Assembly (NCBI GenBank): GCA_013823625.1
Contig: PNMM01000002.1
Coordinates: forward strand, 124,001 to 188,000
Source: Microbacterium sp.
Lineage (GTDB): Bacteria; Actinomycetota; Actinomycetes; Actinomycetales; Microbacteriaceae
DNA: 64,000 bases
Direction of reading: 5' to 3'
Position 1 is the first letter of the stretch. Each line of letters opens with the position of its first letter. Shown in pieces: positions 1 to 64,000 of the stretch. The translations under genes and the position numbers were made by a program. The notes beneath the pieces are model-generated. The model was not told the DNA's origin and ran no database searches. It saw only the letters and a program-made list of their open reading frames with translations.

Positions 1-2
1 CG

Positions 3-1130
3 GAGCCACAGCCAGAACCCGCCCCAACCGTTGACGAGCCAGTGGCACTGCCCGCACCCGTCGGAGAGGGAGGCTCGGGTGAACTCGCGCGGGACGACCC
101 TGCTTCGCCGAGTGCCCTGACGGGCTCGATCCCCACGATCGGCCAGCTGTTTTCTAACCCTGTCGCCCTCGTGGCAGGCGGAGGCTTCGCGCTCGCGCTC
201 TTGCTGCTCGTCGCCATTCCCTCCGAGCTACTGAACTCGACGCTGGCATCAGGAGGACACCGGCTCGGCCGCGGCTACCTCGCCATCCAGGGCGCATTGG
301 CACGAGTCAACGATCGACTCACCGCCATGACGCGCACGCCACTTCTGAGCGCTGGCCTGCTCGTCGTCGTGCTGAGCATCATCTTCGGCTTCAACGATCC
401 CGACTACGGGCTTGACGCTGTCTCGGTTCGATTGACGCTCTCGATGGCCACGTCGATCTTCATCGTGTATTGCCTCTCGGCACTGCTGAGTGGGGCGATC
501 ATGAAGCGACTGTGGGGTATCCGGAGCCAACTCGAGATGTTGCCGACCGCCCTGCTTCTTGCGGTGCTGGGCGTCGTCATCGCTCGCTTGATCAACTTCA
601 CTCCTGGCTTCCTCATCGGCCTCGCGATCGGGCTCGCGATCATCGGCACCGTGCCCGCGGCGCTGCGCGCAAAGGCAGTGTTGCTGCAATTCGGTGTGAC
701 GTTCGCGGTCGGCATGACCGCCTACATCGCGTACTCAGTGCTTCGCGGAATTCCGGGCCTGCTCGACACCCTGCCCGGCGTCTTCATCGATGACACCCTC
801 GTGGCGATCGTCGCCGAGTCACTCACGGGTCTGCTGATCGTCTTGCTCCCGCTCGCGTTCTTCAACGGGCGCGAGCTCTGGGCTCAGTCGAAGGTGCTGT
901 GGGTCGTGAGCTTCATGGTCGTGGCCACCGCCTTCTCAGCGATCGTGCTGCCCACCGCGACCGAACAGGTTGGCTCGGTGTTCGATCTCGTGCCGTGGCT
1001 GATTCCCGTGGCGATCTACGCCGTCGTCGTGTTCGCGCTCTGGGGCTGGCTCAGCCTCGAAGAACGCAAGGCGCAGCACGCCGCGGCAGCCGCGCTGAAC
1101 GACGATCGCGAGAAAGATTACGTCGCGTAA
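3..1130 (+). CDS. Polytopic membrane protein, 5' end outside window
   Basis: This frame is open to the left edge. It begins with a Glu/Pro-rich stretch (EPQPEPAPTVDEP), so the GTG at 42 is probably internal and the N-terminal part is missing. The visible ~375 residues start with a Pro/Gly/Ser-rich linker and then about eight or nine hydrophobic segments, ending in a short charged cytoplasmic tail. The loop motifs FGFNDPDYG and NFTPGFLIG resemble the FGLLP-type membrane proteins of actinobacteria, whose members often carry extracellular repeat domains. The Pro-rich leader would suit such a link to a surface domain. Transport or enzymatic function cannot be assigned. It is followed 44 bases later by metY, which has its own promoter. 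Confidence 0.7.
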   Translation, partial: EPQPEPAPTVDEPVALPAPVGEGGSGELARDDPASPSALTGSIPTIGQLFSNPVALVAGGGFALALLLLVAIPSELLNSTLASGGHRLGRGYLAIQGALARVNDRLTAMTRTPLLSAGLLVVVLSIIFGFNDPDYGLDAVSVRLTLSMATSIFIVYCLSALLSGAIMKRLWGIRSQLEMLPTALLLAVLGVVIARLINFTPGFLIGLAIGLAIIGTVPAALRAKAVLLQFGVTFAVGMTAYIAYSVLRGIPGLLDTLPGVFIDDTLVAIVAESLTGLLIVLLPLAFFNGRELWAQSKVLWVVSFMVVATAFSAIVLPTATEQVGSVFDLVPWLIPVAIYAVVVFALWGWLSLEERKAQHAAAAALNDDREKDYVA

Positions 1131-1162
1131 CGCGCGCCCCGCGGCAGACACGTGCCGCCAGC

Positions 1163-1168
1163 TAGCCT
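1163..1168 (+). promoter_or_regulatory. Leaderless -10 box of metY (TAGCCT)
   Basis: TAGCCT ends six bases before the ATG at 1175, which places the transcription start on the start codon. There is no Shine-Dalgarno match. The same layout recurs at many genes of the window. Confidence 0.5.
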
Positions 1169-1174
1169 GAGGGC

Positions 1175-2476
1175 ATGGCCGACCGCGACTATGGCTTCCG
1201 CACGCGCGCCGTGCACGCCGGCAATGTTCCCGACTCGGCGACGGGCGCGCGCGCCCTGCCGATCTACCAGTCGAGCGCCTTTGTGTTCGATTCGACAGAG
1301 GATGCTGCAGCACGGTTCGCGCTGCAGAAATACGGCAACATCTACAGTCGCCTCGCCAACCCCACGGTAGCGAGCTTCGAAGAGCGCGTGGCGAGCCTCG
1401 AGGGTGGACTCGGAGCCGTGGCCACCTCGAGCGGCCTCAGTGCGCAGTTCGTCACCTTCGCGTCGCTCGCGGGCGCGGGCGACCACATCGTCGCCTCGTC
1501 GAACCTCTATGGCGGCTCGGTCACGCAGCTCGACGTCACGCTTCGCCGGTTCGGGGTCGAGACGACCTTTGTCGCGAGCGATGACCCGGCCGATTATGCC
1601 GCGGCGATCATCCCGGGCCGCACGAAGCTCGTCTTCGCCGAAACGATCGCGAACCCGAGCGGTGAGATTGCCGACATCGCGGGCCTCGCTGACGTGGCGC
1701 ACGCCGCGAACCTGCCGCTCATCATCGACTCGACGATCGCCACGCCCTACCTGTGCCGCCCGATCGAGTGGGGAGCCGACGTCGTCGTGCACTCGGCGAC
1801 GAAGTTCTTGGGCGGCCACGGCACGACCCTCGGCGGCGTCGTCGTTGAGTCGGGGCGCTTCGACTGGTCGAACCACAACTTTCCGCTCTTCGAAGAGACC
1901 GTCGCCCACTACGGCGGCCTCACGTGGTACGGCAACTTCGGCGAGTACGCCTTTCTCACGCGCTTGCGCGCCGAGCAGCTGCGCGACATCGGCCCGGCAC
2001 TCGCTCCGCACTCGGCGTTCTTGCTCGCTCAGGGCGTCGAGACCTTGCCCTATCGCATGCAAGCGCACGTCGACAACGCGCGCCGCGTCGCCGAGTGGCT
2101 CGAGGCCGACCCGCGCATCGAGACGGTCAACTGGGCCGGCCTGCCCTCGCACCGCCACCACGCGCGCGCGGCGCAGTACCTGCCGCTCGGCCCGAGTTCG
2201 GTGTTCGGCTTCGTCGTCAAGGGCGGCCGCGCCGTTGGCCAGGGCCTCATCGAGAACGTAAACCTCGCGAGCCACCTCGCCAACATCGGCGACGCCAAGA
2301 CGCTCATCATTCACCCCGCCTCGACGACGCACGCGCAGCTCACCGAGCAGCAACTCGTCGACGGCGGCGTGCACCCGGGCCTCGTGCGCCTCTCGGTCGG
2401 CATCGAAGACGCCGACGACATCATCTTCGACCTCGACCAGGCGCTCGACGCCGCGCTGAAAGGGGCCTCGGCATGA
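1175..2476 (+). CDS. metY: O-acetylhomoserine sulfhydrylase (PLP-dependent Cys/Met metabolism)
   Basis: This 433-residue cytoplasmic enzyme of the Cys/Met-metabolism PLP family makes homocysteine from O-acetylhomoserine and sulfide. The N-terminus FRTRAVHAG and the YSRLANPT segment are typical of the family. The PLP lysine lies in VVHSATKFLGGHGTT near residue 210, with the cofactor-binding aspartate upstream in IIDSTIATP. The C-terminal HPASTTHAQLT and GLVRLSVGIED motifs are also standard. Length is normal. Its stop overlaps the start of the CoA-binding protein by four bases, so the two are translationally coupled. A cystathionine gamma-synthase is the alternative, but the long form with FGFVVKGG favours MetY. 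Confidence 0.92.
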   Translation: MADRDYGFRTRAVHAGNVPDSATGARALPIYQSSAFVFDSTEDAAARFALQKYGNIYSRLANPTVASFEERVASLEGGLGAVATSSGLSAQFVTFASLAGAGDHIVASSNLYGGSVTQLDVTLRRFGVETTFVASDDPADYAAAIIPGRTKLVFAETIANPSGEIADIAGLADVAHAANLPLIIDSTIATPYLCRPIEWGADVVVHSATKFLGGHGTTLGGVVVESGRFDWSNHNFPLFEETVAHYGGLTWYGNFGEYAFLTRLRAEQLRDIGPALAPHSAFLLAQGVETLPYRMQAHVDNARRVAEWLEADPRIETVNWAGLPSHRHHARAAQYLPLGPSSVFGFVVKGGRAVGQGLIENVNLASHLANIGDAKTLIIHPASTTHAQLTEQQLVDGGVHPGLVRLSVGIEDADDIIFDLDQALDAALKGASA

Positions 2477-3039
2477 CCGACACCGCAACCGTCACGCTCG
2501 CCAACGGGCTCACGTGCGATATTCCGGCGAGCTCCCCGCTGGCGAAACTGCTGAAGTCGCAGCGCACCTGGGTGGGGCCGTCGGCGAAAGAGCGACTCGC
2601 CATCTTGCGCCGCGCGAAGAGCATTGCGATCGTCGGCGCCTCGCCCAACCCTGCGCGCAGTTCGTACTTCGTGGGCACCTACCTGCAGCAGTCGAGCGAC
2701 TACCGCGTGTACTTCGTCAACCCGAACGCGACGGAGATTCTCGGCCAGCCCGCCTACCCCGACCTCGCATCGCTGCCCGAAGTGCCCGACATCGTCGACG
2801 TGTTTCGCAAAGGCAGCGACATCCCGTCAGTCATCGACGACGTGCTCGCCGTCGGCGCCTCGACGGTGTGGGTACAGCTCGGCATCTGGAACGAAGAGGC
2901 AGCGATCTATGGCGAGTCGAAAGGCCTGACCGTCGTCATGGACCGCTGCATCAAGGTCGAGCACGCGCGATTCCACGGCGGGCTGCACCTCATGGGCTTC
3001 GACACCGGAGTCATCTCGGCGAAAAAGCAGCTGCGGTAA
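2473..3039 (+). CDS. CoA-binding domain protein (YccU-like)
   Basis: The 188-residue product has a Rossmann-type CoA-binding fold. The motif SIAIVGASPNPARSSY near residues 50-65 is the nucleotide-binding loop, and VYFVNPNATEILGQPAYPDL and STVWVQLGIWNEEA follow as in the YccU family. The ATG chosen overlaps the metY stop (ATGA), which argues for a coupled start. The family binds CoA in vitro but its cellular role is unknown. Its pairing with metY suggests a role in sulfur amino acid metabolism, which is inference. Confidence 0.85.
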   Translation: MTDTATVTLANGLTCDIPASSPLAKLLKSQRTWVGPSAKERLAILRRAKSIAIVGASPNPARSSYFVGTYLQQSSDYRVYFVNPNATEILGQPAYPDLASLPEVPDIVDVFRKGSDIPSVIDDVLAVGASTVWVQLGIWNEEAAIYGESKGLTVVMDRCIKVEHARFHGGLHLMGFDTGVISAKKQLR

Positions 3040-3086
3040 TCGCGACTCAGGCCTTTCGGCACTGCGGCAACTCTCTCGAGAGGGGT

Positions 3087-3092
3087 TAGCGT
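3087..3092 (+). promoter_or_regulatory. Leaderless -10 box of the DUF2231 gene (TAGCGT)
   Basis: TAGCGT ends six bases before the ATG at 3099, the leaderless spacing. Confidence 0.45.
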
Positions 3093-3098
3093 CAGCAC

Positions 3099-3653
3099 AT
3101 GACCACTCTGTTGGCACCGCTGCTCGCCCCGTCGCCGATCTCGTTCACCGAGGGCGGGGGCCCGTTCGATCTGTTTCTCGGGTTGCCCGTGCACCCACTG
3201 ATCGTGCACCTCGCGGTGGTCGTGCTTCCCGTGGCCGCGTTCGCGCTCATCATCGTGATGGTCTTGCCGCGCGTGCACGTGCTGCTGCGCTGGGGCGTCG
3301 TTGCGGCTCTCGCCGTGGGATCCCTCGCGGCGTGGATCGCGGCCGAATCGGGCGAAGCACTCTCAGAACGTGTGGGTGAACCCGAAGTGCACGAAGAACT
3401 CGGAGAGAACCTGCCCCTCGTGGCGGGCATCACGCTCGCCCTGGCCGTGATCTGGGCGGTCGTGTCTGAGCTGTCGGCCCGGGCATCCCGTGTCGCGACA
3501 ACCACGGGAGCGATGCCCTCGCGCGCCTGGCTGCCAGTGCGCATTGCCATCTCGGTCATCGCGGCGGGCATCGCCATCTATGCGGTCTACTACACCGTGC
3601 TCGTCGGACACTCGGGCGCCGTCGCCACCTGGTTGGGCCGCGTCGGCGGTTAG
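3099..3653 (+). CDS. DUF2231-like membrane protein
   Basis: This is a 184-residue integral membrane protein with four hydrophobic segments, near residues 38-58, 65-82, 105-125 and 145-168. The motif LPVHPLIVHLAVVVLPVAA at residues 29-47 is the DUF2231 hallmark, with His residues at the membrane face. A charged loop rich in Glu (EALSERVGEPEVHEELGENL) separates the two pairs. DUF2231 proteins are of unknown function; some carry haem- or copper-like His motifs. The gene stands alone with a leaderless promoter. Confidence 0.8.
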   Translation: MTTLLAPLLAPSPISFTEGGGPFDLFLGLPVHPLIVHLAVVVLPVAAFALIIVMVLPRVHVLLRWGVVAALAVGSLAAWIAAESGEALSERVGEPEVHEELGENLPLVAGITLALAVIWAVVSELSARASRVATTTGAMPSRAWLPVRIAISVIAAGIAIYAVYYTVLVGHSGAVATWLGRVGG

Positions 3654-3686
3654 GCGCGCGTACTGCATTGGCGCGGGATGCGCGGC

Positions 3687-3692
3687 TAGGGT
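3687..3692 (+). promoter_or_regulatory. Leaderless -10 box of the MBL-fold gene (TAGGGT)
   Basis: TAGGGT ends six bases before the ATG at 3699. Confidence 0.45.
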
Positions 3693-3698
3693 CGCAGC

Positions 3699-4538
3699 AT
3701 GAACTCGAGCTCTGCATCCATCGCCGTCACGGTCATCGGCGGACCGACCGCTTTGCTCGAGTGGGCCGGTCTGCGCCTGCTGCTCGACCCGACGTTTGAC
3801 GAGCCGCAACGGTACGGCCCCGACCCCGACGACCTCGAGAAGACCGCCGGGCCCGCTGTGGCGTTCACCGCGCTCGGCCGCATCGATGCGGCGCTCGTGT
3901 CGCACCACCACCACGAAGACAATCTTGACCTCCGCGGTCGCGAGCTCAGCCTCACTCTGCCCTTGGTCGTTACGACGCAGGTCGGCGCCGATGACCTCTC
4001 CGCGCGCGACGGTTCGGCGCGCGTGATCGGTCTCGCCGACGACGAGAGCGTTGACCTCAACGACGCCGTCATCGTCGGCGACGAGGTTGCCGCCCAGGCC
4101 GCGCCGGGCGCTCGCCTCCACGCGCTGCCCGCGCAGCACGGGCCCGACGAGTGGGCCGCGCGACTCGGGCCCGTGTGCGGGTTTTTGCTCACCGCCCCTG
4201 GTCACCCGACGGTCTACGTCTCGGGCGACAACTCCGAGGTCTCGGTGGTCGAGGCAATCGCGACCCGCTATGGGGCCGTGGATGCTGCGCTCTTGTTCGC
4301 CGGAGCCGCGCGCGTCGATGACATCGACGCGCCCCTCACCCTCACCGCCGAGCGGGCCCGCGCTGCTGCTCTCGCGCTCGGCGCGCGCCGCGTCGTCGGG
4401 CTACACGTCGACCAGTGGACGCACTTCAGCGAGGGCCGCGACGCTCTCGAGCGGGAGTTCGCCGGCCTCGAGTCGCCCGCGGGCGGCCCGCTACTCGCGC
4501 ACACCCCGCTGGGTGTGCGCACTGAGGTTGCCCTCTAG
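3699..4538 (+). CDS. MBL-fold metal-dependent hydrolase
   Basis: The 279-residue product belongs to the UlaG/YtnP-like branch of the metallo-beta-lactamase fold. The first strands (TVIGGPTALLEWAGLRLLLDP) carry the short HIGH-less entry of this branch. The metal motif is SHHHHEDNLD near residue 69, replacing the canonical HxHxDH. Further metal-ligand candidates are the His in LPAQHGP, the Asp in YVSGDN and the His in VVGLHVDQWTHF. The substrate is unknown. Its stop codon shares the bases CTAG with the converging aldo/keto reductase, so there is no room for a terminator between them. Confidence 0.8.
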   Translation: MNSSSASIAVTVIGGPTALLEWAGLRLLLDPTFDEPQRYGPDPDDLEKTAGPAVAFTALGRIDAALVSHHHHEDNLDLRGRELSLTLPLVVTTQVGADDLSARDGSARVIGLADDESVDLNDAVIVGDEVAAQAAPGARLHALPAQHGPDEWAARLGPVCGFLLTAPGHPTVYVSGDNSEVSVVEAIATRYGAVDAALLFAGAARVDDIDAPLTLTAERARAAALALGARRVVGLHVDQWTHFSEGRDALEREFAGLESPAGGPLLAHTPLGVRTEVAL

Positions 4539-5377
4539 AAATCCGTGTTCAACGGGTGCGCGCCGACGCGCTGGTCGCGGTCGCACGCGGCGATCGTCGC
4601 CATGTCGTCAGCCGAGAGCTCGAAGTCGAAGACAGCGGCGTTCTCGATCATCCGTTCGCGACGCACCGTTTTCGGAAACACGATGAGGCCCTCTTGCAGG
4701 TGCCAACGAATCGCGACCTGCTGCACGGTCTTGCCATGGCGCTCGGCGATGGCGGCAAAGCCCGGCAACTCGGCGAGGTCGTACTGCGCGCTGCCGAGGG
4801 GGCTCCATGACTCGGTGTGGATGCCCTTCGGTTCTTGATACGCCCGCAGGTCGCGCTGCTGAAACGCGGGGTGCAACTCGACCTGGTTCACCGCGGGCAC
4901 CACGTCGGTGGCCGCGGCGATGTCGTCGAGGTGCGCCTTCATGAAGTTCGAGACACCGATCGACCGGGCGAGACCCGCATCGCGTACCTCGATCATGGTC
5001 TCCCATGACTCGACGTGCTTGCCGTACTTCGGCGCCGGCCAGTGGATCAGGTACAGATCAACCTGCTCGAGACCGAGGCGCTCGAGGCTCGCCTCGGCGG
5101 CGGCGCGCACGGTGTCACGACCCTGGTCGCTGTTCCACAGCTTGGTCGTGATGAAAAGCTCGTCGCGCGGGATACCGGATGCTGCGATCGCCTTGCCGAC
5201 GCCGGCCTCGTTCTTGTAGACGCGCGCCGTGTCGATGTGGCGGTAGCCGACCTCAAGGGCCTCGCTCACGACACGCTGCGCCTCGTCATCGTCGATCTGC
5301 CACACCCCGAGACCGAACTGCGGGATGCGGTGGCCGTCGTTGAGCGTGAGGTACGGAGTCGGGATCGCGTCAGTCAT
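4535..5377 (-). CDS. Aldo/keto reductase (AKR5-like)
   Basis: This is a 280-residue NADPH-dependent carbonyl reductase. The AKR tetrad is visible: Asp in YRHIDTARVYKNE, Tyr four residues on, Lys in FITTKLWNSDQG and His in LYLIHWPAP. The fingerprint IGVSNFMKAHL and the C-terminal IVFPKTVRRERMIEN (coenzyme phosphate site) support membership of the 2,5-diketo-gluconate reductase group. The frame is open further upstream, but that stretch lies in prpC. The ATG at 5377 gives the family length and follows GATGAT at the leaderless distance. It lies 14 bases after prpC, so it may also be read from the prp operon. Confidence 0.9.
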   Translation of the reverse strand: MTDAIPTPYLTLNDGHRIPQFGLGVWQIDDDEAQRVVSEALEVGYRHIDTARVYKNEAGVGKAIAASGIPRDELFITTKLWNSDQGRDTVRAAAEASLERLGLEQVDLYLIHWPAPKYGKHVESWETMIEVRDAGLARSIGVSNFMKAHLDDIAAATDVVPAVNQVELHPAFQQRDLRAYQEPKGIHTESWSPLGSAQYDLAELPGFAAIAERHGKTVQQVAIRWHLQEGLIVFPKTVRRERMIENAAVFDFELSADDMATIAACDRDQRVGAHPLNTDF

Positions 5378-5391
5378 TGCTCCATCATCGC

Positions 5392-6522
5392 CTATTCGGC
5401 TGTGGGAACAACTCGCTCGTCGGGGCCCGTGTAAAGGCTCAGCGGGCGAATGAGCGCGTTGGCCGCGAGCTGCTCGCGCACGTGCGCCGTCCAGCCCGTG
5501 ACGCGCGCGGCAATGAACAGCGGGGTGAAGATCGTGGTGTCGAAACCCATGAGGTCGTAGGCCGGGCCCGAGGGGTAGTCGAGGTTCGGCTTGATCCCCT
5601 TGGCCTCGTCCATCGCGCGCTCGAGAGCGTCGTAGAGGTCGAGCACCTCGGGCCGCTCGTAGTGCTCGACGAGAGTTTCGAGTGCGGCCTTCATCGTGGG
5701 AACGCGCGAGTCGCCGTTCTTGTAGACCCGGTGGCCGAAACCCATGATCTTTCGCTTTGCGGCGAGGGATTCGGCGAGCCACCCGGCAGCAGCATCCGCC
5801 GTGCCGACCTCGCGGAAGACGTGCATGACGGCCTCGTTCGCTCCGCCGTGCAGGGGGCCCTTGAGCGCGCCGATCGCGCCCGTCACCGCGCTGTACACGT
5901 CGCTGAGCGTCGACGCGATCACGCGCGCCGTGAAGGTCGAGGCGTTGAACGAGTGCTCGGCGTAGAGAATCATCGACACGTCGAAGGCGTTGACCACGAC
6001 GAGTTCGGGCACTTCGCCAAACGTCATGTGCAAGAAGTTCGCGGAGTAGCCGAGGTCGTCGCGGGCCTCGACGAGGTCAAGGCCGCGCATCCGTCGCTGG
6101 GCATAGGCCACAATCGCGGGCAGCTGCGCCCACAAACGGATGCTGCGCTCGAGCGTCAGGTCGCCGTTGATCCACGTGTCGTCGGTCGTGAGCGACTCGT
6201 CGAGGGCACCGAGAACGCTCACGGCGGTGCGCACAACGTCCATGGGGTGCGCGGCGATGGGCAGGGCGTCGATCGTGTGCTTCACCGTGTGGTCGAGCGG
6301 ACGTAGCGAACGCTCGAGCGTCTCAAACTCAGCCAGCTGGGCCGCGGTCGGCAACTCGCCGTGCCACAGCAGGTAGGCGACCTCTTCGGCGGTGCAGCGC
6401 TCGGCGAGCTGCTGCACGGGGTAGCCGCGATAGAGCAGCGAATTCGTCTCGGGGTTGACCTTGCTGATGGCGGTCGTGTCGACGACGACGCCGGCCAGGC
6501 CCTTCTTGATCTCATCGAGCAC
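5392..6522 (-). CDS. prpC: 2-Methylcitrate synthase
   Basis: This 376-residue enzyme condenses propionyl-CoA with oxaloacetate, the first step of the methylcitrate cycle. Citrate-synthase catalytic residues are present: His in LHGGANEAVM, His in MGFGHRVYKNGD and Asp in LMGFDTTIFTPLF. The short length and the N-terminus KKGLAGVVVDTTAISKV are typical of PrpC rather than the housekeeping citrate synthase. The GTG start has an AAGGAG box six bases upstream. It lies 17 bases after prpB in the order prpR-prpD-prpB-prpC. Confidence 0.93.
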   Translation of the reverse strand: MLDEIKKGLAGVVVDTTAISKVNPETNSLLYRGYPVQQLAERCTAEEVAYLLWHGELPTAAQLAEFETLERSLRPLDHTVKHTIDALPIAAHPMDVVRTAVSVLGALDESLTTDDTWINGDLTLERSIRLWAQLPAIVAYAQRRMRGLDLVEARDDLGYSANFLHMTFGEVPELVVVNAFDVSMILYAEHSFNASTFTARVIASTLSDVYSAVTGAIGALKGPLHGGANEAVMHVFREVGTADAAAGWLAESLAAKRKIMGFGHRVYKNGDSRVPTMKAALETLVEHYERPEVLDLYDALERAMDEAKGIKPNLDYPSGPAYDLMGFDTTIFTPLFIAARVTGWTAHVREQLAANALIRPLSLYTGPDERVVPTAE

Positions 6523-6539
6523 GGTGTTCTCCTTGTGGG

Positions 6540-7451
6540 TCAGCGGCCGGTGTAGGTAAAGATGCCGTCGTCGAAAGCGTTGTACGCCTCGTAGTCGAGC
6601 AGCTCGTAAAGCCTGCCTCGAGTCTGCATGCCCGCGACCTCGCCGTCGAGCGTTCCGGTCGATTGCAGAGCATCCAGTGCGCGCTCGATCGCGCCGAAGG
6701 CAACGCGCAGCAGCGACACGGGGTGAATCACGAGGTTGACGCCCACGTCGGCGAGCTGCTGGTGCGTGAAGAGCTCGCTCTTGCCGAACTCGGTCATGTT
6801 GGCCAAGATCGGCACGCTCACGGCTTTGCGCATCGCCGCGAACTCCTCGAGGCTCGCCATCGCCTCGGGGAAGATCGCGTCGGCGCCCGCCGCCTCAAGC
6901 GCCTTGGCGCGGTCGATCGCGGCGTCGAGACCCCCGCCCTGATCAGAACCGACTCCGCGAATGTCGGTGCGCGCCATGATGACGAGGTCAGGGTCGCGGC
7001 GCGCATCCACGGCCGCACGAATGCGCTTGACGGCCGTGTCGAGATCGACGACGGCCTTGCCGTCGAGGTGCCCGCAACGCTTGGGGTTGACCTGGTCTTC
7101 GAGGTGCAGACCCGCGACGCCCGCGTCTTCGAGCTCGTGCACCGTGCGGGCCACGTTCATGGGCTCGCCGAATCCGGTGTCGGCGTCGACGAGGGTCGGC
7201 AGGTCGCTCATGCGGCTGATCTGGTGGGCGCGGTGCGCGACTTCGCTGAGCGTCGTGAGGCCGATGTCGGGCAGGCCCAACTCGGCAGCCATGACGGCAC
7301 CCGAGATGTAGGCGCCGTCGAATCCTTTGTCTTCGATGAGGCGGATGCTGAGCGGCGTGAACGCGCCCGGCAGCACCTGCAGGCGCCCGCTCCCGAGACC
7401 CGCACGAAACGCCTGGCGACGCTGACTCGGCGTCGTGGAGGTCGAGAGCAT
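6540..7451 (-). CDS. prpB: 2-Methylisocitrate lyase
   Basis: The 303-residue product cleaves 2-methylisocitrate to succinate and pyruvate. It is a PEP-mutase/isocitrate-lyase TIM barrel. The catalytic-loop motif KRCGHLDGKAV holds the active-site cysteine, and DADTGFGEPMNVARTV and LEDQVNPKRCGH hold the Mg-binding acids. The start ATG overlaps the prpD stop by one base (TAATG), so translation is coupled. Confidence 0.94.
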   Translation of the reverse strand: MLSTSTTPSQRRQAFRAGLGSGRLQVLPGAFTPLSIRLIEDKGFDGAYISGAVMAAELGLPDIGLTTLSEVAHRAHQISRMSDLPTLVDADTGFGEPMNVARTVHELEDAGVAGLHLEDQVNPKRCGHLDGKAVVDLDTAVKRIRAAVDARRDPDLVIMARTDIRGVGSDQGGGLDAAIDRAKALEAAGADAIFPEAMASLEEFAAMRKAVSVPILANMTEFGKSELFTHQQLADVGVNLVIHPVSLLRVAFGAIERALDALQSTGTLDGEVAGMQTRGRLYELLDYEAYNAFDDGIFTYTGR

Positions 7452-8962
7452 TAGAAGAGTCCCTTCGGTGCTGCGGGCAGCGGCCGGGCGGCCGTCACGG
7501 TGAGGCCGCCGAGCTCGGCGGGGGTCAGCTCGGGCAAGCGCTGGGCGACATCCAAGAAGCGGTCGATTTCTTCGGGGCTCAGGATGCCCTCCGCGAGCAT
7601 CCGGAACTTGCCCACATACTCGGCGCGACCAAAGGGCCGCGCGCCGAGCGGGTGAGCGTCGGCCACGGCGATCTCGTCGACCACGCGCGAGCCGTCGGTG
7701 AGCTCAATCTCGATGCGTCCGCCGAAGGCCTTCTCGCTCAAGTCGAGGGAGTGGTAGCGGCGGGTCCACTCTGTGTCTTCCGTCGTCGTGATCTTCTGCC
7801 ACAGCGCGACGGTGTCGGGGCGGGCCGCGCGCTCGGGGGCGTAGGAGTCGACGTGGTGCCAGGCTCCGTCTTGCAGCGCCACGGCGACGATGTACGGAAT
7901 CGAGTGGTCGAGCGTCTCGCGGCTCGCCGTGGGGTCGTACTTCTGCGGGTCGTTCGCGCCCGAGCCGATCACGTAGTGGGTGTGGTGGCTCGTGTGCAGC
8001 ACGATGCTCGCGATGTTGGCGGGGTCGCGCAGCTCGGGGCGCTCGGTGCCGAGGCGACGCGCGAGGTCGATCCAGGCCTGGGCTTGGTATTCGGCGGAGT
8101 GCTCTTTCGTGTAGCTGTCGAGGATGCCGGTGAGCGGCTGACCGCTGTCGGGCAGCGGAACCTCGTAGCGAGCATCCGGACCGCTCAGAAGCCACGCGAT
8201 GAACCCGTCTTCGCCTTCATAAATGGGGCTCGGGCTCGTCTGGCCGCGCATGGCCCGGTCGACGGCTTCGACGGCCATCTTGCCCGCGAAGGCGGGAGCG
8301 TGCGCCTTCCAGGTGGAGATCTCGCCCTTGCGCGACTGGCGCGTGGCGGTAGTCGTGTGCAGGGCCTGGCCGATGGCCTGGAAGATCGTCTCTTTATCGA
8401 GGTTCAGGAGGGTTCCGATGCCGGCGGCGGCGCTCGGGCCGAGGTGCGCGACATGGTCGATCTTGTGCTCGTGCAGGCAAATGGCGCGCACGAGGTCGAT
8501 CTGGATCTCGTAGCCCGTGAGGAGGCCGCGGAGGAGGGCAGCACCGTCGGCGCCGGTGTGTTGCGCAACGGCGAGGATCGGCGGGATGTTGTCGCCGGGG
8601 TGCGAGTAGTCGGCGGCGAGGAAGGTGTCGTGATAGTCGAGCTCGCGCACGGCGACGCCATTGGCCCACGCGGCCCACTCGGGGCTGACTCGCTGAATCG
8701 GGGCGAGACCAAACACGGTCGCGCCGGGAGCGTACGGGTGGGCTTCGGCCTGCCCGCGCGCGCTGATGACCGGGTCGCGGTCGAGGCTCGCGACGGCGAC
8801 CGATGCATTGTCGATCACGCGATTGATGACCATGTCGACGGCCGTGTCGTCGAGCGGGCGAGTCTGCTCGGCCGCGAGCGCGGCGAGTTTGCCGGCGAGC
8901 TGGTCGTTCGCGGCGAGCGGCTCGCTGCTCTTGTAGGTGCGCACGGTGTGGGTGGTCGTCAT
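7451..8962 (-). CDS. prpD: 2-Methylcitrate dehydratase
   Basis: This is a 503-residue MmgE/PrpD-family dehydratase that converts 2-methylcitrate to 2-methyl-aconitate without an iron-sulfur cluster. Family segments such as [20 protein letters not shown] near residue 110, [12 protein letters not shown] and [17 protein letters not shown] are clear. Length is normal. Its start overlaps the stop of the upstream GntR regulator by four bases, so regulator and enzyme lie on one message. Confidence 0.93.
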
Positions 8963-9735
8963 GCTGTCTCCCGGTTTTTGGCGCCGCGTCGCGGCAGATG
9001 GGCGTGGATGCTCGTGAGGGCTTCGTGCAGGTGCAGCCGAGTCGCGGCTGCCGCGCGTTCGGGGTCGCCGTCGGCGATGGCGCGGGCGATGGCTGCGTGT
9101 TCCGCGGCACTCTGCGCGAGGCGCTCATCGTCGGCGCGAGCGAGGCGCCGCACGCGCGCAAGGTGCACGCGCGTGCTCGCGATCGCCGCCGCAAGATAGG
9201 GGCTACCCGTCAGCGACTCGTCGAGGGCCGCGTCGAACTCGGCGACGAGCGCGTAGTAGTCGTGCCGCTGCGGGTCGTCGTCGCTCAGGGTCGCGGCGTC
9301 GACGGCGGCGAAGCGTGTGGCGAGCGCGGCGAATCGGCTGCCCGCTGCGTTCCGCGCTCCGTCGCCCCCAGCCCGAGCGTCTCCACCCGGCCCGCCACCA
9401 TGTGCGACGCGGCGGGCGGCGATTCGGGCGGCTTGCTCGTCGAGGGCCGTGCGCAGCTCGAACAGGGCACTCACGTCGTCGGGCTCGATGTCGCTCACGA
9501 CGAGAGTGCGGGGCCCTCGCTCGGTCGCGAGCCCGGCGGCGATGAGCCGCGCGAAGGCTTCGCGCACAGGAGTGCGGCTGACCCCGAGTCGCTGCGCCTG
9601 CTCAACCTCGGTGAGTGGGGCGCCGGGAGCGAGCTCGCCCTCGACGATCTCCGTTCGCAGGGCGTCGAACGCACGGTCAGCGGCTGTGCGGGCCGTCGGC
9701 AGCGCTTCTGACCGCACCGCCGCATCCACCGTCAT
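8959..9735 (-). CDS. GntR/FadR-type regulator of the prp operon
   Basis: The 258-residue product has an N-terminal winged helix (residues ~18-85: [20 protein letters not shown] and [15 protein letters not shown]) and an all-helical FCD effector domain with metal-binding His/Asp candidates. The ATG at 9735 is preferred over the upstream in-frame start because the extension runs through a perfect palindrome, AATGTATACATT, seven bases upstream. Being the first gene of the prp operon, it probably senses a methylcitrate-pathway intermediate and represses its own transcript. The effector is inferred only from context. Confidence 0.88.
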
Positions 9736-9741
9736 CCTTCT

Positions 9742-9753
9742 AATGTATACATT
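9742..9753. promoter_or_regulatory. Putative GntR operator, perfect 12-bp palindrome
   Basis: AATGTATACATT is self-complementary and sits just upstream of the prp regulator start. FadR-family GntR sites commonly have a GTATAC-like core. A second GTATAC core occurs at 9797-9802. Confidence 0.6.
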
Positions 9754-9767
9754 GGGGCGGCCTAGCG

Positions 9768-10172
9768 CTAGATGGACTGCATCTGTCGCGACTTTCGTAT
9801 ACACCAGCACAACTCGACGTGCTCATCTTCGTCGATCGGCGTGTGCTCGAGGCCAATGCTCGGCCCATTCTCATCCGGGTCAATGTCGTCGTAGCGTGCG
9901 GGCTCTCGAAGGCGGACAAGGTGCTCGATGAGGAGAGCAAGGGCGCCGATGACCCGAGGGCTCAGCCAATAGATGCGGGCATTGCGGTCGACCCGGGTGG
10001 TGACGAGCCCTGCGCGCGCAAGTCGATTGAGGTGCTTCGACACGGCTTCGCGCCCGACCCGTCGCTCACTCTGAACCGCATCAGCGAGCTGCCCTGCCGA
10101 GTGCTCACCACTCGCGAGCACCTCGATCAGGCGCCAGCGCAGCGGGTGAGCCAAGAGAAAGAGAGTTTCCAT
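9768..10172 (-). CDS. ArsR-type winged-helix regulator
   Basis: The 134-residue product begins METLFLLAHPLRWRLIEVLA, the first helices of an ArsR/HTH_20 domain. The recognition region is REAVSKHLNRLARAGLV and the wing is TTRVDRNARIYWLSP. An acidic segment follows (DIDPDENGP) and the tail contains CWCI, which could bind metal or act as a redox sensor. The longer upstream frame was rejected because it crosses the inverted repeat at 10196. The target is unknown; the divergent hrpA may only be a neighbour. Confidence 0.8.
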   Translation of the reverse strand: METLFLLAHPLRWRLIEVLASGEHSAGQLADAVQSERRVGREAVSKHLNRLARAGLVTTRVDRNARIYWLSPRVIGALALLIEHLVRLREPARYDDIDPDENGPSIGLEHTPIDEDEHVELCWCIRKSRQMQSI

Positions 10173-10195
10173 TGCGGGAGTGTGCCTTCCGCGGC

Positions 10196-10215
10196 ATGTG
10201 CCGCGAGCGGCACAT
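10196..10215. promoter_or_regulatory. Inverted repeat upstream of the ArsR-type gene
   Basis: ATGTGCCG and CGGCACAT form a perfect 8-bp inverted repeat around CGAG, 24-43 bases upstream of the regulator start. It is a plausible autoregulatory operator. Confidence 0.45.
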
Positions 10216-10367
10216 TGCCAAAGCGGGAAATCCGATGCTCTGGCCGTGATGTGGAGAGGACTCGCACTGGGGAACAGCGTCGGGGCGCCCGTGGCGGCGC
10301 CGGAGTGTGGAGGGCCGGGCAGGTGGGTCGGGCAGCGATGGGGTCGCGACTCTAGACTGGAGGGCTC

Positions 10368-13300
10368 ATGACTCTGCCCGCCGAGACGCCGCCCGACGAC
10401 CCGTCGGGGTCTGCGGCGACCGCGGCGACCGCACAACACGAACGAAACGCGCTGCGCATCCACTACCCACCCGACCTGCCGGTCTCGCAGCGGCGCGACG
10501 ACATTGCCGCCGCCATTCGCGACAACCAGGTCGTCATCGTCGCGGGCGAGACCGGGTCGGGCAAGACGACGCAGCTGCCGAAGATCCTGCTCGAGCTCGG
10601 CCGCGAGAGCATCGCCCACACGCAGCCGCGCCGCATCGCCGCGCGCACGATCGCCGAGCGCGTTGCGGAGGAGCTTGGCTCAGAGCTCGGCGGGCTCGTC
10701 GGCTACAAGGTGCGCTTCACCGACCAGGTGAGCAAGAACACGCGCGTCACGCTCATGACCGACGGCATCCTGCTCGCCGCCCTCCGCGGCGACCGCGAGC
10801 TGAAGAACTACGACGCCATCATCATCGACGAAGCCCACGAGCGCAGCCTCACGATCGACTTCCTGCTCGGATACCTCAAGCAACTGCTCCCCCGCCGCCC
10901 CGAGCTCAAGCTCATCATCACCTCCGCCACGATCGACCCCGAGAGCTTCGCGAAGCACTTCGCGGCCGCCGACGGCAGCCCCGCGCCGATCATCGAGGTG
11001 AGCGGTCGCACCTTCCCGGTCGAGATCCGTTACCGGCCGCTCGTCCCCGACGGCGCCGACACGGAGAACCTCACCGATCCCGACGACGACGAGGCCGACG
11101 GCCCGTCGACACCCGGCGAAGCCATCGACATGATCGAGGGCGTCATCGCCGCGGTCGACGAGCTCGGGCGCGAAGGCGACGGCGATGTGCTGGTGTTCTT
11201 CAGCGGTGAGAACGAGATTCGTGACGCAGCGGATGCCCTCACCGGGCACCTCGCGCGCCAAGGGCCGCGCGGCGCGGGCACCGAGGTGCTTCCGCTGTAC
11301 GGCCGGCTGAGTGCGGCCGAGCAGCACCGCGTTTTCGAGCGGGCGCCCGCGGGCATCCGTCGCCGGATTGTTCTCGCGACCAACGTCGCCGAGACGAGCC
11401 TCACCGTGCCGGGAATCCGCTACGTCGTCGACACGGGTACCGCGCGCATCAGCCGCTACAGCGCGCGCTCGAAAGTGCAGCGGCTGCCGATCGAGCCGAT
11501 CTCGCAAGCGAGTGCCAACCAGCGGTCGGGCCGCTCGGGGCGCACGAGCGACGGCATCGCGATTCGGCTCTACTCGCAGCTCGACTACGAGAAGCGACCC
11601 GAATACACCGACCCCGAGATTCTGCGCACCAACCTCGCGGCCGTCATTCTGCAGATGATCTCGCTCGGGCTGGGCGATATCGAGAGCTTTCCGTTTCTGC
11701 AGCCGCCGGACAAGCGGGGCATCGCCGACGGGCTCGATCTGCTGCTCGAGCTCGGCGCGGTGTCGAAAGGCGGGGGCGGCGCGGGAGAACAACGCGGCGC
11801 CCACCGCATCACGCGCGTCGGCCGCGAAATCGCCCAACTGCCGCTCGATCCGCGCTACGCACGCATGGTCGTTGAGGCGCAAAAGCTCGGGGTGGCGCGG
11901 GAGGTCATCGCGATTGTCGCGGGGCTGAGCATCCAAGACCCGCGTGAACGGCCCCTCGAAAAGCGCGAACGTGCCGACCAGCTGCACAACCGGTTCCGCG
12001 ACCCGACGAGCGACTTCATCACGCTGCTCAACCTCTGGAACCACCTGCAGCGCCGGCAGAAAGAGCTCAGCGGCAATCAGTTTCGCAAGGAGGTGCGCAG
12101 CGAGTTTCTCAACTACCTGCGCATTCGCGAGTGGGCGGATGTCGAAAGACAGATTCGCCGCCAAACCAAAGGCGTCGGCAAGCATCCCGCCGATGGCGAG
12201 AGCGGCGCCGACGCCACGGCCATCCACAAGGCCATCCTCAGCGGCCTCCTCTCGCACATCGGCCTGAAAGACGCCGCGAAGCGCGACTACCTCGGCGCGC
12301 GCCAACGTCGCTTCGTGCTCTACCCGGGCTCGGGCCTCGCGAAGAAGCAGCCCGATGCCGTCATGGCCGCCGAGCTCGTCGAGACGAGTCGACTGTTTGC
12401 GCGCACCGTCGCGGTCATCGACCCAGCGTGGGCCGAGCCGCTCGCGGGCGAGCTTGCCAAGCGCTCGCACAGCGAGCCGCGGTGGGAGAAACGCCAAGGC
12501 GCCGCGGTTGTTGACGAGAAGGTGACGTTGTTCGGTGTGCCGATCATCCCGCGCCGGCGCGCGCAACTGAGCCGCATCGATCCGGCGCTTGCGCGCGAGC
12601 TGTTCATTCGCCACGCGCTCGTCGAGGGCGAGTGGGATACCTCCCGGCTCGACAAGCGCCTCACCGCCTTTCTGCGCGACAACGCGCGCGTGCGCCGCGA
12701 GCTCGAGCAACTCGAAGAGCGCAGTCGCCGCCGCGACATCCTGCTCGACGACGAGAAGATCGTCGAGTTCTTCGAGCAACGCATCCCCGCCGACGTCACC
12801 GACGTGCGCCGCTTCGAGCGGTGGTGGCGGGATGCCCTGAAGCAGCATCCCGAAACGCTCACCCTCACGCGCGACGACCTCGTCGAAGCCGAGCAGCTGC
12901 CGGCCGACGACGGTTCATACCCGACGCGGCTCACGCTCGGCGATCAGACGCTCAGTGTCGGATACCGCTTCGAGCCCGGTGCCGCCGACGACGGCGTCAC
13001 CGTCACCGTGCCGCTGCCTCTGTTGCCCCGGCTCGACACGGCGGGGTTCGACTGGCTCGTTCCGGGTCTGCGGCTCGAGCTCGTCACCGCCCTACTCAAG
13101 ACGCTGCCCAAGGCGATTCGCCGCAACGTCGTGCCCGCCGCCGACTGGGCCGCCAAGCTGCTCGCCGCGGTGCCGCCCGGAGCCGACCTGCGCGAGCTCT
13201 CGATCACCGAGTTTCTCGCCACCGAGATTCGCCGCCAGACCTACACGCCCGTCGAGCCCGACGACTTCGACCTCGACCGCCTGCCCGCCCACTTGCGCAT

Positions 13301-14348
13301 GGGCTACGCGGTCGTCGACGAGCGCGGCAGCAAGCTCGCACGCGGCACCGACCTCACCGCCCTGCAGCAGAAGCTGCGCGAGCGCGGGCGCGACTCGGTC
13401 GCGCGAGTGGCCACGGCCGCGGCGAAGAGTCCGATCGAGCGCGGTGGCATCACGGCCTGGGACGACACCATCGGCAAGGGGTCGGGCGGTGACGGAGGTG
13501 CCGGCGGCACTCTGCCCCGGCAGCTCGACATGCGCCGCGGCGACACCACGATTCGCGCCTACCCCGCGCTCGTCGATGAGGGCAGCTCGGTGGCGATCCG
13601 ACTGCAGACCTCGGTCGCCGACCAGGTGGCCGCCCACCGTGCGGGAGTTCGCCGGCTCGTGCAGCTGGGGGTTCCGTCACCGCTCGCGTACATCCAGGAG
13701 CACCTCACGAGTGCTGAGAAGCTCAGCCTCGGGGCGTCGCCCTACCGCTCGACGGCCGCGCTCATCGACGATGCGCTGCGTGCCGTGATCGACGAAGAGC
13801 TCGCCGCTTCGGCCGACGATGCTCGGGATGCGCTGCCCTGGAATCGCGCGGCCTTCGAGTCTCTGCGCGACCGCGTCAACGCCGGCCTGCCCGACCGCCT
13901 GTTCGGCATCGTGGCGACGACGGCTGCCGTGCTGGCGGCGGCGCGCGAGGTCGACGTACTCGTCGCGCGCAGCTCAAGCCTGCAGCTCATGGCGCCGCTC
14001 GCCGACGCGCGCGAACAGCTCAACGCCCTCGTGCACGACGGATTCATCGGACGCACAGGCCTCGCCCGCCTCCCCCGGCTCGTCATCTACCTGCGCGGCA
14101 TCATCCACCGCGTCGAGCGCCTGAACGACAACCTCGGCCGCGACCGCGCCTGGATGCTCGAGGTGCAGCAGGCCGTCGAGCTCTACACCGCAGCGGGCGG
14201 CACGCTGCCGCTCAGTGCCGACCCCGAGCCGCGCATCCGGGATGCCCGCTGGATGCTCGAAGAGCTGCGCCTCTCACTCTTCGCGCAGCCGCTCGGCGCG
14301 CAGGGCCCGATCTCGGTGCAGCGCATTCGCAAGCAACTCAGCGGCTAG
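10368..14348 (+). CDS. hrpA: DEAH-box ATP-dependent RNA helicase HrpA
   Basis: This 1326-residue helicase matches full-length HrpA. Motif I is GETGSGKTTQLP near residue 60, motif II is IIDEAH near 155, motif III is SAT, and motif VI is QRSGRSGRTSDG near 390. Winged-helix/HA2 and OB-fold parts follow to about residue 720, and the long C-terminal region corresponds to the HrpA-specific DUF3418 area. The family acts on structured RNA; in E. coli HrpA helps rescue stalled ribosomes. Start: ATG preceded by GGAGGG. It is transcribed alone, and its 3' end marks the left border of the accessory island. Confidence 0.93.
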   Translation: MTLPAETPPDDPSGSAATAATAQHERNALRIHYPPDLPVSQRRDDIAAAIRDNQVVIVAGETGSGKTTQLPKILLELGRESIAHTQPRRIAARTIAERVAEELGSELGGLVGYKVRFTDQVSKNTRVTLMTDGILLAALRGDRELKNYDAIIIDEAHERSLTIDFLLGYLKQLLPRRPELKLIITSATIDPESFAKHFAAADGSPAPIIEVSGRTFPVEIRYRPLVPDGADTENLTDPDDDEADGPSTPGEAIDMIEGVIAAVDELGREGDGDVLVFFSGENEIRDAADALTGHLARQGPRGAGTEVLPLYGRLSAAEQHRVFERAPAGIRRRIVLATNVAETSLTVPGIRYVVDTGTARISRYSARSKVQRLPIEPISQASANQRSGRSGRTSDGIAIRLYSQLDYEKRPEYTDPEILRTNLAAVILQMISLGLGDIESFPFLQPPDKRGIADGLDLLLELGAVSKGGGGAGEQRGAHRITRVGREIAQLPLDPRYARMVVEAQKLGVAREVIAIVAGLSIQDPRERPLEKRERADQLHNRFRDPTSDFITLLNLWNHLQRRQKELSGNQFRKEVRSEFLNYLRIREWADVERQIRRQTKGVGKHPADGESGADATAIHKAILSGLLSHIGLKDAAKRDYLGARQRRFVLYPGSGLAKKQPDAVMAAELVETSRLFARTVAVIDPAWAEPLAGELAKRSHSEPRWEKRQGAAVVDEKVTLFGVPIIPRRRAQLSRIDPALARELFIRHALVEGEWDTSRLDKRLTAFLRDNARVRRELEQLEERSRRRDILLDDEKIVEFFEQRIPADVTDVRRFERWWRDALKQHPETLTLTRDDLVEAEQLPADDGSYPTRLTLGDQTLSVGYRFEPGAADDGVTVTVPLPLLPRLDTAGFDWLVPGLRLELVTALLKTLPKAIRRNVVPAADWAAKLLAAVPPGADLRELSITEFLATEIRRQTYTPVEPDDFDLDRLPAHLRMGYAVVDERGSKLARGTDLTALQQKLRERGRDSVARVATAAAKSPIERGGITAWDDTIGKGSGGDGGAGGTLPRQLDMRRGDTTIRAYPALVDEGSSVAIRLQTSVADQVAAHRAGVRRLVQLGVPSPLAYIQEHLTSAEKLSLGASPYRSTAALIDDALRAVIDEELAASADDARDALPWNRAAFESLRDRVNAGLPDRLFGIVATTAAVLAAAREVDVLVARSSSLQLMAPLADAREQLNALVHDGFIGRTGLARLPRLVIYLRGIIHRVERLNDNLGRDRAWMLEVQQAVELYTAAGGTLPLSADPEPRIRDARWMLEELRLSLFAQPLGAQGPISVQRIRKQLSG

Positions 14349-14354
14349 CCAAGG

Positions 14355-14990
14355 TCAACCGCCATACAACTCCGCCGGGGTCTGAGTGCAGAGTCGGTTG
14401 ATCCTGTCCCACTCCTCTTGCGAGCTCACCGCCTCCGCGACGAGCGTGTAGGGAGCCCACGACCCGGGCTGACCATATGACGACATGAAGGTCTGCAGGC
14501 TCGGCGGATCAGGCACTTGGTAGCCCTCCGCCTCGAGGCACGGAGTCATGACCTGCGTGTAGTAGTCGTACAGATACCGGATCTGGTCGTCGACAAGCGG
14601 CACCATCTGGCGCGGGTTGATCGGATACTCGACCGAGCAGACGTAGTACGCGATCGCGTAGGGCATCTCTTGGCCGGTCGGCGCCCCGGCGCTCAGGCCG
14701 CCGTCTACCGCGGTGGCAAGAAAGCCTTGAGCGCTCAAGCACTCAGCCATTGCGAAGGGCCACTCCTCGAGCGTGACGAGCCGCACCTGGTCGACCTCGG
14801 GCACGTCGGCGTCAGGAAAGTCGCCGAGAAGATCATCGAGCGCACGCTGGTTGTCTGCTGCTGTCTGAGCTTCGAGATCCGCGTCGGAGTAGTCAGGAAG
14901 GATGGGCGGCCTGACGTTGCCAGAGCACCCTGCCAGGCCCGCCATCAGAAGCACGGCGGCGATCAGCACAAGCCTCCGGAAGAAACTCAA
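14355..14990 (-). CDS. Lipoprotein of a local paralogous family, copy A
   Basis: I do not recognise this 211-residue family. A lipoprotein signal ends at LAGC (Cys22). Landmarks shared by all copies are a VRLV-[TE]LEEW block near residue 70, CLSAQGF, a Gly-rich stretch, YYVCSVEYP, a Leu/Tyr block YLYDYYTQVMTPCLEAEGY, PPSLQTF, SWAPY and a C-terminal LCTQTP with one Cys. The mature part therefore has four conserved cysteines, compatible with two disulfides outside the membrane. It is the last gene of a minus-strand set (lipoprotein B, small secreted protein, A) and converges on hrpA with six bases between stops. Immunity or binding protein is a guess. Confidence 0.8.
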   Translation of the reverse strand: MSFFRRLVLIAAVLLMAGLAGCSGNVRPPILPDYSDADLEAQTAADNQRALDDLLGDFPDADVPEVDQVRLVTLEEWPFAMAECLSAQGFLATAVDGGLSAGAPTGQEMPYAIAYYVCSVEYPINPRQMVPLVDDQIRYLYDYYTQVMTPCLEAEGYQVPDPPSLQTFMSSYGQPGSWAPYTLVAEAVSSQEEWDRINRLCTQTPAELYGG

Positions 14991-15460
14991 GCCTCTCCCT
15001 CCGATCTGAGGCGTGCAGATCCGAACCTTTCGCTGACAAATTGGACGAGATCGATCTGCTCTTCGCCGATCGGGAACCTACACCGCAGGATTCGGACGAT
15101 TATCGCTGCGGCCAACCTGTGTGACGGAAACGCGAATGGAGAGAGGTAGCGAGGTCGAGTTGCAAGCCCTGCACAATCGCCGTATACAAACCCCAGCTTC
15201 AGTCAACCTTGGTCAGCGTCTGTGTTGGGTCAACACAAACCAAGAGGTTATGGCCTTGCCAGCGTCCTCTACCGTAGTGCTCCTCAACGGATAACGTTCG
15301 GTCCTCACCGCGAATCGGAAATCCTTCTATTGGTCGCACCACACAGAGACCTTCTCTCAGCTCAGGACGTGGCCCCTACGGCCAGCGACTTACAGGGCTT
15401 GCGCGTGGCAACAGGAGGCCACGCCCCCAGCTGATTGGATGCTAGAGGAGAGTCAAGCCT
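14991..15460. other. 470-bp intergenic stretch of the island, no gene seen
   Basis: No convincing coding frame is present; the plus-strand frame at 15222-15434 has no start signal or family features. Two small hairpins occur: TGTGTTG-GGT-CAACACA at 15221-15237 and GCGTGGC-N8-GCCACGC at 15403-15424. The second lies about 37 bases behind the small secreted protein gene but has no T-run. Confidence 0.5.
15403..15424 (-). terminator. Possible stem-loop behind the first small secreted protein
   Basis: A 7-bp GC-rich stem (GCGTGGC/GCCACGC) with an 8-base loop lies 37 bases downstream of the stop at 15461. No U-tract follows on either strand, so it is a weak terminator candidate. Confidence 0.25.
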
Positions 15461-15787
15461 CTACCGGCAGTACTTCAGACCCCTTGCGATCTGGGTATAG
15501 GTGACATATATAGCGTTGGCACTCGACTTAGTCGAGTAGTGGATACGCGTCTGGAATGCAGAGGTGGCTGGCCAGGATTGTCCGGTGTTGTTGGTGATAC
15601 TGGTCCACACGGAATGTGAGGTAGCTCCCGTTGTTGACGTGTTCACGCCAATCGTCCCCGGACAAGTTAAGGGCCCGAGGTTAGCGGTCGCTGCGGTAGC
15701 AGCGCTTGATGTCCCGGCAAGTCCCGCAACGAGCAACGCCGCAATAACGAACTTGGCTGATGTAGAACGGTTCAATGCTTTCTCCAA
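15461..15787 (-). CDS. Small secreted two-cysteine protein, copy 1
   Basis: This 108-residue protein has no family I recognise. A Sec signal peptide (FVIAALLVAGLAG followed by Ala-rich AxA sites) is expected to be cleaved around residues 30-35. The mature part of ~73 residues is rich in Thr/Ser/Asn, with one Cys near its start (GPLTC, residue 42) and one as the second-last residue (KYCR, 107). The copy at 19933 has the same layout: G-L-[ST]-C, an STTG-T-H stretch, W and a VY-x-Y strand near the end. The start is TTG with AGGAG nine bases upstream; a second TTG four codons in, with GGAG in front, is equally possible. It sits between lipoproteins B and A on the same strand. A bacteriocin-like role is inference. 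Confidence 0.7.
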   Translation of the reverse strand: MEKALNRSTSAKFVIAALLVAGLAGTSSAATAATANLGPLTCPGTIGVNTSTTGATSHSVWTSITNNTGQSWPATSAFQTRIHYSTKSSANAIYVTYTQIARGLKYCR

Positions 15788-16038
15788 TCTGTTGGTCTCC
15801 TGACAATATCGAGGAATCCTTCACGGTGCAATGGGGAGACTAGATGGCTGCCCTGTTACATGAAGGCGGTCGACATCACCGATCGGGGCGCACCAACACG
15901 AGAGTCGCTTCGCCGTGATTTGAGAGCCATGTACCCGCGCACTTCGCTTTGCGGCATGGGCTCATGCTCCCGACAGCGAACCTCGCGAAGTCGGGCAGTC
16001 TGGCGCATTTGAACGTTGAGGTTAAGTGATCCGCTCGC

Positions 16039-16698
16039 TCACCAAAGGTCATTCGGCAACTGTGGACACTGTGCCTCTAGTTCTGAGAGAGCCTGTTCGC
16101 CCAGTGGTAAAGCTTGTTCGGAAGCTTCAGCCCATGGCAGCCAAGGTTCCGAGTAGTAGGAGTCCACAAATCGTTGCAGTGAAGGCGGCGGTGAAGTTTC
16201 GTATCCCATCTCGCGCAAGCAGACAACGAGATCCTCAGAGTAATAGCGGTAAAGCTTGCTGAGCTGGACTTCGCTAAGTGGCCGGTTGTACTTCGGATCC
16301 AATGGGTACATGGCCTCGCACAGATACTGCGCCAACTGGAAGGCCGACCGCTGCGAATCGGGAATGTCGCTGTAGTTGATTCCTCCGCCGCTCGAATTGG
16401 CCGTTACGTTCAGAAAACCTTCACTCTGCAAGCATGAGGCAATAATGTCGTCCCACTCGTCAAGCTCGACGAACCTCACGAAGTCAACTTCAGGCCGGAC
16501 AGCATCGGGGTCCAAGATCTCCACTTGTGCCCATGATCTGTCGAGTAACTCTTGAACGATTTCGGCGTCAGTCTTGTTTTCCGACTCAGTCAAAGGTTCC
16601 GATCCGGAATTCGCACAAGAGGTCAGGGCTACCATCAAGGCAAGGGACACGGCTGCACCGAATCCAGCCTTGCGAGAGATTTCGCTAAGCAAAGCCAT
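16039..16698 (-). CDS. Lipoprotein of the local paralogous family, copy B
   Basis: The product has 219 residues, with a signal peptide ending LTSCAN (lipobox TSC). The family blocks are AVRPEVDFVRFVELDEW, ASCLQSEGF, QYLCEAMYPLDP, LYRYYSEDLVVCLREMGY, PPPSLQRF, WLPW and a C-terminal AQCPQLP. The ATG at 16698 was chosen because the signal peptide starts there; the upstream frame extension is charged and has no secretion features. Base composition looks lower in GC than the flanking genes. It is the first gene of the minus-strand trio B, small secreted protein, A. Confidence 0.78.
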   Translation of the reverse strand: MALLSEISRKAGFGAAVSLALMVALTSCANSGSEPLTESENKTDAEIVQELLDRSWAQVEILDPDAVRPEVDFVRFVELDEWDDIIASCLQSEGFLNVTANSSGGGINYSDIPDSQRSAFQLAQYLCEAMYPLDPKYNRPLSEVQLSKLYRYYSEDLVVCLREMGYETSPPPSLQRFVDSYYSEPWLPWAEASEQALPLGEQALSELEAQCPQLPNDLW

Positions 16699-16950
16699 AA
16701 GTAGAGCACCGCACCTTTCGCTTCTGATCCTGCTGTAGTCATTCAGTACTCGATCGTCCACACCAGCCCGATGGATTGATGCTTCAATGATCGATCTTGA
16801 CGTTCATGGCCCTCTCGAGCCCAGCCCTCCAAACGAGAGTCGACTGGACTTGCATAGGAGACTGAGCCTACGCCTGCCTTGAACTATATTAAGGACTAAT
16901 CAACTCTCGTCCGAGGACGGGGGCCTGGCTCGACTTGTCGCGGGAGAACG

Positions 16951-18027
16951 ATGCGGAATCTAGGTCTGACGCCTCGAGGTTTGGCGCGTCCACTGGCGAT
17001 CGGCACGGGCGTACTGGTAGCGGGCGCGGCGATCGGCTGGGCATCCGCCACGGTTCTCACACCGCCGCAAGACGTGCTCGCCTCGACCGCGTTCACGACC
17101 GCCGAGGTCGTCACGGGTGAGGTGGGGTCGAGCATCATGCTCAACACCGTTGCAGAGTGGACCCCGGCGCCGGTCGGCTCAAACCTGGCGGGCGGCACGG
17201 TCACGACCGTCGACATCGCCGCGGGCGCCGAAGTCACTCCCGGCACGAAGCTCTATTCGGTCAACCTGCGCCCGGTCGTTGTGGCACAGGGCGCGATTCC
17301 CGCGTTTCGTGCGCTGACTAGTGGCGACACCGGGCAAGACGTCGCACAGCTGCAAGCCATGTTGACCGCACTCGGCCACTACAGCGGAGCGGTCGACGGC
17401 CAGTTCCGATGGTCGACCACCGCTGCCGTGCGTGCGTGGCAGAAGTCGCTCGGCCTGCCGCAAGACGGCGTCGTGCAGGCGGGCGACATCATCTATGTGC
17501 CCACCCTGCCCACCCGCGTGGCGCTCGACACCAAACTCGTCGCCCGTGGCGCATCGCTCAGCGGAGGCGAGGCCGTCGTGCAAGGCCTCGGCGCCGCCCC
17601 CTCCTTCTTCGTGCCGGTGACCGACGCGCAAGCGGCACTCATGCCCACGGGCACGCGCGTCGAAATCACGAGCCCCGAAGGTTCAGCCTGGGAAGGCTTC
17701 GTGATCGATCGGGTGACTGACGAGAACCAGGGAATCCGCGTGCTGCTCTCGGGCGCCGAAGACGCCGCGGTGTGCGCTGCCGAATGCGCGCAAGTACCGG
17801 TCACGGGCCAGTCGTTCTTGACCTCACGCATCGTGATCGTCGAGAGCGTCACGGGCCTCACGGTGCCGAGCGCGGCGCTGCTGTCAAAGGCCGACGGCTC
17901 GATCGTCGTCATCGACAGCGAGGGCATCGAGTACCCCGTGACCGTGGTCACGAGCGCGCGCGGCCTCTCGATCATCGAGGGCGTAGACGCTGGCACTCGC
18001 GTGCGCGTTCCCGCCACCGAGGGCTGA
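16951..18027 (+). CDS. Peptidoglycan-binding membrane-fusion (adaptor) protein
   Basis: The 358-residue product has one N-terminal membrane anchor (residues ~13-35). A first HlyD/MacA-like barrel part follows (VVTGEVGSSIMLNTVAEW, then AGGTVTTVDIAAGAEVTPGTKLYSV). A PG_binding_1 domain is inserted at ~120-170 (ALTSGDTGQDVAQLQAML, AVDGQFRWSTTAAVRAWQ). The distal beta domain ends with LTVPSAALL and VDAGTRVRVP. Such adaptors link MacB-type ABC transporters to the wall. The ATG has GGGAGA three bases upstream. It is the first gene of a + strand set continuing with the ATPase three bases later. Confidence 0.85.
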   Translation: MRNLGLTPRGLARPLAIGTGVLVAGAAIGWASATVLTPPQDVLASTAFTTAEVVTGEVGSSIMLNTVAEWTPAPVGSNLAGGTVTTVDIAAGAEVTPGTKLYSVNLRPVVVAQGAIPAFRALTSGDTGQDVAQLQAMLTALGHYSGAVDGQFRWSTTAAVRAWQKSLGLPQDGVVQAGDIIYVPTLPTRVALDTKLVARGASLSGGEAVVQGLGAAPSFFVPVTDAQAALMPTGTRVEITSPEGSAWEGFVIDRVTDENQGIRVLLSGAEDAAVCAAECAQVPVTGQSFLTSRIVIVESVTGLTVPSAALLSKADGSIVVIDSEGIEYPVTVVTSARGLSIIEGVDAGTRVRVPATEG

Positions 18028-18029
18028 GC

Positions 18030-18662
18030 GTGATCGAGGCACGCGGCATCACGTTCGGCTACGACCGCGACGCGCCCATCCTCACCGACTGGTCGGCACG
18101 GTTCGACGCGGGTGAAGTGGTCGCCGTCACGGGCCCTTCTGGCCGCGGCAAGTCAACGCTGCTCTACCTGCTGGGCCTCATGCTCAAGCCCGGTGACGGC
18201 GAAGTGCTCATCCAGGGCGACAGTGTCGCCGGACTCGGGGATGCGCGACGTGCGCACCTGCGCGCTTCCCTGTTCGGGTTCGTGTTTCAGGATGCCGCGC
18301 TCGACCCCACACGCACCGTCATCGACAACGTGGTCGAGACCGCCCTCTATCGTGGCGAGCCGCGCGCAGACGCCCAAGCTCGCGCCCGCGAGCTCATGGC
18401 GCAGTTCGGGGTGGAGCTGCGCGCGAGCGCGAAACCCGGGCAGGTATCCGGGGGTCAAGCGCAACGCATCGCGCTGTGCCGGGCGCTGCTGAACGACCCG
18501 CGCATCCTGCTCGCCGACGAACCCACGGGCAACCTTGACCCGGCCTCGGCCGACATCGTGGTCGACGCGTTCCACGCCCAAGCGCACTCGGGTGCCACGG
18601 TCATCGTCGTCACCCACGACCCCGCACTCGTCGCCCGCTGCGACCGGAGGATCGAACTGTGA
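18030..18662 (+). CDS. ABC transporter ATPase, MacB/LolD type
   Basis: This is a 210-residue stand-alone ATPase. Walker A is GPSGRGKST near residue 36, the Q-loop is FVFQDAALDPTRTV, the signature is VSGGQ (one residue different from the LSGGQ norm), Walker B is ILLADEP and the H-loop is VVTHD. The GTG start follows the adaptor stop directly, and its stop overlaps the permease start (GTGA), so the three genes form one transport unit. Similar adaptor/ATPase/permease sets accompany lactococcin 972-type bacteriocins in Gram-positives, which is why the island is of interest. Confidence 0.9.
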   Translation: MIEARGITFGYDRDAPILTDWSARFDAGEVVAVTGPSGRGKSTLLYLLGLMLKPGDGEVLIQGDSVAGLGDARRAHLRASLFGFVFQDAALDPTRTVIDNVVETALYRGEPRADAQARARELMAQFGVELRASAKPGQVSGGQAQRIALCRALLNDPRILLADEPTGNLDPASADIVVDAFHAQAHSGATVIVVTHDPALVARCDRRIEL

Positions 18663-19774
18663 CCCGCCGTCTGCGTACGGCGCGGTGGATGGCCGTGGTT
18701 CGTGAAGCGCTCGCGACCTCGTGGGCGCAACCCGTCGCCTCGGTGGTCACGGTCGTCATGGTTGCGGGAATGTGCGCGACCGTCTTGCTCACGACGGGCC
18801 GCACCGTCGGTGCCGAGCAAGCCGTCATTAGCTCGATCGACTCCGCTGGCACCCGCTCGATCATCGTGCGCGCCGAACCCGCCTCGGGTCTCGACGCCAC
18901 CGTTCTCGACCGCCTCGCAAGCCTCGACGGCATCGAGTGGGCGGGGGCGTTCGGCGCCGCAAGCGACGTGCAGAACGCCGCGTTCGACGACGCCACCCGC
19001 GTGCCCGTGCGCACCGTGTGGGCGGCTGACCTCACCGCAATCGGCATACCGGCAACCTCGGCGATCGAGAATCGGTCGGCCTGGGCATCCGCCACCGCTC
19101 TCGACGCGCTCGGCATGCCCGACGCGGTCGGCGGCGTCACGGCGGTCAGCGGGGGCGAGTACGCCATCATGGGCCGCATCAACGTGCCCGACTACCTGCA
19201 GTTTCTCGAACCGCTCGTGATGATCCCGCAAACCCCGGAGACCTCGGGAGCGGTGAGCGTGCTCGTCGTCATCGCCGAACGCCCCGACCTCGTCGCCCCC
19301 GTCTCCCGAGCCGTGCAGTCTGTACTCGCCATCGACGACGTCACGACCGTTACGATCTCCACGAGCGAGAGCCTCGCAACCCTGCGCGGACTCATCGAAG
19401 GCCAACTCGGTAGCTTCGGCCGCAACCTCGTCATCATCATCTTCGCCCTCACCGCCGTGCTCGTCGCGGCGATTCTCTACGGCCTCGTGATGCTGCGCCG
19501 CAAAGACTTCGGACGCCGCCGCGCCCTCGGCGCATCCCAAGGCCTCATCGTCGGGCTCTTGCTCACGCAAGTGGCGGTGCTCAGCGCGATAGGAGCGATC
19601 ATCGGATGCGCGGCCGCCGCCATCGGCCTAGCCGCCACCGGCGACCCGCTACCGGGGCTCGACTTCTTCGCAGCGGTCGCCCTGCTCGCCGTCGCCGTCG
19701 GAGCGATCGCTGCCGTGATTCCGGCGCTGGCTGCGGCTCGTCGTGACCCGCTGGCCGAGCTTCGAGTTCCATAA
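18659..19774 (+). CDS. FtsX/MacB-like ABC permease
   Basis: The 371-residue protein has the MacB topology: one transmembrane helix near residues 26-46, a large extracellular domain (~50-255), then three helices near 258-283, 302-330 and 338-360. The C-terminus AARRDPLAELRVP is the typical FtsX-superfamily ending, and the cytoplasmic loop MLRRKDFGRRRALGASQG is the ATPase contact. It lacks the ATPase domain of E. coli MacB; that is supplied by the previous gene. MacB-type systems act on periplasmic or wall-side substrates such as peptides or lipoproteins. Confidence 0.87.
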   Translation: MTRRLRTARWMAVVREALATSWAQPVASVVTVVMVAGMCATVLLTTGRTVGAEQAVISSIDSAGTRSIIVRAEPASGLDATVLDRLASLDGIEWAGAFGAASDVQNAAFDDATRVPVRTVWAADLTAIGIPATSAIENRSAWASATALDALGMPDAVGGVTAVSGGEYAIMGRINVPDYLQFLEPLVMIPQTPETSGAVSVLVVIAERPDLVAPVSRAVQSVLAIDDVTTVTISTSESLATLRGLIEGQLGSFGRNLVIIIFALTAVLVAAILYGLVMLRRKDFGRRRALGASQGLIVGLLLTQVAVLSAIGAIIGCAAAAIGLAATGDPLPGLDFFAAVALLAVAVGAIAAVIPALAAARRDPLAELRVP

Positions 19775-19932
19775 CCGATCAACTCAGCACCTCATAGACA
19801 ACAATAAGTTAATGAGGGATTATCTAAATTGGCGTTCCGATACGCCGCACTGAATGTCTCAAGAGGTTGACGCACATTTTGTACTCGATCGCCTCTACGG
19901 CGCCAGCTCAACGATAGAAAGCTAGGTCTGGA

Positions 19933-20253
19933 ATGAACAAGATGGGCAAAGTGCTGATCTCAGCCATTGCTGTATGTGCGCTCGCAGTCGCAGGTGCAAC
20001 ACCAGCCCAGGCCGCCGGGCGCACGATTGGCGGATTGAGTTGCAGCTCTCCTTTCGTGGTGTACAGCCACAGCACGACTACCGGGACCACAACGCACACG
20101 CATTACTCAACTTGGGGAACTGAGCAAAGGACGTGGGCGAATGGAGTCAACCTTCTTTTTCGCAACACCACATTCGGTTTCCCGTCAGTGAGTTCTGTCT
20201 ACATCTACAAGACGACAGCGGGCACGCCAACCGGAGGTCGGGCTTGCGGCTAA
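19933..20253 (+). CDS. Small secreted two-cysteine protein, copy 2
   Basis: This is a 106-residue protein with a clear Sec signal peptide (lysines at 3 and 6, a hydrophobic core, cleavage expected after PAQA near residue 27). The mature ~79 residues are Thr/Ser/Gly-rich and basic. One Cys lies near the start (GGLSC, residue 37) and one is second-last (RACG, 105), as in copy 1. A His/Thr/Tyr segment (VVYSHSTTTGTTTHTHYSTW) is vaguely like lactococcin 972 proteins, but those lack these cysteines, so membership is not claimed. It lies 158 bases after the ABC permease and 95 before lipoprotein C on the same strand. Antimicrobial peptide or transporter cargo is inference. Confidence 0.7.
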   Translation: MNKMGKVLISAIAVCALAVAGATPAQAAGRTIGGLSCSSPFVVYSHSTTTGTTTHTHYSTWGTEQRTWANGVNLLFRNTTFGFPSVSSVYIYKTTAGTPTGGRACG

Positions 20254-20348
20254 GCCAAAACCGATCCCCAGTCGAGCCCGTAGCCAACGCCAAAGCGGCT
20301 GAACTCTCCACTCGAGGAACTGACGGCAGGTTCCGTCTCAGAAAGCTG

Positions 20349-20930
20349 ATGCTCGCGGGAGTCTCCTTGTTGACGGCCTGCAACATTGCCGCATGTTCAA
20401 CCTCGGCTGAGAGGCTGCCCTCGGACATGCTCTCTGTCGAGACCCAAGATAACTTGTGGGAACGAGTCGTTTCCGAGTTCCCCGAAGCGATACGACCAGA
20501 TGTCTCAGTCGTCCGAGAAGTCTCTCTAGATGGGTGGCCACAAGCTCAGGCTGACTGCCTAACGAGCGCCGGCTTCCCTTCTCGTGTCGATGACGGTGCG
20601 CTCAGCACATCCGTCGAAGACGCGCAACGCGAGCCTTATTTGATTGAGAGTTACCGCTGCTCGGTTCAGTTTCCGCTAAGCGCTGAGTACACGACCCCGC
20701 TAGATGCGGATCAGCTCGCCTCGCTCTACGACTACTTTGCACGTGACCTTGTGCCCTGTCTCGAATCTCAAGGCTACGAAGTAGGCGCGGTACCGACCCG
20801 TCAGTCGTTCGTGGAAAGGTACTACGGCGAAGAACCGTGGACCCCGTACTTGATTGTCGGACCGACCGTCCCACTCGACGATTTGGCGCCTCTAGAGAAG
20901 GCCTGCCCCCAACTTCCGACCAACTACTGA
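20349..20930 (+). CDS. Lipoprotein of the local paralogous family, copy C
   Basis: The product has ~193 residues. Family blocks are EFPEAIRPDVSVVREVSLDGW, ADCLTSAGFPSRVDDG, SYRCSVQFPLSAEYTTPLD, LYDYFARDLVPCLESQGYEV, a PTRQSF variant of PPS-x-Q-x-F, PWTPY and a C-terminal ACPQLPTNY. The lipobox is IAACS. The start is uncertain: the ATG at 20349 gives a signal without basic residues, while the frame upstream (RFRLRKL) has them but offers only a TTG at 20244 overlapping the small secreted protein gene. Either initiation is unusual or the 5' end was rearranged. It pairs with the small secreted protein just upstream. Confidence 0.72.
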   Translation: MLAGVSLLTACNIAACSTSAERLPSDMLSVETQDNLWERVVSEFPEAIRPDVSVVREVSLDGWPQAQADCLTSAGFPSRVDDGALSTSVEDAQREPYLIESYRCSVQFPLSAEYTTPLDADQLASLYDYFARDLVPCLESQGYEVGAVPTRQSFVERYYGEEPWTPYLIVGPTVPLDDLAPLEKACPQLPTNY

Positions 20931-20971
20931 TCGGAGTGATCAGTTCTCGAATGGCGGGCGCCAGACGACCC

Positions 20972-21305
20972 TCACCAAACGGTGGGTTGCGAGCAGGCGC
21001 CTTCTAGTTCAGAGAGTCGCTCCTCGATGTCCGCAATGGGAACATCGCCGTAGGGGCCCCAGTTTCGTTCCCTGTCTCATTACGCCGGAAAGACAATGGC
21101 GCGGGCGGCTCGAGGCCTTGAGTGTTGAGGCACTCATGAACCTCAACGAGCGACTCGCCGATGGCGCGCCACTCGTCGTCTGATCTCACCGGTTCGAGGT
21201 GGGCGCCGTGACCTCCTGGACGACAGCGACTGGGCCGGATGCGGAGCATACAGACAGCAACAGAGAAGAACCCGCCAGCGCAACGATGACCATGGTTCTT
21301 TTCAT
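20972..21305 (-). pseudogene. Decayed fifth copy of the lipoprotein family
   Basis: The ATG at 21305 has GGAGG nine bases upstream and opens a lipoprotein signal (MKRTMVIVALAGSSLLLSVC), but the frame stops after 39 codons. One frame over, RAIGESLVEVHECLNTQGLE and PPAPLSF match the family's PCLE-x2-GY and PPS blocks. A second shift is needed to reach NWGPYGDVPIADIEERLSEL and GACSQPTVW, which match the family C-terminus and its stop. The central ~90 residues, including the EW, CL-x3-GF and Y-x-C blocks, are missing. At least two frameshifts and a deletion are therefore present. Confidence 0.75.
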
Positions 21306-21383
21306 GTACACCAGCCTCCGACGTTGGGCAGAGCCACCATCTGAGGACACCGTACTCGCCCATCGCCCCGCCCGCGCCGCGGC

Positions 21384-22037
21384 CTACGACCCGCGGAAGC
21401 CCGGCGGGCTCTGCGGGCACGCTCGATTGAGACGCGTCCACTCTTCTTGCCCCGGGATGCCAACCGCCAAGTACGGCGACCAGGAATCGGGGCTCTGCAA
21501 CGCATCCTTGAAGGCTTGACGAGAGGGAGGCTCGATCACGTCAATCCCCTCGCGCTCAAGGCAAGGGTTGAGCTCGTCGACGAAGTAGTTGTACAGGTAG
21601 TCCAGCTCGGCGTCGGTCGGAGGTTGCGTCAACGACGGGTCCATGGGGTATTTGGCGTCGCAGACATAGCGGGCGATTTCCATGGACATCTCTTGGCCGG
21701 CGACCCCTTGGCTCTCGAATCCACCCTGGCCGTCATTGCTGACCTTGGCGTCGACGCCCTGATCGACGAGGCAGTCGACCATGACCTCGGCCCACTCCGA
21801 CGGATCGATAAAGCGCACGAGGTCGACGTCGGGGCGCACGGCATCCGGAAACTGAGATTCAACGCCCTGCCACGACTGCTCAAGCAGCTCGGCGTACGCC
21901 GCACTCGTCTCTTGCTCAGACAGTTGCGGCGGAGGTGGCGGCAGAGTTGGACCCGCGCTAGAACAGGCGGTCACTACGGCAGCGACGGCGAGTGCAGAGG
22001 CAAGAGTTGCCGCGACGCGCGGAGACCAAGTCGACAT
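21384..22037 (-). CDS. Lipoprotein of the local paralogous family, copy D
   Basis: This 217-residue copy is the highest in GC. The signal peptide ends VVTACSS, followed by a polyproline spacer (PPPPPQ). Family blocks are FPDAVRPDVDLVRFIDPSEW, VDCLVDQGVDA, GGFES, RYVCDAKYPMDPSLTQPPTD, LYNYFVDELNPCLEREGIDV, PPSRQAF, SWSPY and ACPQSPPGF. The ATG at 22037 is preferred: TATCCT ends six bases upstream, a leaderless -10, and the signal peptide begins there. Unlike B and C it has no adjacent small secreted protein gene, but the decayed copy lies directly downstream. Confidence 0.8.
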   Translation of the reverse strand: MSTWSPRVAATLASALAVAAVVTACSSAGPTLPPPPPQLSEQETSAAYAELLEQSWQGVESQFPDAVRPDVDLVRFIDPSEWAEVMVDCLVDQGVDAKVSNDGQGGFESQGVAGQEMSMEIARYVCDAKYPMDPSLTQPPTDAELDYLYNYFVDELNPCLEREGIDVIEPPSRQAFKDALQSPDSWSPYLAVGIPGQEEWTRLNRACPQSPPGFRGS

Positions 22038-22123
22038 GCGGTGAGGATACCCGAGCAGAACGTCTATCAAGAGGAAACGTCGAGATTTGACAGCATGGTC
22101 TTGTAAAGGGGCGGCGACACGAG

Positions 22124-23902
22124 TCACCCGAAGACGCGACGCCCCGCCACCCACGTGCCGACATTCGTGGTGGCGTGGATGCTCTCCGCCGGCCCCGCGA
22201 ACGGGTCGCGATCAGTCGCGGCGAGGTCGGCAACCGCCCCGACCTCGATGACGCCCGTGACGTGCGCGTCGCCCGGCCCGCGCCCGTTGATGAACGCCGA
22301 GCCGGCCGTGTAGGCGTCGAGCGCCTCGGCGAGAGTGAGCGCCTCGTGCGCAAGCAACGGCTCGGGGTCGTGCTCGGGGTCGTCGGCGGGCAGGGTGCGG
22401 TTGACCGCCACGTGGATGGCCTGCCACGGGTCGGGGGTCGAGACGGGCCAGTCGCTGCCGGCGCACAGTCGCGGGCGAGCATCCGTCGCCGCGACGTCGT
22501 CACCGGCGTTGCCGCGACCGGCGCCGCCGCCTGCCGCATGAACCCCGCCGTGCAGGATGCTCGCGAAAGGGTACTGCGTCGCCGCGCGCTCGGCGCCGAC
22601 GATCGGCACCGTGAGCTCGCGCATCTGGGGCTCGTTGCACGCCCACAGGGCTTGCATGTTGGCGGTCACGCCGATCGCGGCGAAGCGGGCAACGTCGTCG
22701 GGGTGCACGAACTGCACGTGCGCGAGGTGGTGGCGGCGGGCATCCGTCGAGGGGCGCGATGCCCAGTCGTTCGCCGCCGAGGTGGCCTCAAACGCGTCGA
22801 GCGCGTCGCGCACCGCGCGGTCGCCGATGACGTGCACGTGTGCGCTGAAGCCGGCGTCGTCGAGCGCCATGATCGCGTCGGTGAGCGCCTGCCCGCCGAC
22901 GAACGCAATGCCGGTCGGATGCTCGCTCTCGCCCGCCTCGCCCAGGTACGGCTCGAGCATCGCCGCCGTGCCGTTCTCGACGACCCCGTCGGCCATGATC
23001 TTCACGGCACTGAGTCGAAAACGGGAGGCGGGCCCCAGTTCGGCCGCGTGCGCCTCGCGGCGCGCGACGAGCTCGGGCACTTGCTCAACGCCGCGAGTGC
23101 GATCCCACCACAGGGCGCCGACGACGTCGACGGTGAGGCGACCCTCGGCGAGAGCGCGGCGGTACACGAGCGCGGTGTCGCTCGCGCCGAAGTAGTCGCC
23201 CACGATCGCGTCTTGCCAGGCCGTGATGCCGAACGAGTGCGCGTAGCGCTGCGCTTCGAGCAGCGCCGCGAACTCGTCGTCGGGCGTCGCGGCGGGGGCC
23301 ACCGCGGCGACGAGCGACGCCGCGCCCTCGTGCAACGTCCCCTGCGGCGAACCATCGGGCAAACGCTCGATGCGGCCGTCGGCAGGGTCAGGACTGTCGG
23401 CGGTGATGCCCGCGAGGGCGAGCGCGGCCGAGTTGGCCCACGCGCCGTGGTGGTCGCGGTTGTAGAGGAAGACGGGGCGGATGGGCTCAATCGCGTCGAG
23501 CTCGGCGGCGCTCGGCGTGCCGCCGGCGAAGGCGCTCATCGCCCAGCCGCCGCCCGTGATCCACGCTCGCGAGGCGTCGCAGCCGCGCGGAGGATTGAGT
23601 TGCGCGTACTCCGAGATGAGCCGCGCGTAGTCGTCGGTCGAGGAGCCGTCGCTGAGGTCGCAGCCGAGCCGTTCGAGTCCGCCCTGGATGGGGTGAATGT
23701 GCGCGTCGACGAAACCCGCGTGCAGCATCCCGCCCGCTAGATCGACCACCTCGGTGTCGGGGCCGCGCCACGCGCTGAGGTCAGCATCCACCGCCGCAAT
23801 GCGGCCGTCGACGACGGCCACCTCCAGCGCTGATGAAACAGGGCCGCGGCCCGCCCCCGCGTAGACGACTCCTCCGATGAAGAGCAGATCTGCGTAGGAC
23901 AC
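22124..23902 (-). CDS. Amidohydrolase family 3 protein (YtcJ-like)
   Basis: The 592-residue product has a composite N-terminal beta-sandwich (LLFIGGVVYAGAG, VAVVDGRIAAVD) and an amidohydrolase TIM barrel. Metal ligands are visible: DAHIHPIQGG near residue 67, a later His in HVHVIGDRAV, a His in HLAHVQFVHPDD and the catalytic Asp in LCAGSDWPVSTPDPW. YtcJ-like proteins hydrolyse N-acyl or cyclic amides, and the substrate cannot be told. The GTG at 23902 was chosen; the frame upstream reaches into nrdB. Confidence 0.87.
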   Translation of the reverse strand: MSYADLLFIGGVVYAGAGRGPVSSALEVAVVDGRIAAVDADLSAWRGPDTEVVDLAGGMLHAGFVDAHIHPIQGGLERLGCDLSDGSSTDDYARLISEYAQLNPPRGCDASRAWITGGGWAMSAFAGGTPSAAELDAIEPIRPVFLYNRDHHGAWANSAALALAGITADSPDPADGRIERLPDGSPQGTLHEGAASLVAAVAPAATPDDEFAALLEAQRYAHSFGITAWQDAIVGDYFGASDTALVYRRALAEGRLTVDVVGALWWDRTRGVEQVPELVARREAHAAELGPASRFRLSAVKIMADGVVENGTAAMLEPYLGEAGESEHPTGIAFVGGQALTDAIMALDDAGFSAHVHVIGDRAVRDALDAFEATSAANDWASRPSTDARRHHLAHVQFVHPDDVARFAAIGVTANMQALWACNEPQMRELTVPIVGAERAATQYPFASILHGGVHAAGGGAGRGNAGDDVAATDARPRLCAGSDWPVSTPDPWQAIHVAVNRTLPADDPEHDPEPLLAHEALTLAEALDAYTAGSAFINGRGPGDAHVTGVIEVGAVADLAATDRDPFAGPAESIHATTNVGTWVAGRRVFG

Positions 23903-23931
23903 GGGCCGCGGTCTTGGGGGGTGGGGTGGAT

Positions 23932-24915
23932 CTAGGCCGAGGTCTTGGCGTTGACCTCGTACGAGGTGTTCGTCGACTCGAAGAAGTTGACGAGCTGCAG
24001 GGTGTCGTTGGCCGTTGCCATCCACTTCGCCGGGTTCGACACGTTGTACTCGGGCTCGAAGCCGAGCTCTTCGAGACGACGGTCGGCCAAGTACTTGACG
24101 TACTGGTTGATGTAGTTGGCGTTGAGACCCAAGATGCCGTTGGGGAGGAGGTCGTGGTTGTAGGCCTCTTCCATCTCGACGGCGTCGAGAATCATCTGGC
24201 GAATCTCGGCCGCGAACTCGGGCGTCTGCAAGTCGGGGTTCTCTTCGAGCACCGTGAGAATCAAGTTGATGCCGAACTTGAGGTGCAGGCTCTCATCGCG
24301 CACGATCCAGTCAACGAGCGAGCCGAAGTTGCGCAGCAGGTTGCGCTGGCGGAACGACAGGGCGACCATGAAGCCCGAGTAGAACCAGATGCCCTCGAGA
24401 ATCACGTTGTAGGCGACGAGGTTGCGGATGAAGTCTTGCTTGCCCTCGGTCGTCGTGATGTCGAGCGTGTCTTCCGTCATGCGACGAATGAACTTGACCT
24501 CGAACTCTTCTTTACGCGCCATCGACGGCACGTCGACGTGGCTGTCATAAGCGGCAGCACGGTCGATCGGGAAGGTCTCGAGCACGTACTCGAAGCTCAT
24601 GCAGTGGTTCGCTTCTTCCCACATCTGCTTCGCGAGGTAGAGGTGCGCCTCGGGAGCCTTGACGTAGGGGTACACGCCGAAGGCGAGCGCCTTGTTGACG
24701 AGCAGCTCATTCGGGTTGAAGTACGACATCAGGAAGGTGATGGCGTGACGCTCTTCGTCACTCATCTTCTTGAAGTCGGCGATGTCTTCACCGAGCTGAA
24801 TCTCGTTGGGGAACCAGGTGTTGGCAACTGCCTGGTCGTAAAGGTCCATAGCCCACTTGTACGTGACCGGCTTGAGCAGCAGGCCCTCTTGGATTCCGGT
24901 TCCGAGGATTCCCAT
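23932..24915 (-). CDS. nrdB: Ribonucleotide reductase small subunit, class Ic-like
   Basis: This 327-residue ferritin-like subunit generates the oxidant for NrdA. Metal ligands lie in MSDEERHAITFL, WEEANHCMSFEY, VILEGIWFYSG and RDESLHLKFG. Four residues after the second-site His (E-x2-H) stands Phe, where class Ia enzymes have the radical Tyr (E. coli Tyr122). This is the hallmark described for the Chlamydia-type Mn/Fe R2 proteins, a group that includes Tropheryma whipplei. The C-terminus (FESTNTSYEVNAKTSA) carries the usual NrdA-binding tail with a Tyr. It is the second gene of the nrdAB unit. Confidence 0.92.
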   Translation of the reverse strand: MGILGTGIQEGLLLKPVTYKWAMDLYDQAVANTWFPNEIQLGEDIADFKKMSDEERHAITFLMSYFNPNELLVNKALAFGVYPYVKAPEAHLYLAKQMWEEANHCMSFEYVLETFPIDRAAAYDSHVDVPSMARKEEFEVKFIRRMTEDTLDITTTEGKQDFIRNLVAYNVILEGIWFYSGFMVALSFRQRNLLRNFGSLVDWIVRDESLHLKFGINLILTVLEENPDLQTPEFAAEIRQMILDAVEMEEAYNHDLLPNGILGLNANYINQYVKYLADRRLEELGFEPEYNVSNPAKWMATANDTLQLVNFFESTNTSYEVNAKTSA

Positions 24916-24985
24916 GATCGTTTCGCGCTTTCTGATGTGTGGTGCGGGATTGAGAGGTGTGTGGGGTGGATGGTACGAGCGCTGC

Positions 24986-25084
24986 CTACTGGCAGCTCTC
25001 GCACTGCAACTCGTCCATCGGGTCGATCGGAACCTCGTAGGTGAACGATGTGGAGCTGGTGGTGCTGGTCTGGTTCGCGCGCAT
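24986..25084 (-). CDS. Out-of-frame C-terminal redox tail of NrdA (32 codons)
   Basis: Eight bases behind the nrdA stop, in the -1 frame, an ATG opens 32 codons ending EVPIDPMDELQCESCQ, then stop. A C-terminal CxxC tail is what NrdA needs to re-reduce its active-site cysteines, and the 835-residue NrdA frame lacks it. GGGGGAG lies eight bases before the ATG, so separate translation is possible. The tail frame is also open upstream through the end of nrdA, so a -1 slip on the G5 run at 25095-25099 would fuse them, as would one extra G if the run was misread. Whichever applies, the peptide belongs to NrdA. Confidence 0.75.
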   Translation of the reverse strand: MRANQTSTTSSTSFTYEVPIDPMDELQCESCQ

Positions 25085-25089
25085 GAGGA

Positions 25090-27597
25090 CTACTCCCCCG
25101 CCTTCACGGCGCCGCCGAAGCCGAAGCCTTTGCGGGGCGCGACGCCAGCAGGCGTCGCGCTGGCGCTTGCGCCAGTGTCGGCAGATGCGCCAGCACTGAC
25201 CGCAGAGCCGAAGCCCTTCTTCGCCGCGCTGCTGGTGTCAGCGTTGATCTCTTCGGCCTTGTTGACCTTGACGGTCGACTGCTCGGCCGTGTGGCGCGGC
25301 TTCATGTGCAGGTAGTAGGTCGTCTTCACGCCCTTCTTCCACGCCGAAGAGTAGATGTCGATCATTTCGTCGACATCGCGCGTTTCGAGGTACATGTTGC
25401 GGCTGATGGCCTGGTCGATCCACTTCTGGGCACGCGCCGCCACCTCAAGGAAGGCGTAGGGCGAGAGCTGGAAGCTCGTCTTGAACGTGGCCTTGATGTC
25501 ATCCGGAATCGCCGAGATGCCCTGAATGTCACCCTGGCTGCGCAGAATGTCTTCGCGCACGCGCTCCCACAGACCGTGAACCTGCAGCGCGTTCACGAGG
25601 TTGCGGTTGACCTCGAGGAACTTGCCCGAGCTCGTCGAGCGGCTGAAGATCTGCGAGAACTGCGGGTCGAGGCCCGGCGTGGTTCCGGCAACGAGTCCAA
25701 TGGATGCCGTCGGCGCGATGGCCATGAGCGTCGCGTTGCGCATGCCGCCCTTGACCTTCGCGCGCAGGGCATCCCAGTCGAGACGAGTCGTGCGGTTGAC
25801 CTGCACCTCGATGCCACGGTCGGCCTCGGTGAGGTCGATCGTGTCGAGCGGCACGAGGCCCTGCGACCAGCGGCTGCCCCCGAAGTTGGCGTACGAGCCA
25901 CGCTCTTTCGCGAGCTCGGTCGACTCGTCGATGGCCGCGTACGAGACGTGCTCCATGATTTCGTCGATGAGGTCGAACGACTCTTCGGAGTCGTACGAGT
26001 AGCCCAGGCGCTCGACGATGTCGGTGAAGCCCATGACGCCGAGGCCGATGGCGCGGTTGTTCTGGTTGGCGTGGTCGGCCTCGTCAACGCTCGACACCGT
26101 GATGTCAATGAGGTTGTCGAGCTGACGCACCGCGAGGCGAGCGCTCTCGTCGATCTTCGCCCAGTCGATGGCGGCACGGCCGTGCGCACCGTCAATGAAG
26201 TGCTGCGAGAGGTTGATCGAGGCGAGGTTGCAGACCGAGATGTTGTCGCGGTCTTGCGGCAGGCAAATCTCGGTGCAGAGGTTCGAGAGGTGGATCGTGC
26301 CCGTGTTGTTGTTGATGGCGCGGTTGTTGATCGTGTCTTTCCACGTCAGCCACGGGTGGCTCGTCGACTGCAGCGAGATGAGGATCTGCTTGAACTGCTC
26401 GCGCGCCCCCATCTTCTTGAACATGTGCATTTCGCCGCGCTCGGCCATCGCCACGTACTCGGCGTAGCGCTTCGAGAACTCTTTGCCGTACAGCTCGTTG
26501 AGGTCAGAGACCTCGAGCGGGTCGAAGAGGTACCAGTCGTCGTCGTTCTGCACGCGCTTCATGAACTCGTCGCTGATCCACACGGCGGTGTTGGCCGTGC
26601 GGGTGCGGCGGTAGGGGTCACCCGAGTTCTGACGCAGGTCAAGGAACTCGGGGAAGTCCATGTGCCAGTTCTCCATGTAGAAGCACAGGGCACCGAACTT
26701 CTTGCCACCACGGCTCACGGCGCGCAGCACCGAGTCGATCGTGTGCATGAACGGAATCGGCCCGGTCGAAGTCGTGTTGTTAGAACGGATGGGCGAACCC
26801 TGGGCGCGCAACTTGGTCACGGCCAGGCCGATGCCGCCCGTGCCCTTGGTGAGCCACATGACGTCGCGCACGCTCTTGGCGATGTGCTCGATGTCGTCTT
26901 GCATCTCCATGACGAAGCAGTTCGAGAGCTGGGGGTAGCTCGTGCCCGCGTTGACGAGAGTGGAGCCCGCGGCGAGGTACTCGAGCTTCGACATCTTCTC
27001 GTAGAAGGCGATGGCGTGCTTGGTGGGCTCGGCCTCGTTGAGCGAGAGGCCCATGGCCACGCGCATCCAGAAGTATTGAGGGGTTTCGAGCGGCTCGCCG
27101 TTGCGTGCCTTGATGCCGTAGCGGTTGTTGAGCGTCACGACACCGATGTACTTGAGCAGTTCGTCGTGCGCGGGGTTGAGCACGTCAGCGAGGGCGTCGA
27201 GGTCGAACAGGTCGGGGAAGCGCGAGTCGAGCAGGGCCTCGTCGACACCCTGACGGATGTAGCCAGCGAAGTGGGCGCGGTGCAGCTCGCGCAACTCTGC
27301 TTCATTCTCGTAGTCACCGAGCACGCGCTTGTAGATGGTCTTGAGCAGCAGGCGGGCGGCCACGACGTCGAACGCCGGGTCGTCTTTCACGTTCTGCAGC
27401 GCAACCTGAATGACGGCTTCGTCGAGCTGCTGGGTCGAGATGCCATCGAAGAGCGTGAGCTCGAGCTCGCTCGCGATTTGCGTCACCCACGCGACCTGGT
27501 CGGGCAGGCCCTCAGCCGCGCGCTCGATCGCCAGGTTGATCTTGTTGGCGTCGTACGGTTCACGGCTTCCATCGCGCTTCACAACGGTGATGCTCAC
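25090..27597 (-). CDS. nrdA: Ribonucleoside-diphosphate reductase large subunit
   Basis: The 835-residue product starts with an ATP-cone (VVKRDGSREPYDANKINLAI), the allosteric activity site. Active-site parts are visible: Cys in YPQLSNCFVMEM, the N-C-E triad in HLSNLCTEICLPQ, Cys in ISVCNLASINLSQ and the Tyr pair of the radical path in KTTYYLHMKPR. The last ~55 residues are a low-complexity Ala/Gly/Ser linker with repeated KGFG, ending GAVKAGE with no cysteine; the expected CxxC tail follows in another frame. The start is GTG. NrdR-like boxes lie about 125-170 bases upstream. Confidence 0.93.
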   Translation of the reverse strand: MSITVVKRDGSREPYDANKINLAIERAAEGLPDQVAWVTQIASELELTLFDGISTQQLDEAVIQVALQNVKDDPAFDVVAARLLLKTIYKRVLGDYENEAELRELHRAHFAGYIRQGVDEALLDSRFPDLFDLDALADVLNPAHDELLKYIGVVTLNNRYGIKARNGEPLETPQYFWMRVAMGLSLNEAEPTKHAIAFYEKMSKLEYLAAGSTLVNAGTSYPQLSNCFVMEMQDDIEHIAKSVRDVMWLTKGTGGIGLAVTKLRAQGSPIRSNNTTSTGPIPFMHTIDSVLRAVSRGGKKFGALCFYMENWHMDFPEFLDLRQNSGDPYRRTRTANTAVWISDEFMKRVQNDDDWYLFDPLEVSDLNELYGKEFSKRYAEYVAMAERGEMHMFKKMGAREQFKQILISLQSTSHPWLTWKDTINNRAINNNTGTIHLSNLCTEICLPQDRDNISVCNLASINLSQHFIDGAHGRAAIDWAKIDESARLAVRQLDNLIDITVSSVDEADHANQNNRAIGLGVMGFTDIVERLGYSYDSEESFDLIDEIMEHVSYAAIDESTELAKERGSYANFGGSRWSQGLVPLDTIDLTEADRGIEVQVNRTTRLDWDALRAKVKGGMRNATLMAIAPTASIGLVAGTTPGLDPQFSQIFSRSTSSGKFLEVNRNLVNALQVHGLWERVREDILRSQGDIQGISAIPDDIKATFKTSFQLSPYAFLEVAARAQKWIDQAISRNMYLETRDVDEMIDIYSSAWKKGVKTTYYLHMKPRHTAEQSTVKVNKAEEINADTSSAAKKGFGSAVSAGASADTGASASATPAGVAPRKGFGFGGAVKAGE

Positions 27598-27615
27598 GTG
27601 CCCACTCTCCCTCGT

Positions 27616-27691
27616 GCGCCGTCGTCGGCGCGTGTCTCTCGCATGCGGCTCACGCCGCGGAATTGTCAGAAAAAGCCCGGAATTCCGGGCT
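27616..27691 (-). promoter_or_regulatory. Structured nrdA leader with three stem-loops
   Basis: Read on the nrdA strand, a 7-bp stem AGCCCGG-AATT-CCGGGCT (27674-27691) is followed by TTTTT, resembling an intrinsic terminator in the leader. Then come GCGGC-GTGA-GCCGC (27645-27658) and GCGCCG-ACGA-CGGCGC (27616-27631), all before the GTG at 27597. An attenuator is possible. Confidence 0.45.
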
Positions 27692-27720
27692 AACCGCGGT
27701 GTTCCCCTCGCGCGGTCTCA

Positions 27721-27768
27721 TCACTATATATCGGGGGTCTGACAAAGTTCACACCCTAGATGTAGTGG
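27721..27768 (-). promoter_or_regulatory. Pair of NrdR-like boxes in the nrdA promoter
   Basis: The cores CTATATATCG (27724-27733) and CTAGATGTAG (27756-27765) fit the NrdR core CwAtATaTwG at 9 and 8 of 10 positions. They lie 32 bp apart, the usual three-turn spacing of NrdR box pairs. The first overlaps TATAGT, a likely -10 on the nrdA strand. Confidence 0.65.
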
Positions 27769-27773
27769 GCGTG

Positions 27774-27824
27774 TCGTCCACAGTTGTGCATAAGTTGCGC
27801 GACTTATACACAGCCTGTGGGCAA
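27774..27824. promoter_or_regulatory. Cluster of four DnaA-box-like 9-mers
   Basis: In alternating orientation: TCGTCCACA (27774-27782, +), TTATGCACA (27785-27793, -), TTATACACA (27804-27812, +) and TTGCCCACA (27816-27824, -). The middle two fit TTATNCACA exactly and the outer two differ from TTGTCCACA at one base. Together they form an imperfect large inverted repeat between nrdA and the MFS gene. Confidence 0.55.
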
Positions 27825-27942
27825 GCACCGACACGCCGGTGAGTGCCGCGAAAACGCCGTGAATCGGGCGCACACGCGGTGCATCCGTGCAAAAAAGTGC
27901 GCCCGAGGCGGCGTGACGCGCACGCCGTAGGCTGAAGACCTT

Positions 27943-29148
27943 GTGAGTGGATACATCGACCTGCTGAAGACGCCCGGCGTCGCGCGCATCATTTCTGCGC
28001 AGCTGACCGCCCGGCTGCCCTCGGGCATGATCTCGCTCGCCTTTCTCATTCACATCGAGAAGATCTTCGACTCGTATGGCGCCGCGGGGCTCGTGCTCGC
28101 GGCGACGAGCGTGGGCCAGGCCATTGCCGGGCCCTTGACGAGCCGGTGGATGGGCAAACTGGGCATGCGGCCCGTGCTCATTGCCACACTCATCGTGTGC
28201 AGCACGGGCATCGGGCTCATCGCGTTCGCCCTGATGCCGCTGTGGGCCTACATGATCACGGGGTTCGTCGTCGGCATCTCGACCCCGCCGATTCAGCCGG
28301 CCGTGCGCACGATCTACCCCAAGATGGTGACGGGCAAGCAGCTCACTCCCCTCTTCTCGCTCGACGCCTCGGCTCAAGAGATCATCTGGATCATGGGGCC
28401 GTTCTTCACGGTGCTGCTCGCGACGCAAGTGTCGAGCGTCGTGGCGATCGCGGTGGCCGGGGTATTCCTCGTGGGCGGGGGCATCTGGTTTATCGCGAGC
28501 CCCGAGGTGGGCAAAGTGCGTATTCCGCCGAGTCGGCGCCGTATCGGCGTCGTGCTCAAGAACCGTGCCGTGCTGCTCGCGACGGTGTGCGGCTTTCTAC
28601 TCATCGGTTCGGCCGCCTCGATCGAGGTGGGCATCGTTGCCGTGTTCGGCGAGGGTGGCACCGAAGCGGGCATCTTGTTCGGCATCTGGGCTGTCGCCTC
28701 GCTCATCGGCGGCCTCTCGATGGGGCACTTGCCGATCGGCCCATGGGCTCTCGCCCGCCGCTTCGCGATCGTCGTCGTCGGGATGGCCGCCGCGCCGTTC
28801 TCGCTCGATTTTTGGTGGCTCGCTCTCGCGCTCGCCATCGCCGGCATTGGCATTGCGCCCGTGCTCGCCGTGATGTTTGCGATCGTCTCGGCGAGCGTCA
28901 AGTTCAGTGACACGGCCGAGGCCTATGGCTGGTTGGGCACGGGGCAACTGATTGGTGCGGCGCTCGGATCAGCCATCGCCGGCTTTCTCATCGACGGCAT
29001 CGGGCCGATCGGTGGCATCTATGCGGCGCTCGCGTTCGCGGTCGTCGGCACGCTCATCGCTGTGCTGTTTCGCGGGTGGCACCCCGACTTGCGCGGGCGC
29101 GACCCCAGCCCACTGCCCGACACCGAACCCGTGCAGGTCGTCAGCTAG
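27943..29148 (+). CDS. MFS transporter
   Basis: This is a 401-residue protein with about twelve hydrophobic segments. The motif SRWMGKLGMRPVL near residue 66 stands in the place of the MFS loop 2-3 signature, and a central basic loop (RIPPSRRRIGVVLKNR) divides the halves. It is an actinobacterial drug/metabolite efflux type, with no substrate evidence. The start is GTG. It is divergent from nrdA and converges on an FMN reductase. Confidence 0.85.
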   Translation: MSGYIDLLKTPGVARIISAQLTARLPSGMISLAFLIHIEKIFDSYGAAGLVLAATSVGQAIAGPLTSRWMGKLGMRPVLIATLIVCSTGIGLIAFALMPLWAYMITGFVVGISTPPIQPAVRTIYPKMVTGKQLTPLFSLDASAQEIIWIMGPFFTVLLATQVSSVVAIAVAGVFLVGGGIWFIASPEVGKVRIPPSRRRIGVVLKNRAVLLATVCGFLLIGSAASIEVGIVAVFGEGGTEAGILFGIWAVASLIGGLSMGHLPIGPWALARRFAIVVVGMAAAPFSLDFWWLALALAIAGIGIAPVLAVMFAIVSASVKFSDTAEAYGWLGTGQLIGAALGSAIAGFLIDGIGPIGGIYAALAFAVVGTLIAVLFRGWHPDLRGRDPSPLPDTEPVQVVS

Positions 29149-29163
29149 AGCCCCCTGCCGCGT

Positions 29164-29721
29164 CTAGGCGCGCAGCGGCCGCAGCACCTCGGCATAGCGC
29201 GCGAGCGCGTCGATCATGCGCGCGAGCACGGCGTCATTCTTCTCGATGGGCGTGAACACGCCGTCGACGACGTGCGCCTGCGGCCCGTTGATGGCGACGT
29301 CGACGGGAACCCGCACGAGGCCGATCGTCGTGAGCACCTGATCGAGAGCAGCAGCACCGCGCAGCCCGCCGGATGCTCCGCCGTAGCTCACGATGCCCAC
29401 GGGCTTGCCCTGCCACTCGTGCGCGAGAAAGTCGAGCGCGTTCTTGAGCGCGGGGCTGTAGCTGTGGTTGTACTCGGGGCTCACGAGCAGCACGGCCTCG
29501 GCCTGCTCAACGCGCGCGCTCCACGCGATCGTGTGGGGCTTCGTGTAAGCACGCTTGCCGGGGTGCTCGGGTTCATCCATGAACGGCAGGGCGAGCTCGA
29601 CGAGGTCGACGAGGTCGACCTCGTGCCCCGCCGCCGTGACGCGGTCGTTCACCCACTGGGCGATGGGCAGGCCGATGCGGCCGGGGCGAACAGAGCCGAT
29701 GATGATCATGATGCGCGTCAT
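29164..29721 (-). CDS. NAD(P)H-dependent FMN reductase family protein
   Basis: The 185-residue flavodoxin-fold protein has the FMN phosphate loop in IIIGSVRPGRIGLPIAQW, then SPEYNHSYSPALKNALD near residue 83 and SYGGASGGLRGAAAL, all standard for NADPH-dependent FMN/quinone reductases of the YieF/ArsH type. The frame is open far upstream, through the divergent hydrolase gene, but the ATG at 29721 gives family length. Confidence 0.9.
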   Translation of the reverse strand: MTRIMIIIGSVRPGRIGLPIAQWVNDRVTAAGHEVDLVDLVELALPFMDEPEHPGKRAYTKPHTIAWSARVEQAEAVLLVSPEYNHSYSPALKNALDFLAHEWQGKPVGIVSYGGASGGLRGAAALDQVLTTIGLVRVPVDVAINGPQAHVVDGVFTPIEKNDAVLARMIDALARYAEVLRPLRA

Positions 29722-29818
29722 GCTCTCGGCAACCCGCGTGCCGCGCATTCGATTCCCGCGCACAGCAGATTCGCGGCGCGAGCTCGGCTCGCCGCGGCGC
29801 AGGGCTACGCTCGTGCGC

Positions 29819-30589
29819 ATGAGCACCGTCACGCTTCCCCGTTGGCACTGGGGTGACCCGTCGAGCCCGCACCGTGCCCTCATCGTGCACGGATTGGGGT
29901 CATCCGCCCACAGCACGTGGCTACTCAGTGAGGCGCTCGCTGACGCGGGGTGGTCGGCGACGGCCGTTGATCTGCGGGGGCACGGTGACGCGCCGCGGGC
30001 ATCCCGATACCGCATCGACGACATCGCGGCCGACCTGCTCGGCACGCAGCCGAACGGCGACGGCGCGTGGGGTCTCGTGGTGGGGCACTCGATCGGCGGG
30101 GCCGCTGCGGCGCAGGCCGCCGGTACCGATGCGAGCTTCACGGAACGACTTGTATTGCTCGACCCCGCGCTCGTCGTCGACGAGCCGAGCCGCGCGACCG
30201 TGCTCGCGGGCCAACTCGCGAACCACGATGGCGCGACCATCGCGAGCATTGCCGAGCAGTATCCGCGCTGGCACCCGCTCGACGTCGAGCTTCGCGTGCG
30301 CTCGGCGAAAGCCGCGTCGCGATTCGCGCTCGAACGCATGGTGCGCGACAACCATGACTGGGATGTCACGGCGTTTGTACCGCATATCGCTGCGCCCACG
30401 CTCGTCATCGCTGCCGACCCCGACCACGGAGCGATGTTTGTCGGCGAGCTCGCTGAGCGCGTGCTCGCCATGAACCCGCTCCTCGAGCACGTCGTCATCG
30501 CGGGTGCTGGCCACAGCCTGCATCGCGATGATCCCGAGGCGACAGTGCGCGCGCTGCTCGACTGGCTGCGCGCGGGCGATACGCCCTAG
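29819..30589 (+). CDS. Alpha/beta hydrolase
   Basis: The 256-residue product has the oxyanion motif IVHGLGSSAHST, DLRGHGDA, a nucleophile elbow GHSIGG near residue 92 (Ser), Asp in AADPDHG and His in AGHSLHRDD. Substrate unknown. TACGCT ends seven bases before the ATG, a leaderless arrangement. Its stop shares CTAG with the converging siderophore-interacting protein gene. Confidence 0.87.
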   Translation: MSTVTLPRWHWGDPSSPHRALIVHGLGSSAHSTWLLSEALADAGWSATAVDLRGHGDAPRASRYRIDDIAADLLGTQPNGDGAWGLVVGHSIGGAAAAQAAGTDASFTERLVLLDPALVVDEPSRATVLAGQLANHDGATIASIAEQYPRWHPLDVELRVRSAKAASRFALERMVRDNHDWDVTAFVPHIAAPTLVIAADPDHGAMFVGELAERVLAMNPLLEHVVIAGAGHSLHRDDPEATVRALLDWLRAGDTP

Positions 30590-31353
30590 CGCTTCCAGTA
30601 GCCCTTGACCACGGCGCGCTCGACGTCGATGCCCCACGCGCCGAGCACGGCGCGCGCGGGCGACACGAGCGACTGCTCGCCACACGCGAACACGAAGCGC
30701 TCGAGCGGGTCGGTTGGGGCGGGCAGCGCCTGCAGGGCGGCGGCGAGCGCGGCGCTCGGGGCAGAATCCGGTTCGAGGATGCTCACGCGCAACCCCGCCG
30801 GCGGCTCAATGCCCAGCAATGCGAGGTCGAACCGGGTCTCGAGCAGCAGCTCGCCCGTGATGCTCGGGCCGAGCATCCGCAGGTAACGGCGCACGGCGGG
30901 CAGGGCACTGTCGTCGCCCGCGAGCACGACTTCGCCGGGTGCGCCGGACAGCACGACCGAACCCTTGGGCCCCATGACAACCGCGGGCGACCCGAGCGGC
31001 GCGCGCGCCGCCCACGGGCCGATGAGCCCGCCGCCAGCGACACCGTGCACGAGCACGTCGAGGTCGAGCCACCCCTCGTCGACCGAGTGCTCGACGACGG
31101 TTTCGGTGCGGCTTTCGCCGAACGGCTCACCCGTGGGGCCGAGGGCCACCTCGCCGCCCTCGGGTGACACGACGACGCGCACGTGGTCTCCCCCACCGGG
31201 TGCGATGAACCCGGCGAGTTCGCCGGGCCGCGCCTCGACGAGTCGCACGCGCACGAAGCTGTCGTCGCCCGCCGTCGCGAGCACCGTGCGCGCGGCGAGC
31301 ACGAGGTGCCGCACCGCGGGCGGAAAGGGATGGCGGGCGAGCGAGTAGGGCAC
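30586..31353 (-). CDS. Siderophore-interacting (SIP/ViuB-like) flavoprotein
   Basis: The 255-residue product resembles the FAD_binding_9/SIP family, which reduces ferric siderophores in the cytoplasm. Clues are DSFVRVRLVEARPGELAGF, the domain order, MGPKGSVVLS, LAGDDSALPAVRRYL and FVFACGEQSLVSPARAVLG, followed by a typical KGYWKR ending. It forms a minus-strand group with an MFS transporter 11 bases upstream, which might export a siderophore or metabolite. That link is inference. Confidence 0.82.
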   Translation of the reverse strand: MPYSLARHPFPPAVRHLVLAARTVLATAGDDSFVRVRLVEARPGELAGFIAPGGGDHVRVVVSPEGGEVALGPTGEPFGESRTETVVEHSVDEGWLDLDVLVHGVAGGGLIGPWAARAPLGSPAVVMGPKGSVVLSGAPGEVVLAGDDSALPAVRRYLRMLGPSITGELLLETRFDLALLGIEPPAGLRVSILEPDSAPSAALAAALQALPAPTDPLERFVFACGEQSLVSPARAVLGAWGIDVERAVVKGYWKR

Positions 31354-31364
31354 GGCGGCTCGAT

Positions 31365-32678
31365 TCAGGCGGCCGGCACAACCGGCATGGTGCCGGTGAC
31401 GGGCGGCGGGGCATCCCCGTTGTCAATGTCTTCGGGGTTGGGCAGCGTCATCAAGAAGCGATACCCGATGAGGCCGAGCACGGTGATGCCGGCGCCGCCG
31501 ACGATCCACGGCACCGTGAGGTCGATGAGGGCGAGCGCGCCGCCGATGAGCGAGCCGATGGGCATCGTGCCCCACAACAGCGTGCGCCACGTGCCGTGCA
31601 CGCGGCCGAGCAGCCGGCCGGGAATGATCGCCTGACGGAACGACATGATGAGCACGTTCCACACGGTCGTGACGACTGCGCCCAAGCCAAAGAGGATGAG
31701 CGCCGCAACGGGCGTCGGCAGCAGCCCCGTCAGCAAGACGAGGATGCCCGCGAGCAGATTCGCCGCCGCCATCACGGGCCCGAGCCCGAAGCGGCGGGCC
31801 AGGCGAGAGGCGATGACCGAGCCGAGCAAGCCCCCGATGGCACCGGAGAGCAAGAACAGTCCGAAAGCCGCTTCGGGCACCGCGAGCGTGTCGAGCACGA
31901 AGAGCACGAGCGTCGCCCCTGAGGCCGAGAACAAGATCGCCACGGGGATGCTGAAGAACCACAGCGTGCGCAACATGCGGTTGCCCATGATGAAGTGCCA
32001 ACCGTCGACGAGTTGGCGGCGGAAGGGCACGACCTCGGCGACCTCACCGGTCGCGACCGCCGCATGGAACTGTCGGCCCGAGGCCACGGCGGGCAACAGC
32101 ACGGCGAGCAGCGCCGCGAGGCCGAAGGCCGCCACGAGCCCGCCAATGGGGATGAGAACGGCCACGGCAAAGAGGGCCGACGTAATCGGTGCGGCGGCAA
32201 AGTTCTGCACGACGAGCTCGGCGCCTTCGATGCGCGCGTTGGCGCGCGGCAGATCTTTCTTCGGCACGACGCTCGGCACGACCGCGCGAATGGCCCCGTC
32301 ATAGAGCGTCTCGCACACCCCATAGATGAAGATCACGAGGTAGAGCCACCAGATGGTGAGCGCGTTCATCGCCACGAGCACGACGAGCACGACGGCGAGC
32401 GCCGTGCGCACTCCGGCCGCGAGGGCCAGGGCCTGGCGGCGATCCATGCGGTCAACGAGCACGCCCGAGGGCACCGCGAAGAACAGCCACGGCAGCATGG
32501 CGACAGCGCCGATTCCCGCGATGAGCAGGGGGTCGTCGGTCAACCGCGCCGCGAGCAACGGAGACGCCGTGCGCGCGATACCGTCACCCAAGCTCGACGC
32601 AAGGTTGGCGGTAAAGACCGTCGCGAACGTGCGGCCGAGTCCCTTTCGACCGGATGCCGTGCCGTCGCTCGCCGTCAC
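31365..32678 (-). CDS. MFS transporter (MFS_3/enterobactin-exporter type)
   Basis: This is a 437-residue protein with about twelve membrane segments. The signature PSGVLVDRMDRRQALA near residue 80 and the later ASRLARRFGLGPV fit the MFS_3 group that includes EntS-like exporters. The GTG at 32678 lies ten bases after the aldo/keto reductase stop; the longer frame overlaps that gene and was rejected. The next gene is the SIP-type protein, so a role around siderophores is possible but unproven. Confidence 0.83.
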   Translation of the reverse strand: MTASDGTASGRKGLGRTFATVFTANLASSLGDGIARTASPLLAARLTDDPLLIAGIGAVAMLPWLFFAVPSGVLVDRMDRRQALALAAGVRTALAVVLVVLVAMNALTIWWLYLVIFIYGVCETLYDGAIRAVVPSVVPKKDLPRANARIEGAELVVQNFAAAPITSALFAVAVLIPIGGLVAAFGLAALLAVLLPAVASGRQFHAAVATGEVAEVVPFRRQLVDGWHFIMGNRMLRTLWFFSIPVAILFSASGATLVLFVLDTLAVPEAAFGLFLLSGAIGGLLGSVIASRLARRFGLGPVMAAANLLAGILVLLTGLLPTPVAALILFGLGAVVTTVWNVLIMSFRQAIIPGRLLGRVHGTWRTLLWGTMPIGSLIGGALALIDLTVPWIVGGAGITVLGLIGYRFLMTLPNPEDIDNGDAPPPVTGTMPVVPAA

Positions 32679-32688
32679 CGCGTGCTCG

Positions 32689-33675
32689 CTACCACCGGCC
32701 GTGAACGGATGCGCGAATACGGCGGTCGTAGAGCTCCACCACGCGAGCGTGGAACTCGGCGCCGAGCTCAGCAACCTCGCCCGCGGCAGCGTTGGCGCGC
32801 GCTTGTTCGGCCGACCGCGCCCCTGGAATAACCGTGCTCACGCCGGGCAGTTGCGCGAGCCACGCGAGCGCGGCGGTGGCCGGCTGCAGGCCGTGCTCGG
32901 CGGCGAGCGCCGAGAATTCGACGGCTGCCTCAACGCCCGTGGCGTAGTCGACGCCCGAGAAGGTCTCGCCCTGGTCGAAGTGCGAACCGTCGCGGTTGTA
33001 CGTGCGGTGGTCGTTCTCGGCGAAGACGGTGTCGGCCGTGTAGCGGCCGCTCAGCAGTCCCGAGGCGAGCGGCACGCGCGCGATGATGCCCACGCCCGCG
33101 GCGATCGCGGCGGGCAGCACCGCGTCGAGGGGCTTGAGGCGGAAGGCGTTGAGCACGATCTGCACGCTTGCCACATTCGGGCGCGCGATCGCCGTGAGCG
33201 CTTCGGCCGACGTCTCGACGCTCACGCCGTAGTTCGCCATGACGCCCTCGTCGACCAACTGGTCGAGGTCGTCGTAGACGCGGTCGATCGAATAGACGGG
33301 AGTGGGCGGGCAGTGCAACTGCACGAGATCGAGAGTGTCGACCCCGAGGTTGCGACGGCTGCGGTCGCTCCAGGCTCTGAAGTTCTCGGTCGAATAGTTC
33401 TCGACCGTTTGCGGCACGCGGCGGCCCATCTTCGTGGCGACGAATACCTTCGCGTCGGGGCGCTGCTTGAGGTAAGTGGCGATGAGTTGCTCGCTGCGGC
33501 CATCACCGTAGGCGTCAGCAGTGTCGAACATCGTGACGCCCGACTCGACGGCGGCGTCGAGCACGGCGTGAGCATCCGCCTCGCTCACGTCACCCCAGTC
33601 GGCACCGAGCTGCCAGGTGCCGAGGCCGATGGAGGAAACAGCCGCGCCGGTGCGACCGAGAATCGAGGTCTTCAT
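32689..33675 (-). CDS. Aldo/keto reductase (YajO/Tas-like)
   Basis: The 328-residue AKR barrel has the catalytic Asp and Tyr in MFDTADAYGDGRSE, Lys in VFVATKMGRR and His in LDLVQLHCPP. The C-terminal cofactor site is STVIPGARSAEQARAN. Substrate unknown. TAGGCT ends six bases upstream of the ATG, so it has its own leaderless promoter, and it leads a likely run akr-MFS-SIP. Confidence 0.9.
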   Translation of the reverse strand: MKTSILGRTGAAVSSIGLGTWQLGADWGDVSEADAHAVLDAAVESGVTMFDTADAYGDGRSEQLIATYLKQRPDAKVFVATKMGRRVPQTVENYSTENFRAWSDRSRRNLGVDTLDLVQLHCPPTPVYSIDRVYDDLDQLVDEGVMANYGVSVETSAEALTAIARPNVASVQIVLNAFRLKPLDAVLPAAIAAGVGIIARVPLASGLLSGRYTADTVFAENDHRTYNRDGSHFDQGETFSGVDYATGVEAAVEFSALAAEHGLQPATAALAWLAQLPGVSTVIPGARSAEQARANAAAGEVAELGAEFHARVVELYDRRIRASVHGRW

Positions 33676-33684
33676 GGGCCCAGC

Positions 33685-34503
33685 CTATTCTCCGCTCGAG
33701 GCCGCCCACGGCGCGGGCGGCGCCTCGATCACGCGTGCGACGGCCTTCGCGAGCGTGGGCCGCATGATGTGGGCGACGCCCGACACCCGCGTGGCGCGCA
33801 CGTGCCGCAACTGCTGCACGATCGCGAGGCCGCCCGGAGCAAGAAAGGGGTCGAGCGCGCCGTAGACGAGATCAATCGGCACCCGTACGCGAGAGAGATC
33901 GGCGAGGGTCGTCTGCGACTCGATCGCGTTTTGCAGCGAGAGCATGAACGGCACCCAGTTCTGCTCGGTCAGGTCGAGCACGTTCTTGATGGGCGCGATT
34001 GCCGCGAGGGCCGCCGCCGTTCGCTGGGTAAACCGAGGATTCGAGCGCAAATACTCGTAGACCGAGAAGTAGGCGCCCATGCTCGCGCGGTCGAGGGGAT
34101 CGCCCAACACCGCGGGCGGCAAGTAAATGGGCGAACTCACGAGCACGAGCCGATCGAGCTGCCGGTGGTGGGTCACCGCATAGCGCGCCGCAATGAGACT
34201 GCCGAGCGAGTGGCCCACGAGGGTGAAGGGCTCGCGCAGGCCCAGACTGCGAATCGTGCGGTCAAGCGCCGCCGCGTGCTCATCGAGTGTGTAGGTCGCC
34301 CCCTCGGGCTGCGGGGAATCCCCAAACCCGAGAATGTCGATCGTGATGCACCGATGGGTCGACTCGAGCAGAGGCACGAGGTGGTGAAACGTCACCGACG
34401 ACGAGGCGATGCCGTGGATCATGACGACGACCGGGCCCGAACCTGTATCGCGCGTGATCGACAAGAGTGGGGCATCCGCCCGCCACCATCGCCACCATGC
34501 CAT
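33685..34503 (-). CDS. Alpha/beta hydrolase
   Basis: The ~272-residue product carries VVMIHGIASSSVTFHHLVP (oxyanion region), a nucleophile elbow GHSLGS (Ser), DPFLAPGG with the acid, and GVAHIM with the His. The N-terminus is Trp-rich (MAWWRWWRADAP). The ATG at 34503 is taken; 34521 (MGHTQR) is the alternative. The in-frame extension beyond that enters the intergenic hairpin and was dropped. The gene ends nine bases before the start of the aldo/keto reductase on the same strand, so it lies upstream in transcription. Confidence 0.83.
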   Translation of the reverse strand: MAWWRWWRADAPLLSITRDTGSGPVVVMIHGIASSSVTFHHLVPLLESTHRCITIDILGFGDSPQPEGATYTLDEHAAALDRTIRSLGLREPFTLVGHSLGSLIAARYAVTHHRQLDRLVLVSSPIYLPPAVLGDPLDRASMGAYFSVYEYLRSNPRFTQRTAAALAAIAPIKNVLDLTEQNWVPFMLSLQNAIESQTTLADLSRVRVPIDLVYGALDPFLAPGGLAIVQQLRHVRATRVSGVAHIMRPTLAKAVARVIEAPPAPWAASSGE

Positions 34504-34544
34504 GCGCTGAGTATGGCCCATGCGCTGCACGAGGGCAGAAAAGA

Positions 34545-34569
34545 AGGGGGCCGGCTGAGCCGACCCCCT
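34545..34569. repeat. GC-rich stem-loop in the divergent intergenic region
   Basis: AGGGGGCCGGC-TGA-GCCGACCCCCT forms an 11-bp stem with one mismatch. It lies between two divergent genes, so it is not a 3' terminator for either. No T-run follows. Confidence 0.4.
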
Positions 34570-34771
34570 CACCTCCGCGTCCACCCCTAGTCGCGTCGGA
34601 ATGATTTGACTGTACGGCTCACGCAACACATGAAACGTGCTTCCCGCCAGTCGCTGTAGGTTCTCTCGGCTAGGGCACAGCGTCGTGCAAGCAAGTGCGC
34701 AGGTCACAATCGCGTTGCAGCCCAAAACGTTGGGTGGTGGGCACGAGTTCGTCGGGTCTAGCGTGAGCGCC

Positions 34772-35701
34772 ATGCGCACCCCACGACTGCTCTCGACGAT
34801 TCCGGCCCTCGCCCTCGCGGCTCTGTTGCTGAGTGGATGCGCGGCCGCCGGCAGCCAAGAATCCGCGAGCGACTCTGACCGCATGCCGGGGCTCGGCGCG
34901 CCCGAGTCGCTCGAATCAGAAGCGGTCGGCGGCTCATCGAGCGGCGATCTCGCCAGCCCGGTCAGCGACGACAACCGCGCCGTCATCACGAGCGGATCGC
35001 TCTATCTCACCGTCGAAGCGCCCTCTGAGGCCGCGACGGAAGCGGTCTCGATCGTCGAGGCCGCGGGCGGGCGCGTCGACGGCCGTCAAGAGTTTGCGCC
35101 GCGCACGTTCGGTGATGCGAAGGATGCGGGCGGCGCTGAACTGCTGCTGCGCATTCCCGCCTACCGCCTGACGGCAACACTCGAGAAGCTCAAGGCCCTC
35201 GGCGAGCTCGAAGAACTGCAATTGAGCTCGACCGACGTGACGCGCGAGGTGCAAGACATCGACGCCCGCGCCACGGCGCTGCGCTCGTCGATCACCCGAT
35301 TGCTCGCCCTGCAAGATGCGGCCGACACCGTTGACGACCTGATCGACCTCGAGTCGGCGATTAGCCAGCGGCAGGCAGAACTCGAGAGCCTCGAATCGCA
35401 GCAGCGCTACTACGCCGACCAGGTGGGGCTCTCGACCCTCACCCTCACGCTCGGCTCAGAAGAAGTGGCCCCCGTCGACGAACCCGACACGTTCCTCAGC
35501 GGGCTGCTCGCTGGCTGGCAAGCGCTCGTGACGTTCGGCTCGGGACTGCTCGTCATCGTGGGCGTGCTGCTGCCGTGGCTCGTGACGTTCGCCCTCATCG
35601 GAGTCGTCGTGCTCGTGATCGTGCGCGCGATTGTGAAGCGCCACCAGGCCAACGAACGGGCTGCCGAAGCGCACGCAGCGACCGGCACGCCCGCGAGCTA
35701 G
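34772..35701 (+). CDS. DUF4349 lipoprotein with C-terminal membrane segments
   Basis: The 309-residue product has a lipoprotein signal (LLLSGCAAAG, Cys ~22), a Ser/Glu-rich spacer and a DUF4349 domain at ~70-235. That domain includes GSLYLTVEAPSEAATEAVSI, LRIPAYRLTATLEKLKALGE, a coiled-coil stretch around DIDARATALRSSITRLLALQ, and VGLSTLTLTLGSEE. One long hydrophobic region (~250-290) anchors the C-terminus, followed by a basic tail. Function unknown. TAGCGT ends seven bases before the ATG, which also excludes the longer frame. Confidence 0.85.
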   Translation: MRTPRLLSTIPALALAALLLSGCAAAGSQESASDSDRMPGLGAPESLESEAVGGSSSGDLASPVSDDNRAVITSGSLYLTVEAPSEAATEAVSIVEAAGGRVDGRQEFAPRTFGDAKDAGGAELLLRIPAYRLTATLEKLKALGELEELQLSSTDVTREVQDIDARATALRSSITRLLALQDAADTVDDLIDLESAISQRQAELESLESQQRYYADQVGLSTLTLTLGSEEVAPVDEPDTFLSGLLAGWQALVTFGSGLLVIVGVLLPWLVTFALIGVVVLVIVRAIVKRHQANERAAEAHAATGTPAS

Positions 35702-35787
35702 CGGGCCAGTCACACGACACGAGCGCGATCGAGCGCGCGCGATGAGTCGATGATGACAACGATGTCAATCACGGTGTCGCCGTGCTC

Positions 35788-35793
35788 GATAAT
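35788..35793 (+). promoter_or_regulatory. Leaderless -10 box of the ABC exporter (GATAAT)
   Basis: GATAAT ends six bases before the GTG at 35800. It decides the start codon over the GTG at 35782, which would lie upstream of the promoter element. Confidence 0.5.
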
Positions 35794-35799
35794 GGACTC

Positions 35800-37557
35800 G
35801 TGACTGCGCCGTTCGACGTGACTCTGTCTGCAGAGCATCCGTTTCGCGGTCTCGCGCGCGCCCTAGCCCCGGCCCGGCCACGCATCGCCGCCGCCGTCGT
35901 GTTCTTCTTCATCAAAGACAGCCCCAACTGGGTGCTGCCCGTCATTACGGCGGCCGTTGTCGACACCCTCGTGCGCGGCGGAACCCCGGGCGACCTCATC
36001 GCTCTCGGTGCCGGCGCCGTGCTGCTCATCGCCGCCAACTACCCGGCCAACGTCGCGTGGGTCACGCTGTTTTTCAGCACCGTGCGTGATCTCGCGGTCT
36101 CGCTGCGCAACGCTCTCGCCCACCGCCTGCAAGAGCTCTCGATCGGATACCACTCACGCTCAAGCTCGTCGGTGATTCAGACCAAGGTGGTGCGCGACGT
36201 CGAGAACGTCGAGCTCATGCTGCAGCAGGGCGTCGGCCCCATGCTGAGTGCCCTCGGCATCGTGACCGGGGCGACCGTCGTGCTCGCGGTGCAAGTGCCC
36301 GCGTCGCTCATTGCGTTCGCTGTGCTGGTGCCGGCCAGCGCCGGACTCATCCGGTGGATTCGCGTGCGATCTGACCGCCGAAACGAACGCTTTCGGCGCG
36401 ACATCGAACACCTCTCGAAGCAAGTGGGCGAGATGGCCACCCTGTTGCCGATCACGCGCGCCCACGCTCTCGAAGCGACGGCGGCCGACCGAGTCGTGCA
36501 GAGCGCGCGGGCCGTGCGCGAGTCGGGCTTCAGCCTCGACCTCGTCAACGGCAAGTTCGGCGCGATGGCGTGGGTGACGTTTCAGATCATCACGGTCGGA
36601 TGCCTCGTGGGCGCGGCACTCGTGTCGATTCTGGGCATCTTGCCGATCACGCCGGGCCAGGTCGTGCTGCTCAGCACCTACTTCGTCATGATGACCAATT
36701 CGCTCGTCATCATCATGGGTCTCGCGCCGATCGTGACGCGCGGCCGCGAGTCGCTCAAGTCGATCGCCGAGATTCTCGAAGAGCCCGACATTGAGCGCAA
36801 CGCGGGCAAGCCCGCCATCGACGCGGTCGCGGGGCGCCTCGAGTTCGCCTCGGTCGGACTGCGATACCCCGGTGAGTCGAGCAACGCGCTCACCACCATT
36901 GACCTCGTCATTGAGGCGGGCGAAACGGTGGCCTTCGTGGGCCCATCGGGCTCGGGAAAGTCGACGATGGTGAACCTGGCCCTCGGCTTCGTGAGGCCCA
37001 CCGAGGGCGTTGTCAGCATCGACGGCATCAACATGGAAACGCTCGACCTGCGCACGATGCGCCGATTCGTCTCGGTCGTGCCGCAAGAGTCGGTGCTCTT
37101 TGCGGGCACGATTCGCGACAACATCACCTACGGCCTCACCGCGGTCGACGATGGCGCGGTTGCGCAGGCCCTCACCGACGCCAACGCGGCCGAGTTCGTC
37201 GATCGCTTGCCCCATGGGTGGGACACCGTCGTGGGCGAACGCGGAACTCGGCTATCGGGTGGGCAGCGGCAGCGCCTGTCGATTGCGCGTGCGCTCATTC
37301 GTAACCCGCGCATCCTGCTGCTCGATGAGGCGACGTCGGCCCTCGATGGTGAGTCAGAAGCGCTCGTGCACGAGGCGCTCACGCGCCTCATGCGCGATCG
37401 CACGACCCTGATCGTGGCGCACCGCTTGTCGACCGTGCGCTCGGCTGACCGCATTGTCGTACTCGACCGCGGTCGCATCGTCGAGGTGGGTTCGCACGAT
37501 GCGTTGCTAGGCCACGACGGGCCGTATGCCCGACTCGTCCGCGCTCAAAGCTCGTAA
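35800..37557 (+). CDS. ABC exporter half-transporter (fused membrane and ATPase domains)
   Basis: This is a 585-residue type IV ABC protein. About six membrane helices occupy residues 25-310, with the TQTKVVRDVENVE-like coupling region (VIQTKVVRDVENVE). The nucleotide-binding domain has Walker A GPSGSGKST near 385, the Q-loop VPQESVLFAGTIRDN, the signature LSGGQRQ, Walker B ILLLDEATSALD and the H-loop IVAHRLSTV. It must dimerise; no partner gene is adjacent, so it may be a homodimer. Lipid, peptide or drug export cannot be separated from sequence. It converges on the LacI regulator. Confidence 0.9.
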   Translation: MTAPFDVTLSAEHPFRGLARALAPARPRIAAAVVFFFIKDSPNWVLPVITAAVVDTLVRGGTPGDLIALGAGAVLLIAANYPANVAWVTLFFSTVRDLAVSLRNALAHRLQELSIGYHSRSSSSVIQTKVVRDVENVELMLQQGVGPMLSALGIVTGATVVLAVQVPASLIAFAVLVPASAGLIRWIRVRSDRRNERFRRDIEHLSKQVGEMATLLPITRAHALEATAADRVVQSARAVRESGFSLDLVNGKFGAMAWVTFQIITVGCLVGAALVSILGILPITPGQVVLLSTYFVMMTNSLVIIMGLAPIVTRGRESLKSIAEILEEPDIERNAGKPAIDAVAGRLEFASVGLRYPGESSNALTTIDLVIEAGETVAFVGPSGSGKSTMVNLALGFVRPTEGVVSIDGINMETLDLRTMRRFVSVVPQESVLFAGTIRDNITYGLTAVDDGAVAQALTDANAAEFVDRLPHGWDTVVGERGTRLSGGQRQRLSIARALIRNPRILLLDEATSALDGESEALVHEALTRLMRDRTTLIVAHRLSTVRSADRIVVLDRGRIVEVGSHDALLGHDGPYARLVRAQSS

Positions 37558-37567
37558 AGAGCGCGCG

Positions 37568-37591
37568 GCACCTCAGGGGGTGAAGAGGTGC
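37568..37591. terminator. Possible bidirectional stem-loop between exporter and LacI gene
   Basis: GCACCTC (37568-37574) and GAGGTGC (37585-37591) flank a 10-base loop where two converging genes end. It overlaps the last codon and stop of the regulator. No T-run is present. Confidence 0.35.
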
Positions 37592-38610
37592 GAGCGCCGC
37601 AACGTCACGCTCGTCGACAGCACGATGTTCTCGAGCGGGCCCGTCATCTCGTCGAGCCGACGGAAGGCGAGATTCGCAGCGACGCGACCCATGTCGACGG
37701 GTGAGTGCGCGACGACGCTAATGCCGAGCGCCTCGGCAAAGTCGAAGTCGTCGAAGCCCACGAGCGCCGTGGAGGTGCCGCGCGCCGCGATCGCACGGTG
37801 CACACCGATGGCGGCACGGTTGTTGCCCGCGAAGATCGCCGTAGGCGGCTCACTACTGTCGAGCAATTGCAGCGTCGACTGGGCCGCGGTTTCGACGCTC
37901 GGCGCATCGGTGCGCACGATCGATTCGTCAATCGGGATGCCCGCACCGCCCAGCGCGTCGCGATAGCCTCGCGCGCGCTCGCCGTGGGTGTAGAGCGACT
38001 CTGAGCTACCGACAAAGGCGATGCGTCGGTGGCCGGCGTCGATGAGGGCGCGCGTGCCGTCTCGGGCACCCGTGCGGTTGTCGAAGACGACAACGTCGCT
38101 CGCGGCGTGCGAGAGCGGGCGGTCGACGGCGATGATGGGCGTGCCGAGCTGACGCTCGCCCTCGAGGTAGGCGTGGTCTTCAGCAATGGGCACGAGCAAC
38201 AGTGCTTGCACGCGCCGTTCGAGCATGCTTGTCACGGTCGGCCGCTCTCGCTTCGGATCGTCGTCAGACGCCGCCATGACGAGCGTCAATCCGCGATCCG
38301 ACGCGGTCTGGCTGATGCCCGCGGCAACAAGCGCATAGAACGGGTTCGTCAGGTCACCAATGACGAAGCCAATGGTTGTCGCGACGCCACCATTGCGCAG
38401 ATCGCGGGCAATCGCATTGGGGCGAAACCGCAGCGCGGTGGCCGCGTCGAGCACTTTCGTGCGCGTGGAGTCTTTGACATTCGGGCTGTTGGTGAGCACG
38501 CGAGACGCCGTCTTGAGGCTCACGCCCGCGAGCCTCGCCACGTCAGAAATTGTGGCGCGCGATGAGCCGGGGCGAGCGGGCTTGTCGCGCGGAATGTCCA
38601 CGTTGGTCAC
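37573..38610 (-). CDS. LacI-family regulator of the mannoside locus
   Basis: The 345-residue product has an N-terminal HTH (RATISDVARLAGVSLKTASRVL, hinge RPNAIARDLRNG) and a periplasmic-binding-like domain (IGFVIGDLTNPFYALVAAGI, then IAVDRPL, RRIAFVGSS, DAIFAGNN-like TAIFAGNNRAAIG, and VGFDDFDFAEALG). It starts with GTG. The two shared TGACAACGTNAGTCAA operators in front of the ROK kinase and the binding-protein gene are the natural targets. The inducer is probably a manno-oligosaccharide, by context. Confidence 0.9.
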   Translation of the reverse strand: MTNVDIPRDKPARPGSSRATISDVARLAGVSLKTASRVLTNSPNVKDSTRTKVLDAATALRFRPNAIARDLRNGGVATTIGFVIGDLTNPFYALVAAGISQTASDRGLTLVMAASDDDPKRERPTVTSMLERRVQALLLVPIAEDHAYLEGERQLGTPIIAVDRPLSHAASDVVVFDNRTGARDGTRALIDAGHRRIAFVGSSESLYTHGERARGYRDALGGAGIPIDESIVRTDAPSVETAAQSTLQLLDSSEPPTAIFAGNNRAAIGVHRAIAARGTSTALVGFDDFDFAEALGISVVAHSPVDMGRVAANLAFRRLDEMTGPLENIVLSTSVTLRRSHLFTP

Positions 38611-38681
38611 GCGGCAACACTACTCGGATACACCGAAAGTGTGGGCCTCAATCGCGGTCTGAACGATCACCCTTCGACAAA

Positions 38682-38698
38682 TTGACAACGTGAGTCAA
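38682..38698. promoter_or_regulatory. LacI-type operator in the ROK kinase promoter
   Basis: TTGAC-N7-GTCAA forms a 5-bp inverted repeat that includes a -35-like TTGACA; CAGGAT at 38705-38710, 17 bases on, is a plausible -10. The same sequence recurs at 46488. Confidence 0.65.
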
Positions 38699-38816
38699 GA
38701 ATGTCAGGATGATCGCAGGTCCACTCGAGAAGGAGTTCCATGTCTGCACGGTGGTCGACGACGACCCCGCCGGCCCGTCTCGGTGTGACGCGCGTGCGAG
38801 CGCGAAAGGTTGACGC

Positions 38817-39731
38817 ATGATCGTCGGAATTGAGTCGGGCGGCACGAAGACGCTGTGCGCCATCGCTGACTCCCACGACGCCGCCACGCCCATTCGGGTT
38901 GAGCGCATTCCGACGACGACCCCGGCCGAAACGTTCGGGCGTATCAACTCCGTCATCGCCGAGACACTCGGCACCGAGTTGCCCGAAGCCGTGGGCATCG
39001 CCTCGTTCGGCCCCCTCAACACGAATCCCGATGATGAGCACTACGGCTGGATCACAGGCACCACCAAGCCCGGTTGGGCCTTCACCGATGTGCTGCGTCA
39101 CCTCGGCACGGGCGACGCCCCGCACGCCTTTGTCACCGACGTGACCGGCTCGGCGATGGGCGAGGCCACGTGGGGTGCCGCGCGCGGAGTCGAGCGCGTG
39201 GCCTACGCAACCGTCGGTACAGGCATCGGCGTCGGCTTCGTCGCCGGCGACCACGTCTTGGGCGGCAACGGCTTTCCTGAAATGGGCAACATTCTCGTGC
39301 GCCGCCACCCGCGCGATGACTTCGAAGGCAGCTGCCCGTTTCACGGCGACTGCGTCGAAGGTCTTGCCTCGGGCCCCTCGGTCATCGCCCGCTGGGGAGC
39401 GAGCGGATCAGAACTCTCGGCCCCCGATCGCGAGGCCATGACCGAGATCGTCGGCTACTACGTGGCCCAACTGATCTCGATCGTCACCTACACGCTCGGG
39501 GCCGAGCGCGTGGTGCTCGGCGGTGGCGTTATGCACACCCCCGGTCTGCTCGACTCGGTGCGCTGGCAGTTCGACCGCATCATCGGCGGCCCCGGTGCCG
39601 GGCACGGCCTCACTCAAGACTCGACGGAGTACATCGTCGCCCCCGCACTCGGCGAGCGCTCGGGCGTGCTGGGCGCGCTCGCACTCGCGCAGCGCACCCT
39701 CGCTGCGCAGTCGCCGCTCCCGGCCGCGTAG
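38817..39731 (+). CDS. ROK-family sugar kinase (fructo/mannokinase-like)
   Basis: The 304-residue product has the N-terminal ATP loop IVGIESGGTKTLCAIAD, the substrate loop FVTDVTGSAMGEATWGAARG, and the nucleotide motif TVGTGIGVGFVAGDHVLGGNG. A zinc-site variant CPFHGDCVEGLASGPS lies near residue 180. This shorter DUXTG-free ROK type resembles B. subtilis GmuE/YdhR, which phosphorylates fructose and mannose. Phosphorylating the mannose freed by the mannosidase suits the locus. It is divergent from the LacI gene. Confidence 0.87.
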   Translation: MIVGIESGGTKTLCAIADSHDAATPIRVERIPTTTPAETFGRINSVIAETLGTELPEAVGIASFGPLNTNPDDEHYGWITGTTKPGWAFTDVLRHLGTGDAPHAFVTDVTGSAMGEATWGAARGVERVAYATVGTGIGVGFVAGDHVLGGNGFPEMGNILVRRHPRDDFEGSCPFHGDCVEGLASGPSVIARWGASGSELSAPDREAMTEIVGYYVAQLISIVTYTLGAERVVLGGGVMHTPGLLDSVRWQFDRIIGGPGAGHGLTQDSTEYIVAPALGERSGVLGALALAQRTLAAQSPLPAA

Positions 39732-39773
39732 GCCGCATGAGGCCGGTCGGCCGCGTCAGGCGGTGAGACTGGC

Positions 39774-40751
39774 CTACGCGACCGCGGCGTCAGTGGCGAG
39801 GGCCGCGCGATACGCCTCGCGGACAACCTGCTCACCCGGCTTGGCGTACATGCAGTAGTCGGTGTTGAGCGCAGCATCCGTCGGCGAATAGAGCTCGGCG
39901 GGCCAGTCCCAGAGGGCGACGCCCGTGACCCAGCTGCGCCCGGTGCACGCGCTCAGCATCTCGCCGAGGTAGCGCGCTTGAGCGTCGCCCGAGGGCTCGC
40001 CCTCGAGGGTCCAGTCGTTGGGGCGCGCGGGCGACGTGTCGCGTGAAGGGCAGCCCGCCTCGATGAACACGAACGGCTTGCCGTGATCAAGCGCAACCGC
40101 CTCAACGCGATCAAGTTGCGCGGGCCACTCGCCGGCCGGGTAGTAGCCCGAGGCCGAGATGACGTCGACCGCATCCCACCACGTCACGCGATCTTCTTGG
40201 TACTTGTCACAGTTGTAGGTGATGGGGCCCGAATAGACCTCGCGCACGCGCGCGATGAGCGCGCGCCACTCGGCTTCGCGGTGATCGGTCATGACCATTT
40301 CGCAGCCGACACAGAAGAGCTCGACGCCCTCTTCTTCGGCGATGCGCGCGTGCCGCACGATGAAGCCGCCATACGAGGCAAACCACTCGGCCCACGTGGG
40401 CTCGCCCGGAACATCGCGCTCAAAGAAACTGATGAACCCGCGCCACGTGCCGTTAGCGACGTTGACCACGGGCTTGAGGCTCACCTTCCAGCCCCGACGC
40501 TTTGCCTCACGGATGCCCCACCGCACCTCATCGTCGGTGAGCGTTGGCGCGGCATCGGCGTCGACGCGCGTGGACTGCGGAGTGTCTTGCAGCGTCGCGT
40601 AAGCCAGCACGATCCAGTTGGCGCCGAGCGACTCGAGGGCGTCGAGCGAGTGGCGCGCGGCGTCGGTGTTCCAGGTTCCCCGCGTGCCGACCCAACCCCA
40701 CGTCATGCCGCAAAAGGGTTCGGCGAAGGCGCTGAGGTCGGGCGACGTCAT
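39774..40751 (-). CDS. GH113-like endo-beta-mannanase, cytoplasmic
   Basis: This is a 325-residue TIM barrel without a signal peptide. Features of the GH113 (clan GH-A) family are FCGMTWGWVGTRGTW at the start, GWKVSLKPVVNVANGTWRG near residue 90, the acid/base candidate Glu in FCVGCEMVM near 150 and the nucleophile candidate Glu in PFVFIEAGCPS near 230, followed by VTGVALWDWP. GH113 enzymes hydrolyse beta-1,4-mannan or its oligomers. Its place after the mannosidase (ATGA overlap) and an importer suggests it trims imported manno-oligosaccharides. Confidence 0.85.
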   Translation of the reverse strand: MTSPDLSAFAEPFCGMTWGWVGTRGTWNTDAARHSLDALESLGANWIVLAYATLQDTPQSTRVDADAAPTLTDDEVRWGIREAKRRGWKVSLKPVVNVANGTWRGFISFFERDVPGEPTWAEWFASYGGFIVRHARIAEEEGVELFCVGCEMVMTDHREAEWRALIARVREVYSGPITYNCDKYQEDRVTWWDAVDVISASGYYPAGEWPAQLDRVEAVALDHGKPFVFIEAGCPSRDTSPARPNDWTLEGEPSGDAQARYLGEMLSACTGRSWVTGVALWDWPAELYSPTDAALNTDYCMYAKPGEQVVREAYRAALATDAAVA

Positions 40752-43243
40752 GCCGAGGCCCCCGCGACGAGCTCGTTGGCGGTGCGCACGGGGCTCGTGT
40801 CGCGAAGCGCGTCAGCGGGCACGCCCGCCGGGAGCCGCACCGGAATCGTCACGGTCTCACCGGGCAATAAGGTCACCAGGCCCGCGAGCGCTCGCGCCTC
40901 GGGGTGCACGCGGTCGACCTCGAGGACGAGGTCGCGCACGAGCACCTCGCTCGAGATCGAGACCGAGACAGTGCGGTGGGCGTGACCGTCGGCGGGGGCA
41001 TCCGTCACCGCGATCTGCAGTTCGGGCACGGTCAGCGGCTGATCGCGGTACTCGGCGAAGAACCATAGGCCGCGCTCCCCCGCCCACTCGGCGACCACGA
41101 ATTCGTGCGCCGGCGCTGCGGTGTGCGCAATCTCGTTGGGCACCGCGATCGACCGCGAGTCGTGGGCCGCGAGCTCGTACTCGGCCGACCACTCGGCAAG
41201 CAGCGCACCATCGACCGAGCGGCGTGTGAGGTGGAGTGTGCCGCTCGCGGCAGCACCGTGGTCATTGACGAGCGCGACACGCAGGCCGTCGCCATCGGGC
41301 TGCACCGTCACGAGCCGGTCGGCGTGCGCCGAGCGCAAGGCGTAGAGCAAGGGCTTGGGTCGACCGTTTCCGTCGATGGCCGACCACGAGGTCACGGGCC
41401 AGCAGTCATTGAGCTGCCACACGACCGTGCCCATGCAGTGCGGGCTCAGCGAGCGGTACCACTCAATCGCCGTGCGAATAGCAACGGCCTGATTGAGCTG
41501 CATGGCCCAGTGCCAGGCGCGCATCTCGTTCGGCAAACGCAGGTGCGCGATGAGGCCGTCGGTGAGTTTGACGTTGCCATCGATCGCCTTCTGGTGCACG
41601 AGCATGCCGGGCGACTCGGGCGTGAGCGGGTCATCGTGAATCGCGTCGACGAGGGTTGACCACGTGGGCGGCGATTGCCAGCCGAACTCGGCCACGAAGC
41701 GCGGCCGATAGTCGCGGTAGTGCGGGTAGTCCTTCTGGTTCCAGAGATCCCAAATGTGCATCGTGCCGTGGCTCTCGGCGTTCTGTGCCGGGCCGTCACC
41801 GCCCGCCACCGTTCCGGGCGAGTACGGGCTACCGGGTGTGTAGGCCACGTGCGGAGCGAGCTCGCGCACGATCGCCGGAAACAGCTCGTAGTAGTAGTGC
41901 GCACCCCACGTTGCTCCGTCGAGCCGGTGCTGCCAGTTCCACTCTTCGTAGCCCCAGATGTTCTCGTTGTTGCCGTTGAGAATCGCGAGCGAGGGGTGGC
42001 TCGCGAGCCGCGTGACCGCCTCGCGGGCCTCGGCCTCGATCTCAGAGCGCAACGGCTCTTCTTCGGCGTAGGCCGCGCACGCGAGCAAAAAGTCTTGCCA
42101 GACGAGGATGCCCCGCGCATCGGTCTCGGCATAGAAGTCGTCGCTCTCATAGATGCCGCCGCCCCACACGCGAATGAGGTTGAGGCCCGCAAACTCTGCC
42201 TGCTCCAGTCGGTCGGCGTAGCGCTCGCGGGTGACTCGGTGCGGAAACGCGTCGTCCGGAATCCAGTTGGCCCCGCGCACGGCGATCGGCTGTCCGTTGA
42301 CCACGATCGTGAAGGGGGTGCCGTGCTCGTCGGGTTCCACGTTCAGGGCGATCGTGCGGAAGCCGAGCTCTCGGCTCCAGGTGCCGAGCGAGGCACCCGC
42401 GGCGACCGTGCGCAGCTCGACCGTGGTCGGGTAGAGCGCGGGCGAGCCGTAGCCTCGCGGCCACCAGAGGTCAGCATCCGGAACCCGCACCTCGACCTGG
42501 GCCGAGGTGCCGTGCACGGGCACGACGACCGACTGGCCGGCGAGTTGCACGACCACCTCGAGGTCGTCGTCGCGCGAACGCTCGACCTCGATCGTGAACG
42601 ACGCCACGCCGTCAGCGCCCTCGACGCGCGTCGATGGCAACACGACATCGAGACGCGCGATCGACCACGTTTCGAGAGCAATGGGGCGCCAGATGCCCGA
42701 GGTCGAGGTGTCGATTCCCCAGTCCCAGCCGAACGAACACGCCATCTTGCGCAGCGCGTTGTAGGGGTGGTGGTTGACGTGCGGGCGGTAGCCGAGCGCG
42801 AGGCTCGCGGCATCGGCTGCCGGAATCGGGGCCGAGAAGTCGACGGCAATGTCGACCGAGCCCGTGGCCGAGCGCGGCACGGCAACGCGGAACGAGCGGT
42901 GCTGATTGGCGCTGCGCAGCACGACCTCGCCGTCGAGCGAGACCGTGGCGACCGTGTCGAGGCCGCCAATGACGAGGTCGACACGGTCGTGCTCGCCCTC
43001 GGGCAGCGCGGCCGTCGTGCGATAGCTCCAGTCGGTTGAGCCGATCCAGGCGTACCGGCTCTCGTTGTCGTCGAGGTACGGGTCGTCGATCTCGCCCGCC
43101 GCCAACAGGTCAGTGTGCACGACCCCCGGAACGGTGGCCGGGATGCTGCGCCCCTGCAGTGCGTCAGGAACGAGTCGCCCCGCGCGGGCGCTGAGCTGCC
43201 ACCCCTCGGTCAGTTCGACACGGAAGGGGGGCACATGGGTCAC
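40748..43243 (-). CDS. GH2 beta-mannosidase
   Basis: The 831-residue cytoplasmic enzyme removes mannose from beta-mannosides. GH2 domain order is visible: a jelly-roll sugar-binding domain (VPGVVHTDLLAAGEIDDPYL, MACSFGWDWGIDTSTSGIWR), immunoglobulin-like parts, and the barrel with FRTIALN, RGANWIPDDAFP and WGGGIYESDDFY. The acid/base is the second Glu of the NGNNENIWGYEEW region and the nucleophile Glu is in FVAEFGWQSPP. The GTG at 43243 overlaps the permease stop (GTGA), so the upstream frame extension inside the permease is rejected. Length is normal for the family. Confidence 0.92.
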   Translation of the reverse strand: MTHVPPFRVELTEGWQLSARAGRLVPDALQGRSIPATVPGVVHTDLLAAGEIDDPYLDDNESRYAWIGSTDWSYRTTAALPEGEHDRVDLVIGGLDTVATVSLDGEVVLRSANQHRSFRVAVPRSATGSVDIAVDFSAPIPAADAASLALGYRPHVNHHPYNALRKMACSFGWDWGIDTSTSGIWRPIALETWSIARLDVVLPSTRVEGADGVASFTIEVERSRDDDLEVVVQLAGQSVVVPVHGTSAQVEVRVPDADLWWPRGYGSPALYPTTVELRTVAAGASLGTWSRELGFRTIALNVEPDEHGTPFTIVVNGQPIAVRGANWIPDDAFPHRVTRERYADRLEQAEFAGLNLIRVWGGGIYESDDFYAETDARGILVWQDFLLACAAYAEEEPLRSEIEAEAREAVTRLASHPSLAILNGNNENIWGYEEWNWQHRLDGATWGAHYYYELFPAIVRELAPHVAYTPGSPYSPGTVAGGDGPAQNAESHGTMHIWDLWNQKDYPHYRDYRPRFVAEFGWQSPPTWSTLVDAIHDDPLTPESPGMLVHQKAIDGNVKLTDGLIAHLRLPNEMRAWHWAMQLNQAVAIRTAIEWYRSLSPHCMGTVVWQLNDCWPVTSWSAIDGNGRPKPLLYALRSAHADRLVTVQPDGDGLRVALVNDHGAAASGTLHLTRRSVDGALLAEWSAEYELAAHDSRSIAVPNEIAHTAAPAHEFVVAEWAGERGLWFFAEYRDQPLTVPELQIAVTDAPADGHAHRTVSVSISSEVLVRDLVLEVDRVHPEARALAGLVTLLPGETVTIPVRLPAGVPADALRDTSPVRTANELVAGASA

Positions 43244-44067
43244 TTGGTTGCTCCTGCGGTCACGCCGTTGTAGATGTATCGCTGCAAAATGATGAAGAGG
43301 ATGAGGGTCGGGATGATGACGATCATCGCGCCCGCCCCGATGATCTCCCACTGCGAGCCGAACGGGCCCTTGAATCGGAACAGTGACGTCGAGATCACGC
43401 CCAACTGTGCCGACGGCATGTAGAGAAACGGGATGTAGAACTCGTTGTAGATCGCGATGCCACGAATGATCACGACCGTCGCGATCGCGGGCTTGAGCAG
43501 CGGCAGAATGATGCGCCAATAGATTCCGAATCGGCTGGCGCCATCGAGCATCGCGGCTTCATCGAGGCTCTTCGGAATCGACTGCATGAACTGGACAAAG
43601 ATGTAGATCGAGATGATGTCGGTGCCCAAGAACAGGGCGATTGCCGCCCAGTGCGAGTTGAAAAGCCCGAGTTCATTGACCACCTGGAAGGTCGCAACCT
43701 GCGTCGTCACGCCAGGCACGAGAGTAGCGATCAAGAATGCCCCGAACACGAGCTTCTTGAAGCGGAAGTCGAAGCGGTCAAGCGCGTAGGCCGCCATCGT
43801 TCCGATGAGCACTGTGCCCGTTACCGAGATGAGCAAGATGAAGGTGGTGTTGGCAAAGCCCAGCAGCATCTTGCCGCTCTCGAACGCCGTAACGAAGTTG
43901 GTGAAGTTGAACCAGTTCTCCGGCGGAGTGAGCGGGCTCGTGGTCGCGTACTCTGCCGACGTCTTGAACGAGGCGAAGAGCACGACGACGAGCGGGATCA
44001 GTGCGACGGCGGCGGCCGCCACGAGCGAGAGGTACTTGCCGGTCGTCACCAAGACACGCGTGATCAT
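43240..44067 (-). CDS. Sugar ABC transporter permease (MalG/LacG type)
   Basis: The 275-residue CUT1-family permease has six hydrophobic segments. The EAA loop is visible as PKSLDEAAMLDGASRFGIYWRI near residue 165. With the neighbouring permease and binding protein it forms an oligosaccharide importer. No ATPase gene is in the cluster; CUT1 systems often share a distant MsiK-type ATPase. Its start overlaps the stop of the other permease. Confidence 0.9.
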   Translation of the reverse strand: MITRVLVTTGKYLSLVAAAAVALIPLVVVLFASFKTSAEYATTSPLTPPENWFNFTNFVTAFESGKMLLGFANTTFILLISVTGTVLIGTMAAYALDRFDFRFKKLVFGAFLIATLVPGVTTQVATFQVVNELGLFNSHWAAIALFLGTDIISIYIFVQFMQSIPKSLDEAAMLDGASRFGIYWRIILPLLKPAIATVVIIRGIAIYNEFYIPFLYMPSAQLGVISTSLFRFKGPFGSQWEIIGAGAMIVIIPTLILFIILQRYIYNGVTAGATK

Positions 44068-45038
44068 GAGAGCGACACCTTCTCGTCGGGAACGATGCGC
44101 CGTTGCAGCCAGGTCGTGAGCAGAACGATCACGAGCAAGATGACGGCGAGAGCGGATGCGAGGCCAATGCCGCGGAACACAAACGCGGTTTGCACGGTCT
44201 GAATGACGAAGGTCGAGGTGCCGTTAGCACCGCCCGTCATGATGTACGGAATCTCGAAGACCGAGAGGCTGCCCGCGATCGCGAGGATGAACGAGAGCCC
44301 GATGATGCGCTTGATGCCCGGAGCGATGATGTAGCGGAACTGCTGCCAGCTGTTGGCGCCATCGAGCTCGGCTGCCTCATACAGCTCGTGCGGGATCGAC
44401 TGGATCGCTCCGAGAAACAGCACGAAGTTGAGGCCCATGTAGCGCCAAATCGAGGTGGCGGCGAGTGAGATGTTCGCGATGTCGGGGTCGCCCAACCAGA
44501 AGGGCGTCTCGCTGACCCCGAACACTCCCAACAGGCTGTCAAGCGTGCCGCCCGGCTGGAAGAGGTAGAGGAACACGAACCCGATCGCGACGCCGTTGAG
44601 CAGGTAGGGGAAGAACAGCACGCCCTTGAAGAAGTTGCGAAAGCGGGTGCGGAAACTCAGCATCGTGGCGAAGTAGAGGGCGAGTGCGAGCTGCACGAAC
44701 GAGGCGGCGAAGTAGTAGAGGCTGACCGCGAAGACCTGCCAGTAGCGCGGGTCAGTGAATGCCTTGATGTAGTTGTCGAGCCCGATGAACTCTTTGACGG
44801 GGTCGAGGCCGTCCCACGAGGTGAAGCTGTACCAAATCATGTTGCCGACCGGTACGTAAGTGAAGGTGATGAGCAGCACGAGGGGTGCGGCGAGGTAAAG
44901 CCACGGCTGCACCCACCGGCCCCACTTGCGTCGTTTTCGCAGAGCGGTGGGGCGGGGGGATGCTGCAGCAGAACCGTCTCCGGCGCCGTTCGCGTCGGGG
45001 GTGTCAGCAGGTGAGCTGGGGGAGGTGGTGCTTGTCAC
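44064..45038 (-). CDS. Sugar ABC transporter permease (MalF/LacF type)
   Basis: The 324-residue permease starts with a Ser/Thr/Ala-rich cytoplasmic tail, then six membrane segments. The EAA motif is PHELYEAAELDGANSWQQFR. The GTG at 45038 is chosen over the TTG at 45047 because GAGAGG lies ten bases before the GTG but almost touches the TTG. It follows the binding-protein gene after a 65-base gap with a strong stem-loop. Confidence 0.9.
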   Translation of the reverse strand: MTSTTSPSSPADTPDANGAGDGSAAASPRPTALRKRRKWGRWVQPWLYLAAPLVLLITFTYVPVGNMIWYSFTSWDGLDPVKEFIGLDNYIKAFTDPRYWQVFAVSLYYFAASFVQLALALYFATMLSFRTRFRNFFKGVLFFPYLLNGVAIGFVFLYLFQPGGTLDSLLGVFGVSETPFWLGDPDIANISLAATSIWRYMGLNFVLFLGAIQSIPHELYEAAELDGANSWQQFRYIIAPGIKRIIGLSFILAIAGSLSVFEIPYIMTGGANGTSTFVIQTVQTAFVFRGIGLASALAVILLVIVLLTTWLQRRIVPDEKVSLS

Positions 45039-45065
45039 GGTGGACAATCCTCTCGGGTAACACCC

Positions 45066-45085
45066 CCGACGCGACGTCGCGCCGG
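45066..45085 (-). repeat. Intercistronic stem-loop between binding protein and permease genes
   Basis: CCGACGCGACGTCGCGCCGG folds on itself with one mismatch. Such hairpins commonly stabilise the upstream binding-protein message or lower permease expression. No T-run follows. Confidence 0.45.
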
Positions 45086-45103
45086 AGACGGTAGGGCTGG
45101 TTG

Positions 45104-46393
45104 TTAGCCGACCTGCGCGCGGGCGTCAGCCCAGCGCTGGTTCAGCTGCTCGAAGAACGACTCCTTGTCACCATCCGCGGCTCCGCGGGCGATGTCAATG
45201 AGCTGCTGGCGGTAGATCGGGCCCCAGAGGTCGATCTCGGCCGTGTTGGCGATGTCGTTCTCGAGGCTCTCGCTGCCGGCGGGGGCCGGAGCAAGCTCGA
45301 TGTACTGAACGCCGGCGGCGTCGAAGTCACCGAGCGTGTCGGGGCTGGGGCCGTCGACGAGCGGCGAGAGGCCACCCTGCGACTGCGCGTAGCCCGACTC
45401 AGCGGCGAACCACTCGATCCACGCACGAGCCGTGGCCTTGTTGTCGGAGTTGACGTTGATGGCGTTCTTGTAGTCGCCACCGATCGTCGAGTAGAAGGTT
45501 CCGTCAACCTGGTACGGGAACGGCATGTAGCCGATCTCGTCAGCCGAGCCGCCCGCGGCAACCGCGGCATCGCGCATCTGCGTGATGGCCCACGAGCCGA
45601 GAACCATGGTCGCAACCTGGCCCGAACCGATGAGCGTCTTCGACTCTTCCCAGTTGGTCGTGAGCGGGTCTTCTTCGCTCAGGCCAGCGGCGACGATGTC
45701 GTAGAGCAAGCCGTCGGTGATCTCGTAGTACTCGCCCGAGGCCCACGGGGCGTCAGACTGCGTGAGGTCGATCGACTCGTCGACGTTGCCCGTGATGCCA
45801 CGGTTGCCCGACCACTGCGTGAGCGGCCATCCGTCGGCGTAGTTCGTGTAGTACGGAATCGCGTCGGTGTTGTCGGCGATCGCCTGCAGCGCGTCGAGGA
45901 ACTCGTCGGGCGACGTGGGCAGTTCAGTGACGCCAGCGGCCTCCCACACGGTCTTGTTGTAGACGATGCCCTGCGCGTTGCCGGTGATCGCGACACCGTA
46001 GCCGTTGCCGTCGAACGACTTCTCTTCGACGAAGCGGTAGGTCTCGCTGAGCTCATCGATCGTGCCCAGGGGCTCGAAGAAGAGCGGGAACTGGTCGGGG
46101 GTCACCGAGTTGGGGATGAGGAGAACGTCACCGTAGTCCTCAGTGTTGAGGCGGATCGACACCTCGCCCTCGTAGTCGGTGATTGCCTCGAAGTTGACCG
46201 TGGTGCCGGGGTACGCAGCCTCAAACTCAGCCTTGTAGTCCTGGAACACGGTGTCGACGATGTCGGTGCGGTTGGTCAGAACCGTGATCTCGCCGGTGAT
46301 TTCTCCGTCGGTGCCCGGGTCGGCAGGTGCCGCCGAGCATCCGGCCAGGGCCACGGCGACAACCGCCAGCCCTGCGATGTGCTTCATTGCCAT
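45104..46393 (-). CDS. Sugar ABC transporter substrate-binding lipoprotein
   Basis: The 429-residue cluster-B (MalE-like) binding protein has signal AVALAGCSAAP (lipid on Cys ~19), then TDGEITGEITVLTNRTDIVD, YGVAITGNAQGIVYNKTVWE and GGDYKNAINVNSDNKATARA, which are standard for CUT1 lipoproteins. The ATG at 46393 has GGGAGA eight bases upstream; the upstream frame lacks a signal. First gene of the minus-strand importer/mannosidase operon. The substrate is inferred to be a manno-oligosaccharide. Confidence 0.92.
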   Translation of the reverse strand: MAMKHIAGLAVVAVALAGCSAAPADPGTDGEITGEITVLTNRTDIVDTVFQDYKAEFEAAYPGTTVNFEAITDYEGEVSIRLNTEDYGDVLLIPNSVTPDQFPLFFEPLGTIDELSETYRFVEEKSFDGNGYGVAITGNAQGIVYNKTVWEAAGVTELPTSPDEFLDALQAIADNTDAIPYYTNYADGWPLTQWSGNRGITGNVDESIDLTQSDAPWASGEYYEITDGLLYDIVAAGLSEEDPLTTNWEESKTLIGSGQVATMVLGSWAITQMRDAAVAAGGSADEIGYMPFPYQVDGTFYSTIGGDYKNAINVNSDNKATARAWIEWFAAESGYAQSQGGLSPLVDGPSPDTLGDFDAAGVQYIELAPAPAGSESLENDIANTAEIDLWGPIYRQQLIDIARGAADGDKESFFEQLNQRWADARAQVG

Positions 46394-46473
46394 CTTGTGA
46401 TTCTCCCTTGGTGTCGTCGTTGACTGACGCGAGTTCGGTGGGCGCACATGCCATGGTCGACCTCGTGAAAAGT

Positions 46474-46509
46474 GACGTTACCCGGAATGACAACGTAAGT
46501 CAATTGTGA
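46474..46509 (-). promoter_or_regulatory. LacI-type operator and promoter of the mannoside operon
   Basis: TGAC-AACGTAA-GTCA (46488-46502) shares TGACAACGTNAGTCAA with 38682. On the minus strand TTGACT (-35), a 17-base spacer and TAACGT (-10) are seen, with the operator covering the -35 and spacer. Confidence 0.65.
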
Positions 46510-46627
46510 ATTCACGGCCATCCACTAATCAACTGGCGGCATGATTCTGCGTTCAGGCGCGCTGTTCAGTCACGCTGTGTCTTTCGATGTCACGACACAC
46601 GCCGGCAGCGCGGCGTGGGCACTCGAG

Positions 46628-46957
46628 CTAGTCGTAGACCTTCACGACGAACCAGCGAGCCGGGTCGCCCTCGTCGCGCACGTCAAGCACGCAGCTGCGA
46701 CCATCGTCGGCCGTGGCCTGAAAACGCCAGCCGGTGCAGGTGCGAGGGGCCATCGCGAGGGCCTGAGCATCCACATCAAGTCGACGCCACCACGAGACGG
46801 GCTCGGTGATGACGGTGGGCTTATCGGTGACGCGCCAACGGGTTCCGGCCCAGACGAGGCGCGTGGGGCGGCCGTCGGGGTCGGCCCACACGATCGCCAC
46901 GGCATCGGGCTGCGGGGTGCTTTCGGGGTCGGGAGTACTGTGAGCGCGGGCCGGCAC
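46628..46957 (-). CDS. Small DUF6504-like protein behind an SOS box
   Basis: The 109-residue cytoplasmic protein has a charged N-terminus, then ADPDGRPTRLVWAGTRWRVT, SWWRRLDVDAQALAMAPRT and a C-terminal PARWFVVKVYD. This W-rich layout resembles the DUF6504 proteins found beside the translesion polymerase genes imuB/dnaE2 in actinobacteria, though none of those is next to it here. GTG start. A near-perfect LexA box lies about 60 bases upstream. Assignment rests on a remembered family pattern and should be treated as tentative. Confidence 0.55.
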   Translation of the reverse strand: MPARAHSTPDPESTPQPDAVAIVWADPDGRPTRLVWAGTRWRVTDKPTVITEPVSWWRRLDVDAQALAMAPRTCTGWRFQATADDGRSCVLDVRDEGDPARWFVVKVYD

Positions 46958-47017
46958 GGCTGTCTCGCCTTCGTGGTTGCGCGCGCTCCGGCCCGGCGCA
47001 GTTCTGACGGGATGTAG

Positions 47018-47033
47018 TAGAACATACGTTCGA
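47018..47033. promoter_or_regulatory. LexA/SOS box
   Basis: TAGAACATACGTTCGA matches the actinobacterial LexA site TCGAAC-RNRY-GTTCGA at all but one base. On the minus strand it directly follows a TTGGCG-18-TAATGT promoter pointing at the small gene ending at 46628. Confidence 0.65.
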
Positions 47034-47101
47034 ACGCCGACATTACGGGGTGCAGGCGCGACACGCCAAGCGCGGGGTCACTCCCCCATAACGACGGGCG
47101 C

Positions 47102-47920
47102 TCAGCCCTCGTTGAGCAGCCGCGTGAGCTCGGCGACCAGCGCCTCCGGTTGCTCAACGGGAGTCGCGTGTTGACCCGCAACGCGCACGACTCGAGCGTG
47201 CGGCACGGCGTTCGCGAGCAGCTCAGCCGCCGCAGGCTTGAGCACGTAGTCGTCTTCTCCCGCGATCGCGAGCACGGGCATGCGCAGCTCGCCGAACCGC
47301 CCCGTGACGTCGTCGGGACGAACGAGCACCGCCACCATCGCTCGCGCGACCATGAAGCGGTTGGCCACGCGCAAGCGCTCGACCATGCGGGTCGCGATCG
47401 CACTATCGTGCGCGCTCGGGTCGAAGAGAGACGGCACGATCTGACGGCCATACCAACGGGGTGCTCCGATCACGCGGAGGAGCAATTGAAGGGCAGCGAA
47501 TCGAGCGCGCTCGGCCGGGGTACCCGGCTTGAGCGGAGTGTTGACGAGCGCGAGCGCGGTCACTCGCTCGGGCTCAGCGAGGGCGACCCGCAGAGAGGAC
47601 ATCCCGCCCCACGAGTGCCCGATTAGCGCCGCCTGCTCGATGCCAAGAGCGTTCATGATCTGGATGCTCGCGCGCGCATCCTCCCCCAGCGAGTACTGCC
47701 GGCCCGGGTCACCGCTCTCGCCGTGCCCCGGTGAATCAACGAGCACCACACGGTGAGTGGACGCGAACTGCAGCGCGATCGGGCGCCACAGCTCGCGGTC
47801 GAGAAAAATGCCGTGGCGAAAGACGATCGTCGGCTTGCCGGAGGCCCCGCTGTCGAGAACGGCAAGTTCACCAACCTCAGTGGCGATGCGGTGCTCGGTG
47901 AGTTCGGGGGTCGTAGTCAT
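47102..47920 (-). CDS. Alpha/beta hydrolase
   Basis: The 272-residue product has the oxyanion motif VFRHGIFLDREL, DSPGHGESGDPG, a nucleophile elbow GHSWGG (Ser, ~residue 103), an acid in IAGEDDYVLKP and His in AGQHATPVEQP. Substrate unknown. It is divergent from a TetR gene; the shared 79-bp gap has two direct repeats, so the regulator very likely controls it. Confidence 0.88.
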   Translation of the reverse strand: MTTTPELTEHRIATEVGELAVLDSGASGKPTIVFRHGIFLDRELWRPIALQFASTHRVVLVDSPGHGESGDPGRQYSLGEDARASIQIMNALGIEQAALIGHSWGGMSSLRVALAEPERVTALALVNTPLKPGTPAERARFAALQLLLRVIGAPRWYGRQIVPSLFDPSAHDSAIATRMVERLRVANRFMVARAMVAVLVRPDDVTGRFGELRMPVLAIAGEDDYVLKPAAAELLANAVPHARVVRVAGQHATPVEQPEALVAELTRLLNEG

Positions 47921-47945
47921 GATGGCGACGCCTCTCGGGTGGCAA

Positions 47946-47984
47946 CTATACAAGTGTAAATACGAGAAGGCTATACAGGTGTTT
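47946..47984. promoter_or_regulatory. Two direct-repeat operator candidates for the TetR protein
   Basis: CTATACAAGTGTAA (47946-47959) and CTATACAGGTGTTT (47971-47984) are spaced 25 bp apart. Each has a TACA-N2-TGT inverted core. They lie between the divergent hydrolase and TetR genes. Confidence 0.55.
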
Positions 47985-47999
47985 AGTAAGCTGTCAACC

Positions 48000-48647
48000 A
48001 TGACGTCGATCGAGCCGCGCACGCGCAACCGACCGGGTGAAGGTGAGCGGCTGCGCGCCGACATCATCAATGCCGCAGATGCCCTGCTCGCCGAAGCTGG
48101 CTCGAGCGACCGGCTCAGCCTGCGCGGTATTGCGCGTAGCGTCGGCATCACGGCTCCCGCCATCTACGCGCACTTTGCGACGAAAGACGAGCTGCTTGCG
48201 GCCGTGCTCGAGCGACGGTTCGGCTGGTTGGCCGACGCGCTGCGGGCGGCTGAGCCGGGCGAGGCTGACTCGGCGAGCGACCGGGCCGGCGGGTCGCACG
48301 GCGAGCAATCCGGGGCCGCGATCGAGACCGTGCGCGCGCGGGCGCGAGCATATGTGCGGTTCGGGCTTGAGCATGCGGCGCACTACGCCGCTCTGTTCGG
48401 CCCGACCGCCGATCATCTGGGCCTTGCGTACGCTGGCTCGCCCGGCGAAGCGGTGTTTGCCGAGGTACTCACGCCCGTCGCGGCCGTGTTGGCCGAGCGC
48501 GGGTCGACCGACAGCCCGCTCGATCGGGCGACCGATGTGTGGGTGGCCGTGCACGGGCTCGTTACCCTGCGCTCAAGTCAGCCCAGCTTTGTGTGGGGCG
48601 AGCTCGAGGCGCAGATCGATCGCCTCGTTGACCGCTTGCTAGCCTGA
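48000..48647 (+). CDS. TetR-family regulator
   Basis: The 215-residue product has an N-terminal HTH ([52 protein letters not shown]) and a WHG-type C-terminal domain ([18 protein letters not shown]). The ATG at 48000 opens directly after the operator repeats. It probably represses the divergent hydrolase and itself. The effector is unknown. Confidence 0.9.
48640..48645 (+). promoter_or_regulatory. Leaderless -10 box inside the TetR 3' end (TAGCCT)
   Basis: TAGCCT ends six bases before the ATG at 48652 and lies within the last codons of the TetR gene. Confidence 0.4.
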
Positions 48648-48651
48648 CACC

Positions 48652-49086
48652 ATGCCCCTCAGCGGAGAATACGCACCGAGCACGTCTCCCTGGGCGCGCG
48701 AGCAAGCCGAGCTCTACGAACGCACCAACGGGGTCGAGGGCAACGACTTGCGCGGTCGCCCGATCATTGTGCTCACGACGCTGGGGGCCAAGACGGGGAT
48801 GCTGCGCAAGACCGCACTCATGCGCGTCGAGCACAACGGTGACTACGTCGTGGTCGCCTCGAAGGGCGGCGCACCCGACAACCCCGTGTGGCACTACAAC
48901 CTGCTCGCCCACCCGCTGTGTGAACTGCACGACATGAGTGAGAAGCATGACTATCGGGCGCGCGTGCTCGAGGGCGACGAGCGCGCCCTCTGGTGGGATC
49001 GCGCGTGCGCGGTGTGGCCCGACTACGCGGCGTATCAAGAGAAAACCGAGCGGGTCATTCCGGTCTGGGTTCTCGAGCGGGTTTAG
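48652..49086 (+). CDS. Deazaflavin (F420)-dependent nitroreductase-family protein
   Basis: The 144-residue split-barrel protein shows the Ddn/DUF385 pattern: [48 protein letters not shown] and [20 protein letters not shown], with [10 protein letters not shown] at the end. Mycobacterial members reduce quinones or nitro compounds with F420H2. Substrate here is unknown. It implies that the host makes F420. Its 3' end overlaps that of the converging sufU. Confidence 0.9.
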
Positions 49087-49553
49087 GCTGCCGGGCCACC
49101 GCGGCGCTGCAGCAGGTCTTCGGCCGCGACCCACGCGAGCATCGCGCACTTGACGCGCGCGACATACTTCGAGACTCCGCTCAGGGCAGCCGCATCGCCG
49201 AATCGCTCTTCGTCGAGGGGAGTCGCGCCGCGCGACCGCAGCGCCTCACGAAACTCCTCGATGAGCGCCGTCAGTTCATCGGGCGTCCACGCGGTGCCCT
49301 CCTCGGCCGACTCTTCGGCGAGAGTCGCGAGCAGTGACGCACTGGCTTGCGAGATCGAGCATCCGGCGCCCTCCCACGCGACCGCGTCGATGTGCGCACC
49401 ATCGGCATCCCACCGCAGCGCGAGCGTGATTTCGTCGCCGCACACGGGGTTGCGCTGGTGGCTCGTCTCTTCTCCCGCATCGAGGCCTACGCCGTGCGGG
49501 TGCTTCGAGTGGTCGATGATGATCTGCTGATACAGCTGCTCGAGGCCGCTCAC
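49083..49553 (-). CDS. sufU: Iron-sulfur cluster assembly sulfur-transfer protein SufU
   Basis: The 156-residue product has the zinc/cysteine motifs [20 protein letters not shown] and RVKCAMLAW, plus the insert between helices ([14 protein letters not shown]) typical of SufU rather than IscU. SufU accepts sulfur from SufS through its zinc site. Start overlaps the sufS stop by four bases. The sufBCD genes are not in the window. Confidence 0.93.
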
Positions 49554-50917
49554 GACGTCGCTCCTTCACTGAGCCCAAAGAAGGGGCGGATGCTCGCCAC
49601 GGCCGCGAGCGCCCGATCCACCTCGTCGGCCGTCGAGTGCACGCCGAGGCTCAGCCGCAGGCTCGCCGTGACGCCAAAGCGTCGGTGCAAAGGTTGAGCG
49701 CAGTGGTGCCCCACGCGCGCCGCGATACCCACCTCATCGAGTACCTGCCCGGCGTCGTGCGCGTGCACGCCATCGACGACGATGCTCGCGAGGCCGACGC
49801 GCGGTGCCGGGCTCGGAGCCCCGAGCACACGGATGTTCGGGATGCGCGCGAGCCCGTCGAGCATGCGCTGCGTCAGGGCGTGCTCGCTCGCGGCGATGCG
49901 GTCGAGCCCGAGTTCGCTCACGAAGCGCACGGCTTCGGCGAGCCCGATGGCTTGAGCGATGCGCGGCGTGCCGGGTTCGAAGCGCTGCGGCGAGGGCAGG
50001 TACTCGGCGCGTTCCATCGTGACGGTCGTGATCATCGAACCGCCGTAGAGGAACGGCGGCAGGGCGTTGAGCAGCTCGGCGCGGCCGTACAGCACACCGA
50101 TGCCCGTGGGGCCATAGAGCTTGTGGCCGCTGAAGACGGCGATGTCGACGTCGAGTTCGCGCGGGTGCAGCGCGAGGTGCGGAGCAGCCTGGCAGGCATC
50201 GAGCACCACGAGCGCGCCCACGGCGCGCGCGAGCGGCACGAGCACGTCGAGCGGCAGAGTCGCCCCCGTCACGTTCGACACGTGCGCGAGAGCGAGCACG
50301 CGCGTGCGCTCGCCAATGAGGCGAGCTGCGGCGTCGAGGTCGAGCGTTCCGTCGTCGAGCACGGGGATGTAGCGCAGGGTCGCACCCGTGCGCGCCGCGA
50401 GTTCTTGCCACGGGATCAGGTTGGCGTGGTGCTCGAGCTCGGTCACGACGATCTCGTCGCCCGCGTGCAATCCGTATGCCGCTGCCGCCGCACTCGCACC
50501 GGCACCACGGCCGATGCTCGCCGTACCGAGGGCGTAGGCGACGAGGTTGAGTGCTTCGGTCGCGTGGCTCGTGAAGACGACCTCGTTCTCGTCGACGTCG
50601 AGAAAGGCGGCGACGGTGCGGCGGGCATCCTCATACAACTCGGTCGCCTCGCCAGCGAGCGTGTGGGCTCCGCGATGTACGGCCGCGTTCGACTCGCGGT
50701 AGAAGGCACTCTCGGCCTCGATCACGCGCGACGGCTTTTGCGCCGTGGCGGCCGAGTCGAGGTAGGCAAGCGGATGCCCGTTGACCTCACGACCGAGAAT
50801 CGGAAACTGCGACCGGATGCTCGCAAGCTCGTCGCTCGTGAACGGCGCCCTCGACGCCGCTGCCGAGGCCTGCCCGGCCGACGTGGGCGAGGCAGAAGCT
50901 GCGGCAAGAGAGGTCAC
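49550..50917 (-). CDS. sufS: Cysteine desulfurase SufS
   Basis: This is a 455-residue class V aminotransferase-fold enzyme. PLP lysine lies in VFSGHKLYGPTG, the catalytic Cys loop is ARVGHHCAQPLHRRF, and HRGAHTLAGEATELYEDAR and TSHATEALNLVA mark the family. A 45-residue Ala/Ser-rich N-terminal extension precedes FPILGREVNGHPLAYLDSAA. The GTG at 50917 is taken because TACCCT ends six bases upstream; the frame beyond it is low in start evidence. It supplies sulfur to SufU, the next gene. Confidence 0.92.
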   Translation of the reverse strand: MTSLAAASASPTSAGQASAAASRAPFTSDELASIRSQFPILGREVNGHPLAYLDSAATAQKPSRVIEAESAFYRESNAAVHRGAHTLAGEATELYEDARRTVAAFLDVDENEVVFTSHATEALNLVAYALGTASIGRGAGASAAAAAYGLHAGDEIVVTELEHHANLIPWQELAARTGATLRYIPVLDDGTLDLDAAARLIGERTRVLALAHVSNVTGATLPLDVLVPLARAVGALVVLDACQAAPHLALHPRELDVDIAVFSGHKLYGPTGIGVLYGRAELLNALPPFLYGGSMITTVTMERAEYLPSPQRFEPGTPRIAQAIGLAEAVRFVSELGLDRIAASEHALTQRMLDGLARIPNIRVLGAPSPAPRVGLASIVVDGVHAHDAGQVLDEVGIAARVGHHCAQPLHRRFGVTASLRLSLGVHSTADEVDRALAAVASIRPFFGLSEGATS

Positions 50918-51017
50918 CCCTCCAGGGTATTCGCTGCGCCTGGTCGCGCGCCCTGCGCGGGCCGATGTTCGCTGCGCGCGCACTGCCCGTGGACGCCCGC
51001 GCAACGACATCGCGCGA

Positions 51018-52001
51018 TCAGTCGCCGAACTCGACCTGATACACCGGAATGAGCACGATCGTGACGTACTCGGTCGATACCCCGCGCTCTTCTAGCGCGG
51101 CTTCGAGCGCCGCGGTGTCCGGCATTGGTAGGGGGCCCTCCACCGTCACGGTGAGTTCAAGGCTCGAATAGTCAATGCCCTCGAGCGTCCAGCCGGTGTC
51201 GACAAGCCAGGCGTCGACCTCCTCGTGCACGGCCGACTCGATGATCGACTTGGCGCCGATCTGAAAACTCGTGACCGAGAGCGGCAGGCCGATGATGACG
51301 AGCATCACCGCGAGCAGAATGGCGGGCTTGCGCAAGCTCGCGCGGTGTGTGCCTTCGGCGACGCCGACGGCCGACAACTTGTTGACGCCGTAGAACGACA
51401 TCACGACGATGCCCGTCGCGATGATCGCAACGACGTTCGTGACGAACAGCAGCATCGCACCGGCGGCCTCGCCGAAAGCGCCCGACTCGAGAGTGAGACC
51501 CACGACCGTGAGCGGGGGCACGAGCGAGATGGCGATCGCCACGCCCGGCAGGGTGTCGGAAATGTCGCGACGCACGAGGGCAACCGAGCCGACGACGCCC
51601 GTGCCGAGCGCCGCGAGCAGATCGATGAGGCGCGGGCTCACACGACCCGCGACTTGCGAGTTCGTGGCCGCGACCACGTCGCCCGCCACGACGAGCCCGA
51701 TGACAAAACCGATGGCAATCGCGACTCCCGCGCCGGCCACGACGAGCAGCAACGAGCGCACGAGGTTCGCACGATCGCCGAGCACCGTTGCCAGCATGGT
51801 CCCCTGAATCGGCCCGAGCAGGGGGGCCACAATCATGGCGCCAATGACGGCGGCCGTCGAGTCGGCCACGACGCCCGCTGAAGCAATGATCGACGACAGC
51901 ACCAAGAGCATCCAGAACCGCGAATAGCGCGCCCGAGCTTCGGGGCCGTCGAAAAAGACCGACTCCCGCATTTGCAGCGGCGTAGAGAATCTCGACTCCA
52001 T
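51018..52001 (-). CDS. DUF389 membrane protein
   Basis: The 327-residue product has about six or seven membrane segments between residues 30 and 245. The DUF389 core ASAGVVADSTAAVIGAMIVA and PLLGPIQGTMLATVLGD is present, and a soluble C-terminal domain (~250-327) follows. Function of this widespread family is unknown. TAGATT ends six bases before the ATG, a leaderless start shared in the gap with the divergent Dabb gene, which has its own box. Confidence 0.88.
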   Translation of the reverse strand: MESRFSTPLQMRESVFFDGPEARARYSRFWMLLVLSSIIASAGVVADSTAAVIGAMIVAPLLGPIQGTMLATVLGDRANLVRSLLLVVAGAGVAIAIGFVIGLVVAGDVVAATNSQVAGRVSPRLIDLLAALGTGVVGSVALVRRDISDTLPGVAIAISLVPPLTVVGLTLESGAFGEAAGAMLLFVTNVVAIIATGIVVMSFYGVNKLSAVGVAEGTHRASLRKPAILLAVMLVIIGLPLSVTSFQIGAKSIIESAVHEEVDAWLVDTGWTLEGIDYSSLELTVTVEGPLPMPDTAALEAALEERGVSTEYVTIVLIPVYQVEFGD

Positions 52002-52040
52002 GGGCAGAATCTAGCCCCTGCGGGGCTCGGCGCCCATCCC

Positions 52041-52046
52041 TATAGT
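52041..52046 (+). promoter_or_regulatory. Leaderless -10 box of the Dabb gene (TATAGT)
   Basis: TATAGT, a near-consensus -10, ends six bases before the ATG at 52053 and excludes the longer frame starting inside the DUF389 gene. Confidence 0.55.
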
Positions 52047-52052
52047 GAGAGC

Positions 52053-52352
52053 ATGATCCGCCACATCGTGCTCTTCCGCTTGGCCGCCACCGACGAGGTG
52101 CAGCGCCGCGACGACGCCCACGGCATTGCCGAGCGGTTGCAGGCGCTCGAGACGCAGATTCCCGGCATCGTGAGCATCCGGGTCGATCGTGACCTCGGGC
52201 TCGTCGACGGCCACTGGGATGTCGCCCTCGTGTCAGAGCACGACGACAACGCGGCGCTCGAGGCCTACCAGGTGCACCCCGCGCACAAAGAGGTTGCCGC
52301 CTACATCGGCACGGTCATCACTGACCGCGCCGTCGTCGACTACTCGGTCTGA
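52053..52352 (+). CDS. Dabb-family stress-responsive A/B-barrel protein
   Basis: The 99-residue product has the Dabb pattern: IRHIVLFRLA at the start, LQALETQIPGIVSIRVDRDL, a central WDVALVSEHDDNAALEAYQV and HPAHKEVAAYIGTVI at the end. Such ferredoxin-like dimers occur in stress proteins and small enzymes; the reaction is unknown. It lies three bases before a membrane protein gene and is probably cotranscribed. Confidence 0.9.
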   Translation: MIRHIVLFRLAATDEVQRRDDAHGIAERLQALETQIPGIVSIRVDRDLGLVDGHWDVALVSEHDDNAALEAYQVHPAHKEVAAYIGTVITDRAVVDYSV

Positions 52353-52355
52353 CGC

Positions 52356-52949
52356 ATGGCCACGCCGGCCGGCGATCGCGAGCCCAACCCTGTGCCCGCG
52401 GCCGACGCTGAGCTGGTCACGCCTCGCATGCCCCTGTGGATGCTCGCCGGGCCCCGCGAGCACCTCACCGTCGACCGGCTGCGGTTGCGGCTGGCGGCCT
52501 ACGTCTACGGAAACATCCTGGTTCTCGCGGCCATCGTGCTCGCCACGGGTAAGTCGATCGTGGGCGGTGAAGCGGCACTGTTTGTCGCCGTGACGGCCCT
52601 CACGACCTATGTCGCGCACATCATCGCCCACACCGTCGGGCAACAACTGGGTCGCGAACGCGGCGGTCATCACGCGCACATGAAGGATGAGATGCGCGAT
52701 GCCCTGCCGATTCTCTTCTCGGGCCTCGTGCCCGCGATCATTTTGCTCGTGGCAACCCTCGAGGTCGTGCCGACGCAGCTCGCTCAGCTCGCGGCAGCCC
52801 TGTGGGTCGTCGCCCGCATCGCCCTCATCGGCGTTCTCGTCGAGCGCCTCAGTGGGCGTCGCCCGACCTGGCGCACGTTCAGTGGCGGGCTCGTGCTCGC
52901 GCTGCTAAGCGGGATCATCGTCGTGCTCAAGGTGCTGTTCGCGCACTGA
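52356..52949 (+). CDS. Integral membrane protein, unknown
   Basis: I do not recognise this 197-residue protein. A ~45-residue polar N-terminus is followed by five or six hydrophobic segments from residue ~48 on. A His-rich loop occurs at YVAHIIAHTVGQQLG and GGHHAHMKDEMRD. It ends LLSGIIVVLKVLFAH. It follows the Dabb gene with three bases between stop and start, so they may work together, but nothing shows how. Confidence 0.7.
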   Translation: MATPAGDREPNPVPAADAELVTPRMPLWMLAGPREHLTVDRLRLRLAAYVYGNILVLAAIVLATGKSIVGGEAALFVAVTALTTYVAHIIAHTVGQQLGRERGGHHAHMKDEMRDALPILFSGLVPAIILLVATLEVVPTQLAQLAAALWVVARIALIGVLVERLSGRRPTWRTFSGGLVLALLSGIIVVLKVLFAH

Positions 52950-52966
52950 GTGTGCGCGGCGAGCGG

Positions 52967-53500
52967 TTAGCGCTGCGCGATCGCCGCGACCGTGGCGCCC
53001 GGCAGGGCGGCGAGGTACTCGCCGGTGACGAGCAGCTTGGCGCCGCGGAGTCCTGCGCCGACGATCAACGGGCCACTTGCCGCGACGGCCTCGTCGACGA
53101 GAATCGGCCAGTCACTCGGCAGGCCCAGAGGAGTCACGCCGCCGTACTGCATTCCGGTGGCCTCGATCACGGCGTCGAGGGGCGCGAACGAGGCGCGGCG
53201 GGCGTCGAGCATCCGTCGCACCGCACCGTTCACATCGATGCGATCGCTGCCCAGAATCATGCACGCGACGAGCGTGCGCGTCTCGCCGCGTTTGGCCTCG
53301 ACGACGACGCAGTTGGCGCCCTGCGAGGGGTCGACCTCGTAGTGCGCGCAGAACGCGGCCGTGTCGGCGAGCTCGGCGTCTATCTCTCCGACGAGCACAC
53401 GGTCATCGGGATGCGCCGCCAGAAACGCCCGCACGGGCTCGGCGAGCAAATCGGGGTGCTCCGCCGCGGGCGCAAGGGCGAGGGTGCCAAACGTCGTCAT
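52967..53500 (-). CDS. YbaK/EbsC-type aminoacyl-tRNA deacylase
   Basis: The 177-residue protein has the editing-domain fold. The catalytic lysine region is GANCVVVEAKRGETRTLVACMI, with LDARRASFAPLDAVIEATG, MQYGGVTPLGLPSDWPILVD and a Gly-rich LIVGAGLRGAKLLV. The family hydrolyses mischarged tRNAs such as Cys-tRNA-Pro or Ala-tRNA-Pro; which one is not visible. Monocistronic. Confidence 0.88.
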   Translation of the reverse strand: MTTFGTLALAPAAEHPDLLAEPVRAFLAAHPDDRVLVGEIDAELADTAAFCAHYEVDPSQGANCVVVEAKRGETRTLVACMILGSDRIDVNGAVRRMLDARRASFAPLDAVIEATGMQYGGVTPLGLPSDWPILVDEAVAASGPLIVGAGLRGAKLLVTGEYLAALPGATVAAIAQR

Positions 53501-53577
53501 GCGAACAGTCTCGCTGATCGAACGTGTACTCGCGGCGCAGCGAATGCGCGCCGCAGCAGCGGCGGCGTGCCGTCAGC

Positions 53578-53766
53578 TCAGACGCCGAGCGCGGTCAATC
53601 CGCCGAACACGGCGTACGCGGGCCACACGATGGCCTGCAGCAAGCCGACGATGACACCCCAAAAGCTGCCGTCGCTCTGACCGATGAAGTAGATCGCGGC
53701 GCCGATGTAGGCGAGCAGCCCGAAGAAGCCGAGCGGTGCTGCTTGTTGCATGCCTTTGTTGGCCAT
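53578..53766 (-). CDS. Small two-helix membrane protein
   Basis: The 62-residue product has two hydrophobic stretches (PLGFFGLLAYIGAAIYFIG and GVIVGLLQAIVWPAYAVFGG) joined by QSDGSFW. AGGAGG lies four bases upstream of the ATG. Such small proteins are common in actinobacteria and have no known function. It ends 77 bases before the YbaK start on the same strand. Confidence 0.72.
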   Translation of the reverse strand: MANKGMQQAAPLGFFGLLAYIGAAIYFIGQSDGSFWGVIVGLLQAIVWPAYAVFGGLTALGV

Positions 53767-53826
53767 GGGGTCCTCCTGTGGTGTCGTGCTCAGGGTATGG
53801 GGTGACGGCGCACGGCCGCACGGGGG

Positions 53827-56181
53827 TTAACCCCCGATGTAGTCGGCGAGGTGCTGGCCCGTGAGCGTCGAGCGCGCGGCGACGAGCTCGGCGGGCGTGC
53901 CCTCGAACACGACGAGCCCGCCATCGTGACCCGCGCCGGGGCCGAGGTCGATGATGTGATCGGCGTGCGCCATGACGGCCTGGTGGTGCTCGATGACGAT
54001 GACTGACTTGCCGCTGTCGACGAGTCGGTCGAGCAGCCCGAGCAGGTTCTCGACGTCGGCGAGGTGCAAGCCCGTCGTGGGCTCGTCGAGCACATAGATG
54101 GCGCCCTTGTCAGCCATCTGGGTTGCGAGCTTGAGGCGTTGCCGCTCGCCGCCCGAGAGGGTCGTGAGCGGCTGGCCGAGGGTGAGGTAGCCAAGGCCCA
54201 CATCGACGAGGCGGTCGAGAATGGCGTGCGCGGCCGGCAGCTTCGCCTCCCCCGCGGCGAAGAACTGCTCGGCCTCAGCGACGGGCATCGTGAGCACCTC
54301 GCTGATGTTCTTGCCGCCCAGCCGGTACTCAAGCACGGCCGCCTGAAAGCGGCGACCCTCGCACTCTTCGCACAGGGTCGAAACGGTGGCCATCGGCCCG
54401 AGGTCGGTGAAGATGAGCCCGTTACCGTTGCACGCGGGGCACGCACCCTCAGAGTTCGCGCTGAAGAGCGCGGGCTTGACCCCGTTCGCCTTCGCGAAGG
54501 CCGTGCGAATCGGGTCGAGCAGGCCCGTGTAGGTGGCGGGGTTGCTGCGGCGTGATCCGCGGATGGCGCCCTGGTCGATGGCCACGACTCCGTCGCGCGA
54601 CGCCACTGACCCGTGGATGAGCGAGCTCTTGCCCGAGCCCGCGACGCCTGTGACGACGACGAGCACCCCGAGCGGAACATCCACATCGACGTCTTGGAGG
54701 TTGTGCGAGTTCGCGCCCCGCACCTCGAGGGTGCCCGTGGATGCCCGCACAGCACTCTTGAGTCGTGCGCGGTCGTCGAGGTGGCGACCCGTGAGGGTTC
54801 CACTCGCGCGCAGCCCCTCGATGGTGCCCTCGAAGACGATCTCGCCGCCGGCGGTTCCCGCGCCGGGGCCGAGGTCGACGACGTGGTCGGCGACGGCAAT
54901 GGCTTCGGGCTTGTGTTCGACGACGAGCACGGTGTTGCCCTTGTCGCGCAGTTGCAACAGCAACTCGTTCATGCGCTGAATGTCGTGCGGGTGCAGGCCC
55001 ACGGTCGGTTCGTCGAAGACATAGGTGACGTCGGTGAGCGACGAGCCGAGGTGGCGGATCATCTTGGTGCGCTGCGCTTCACCGCCCGAGAGCGTTCCTG
55101 ATGGGCGGTCGAGCGAGAGGTAGCCCAGGCCGATCGTGACGAACGAGTCGAGCAAGCGCCGGAGGTTGGCGAGCAGGGGCGCGACCGAGGGCTCGTTGAG
55201 TTCGGCGGTCCACGCGGCGAGGTCGCTAATCTGCATCGCGCACGCGTCGGCGATGCTAATGCCGGCAATCTTCGATGAGCGCGCGCCCGCGTTGAGCCGC
55301 GTGCCCTCGCACTCGGGGCACAGCGTGAAGGTGACGGCGCGCTCGACGAAGGCGCGAATGTGGGGCTGCAGCGCATCGACATCTTTCGACAGCATCGACT
55401 TCTGAATCTTGGGCACGAGGCCCTCGTAGGTCATGTTGATGTTGTCGATCTTGACCTTGACGGGGTCTTTGTAGAGCAAGTCGTTGCGCTCGTCCTCGGT
55501 GAAGTCGCGAATGGGCTTGGTCGGGTCGACAAAGCCTGAGGCGGTGAAGATGCGCACCATCCAGCCGTCGACCGTGTAACCCGGAATCGTGAGGGCCCCA
55601 TCGAGCAGCGACTTCGAGTCGTCGAACAGTTGCGTGAGGTCGATGTCGTTGACACGGCCCATGCCCTCGCACCGCGGGCACATGCCGCCGAGGTAGGTCT
55701 CGTTCTCGACGACCGTGGTCGTGCCCGTGCTCGTCGTGCGGGTGCCGCTCGTCTGGCTCGACGGAATGTTGAACGAGAATGCGTTGGGCGAGCCGATATA
55801 GGGCTGACCGAGCCGAGAGAACAGAATGCGCAGCATCGCGTTGGCATCGGTCGCCGTGCCGACCGTCGACCGCGAGTTGGCTCCCATGCGCTCTTGATCG
55901 ACGATGATCGCCGTCGTGAGGCCGTCGAGGCTGTCGACATCGGGGCGCGCGAGGCTCGGCATGAAGCCCTGCACGAACGAGCTGTAGGTCTCGTTGATCA
56001 TGCGCTGCGACTCGGCCGCGATCGTGCCGAACACGAGGCTCGACTTGCCCGACCCGCTGACCCCGGTGAAGACCGTCAGCCGCCGCTTGGGCAGGTCGAC
56101 GCTCACGTTCTTGAGGTTGTTCTCGCGAGCCCCCTCGACGCGGATGATGTCGTGGCGGTCGGCGGGGTGCTCGTCGGTCAT
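53827..56181 (-). CDS. Short UvrA-like ABC ATPase (UvrA2/DrrC type)
   Basis: The 784-residue protein is a UvrA relative with two nucleotide-binding domains but shorter than the ~950-residue UvrA. Walker A motifs are [10 protein letters not shown] and [10 protein letters not shown], signatures LSGGEAQR and LSGGERQR, and Walker B-type parts [11 protein letters not shown] and [11 protein letters not shown]. Zinc-type cysteine pairs are [24 protein letters not shown] and CEECEGRR. The shortening falls in the N-terminal region that binds UvrB. Related proteins give drug tolerance (DrrC) or act in UV repair (UvrA2). CAGACT ends six bases upstream of the ATG. Confidence 0.9.
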
Positions 56182-56274
56182 GGGGTTAGTCTGCCCCGCT
56201 GGGCCGACGGTCGCACGCCGCGCGCAGGCGACAGTCGCGACACGCGCGCAGACTCATGCGGCACAATCAGCCTC

Positions 56275-57723
56275 ATGGCTTCTGCCCCCGCCCCCGAGGT
56301 CGACGCCGTCGTCGTGGGCTCGGGTCCGAACGGACTCGTCGCCGCGGTCACGCTCGTCGAGGCGGGGCTGCGGGTGCTCGTGCTCGAGGCGGCCGAACAG
56401 CCCGGCGGCGGCTTGCGCAGCGAGCAACTGACGCTTCCCGGGTTCGTTCACGACCTCGGCGCGACGGTGCACGCGCTCGGTCTCGCCTCGCCGGCGATGC
56501 GGGCGCTCGACCTGCAACGGGCTCCTGACGGGCACAGCGGCCTTGAGCTCGTGCATCCGCCTACTCCCCTGGGCCACGCGATCGACGCGAACCGGTCAGC
56601 GATTCTGCACCGCTCGATCGGCGACACCGCCGCGGGGCTCGGGCGCGATGGGCGGGCATGGCGACGGATGCTCGCGCACCTCTCCGCGAACTGGCCGGGC
56701 CTCGCCGCTTCGGTGCTCGATGCGACGCACCTACCGCCGCACGCGCCCCGCGAGTTGTTCGCGTTTGGCGTGCGGGGGCTGTGGCCCGCGAGTCTCGTCA
56801 CGCGCACGGTCTTTCGCGACGAACCGGCGCGGGCGCTCTTCGCGGGGCTCGCGGCGCACGCGGCTGTTCCGCTCGGGCAGCCGCTCACGGCCGGCATCGG
56901 TCTGATGCTCGGCGGCCTCGCGCACGGAGTCGGCTGGCCCGTCGCTCGCGGCGGCTCGCAGTCGGTCGCCGACGCACTCGTCGCGCGCTTGCTCTCTCTC
57001 GGCGGCGAGCTGCGCACGGGTCACCGCGTCACCTCGCTCGCCGAGCTGCCGAGCGCGCGCATCGTCATGCTCGACCTCACGCCACGGCAGGTGCGCGCGA
57101 TTGCCGGCGACGCCTTGCCTGCGCGTTACGCCCGCCGGCTCGACCGCTGGCGTTACGGCGCGGGAGTCTTCAAGGTCGACTGGGCGCTCGACGGCCCCGT
57201 GCCGTGGGCCGACCCTGCGCTCGCCAGCGCCGGAACCGTGCACATCGGCACCTCCGAACAAGTCGCGCGCTCCGAACGCGAGGCCGCGCGCGGCCGCCAC
57301 GTCGGCGACCCCTGGGTGCTCGCCGTGCAGGCAACCGTCGCCGACCCCACCCGCGCCCCCGCGGGCAAGCACACGCTGTGGGCCTACTGCCGCGTGCCCA
57401 ACGGATCAACGGTGGATGCTCTGCCCGCCATCGAGGCCCAACTCGAGCGCGTCGCCCCGGGTTTTCGCGAGCGCGTGCTCGGCCGGTATGTGTCGAGCCC
57501 CGCAACGCTCGAAGCCTGGAACGCCAACCTTGTGGGCGGTGACATCGGCGGCGGCGCTACCGACTGGCGGCAACTCGCAGCGCGCCCGTCGCTCTCGCTC
57601 ACGCCGTGGGCCACGCCCGTGCCGGGGCTGTTCCTCTGCTCTTCGTCGACGCTCCCCGGCGGCGGCGTGCACGGCATGAGCGGGTACAACGCTGCGCGGG
57701 CCGCGCTCGCGCGCCTGAACTAA
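56275..57723 (+). CDS. FAD-dependent oxidoreductase (phytoene desaturase-like)
   Basis: The 482-residue product starts with a dinucleotide-binding loop (AVVVGSGPNGLVAAVTLVEAGL, then VLEAAEQPGGGLRSEQ) and ends with the FAD motif GLFLCSSSTLPGGGVHGMSGYNAA, as in the CrtI/NAD(P)-binding-domain-9 family. A Gly-rich segment ARGGSQSVADALVARL is near residue 225. It is not in a carotenoid cluster, so the substrate is open. CACAAT ends seven bases before the ATG; the much longer frame upstream lies inside the divergent UvrA-like gene. Confidence 0.87.
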   Translation: MASAPAPEVDAVVVGSGPNGLVAAVTLVEAGLRVLVLEAAEQPGGGLRSEQLTLPGFVHDLGATVHALGLASPAMRALDLQRAPDGHSGLELVHPPTPLGHAIDANRSAILHRSIGDTAAGLGRDGRAWRRMLAHLSANWPGLAASVLDATHLPPHAPRELFAFGVRGLWPASLVTRTVFRDEPARALFAGLAAHAAVPLGQPLTAGIGLMLGGLAHGVGWPVARGGSQSVADALVARLLSLGGELRTGHRVTSLAELPSARIVMLDLTPRQVRAIAGDALPARYARRLDRWRYGAGVFKVDWALDGPVPWADPALASAGTVHIGTSEQVARSEREAARGRHVGDPWVLAVQATVADPTRAPAGKHTLWAYCRVPNGSTVDALPAIEAQLERVAPGFRERVLGRYVSSPATLEAWNANLVGGDIGGGATDWRQLAARPSLSLTPWATPVPGLFLCSSSTLPGGGVHGMSGYNAARAALARLN

Positions 57724-57755
57724 GCACCCAGCGCCGGCGATCACGAGCACCATCA

Positions 57756-57782
57756 TGCACCCAAAGTGCATTATTGTGCACT
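57756..57782. promoter_or_regulatory. Overlapping inverted repeats in the XRE-cupin promoter
   Basis: TGCAC-CCAAA-GTGCA (57756-57770) and AGTGCA-TTATTG-TGCACT (57765-57782) overlap. The second covers TATTGT (57772-57777), a -10 box ending six bases before the ATG at 57784, so binding would block a leaderless promoter. Confidence 0.6.
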
Positions 57783-57783
57783 C

Positions 57784-58389
57784 ATGGAGATTGACACGGA
57801 TGCCCTCGCGCGCGTCATCGGCGCGCGCGTGCGGCACGAGCGCGCAGCGCGCGGGTGGACTCTCGACCAGCTCGCCGCCGCCGCAGGAGTCAGCCGCCGC
57901 ATGGTCGTCAACGTCGAGCACGGGGACGTGAACCCCAGCATTGGCACCTTGCTCCGGCTGAGCGACGCGCTCGGTGTCGGCCTGCCGGCGCTCGTCGAGC
58001 CGCCGACCCAGCCCGGCGAGCACGTCACGCGCGCGGGCACGGCCCCGGTGCTGTGGCGCGGCGAACACGGGGGCTCGGCTGCACTCGTCTCGGCCACGGC
58101 GTCGCCCGACCTCGCCGAGCTCTGGCACTGGACCATGCAGCCCGGCGAGCGCTACGCGAGCGAACCACACGCCCCCAGCATGCGTGAACTGCTGCACGTG
58201 CTCGAGGGGGCGATGCGCATCGAGGTCGGCGATCTCGTGCACGAGCTCGGCACCGGCGACGCCATCACGTTCCGCGGCGATACGCCGCACAGCTACGCGT
58301 GCGCGGGCGACACCGCAGCGAGTTTCTCCCTCGCGGTGTTTGAGCCCGGCGTGGGCACAACACCCTCTCGAGGAGCATCCGATGACTAG
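57784..58389 (+). CDS. XRE-family regulator with cupin sensor domain
   Basis: The 201-residue protein combines an N-terminal HTH_3 (residues ~8-65: RVRHERAARGWTLDQLAAAA, GVSRRMVVNVEHGDVNPSIG) with a C-terminal cupin barrel (~105-180: MQPGERYASEPHAPSMRELL, VLEGAMRIEVGD, FRGDTPHSYACAGD). Such proteins sense small metabolites and often control adjacent transporters. The exporter gene overlaps its end, so it probably controls its own operon through the palindromes at its promoter. Confidence 0.9.
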   Translation: MEIDTDALARVIGARVRHERAARGWTLDQLAAAAGVSRRMVVNVEHGDVNPSIGTLLRLSDALGVGLPALVEPPTQPGEHVTRAGTAPVLWRGEHGGSAALVSATASPDLAELWHWTMQPGERYASEPHAPSMRELLHVLEGAMRIEVGDLVHELGTGDAITFRGDTPHSYACAGDTAASFSLAVFEPGVGTTPSRGASDD

Positions 58390-59305
58390 CCCCACTCGAC
58401 CCGCTCCCCCGGCCTGGTCACTCGCCGTCGTCGCCATGCTGCTCATCCAGTTGTCGAGCGCGCTCTCGGTGACGGTGATCGACGCGGTCGGGGCGGGCGG
58501 CGCCTCATGGCTGCGCACGTGCTTCGGCGCGCTGTTCTTGCTGCTCATCGTGCGGCCGAGTCTGCGCAGCATCCGTCGCGCCGACGTGCCGAATCTGCTC
58601 CTGCTCGGAACCGTCACGGGCCTCATGACGACGCTCTTTCTCGCCGCACTCGACCGTATTCCGCTCGGCACCGCTGTCGCGATTGAGTTTCTCGGGCCAC
58701 TGACGGTCGCGGCCGTTATGAGTCGTCGACGCCGCGCGCTCGTCTGGCCCGCCCTCGCCTTCGTCGGAGTCGTGCTACTGACCGAGCCCTGGCAAGGGGC
58801 GACGGATGCTCTCGGCATCCTCTTCGCCCTGCTCGGCGGTGCCTGCTGGGGTCTCTACAACCTGCTCACGCAGCGCGTCGGTGACCGCTTCAGCGGCATC
58901 TCGGGCCTCGCGTACACGATCCCGATTGCGGCCGTCGTGACGACGATCATCGGTGTGCCCTCGGTCATCGAAGGCACGCTCACACTGCCGATCATTCTGC
59001 TCGCGGCCGGAATCGCGCTGCTCACGCCCGTGATCTCGTTCGGCCTCGAGATGCTCGCGCTGCGCCGCATGACCCACACGGCGTTCGGCACGCTGCTCGC
59101 GATCGAGCCCGCGTTCGCCATCATCATCGGCCTCATCGTGCTGAGCCAGACCCCCGGAGTGCTACAGGTCATCGGCATCGTGATCGTCGTGATCGCGGGG
59201 GCTGCCGCGCAGCGCGACGTAACGCGCTCACGCCCTGCTGTCAGCTCCGACGGCGCCATCCCACCAGCGGAGAACCCGGAGCGAGAGGAAGGTGAGCCAC
59301 GGTGA
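58382..59305 (+). CDS. EamA/RhtA-like metabolite exporter
   Basis: The 307-residue protein has ten hydrophobic segments in two EamA repeats (first: LLIQLSSALSVTVIDAVGAG; second: GILFALLGGACWGLYNLLTQ). LGPLTVAAVMSRRRRALVWP and FGTLLAIEPAFAIIIGLIVL are typical of RhtA, the threonine/homoserine exporter. GAGGAG lies six bases upstream of the ATG, which overlaps the regulator's last codons. An amino acid or related metabolite is the likely cargo. Its last 78 bases overlap the converging gene. Confidence 0.9.
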   Translation: MTSPTRPAPPAWSLAVVAMLLIQLSSALSVTVIDAVGAGGASWLRTCFGALFLLLIVRPSLRSIRRADVPNLLLLGTVTGLMTTLFLAALDRIPLGTAVAIEFLGPLTVAAVMSRRRRALVWPALAFVGVVLLTEPWQGATDALGILFALLGGACWGLYNLLTQRVGDRFSGISGLAYTIPIAAVVTTIIGVPSVIEGTLTLPIILLAAGIALLTPVISFGLEMLALRRMTHTAFGTLLAIEPAFAIIIGLIVLSQTPGVLQVIGIVIVVIAGAAAQRDVTRSRPAVSSDGAIPPAENPEREEGEPR

Positions 59306-60220
59306 CGGCTCGCCGACGGGCACGTCGAGCTCGAACCAGACGCGGCCCGCGTGGCGGCGCTCTTGCAGCCAGGTCTCGTCGGGCTGCTGGGCGGCACGAA
59401 TAATCCCGATGGCGTCGGATGCTCGCTCGTCGGGCGGCGTGCCCTCGAGCAGTGACGACCGTCGCAGGTAGTCCATGACGTTGAGGGCGCTGTAGACGTG
59501 ACGGAACGGGTAGCCGAAGTGGGTGGCCCAGGGCGCCACGAGCTCTCCGGTTGACTCGCGGTGGAGCATCCGTCGCCGATAGAGGTATTCGTGGGCTTCA
59601 TGGCGCACGGCGCGCAAGCGGGTGTCGCCGGTGCCTTCCTCCCACTCGAGGATGCCCTTCAGGGCGTTGAGCGTCGAGTGGAAGCTCGCGCGCGTGGAGC
59701 CATCGACCCACTCGCAGTTCCAGCCGCCCTCGGCCATCGTGTGCTCGGCGAACCACGTCGCGATGCCATCGACGTCGGCACCGAGCCAGGCACCGTTGGC
59801 GAGAGTGAAACCGTTGATGCACGCATCGACTTCGCCGCCCCAGTAGGGCAGGTCGTCGTACTCCCAGCGGCTGTTGGCGGCGAGCTTCTCAGCCGTGCCG
59901 GCGAGCGCCGCGGCGTCGAGGCCGAGCTCGCGCAGCGTCAGCAGGCTCCACGTCGTGGCCGTCCACGGCTGACCGTGTTGGGCCTCCTCGCTATCCCAGT
60001 CGAACTCGGCCGGAAAGTAAGCGCCGCCCGCCCACTGCCCGTCGGGGTCTTGGTGCGACAGCAGCTCGGCGCCCATGCCTTCGGTGGCCACCCGCGCACG
60101 GGTCGCCTGCCATACGGCGGGCGGCTCGTCGAGCAGGTCGCGCTCGACCTGCCAGCGCAGGGCCGGGTCGGTGTCGAGCATCCACTGCAGCACGTCGTCA
60201 GAAGGAAGTGAGGTTTGCAT
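59228..60220 (-). CDS. Terpenoid-cyclase-fold (squalene cyclase-like) protein, unknown
   Basis: The 330-residue cytoplasmic protein has alpha/alpha-barrel repeats like prenyltransferase/squalene-cyclase proteins: LLSHQDPDGQWAGGAYFPAE near residue 53, TWSLLTLRELGLD, EGGWNCEWVDGSTRASFHST near 170 and a final SPWLTFLSLRVLRWWDG. No DxDD cyclase motif is seen, so catalysis is doubtful. TACTCT ends six bases before the ATG at 60220 (leaderless). Its 3' end overlaps the EamA gene by 78 bases on the opposite strand. Confidence 0.75.
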   Translation of the reverse strand: MQTSLPSDDVLQWMLDTDPALRWQVERDLLDEPPAVWQATRARVATEGMGAELLSHQDPDGQWAGGAYFPAEFDWDSEEAQHGQPWTATTWSLLTLRELGLDAAALAGTAEKLAANSRWEYDDLPYWGGEVDACINGFTLANGAWLGADVDGIATWFAEHTMAEGGWNCEWVDGSTRASFHSTLNALKGILEWEEGTGDTRLRAVRHEAHEYLYRRRMLHRESTGELVAPWATHFGYPFRHVYSALNVMDYLRRSSLLEGTPPDERASDAIGIIRAAQQPDETWLQERRHAGRVWFELDVPVGEPSPWLTFLSLRVLRWWDGAVGADSRA

Positions 60221-60270
60221 GCGGAAAGAGTAGACCCGTGCACCGACGCTCGCGGCGACACGAGCGAGGC

Positions 60271-60651
60271 TCAGCGCGCCGATTCCACCACATCGGTCAG
60301 CAGATACTGCTCGAGCTTGAGCCACTTCGGCGGCCGCTGCGCCCCCTCCGGAAGCAACGCGAACGCCGCCTCGGCGTCGATGAGCCGCGGGTTCGTCACG
60401 ACCACCTCGGTGCCTCCCGTGCGCAGTCGCGCTGAGCCTGCCGCGAGCACGTTGCGCACCCAGTCCGACTCCACGCCATAGACCGGCACGAACAGGTAGC
60501 CGCCCTCGACGGGCGTCGGCTCGAGGGGCGTGAGGTACTCGCGGCCCGACGTGCGGCCCACGTGCACGAGCACGGCATACTTGCCCTTTTTGAGTTCACG
60601 AGGGTTGAACATCCATTTGTTCATGTGGGCCCACCAGCGTGGCATGGGCAT
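60271..60651 (-). CDS. Deazaflavin (F420)-type nitroreductase-family protein
   Basis: The 126-residue split-barrel protein shows the DUF385 layout: KGKYAVLVHVGRTSGREYLT, PVEGGYLFVPVYGVESDWVR, NVLAAGSARLRTGGTEVVV, and TNPRLID. It is the second such protein of the window and differs clearly from the one at 48652. Its start lies three bases after the TetR stop, so the two form one minus-strand operon and the TetR protein may control it. Confidence 0.82.
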   Translation of the reverse strand: MPMPRWWAHMNKWMFNPRELKKGKYAVLVHVGRTSGREYLTPLEPTPVEGGYLFVPVYGVESDWVRNVLAAGSARLRTGGTEVVVTNPRLIDAEAAFALLPEGAQRPPKWLKLEQYLLTDVVESAR

Positions 60652-60654
60652 GAG

Positions 60655-61365
60655 TCAGGCCTCCGATCGGGCGGCCTGGTCGAGGCCATCGAGCAAGAGC
60701 CCGAGCGTGAACTCGAACTCGGTTTGTGAGTCGCACCAGCCGAGCATCGCGTCGCTCTCGGCGTGCAGTTCTTCGGCGACCATCGCCGCCGTGTGCGGAA
60801 AGACGTCGGCCATCGCGGCGATCATGGCGGGGTCGAGGGCGTCGATCTCGGCCGCCGCGTCGCTGCTCGACGAGCCTTCGGCGGGCGGGCTGAACGGCTC
60901 GTTGACGAAGCCGAGCGCCATGCTGCTGAGCGCGTGCATGCCTCGGTGGGCGATGCGATACGACAGCCCGCCCCTGATCATGGCGGCGAGCACGGCTTCA
61001 AAGACCGCCTGAATCTCGAACGGAATCGCGCGTCGCGACGTGATGAGCGACGGCGCCCACGGATGCCGCATCATGACGCGGCGTGCCGCCAGACTGCGGG
61101 CTCGCACTTCGTCGCGCCAATCGCTCACGGGTTCGACGGTGGCACTGGCCGACTCGGCCAGAATCTCGCGCGCGATGAGCTCAACGAGTCCGTCGAGAAT
61201 CGCGTCTTTGTTGGCGAGATGGTGATAGATCGACATGGCCTCAACCTTCAACTCGGTGGCGAGGCGACGCATGCTGACAGCCGCGAGGCCCTCGGCATCG
61301 GCAACCTGCATCGCGGTCGCGAGTATGCGGTCGCGCGTCAGTGGTGCTCGAGGTGAGGGGGTCAC
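60655..61365 (-). CDS. TetR-family regulator (TetR_C type)
   Basis: The 236-residue protein has an N-terminal HTH (RDRILATAMQVADAEGLAAV, SMRRLATELKVEAMSIYHHL, NKDAILDGLVELIA) and a TetR_C-type effector domain. Two 15-bp palindromes lie in the gap to the divergent DUF4386 gene, so it very likely represses both directions. The ligand is unknown. Confidence 0.9.
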   Translation of the reverse strand: MTPSPRAPLTRDRILATAMQVADAEGLAAVSMRRLATELKVEAMSIYHHLANKDAILDGLVELIAREILAESASATVEPVSDWRDEVRARSLAARRVMMRHPWAPSLITSRRAIPFEIQAVFEAVLAAMIRGGLSYRIAHRGMHALSSMALGFVNEPFSPPAEGSSSSDAAAEIDALDPAMIAAMADVFPHTAAMVAEELHAESDAMLGWCDSQTEFEFTLGLLLDGLDQAARSEA

Positions 61366-61397
61366 GGCGTCCTTTCGTCACCTTCAGTCTTGCGTTT

Positions 61398-61430
61398 CCT
61401 TACGATGTAAGGCAACCTTACGCCATAAGG
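61398..61430. promoter_or_regulatory. Tandem palindromic operators between TetR and DUF4386 genes
   Basis: CCTTACGATGTAAGG (61398-61412) and CCTTACGCCATAAGG (61416-61430) are 15-bp inverted repeats 18 bp apart. The second extends to CAACCTTA-N5-TAAGGTTG. Both fit TetR dimer sites. Confidence 0.75.
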
Positions 61431-61465
61431 TTGCGAATCGCGCAACCCCCCTGAACGGAGACCCC

Positions 61466-62152
61466 ATGCACCCCCTCACCCGAACCGCCCGCCTCACGGG
61501 CGCCTTCTACCTCGGCCTCGCCATCACGGGCGCCCTAAGCTTCTTGCTCATCCGCCCCCAGGTCTTCATCACGGGCGAGAGCAGCGCCGTGCTCGAGGCC
61601 CTGAGCGGCAACCTCCCCCTCGCTCGACTCGGACTGCTGCTTGAGCTCGGCGTCGTCGTCACGCAAGTGCTCGCGGCCCTCTGGTTCTTCGCGCTCTTCC
61701 GCTCGGTCAACTCGTTCGCCGCCGGCACGCTCACGACCTTCGGTCTCATGAACGCCGTGGCCATTCTCGGCAGCGCCGCCGCCCTCAGCACCGCGACCAC
61801 GATTGCGGATGCTGGCCTCCCCGACGCCGCCCAACAGGTCACCCTGCTCATCACCCTCTCCGAAGGTTTCTGGGCCGTTGGCACGGTGTTCTTCGGCGCG
61901 TGGCTCATCCCGATGGGAATCCTCGTGCTCCGCTCGGGCTTCGCCTGGCGCTGGATCGGCTGGGTGCTCCTCGTCGGCGGCGCCGGCTACCTCGCCAACA
62001 TCGTGCTCATCACCCTGGCGCCCGAGACCACGGCGATCGCCGACCTGCTCGTCATCCCCGCCACGATCGGCGAGTTCGCGATTCTGCTCTCGCTGCTGAT
62101 TCGTGGCGTGCCCGCGCGAGCGCTGGAGGCGCAGAAGCGCACGTCGAAATGA
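61466..62152 (+). CDS. DUF4386 membrane protein
   Basis: The 228-residue product has six hydrophobic segments. The DUF4386 pattern is RLTGAFYLGLAITGALSFLL at the N-terminus, ALWFFALFRSVNS in the middle and a later FGAWLIPMGILVLRSGFAWR and IGWVLLVGGAGYLANIVLI. The function of the family is unknown. It is divergent from and probably repressed by the TetR protein. CGGAG lies nine bases upstream of the ATG. Confidence 0.85.
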   Translation: MHPLTRTARLTGAFYLGLAITGALSFLLIRPQVFITGESSAVLEALSGNLPLARLGLLLELGVVVTQVLAALWFFALFRSVNSFAAGTLTTFGLMNAVAILGSAAALSTATTIADAGLPDAAQQVTLLITLSEGFWAVGTVFFGAWLIPMGILVLRSGFAWRWIGWVLLVGGAGYLANIVLITLAPETTAIADLLVIPATIGEFAILLSLLIRGVPARALEAQKRTSK

Positions 62153-62175
62153 CGCCGAGCGGCAGAGCGAAGTGA

Positions 62176-62251
62176 TGGTGGACCTGAGGGGATTCGAACC
62201 CCTGACCTCCTCGATGCGAACGAGGCGCGCTACCAACTGCGCCACAGGCCC
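62176..62251 (-). tRNA. tRNA-Ala (anticodon CGC), CCA encoded
   Basis: The acceptor GGGCCTG pairs with CAGGTCC, with discriminator A and an encoded CCA at 62176-62178. The D-arm is GGCGCAGTTGGTAGCGC, the anticodon arm CCTCG-TTCGCAT-CGAGG, and the T-arm carries GGTTCGAATCC. The anticodon CGC reads GCG. Confidence 0.95.
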
Positions 62252-62311
62252 GTGGTGCGTCGACCACATTACCATTCGCGCGCGAGGCGCTCGACCGAGG
62301 CGAGGGCCGCG

Positions 62312-63247
62312 TTAGCTGGCCGCGCGACGGCGCTGCAAGACCTCGTCGAGGTCGGGCGCGCGCGTCGGCAGCCCGTCGACGAGTCCCATGCCGGCGAAGC
62401 GGCTCGCGGCAGGGCGCTCGACGCGTGGGGCTTCGCCATCCGTCACGGTCGACGGTGCTGCGGCGCGGTCGACGGATGCCGCGGCGAGAGCCGCCGCGCG
62501 CTGCGCCCGCTCGGCTTCTGCCGCCGCAGCAGCGAGTGCGGCCGCGTGGTCGAGGGCCGGAGCCACGGCCCCAGCAGGCACGACCGGCGCGCTGAGGTAG
62601 CTCGGCTTGGGCAGCGGCACGGGTGTCCACTCGCGCCGCGCACCGGCGGGCGCCCGACGAACCGGGGGTGCCAGGTCGACAAACTCGGGGGCGGCCACAC
62701 CCGCCACGGGAGCCGTGCGGCGGCGTTGGGCGCGCGCAAGACCCGTGAGCAGCATCCCGCCGCTGATGGCGACGAAGGCCGCGAAACCGGCCCAGGCCCA
62801 CGCCGAGACCGTGACGGCGACACCGATGCCGATGAGGGCGAGAAGAGTGGTGAGCGAGGTGACGGCTCGCGACCGGCGCAAGCGGCGCTGGCCGAGGCGG
62901 GCGGCATCCATTTCGGCCATGAGGCCCGGAGCTGACTCGGTGAGGCGCGCCCGCAGTGCGCGCTGCGCGGCCGCCTCGCGCGCACGTTCGATCGCCGCGA
63001 GTTCGCGCTGACGGGCGGCGAGCGAGCGCTGCTGCGCGGCCACGTCGCGCGCCGTCAGTTCGGCGCGCACCGACTCGGGAACCTCGGCCGCGTGCGCCAT
63101 GATGCGCAGGGTTTGCTGCAGGCGAATGGCGTTGCGCTCGGTCGCGAGGTACTCGCGACGACGGCGCCACATGGGCACGAGATAGAGCAACCAGAGCGCC
63201 GCAGCGATGACGATGAGGATCGCCGTGCCGCCGCTCGTGGTCTCCAT
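62312..63247 (-). CDS. Membrane protein with Ala/Pro-rich C-terminus, unknown
   Basis: The 311-residue protein is not assigned to a family. It has an N-terminal membrane helix (TAILIVIAAALWLLYLVPMW), a basic RRRREYLATERNAIRL stretch, a long charged coiled-coil-like helix (~60-125) and two hydrophobic segments near 130-150 and 152-172. The C-terminal ~135 residues are Ala/Pro-rich and low complexity. Proteins of this layout recur in Micrococcales. TACCGT ends six bases before the ATG at 63247, which decides against the longer frame. Confidence 0.7.
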   Translation of the reverse strand: METTSGGTAILIVIAAALWLLYLVPMWRRRREYLATERNAIRLQQTLRIMAHAAEVPESVRAELTARDVAAQQRSLAARQRELAAIERAREAAAQRALRARLTESAPGLMAEMDAARLGQRRLRRSRAVTSLTTLLALIGIGVAVTVSAWAWAGFAAFVAISGGMLLTGLARAQRRRTAPVAGVAAPEFVDLAPPVRRAPAGARREWTPVPLPKPSYLSAPVVPAGAVAPALDHAAALAAAAAEAERAQRAAALAAASVDRAAAPSTVTDGEAPRVERPAASRFAGMGLVDGLPTRAPDLDEVLQRRRAAS

Positions 63248-63351
63248 GCGGCAACGGTACGATTCTGAGGCCGGTGCGGTCGGCAGGTCGGCGGAGTGTC
63301 TGCAGACCCGAGACCGTATGCCGCCCCTCACCCCTCTGCACAAAGGACACC

Positions 63352-64000
63352 ATGTCGTCGACCCCCACCCCCGAAACCGCCACGACAGAGAAGACCGGCC
63401 TGCGCGCCTTCTTCGGTAACGCCGAACTGCTCATCGTGATTTTGCTCGGCATCGTCTCGGTGACCACCGCCTGGGTCTCGTTCCAGGCCGCTCTCTACGA
63501 CGGGCAGACGGCCAAGGCGCTGTCGCAGTCGCAAAGCGCCACGGCTGAGGCCGAGTCGCTCTACCTCGAAGGCAACCAGGAGTACGTGCAGGACTCGCAG
63601 ACGCTCGCACGCCTCACTGAGCTTCGGGCCGAGATCGCTGCGGGCGACGCCGTCGCCACCGAGGTCTACGACGCGCTCTACTTCGTGGCCGTGAGCGAGC
63701 ACTTTGGTGCCGCCATCGAGCGGGCCGACGCGATCAACGCGACCGATACCGAGTTCTACACGAGCCCCCTCGACGACGAGGAGTACCAGGGCGTGCTGTT
63801 CAGCGCCTACGCGGAGAAGAGTGACGAAGCCATCGAGCTGACCAAGCAAGCCGACGAGCTCGACGCGCGCGGCGACTGGCTCACGTTGACCACGGTGCTC
63901 ATGGCCATCTCACTGTTCTTGCTCGGTGTTGCCGCCGTCGTGCGCTCGCGCAAGGTGCAGTACTCGCTCATCATCATCGGTTCGGCAATCTTCGTGTTCG
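63352..64000 (+). CDS. Membrane protein, 3' end outside window
   Basis: The frame opens at ATG 63352, with AAAGGA five bases upstream, and stays open to the window edge (216 codons). It has a Thr/Pro-rich start, a membrane segment (ELLIVILLGIVSVTTAWVSF), then a ~130-residue charged helical domain rich in Glu/Asp/Ala, and two further hydrophobic segments near the edge. The layout resembles DUF4337-like proteins but this is not certain. Confidence 0.7.
   Translation, partial: MSSTPTPETATTEKTGLRAFFGNAELLIVILLGIVSVTTAWVSFQAALYDGQTAKALSQSQSATAEAESLYLEGNQEYVQDSQTLARLTELRAEIAAGDAVATEVYDALYFVAVSEHFGAAIERADAINATDTEFYTSPLDDEEYQGVLFSAYAEKSDEAIELTKQADELDARGDWLTLTTVLMAISLFLLGVAAVVRSRKVQYSLIIIGSAIFVF

Follow-up and report, generated by a model that had tools for sequence, protein, structure and literature searches.

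The redox tail of a class I ribonucleotide reductase in Microbacteriaceae is encoded apart from the large subunit and probably acts in trans

Background

Class I ribonucleotide reductase (RNR) must have its active site reduced again after every turnover. This step is seen as the job of a tethered C-terminal tail, which is itself reduced by small folded proteins of the thioredoxin fold of the NrdH or glutaredoxin type; a Grx-NrdB fusion has reportedly been described (PMC6187632). The closest described split enzyme is the class II RNR of Pseudomonas aeruginosa, divided into NrdJa and a separate redox piece, NrdJb. According to the available part of the source, NrdJb (229 residues) performs dithiol exchange and is required in vivo, and in 2015 the pair was called the sole split RNR in a non-viral organism (PMC4520616). 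In the Aeromonas phage Aeh1, as the accessible text of the reports has it, NrdA is split into nrdA-a and nrdA-b by insertion of the homing endonuclease gene mobE (PMC2988022, PMC3653736). For the usual tethered arrangement, the accessible portions of two papers give a C-terminal CxxC in 1737 of the 2022 class I sequences of one data set (PMC9531940, PMC9669993).

Here we describe a class I RNR of the Microbacteriaceae whose redox tail is, with high confidence, a free mini-protein of 20-57 residues acting in trans. As in NrdJa/NrdJb, so far as the source goes, the large subunit is split towards its C-terminus, the separate piece bears the dithiol-exchange cysteines and both pieces belong to one operon; in contrast to the Microbacteriaceae enzyme, NrdJa/NrdJb is of class II (B12-dependent) with the far longer NrdJb, and the available text on NrdJb makes no mention of unlinked, plasmid or phage copies such as those of the class I tail (PMC4520616). 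Aeh1 shares with our family a class I large subunit in two cooperating chains, although there the accessible reports trace the split to mobE insertion. The second Aeh1 piece is presumably more than a redox tail. The same chemistry is expected as for the usual C-terminal CxxC tail, whose motif is fused in sister families, but that tail is covalently attached and the Microbacteriaceae tail is separate. NrdH and glutaredoxin are likewise small redox proteins serving RNR, unlike the present mini-protein, which is the tail itself.

The first-pass annotation had called a separately made tail acting in trans, or a programmed -1 frameshift, new for RNR. This was too broad, as class II already offers a split enzyme whose redox subunit is a separate protein (PMC4520616), while for a free class I redox tail of 20-57 residues no report was found among the matches listed from the open-licence literature searched. 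What appears to be new is the occurrence in class I rather than class II, the small size, the unlinked gene with NrdR-like boxes and the spread to phages and plasmids. A free mini-protein, sometimes encoded only away from nrdA, makes the question of a tethered versus a diffusible tail testable with short synthetic peptides. It also points to a family of genes encoding about 25 residues, for the most part unannotated in the records examined, through which the host's synthesis of DNA precursors may be influenced by phages and plasmids.

Methods

We gathered 276 nrdA loci: 30 from 60 relatives, 80 named records among the matches listed, 27 that were added by a search of 396 order-level genomes followed by 20 from the 27 genomes then without a locus, 24 that a search of 299 family genomes added, 94 more from the same list, and the window. 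Left out were the other 7 of those 27 order matches and several cut or partial family matches (e.g. G441, G515, G619, G624). One locus (L264) ran off its contig and was unreadable; the remaining 275 gave 235 distinct loci after removal of duplicates. Unlinked tails were sought with a degenerate DNA pattern, DPM(D/E) followed by CxxCQ, which misses variants.

Regulatory sites were sought as paired 16-bp NrdR-like boxes with a 14-17 bp spacer, the pair and spacer rule following the accessible text of PMC12051234. The threshold for a pair was a score of at least 20 of 32, and single bases were permuted in the shuffle control. Scoring used a consensus of the NrdR box.

Results and discussion

An nrdA gene without its redox tail

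The window, a stretch of 64,000 nucleotides from Microbacterium sp., carries an nrdA frame that had been noticed to lack the C-terminal cysteine pair and to be followed by a short reading frame with such an end. Both observations were confirmed on the minus strand. The nrdA frame terminates at GAVKAGE-TAG (stop 25092-25090) after 835 residues, and no C-terminal cysteine pair occurs at its end; in the -1 frame, the ATG at 25084 opens an ORF of 32 residues that runs to EVPIDPMDELQCESCQ-TAG with the C-terminal end DPMDELQCESCQ, its stop ending 104 bases beyond the end of the nrdA stop. The G5 run GCGGGGGAGTAG at the nrdA 3' end and the GGGGGAG (25099-25093) ending 8 nt before the tail ATG, also listed earlier, are both present. 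Positions of the features are collected in Table 1.

Table 1. Features of the split nrdA locus, with positions in the window.
Feature	Position	Strand	Basis
NrdR-like box 1, nrdA promoter, CCACTACATCTAGGGT	27753..27768	-	paired-box search
NrdR-like box 2, nrdA promoter, CCCCGATATATAGTGA	27721..27736	-	paired-box search
nrdA body, class I RNR large subunit, 835 aa	25090..27597	-	Pfam, NCBIfam, ORF list
RKGFGFGG motif near NrdA body C-terminus	25111..25134	-	[KR]GFG conservation
GGGGGAG, last nrdA codons and likely ribosome-binding site of tail ORF	25093..25099	-	sequence
Detached redox tail ORF, 32 aa, MRANQTSTTSSTSFTYEVPIDPMDELQCESCQ	24986..25084	-	counterpart in 174 distinct loci
nrdB, radical subunit gene, third gene of operon	23932..24915	-	PF00268, NF007186

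The NrdA body is otherwise that of a complete class I large subunit, with the ATP cone, all-alpha and barrel domains above the Pfam cut-offs (PF03477, PF00317, PF02867), NF005101 as the best NCBIfam match (1617 bits) and 5im3 as a PDB match (E 2.6e-187). Residues C227, C441, C456, N439, E443, Y761 and Y762, which we take to be the catalytic cysteines, the YY pair and related catalytic residues, are invariant in an alignment of 14 rows, and as read from this alignment the catalytic residues of the body are intact. With its nrdB partner adjacent in the same operon and family matches to class I, the enzyme does not belong to class II. The genome of the window (4 contigs, 99.97% complete) gave one NrdA match and one PF02867 match, and these searches found no second large subunit of class I or II in it. 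The tail itself had no Pfam match above the cut-off and no NCBIfam match. Its best Pfam match, DUF5816 (E 0.1), lay below the cut-off and was taken as chance.

The split is shared by the family

Comparison of nrdA 3' ends across related genomes, proposed by the first-pass annotation as a check, revealed the same split throughout the relatives. The 235 distinct ends were initially classed as 175 split, 35 fused and 25 neither; one locus counted as split (L118, family f10) probably reflects an indel in a fused gene and was removed, leaving 174 distinct split loci from the Microbacteriaceae and named close relatives. Named records account for 68 of them; most titles give Microbacteriaceae or one of its genera, some give only 'Actinomycetota' or 'Micrococcales', and one (L041) gives Cellulomonadaceae. 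The remainder come from genomes belonging to the same family as the window. The 35 fused rows come without exception from sister families within the order. Their NrdA, of the same type, carries the tail motif on its own chain and ends in CPVDPMERLQCESCQ or variants such as CPTDPQELLNCEACQ, so that two genes of the split family equal one fused homologue, as in split RNRs of the NrdJa/NrdJb kind. The 25 ends of neither class comprise 15 distant NrdA (36-41% identity), set aside because they bear another fused tail of the CEACQ/CEACE type outside the search pattern, two contig ends (L102, L262) and one probable indel (L023), likewise set aside, and seven close relatives with no tail at this place. 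On these sequences the split characterises the family to which the window belongs.

The survey bears directly on the suggestion that one G is missing from the read, i.e. that the split reflects a sequencing or assembly error in the G run. Single-base homopolymer indels are common, and the outgroup row L118 and the family row L023 do look like indels. However, the same split recurs in 174 distinct loci with varied stop codons and frames, and in the closest relative (L002) nrdA is likewise split after a G5 run but ends on another stop codon, leaving such an error a vanishingly small chance. The continuous frame of 870 residues predicted for an extra G is arithmetically sound but is not what the family shows.

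Position of the tail relative to nrdA

A second suggestion was that a programmed -1 frameshift at the G run yields, at least sometimes, a fused product of NrdA and tail. The tail lies in the -1 frame in the window and in 151 of the 174 loci, and in 123 of these the frame is open across the nrdA stop. Yet TGATG and ATGA overlaps also produce a -1 offset, 16 tails are in frame 0 and 7 in frame +1 (23 of 174 together), and in 44 loci the tail frame does not stay open across the nrdA stop, so neither the conserved relative frame nor the open overlap of a programmed frameshift was found. Moreover, seven genomes have no tail beside nrdA and carry one elsewhere, and a frameshift in nrdA cannot reach unlinked, plasmid and phage tails. 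As a general mechanism it fails on these grounds, and we consider frameshifting highly improbable, though strictly it could still add some fused product in the window genome alone.

Separate translation of the tail fits the junctions. The nrdA stop is TGA in 111 loci, TAA in 47 and TAG in 16, and the tail start, chosen by rule, falls at +2 from this stop in 81 of the 174 (TGATG, TAATG or like) and at -1 in 41 (ATGA or like). Stop/start overlaps of the TGATG and ATGA types are the usual forms of coupled re-initiation. Tails have a median length of 27 residues, and an SD-like pattern stands near the start in 164/174, a count to be read with the looseness of the pattern, the high GC and the lack of a chance control.

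Conservation of the tail and the body end

Residues P-14, M-10 and Q-1 of the tail are invariant in 174/174 split loci although the search pattern did not demand them, and pN/pS in the last 18 codons of the operon tails (152 distinct sequences, without L118) is 0.28 in the tail frame, compared with 1.70 and 2.50 in the other two; together these make the conservation more than chance. Unlinked tails, described below, gave similar values (0.26 in frame vs 1.71 and 2.34; 54 sequences). Judged by these ratios, the tail frame is under purifying selection.

At the other side of the junction, [KR]GFG occurs in the C-terminal body extension of each of the 174 split loci and in 31 of the 35 fused extensions, and the corresponding RKGFGFGG of the window perhaps serves in docking. 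That both ends are conserved, with [KR]GFG in every body and Y-x-V-P-x-D-P-M in nearly all tails, would also suit a tail that is attached to the NrdA body post-translationally, whether by splicing or by a ligase-like reaction, the working enzyme then being one chain. Inspection of the ORF list by eye, however, showed no ligase-like or intein-like ORF beside the operon, and the variable N-termini and lengths of the tails are unlike a fixed processing site; we regard joining as very unlikely.

In AlphaFold2 models, a natural fused homologue (L129) reached a mean pLDDT of 73 and a pTM of 0.77, with 5im3 as the nearest PDB entry and a pLDDT near 60 in the tail and near 30 in the linker. The window body was modelled from a shallow alignment with a mean pLDDT of 43.7.

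Tail genes away from nrdA

The tail is absent from the nrdA-nrdB gap in seven loci (L048, L090, L233, L263, L265, L268, L273), in three of which nrdB starts 8-9 nt after the nrdA stop. All seven genomes carry a tail elsewhere, as found with the degenerate pattern, and the reversed-pattern control gave no matches in them. G535 has two such tails and the other six genomes one each; in G434 the tail lies about 35 kb from nrdA, and in several it lies on another contig of a draft assembly. PF02867 gave a single match in six of the seven (G535, G470, G434, G585 at 88% completeness, G630 at 86% with a partial match, and G699, for which no completeness is given) and two matches in G698. Since the only tails found in these seven genomes lie away from nrdA, and in six of the seven the large-subunit search also gave just one match, action of the tail in trans would follow if these enzymes work like others.

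Separate tail genes are not confined to genomes with an empty operon gap. Within the family the motif was detected in 135 of 299 genomes: in 130/130 with nrdA (E 1e-150 or better) and in 5/169 without, these five being 77-94% complete, and the Fisher value for this co-occurrence ignores shared descent. The reversed pattern gave 0 among the matches listed. Of the 96 nrdA-bearing genomes at least 95% complete, 91 hold two or more copies and 5 hold one, with up to six copies per genome. PF02867 had one match in 42 of 44 tail-bearing genomes and two in G576 and G698. A scan of 392 genomes of the order found the motif twice in the window's genome and once each in 29 outgroup genomes, 28 of them with an nrdA classed as fused and one being the genome of L118; as these motifs sit in genomes with fused-type nrdA, no free tail was seen in the outgroup. 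Among 394 genomes of the class, the window's genome alone had the motif.

The second copy in the window's genome (G000:C3:131741-131776, MDNDNETVGGYAVPVDPMDMLQCESCQ) has a strong SD and is preceded by the NrdR-like boxes ACACAACATGTAGGGG and TCCCGTTATATAGTGA at a 17-bp spacer. A terminator-like hairpin was also seen there by eye. Box pairs scoring at least 20 stand 5' of nrdA in 104 of the 105 loci with enough upstream sequence, vs 7 of 525 shuffles. Tail copies were fetched as a chosen sample weighted towards extra copies and sorted by position into 58 distinct unlinked ones and 18 beside nrdA; a pair at this score precedes the tail start in 36/58 and 0/18, respectively. All 36 encode a peptide of the GGY/DGY/SGY/DGF type, and the 22 unlinked copies without a pair are mostly divergent extra copies. 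From these box pairs the standalone tail gene looks like a member of the NrdR regulon of nrdA.

A separate tail that probably acts in trans

Of the readings offered by the first-pass annotation, the data favour the second, in which the tail is made separately and would work in trans. We propose that in the Microbacteriaceae gene fission occurred in the flexible C-terminal linker of the class I large subunit. The NrdA body retains the catalytic barrel, and the free tail carries the CxxC pair that would re-reduce the active-site disulfide, to be re-reduced in turn by thioredoxin-like proteins. Coupled re-initiation, usually where stop and start codons overlap, would yield the copy beside nrdA, and a second chromosomal gene, with NrdR-like boxes and presumably under NrdR control, would make another. 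The tail would reach the NrdA active site in trans, either docked on the body, perhaps via the [KR]GFG stretch, or by diffusing between thioredoxin and NrdA, and would be needed for turnover; plasmids and phages carry further copies. By analogy with class II NrdJb, as the available text presents it, a separate redox subunit appears workable (PMC4520616).

Some points speak against action in trans. A peptide of 20 residues may be short-lived, and untethering should cost rate, with no compensating feature proven. The unlinked copies without a box pair (22/58) could have another role, and 5/96 near-complete nrdA-bearing genomes have one tail copy only.

Tails on plasmids, phages and viral contigs

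Searches by tblastn with a 27-residue peptide matched 19 plasmid records (Clavibacter 15, Leifsonia 3, Gryllotalpicola 1) and 6 phage records, namely the Clavibacter phages CN1A and CMP1 (two each), the Pontimonas phage phiPsal1, which the Pontimonas genome paper names (PMC6106888), and, as a weaker variant, the Pseudanabaena phage Pan2, at E values of 3e-4 to 0.2, for which the family context therefore matters. In IMG/VR at least 120 tail loci were found, with a stop right after the last motif codon in at least 118, and since the stop-to-stop frame never exceeded 208 codons among the matches listed, these tails are not the ends of complete large subunits. The third tail copies of G014 and G001 (L318, L320) encode peptides identical to the IMG/VR loci L393 and L439, which suggests that these copies lie in proviruses. 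PF02867 was found in 0 of 8 named phage and plasmid records and 1 of 42 viral records, i.e. a large-subunit match was absent from 49 of the 50 mobile records tested, many of them fragments in which absence is weak evidence; no NrdA of at least 60% identity appeared in phages or plasmids among the matches listed.

An alternative is that free tails, and the mobile ones in particular, serve as regulators or decoys, either by competing for thioredoxin or by blocking NrdA. The up to six copies per genome and the scarcity of large-subunit matches in mobile records would agree with this, and a donor and a blocker look alike by sequence. Against it, the only tails of seven genomes are not beside nrdA, so tails of that type would be productive if the body needs one, and the tails retain the cysteine pair, although cysteines were required by the search patterns. 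We judge a regulator or decoy role improbable. We lean slightly towards a broader picture, in which the tail of class I RNR is an independent, exchangeable and mobile mini-protein, an NrdR-controlled host gene allows the supply of tails to set dNTP synthesis, and the tails of phages and plasmids let these elements commandeer or boost the host large subunit without encoding one.

In one viral contig, L420, ThyX (PF02511) and NrdB (PF00268) lie near the tail, and PF02867 was not found in its 77-kb record. The one viral contig with PF02867 encodes its own split NrdA, ending in APRKGFGFKSAN, with a tail ORF 88 nt upstream. An intein-like insert is seen at the catalytic cysteine of this NrdA (Pfam intein domain, E 6e-8, slightly under the cut-off). 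Most mobile tail matches have no annotated gene or are labelled 'hypothetical', and one plasmid copy of 33 residues is annotated 'ribonucleotide-diphosphate reductase subunit beta'.

Free tails in viral and cellular genomes

On one viral contig (L420, record G730), ThyX, NrdB and a free tail are encoded near one another, and a search of its 77 kb for the NrdA large subunit (PF02867) returned no match. A second viral record (L484, G732) carries an nrdA that lacks the C-terminal tail and has an intein-like insert precisely at SNLC/CTEI, the catalytic cysteine. In Pseudanabaena phage Pan2 (L479), whose recorded source is a cyanobacterium, a short ORF at 4002-4085 reads MDDFDTIDGFACPNDPADLVSCESCQ; either free tails occur outside the actinobacteria or the host label is wrong.

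One cellular genome (G459) contains the tail motif six times, at three further loci (L327, L328, L329) in addition to the nrdA locus, and four of the copies form two pairs on opposite strands, with about 4-5 kb between them. At locus L349 (around 2239, +) the motif stands at the end of what may be a protein of 107 residues, an arrangement resembling a fusion with a further small domain. The 33-residue plasmid-borne tail protein (L480, 4983-5084; WP_223361114.1) is named ‘ribonucleotide-diphosphate reductase subunit beta’ in the database.

NrdB and other genes of the window

The window NrdB (23932-24915, -) has the E-x-x-H-x-x-x-F motif as EANHCMSF, its phenylalanine presumably occupying the position of the class Ia radical tyrosine, as in class Ic enzymes.

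Secreted-protein, transporter and lipoprotein-like genes of the window
Feature	Position	Strand	Remark
Small secreted protein 1	15461-15787	-	similar to protein at 19933-20253
Lipoprotein-like ORF	16039-16761	-	PDAVRPDVDLVRF-like stretch
Export-type ABC gene set	16951-19774	+	small secreted proteins on either side
Small secreted protein 2	19933-20253	+	similar to protein at 15461-15787
Lipoprotein-like ORF	20133-20930	+	PDAVRPDVDLVRF-like stretch
Lipoprotein-like ORF	21384-22154	-	PDAVRPDVDLVRF-like stretch

The two mutually similar small secreted proteins bracketing the export-type ABC genes may be akin to lactococcin-972-type bacteriocins. The three lipoprotein-like ORFs, all inside 7 kb, share by eye a common stretch and look like paralogues.
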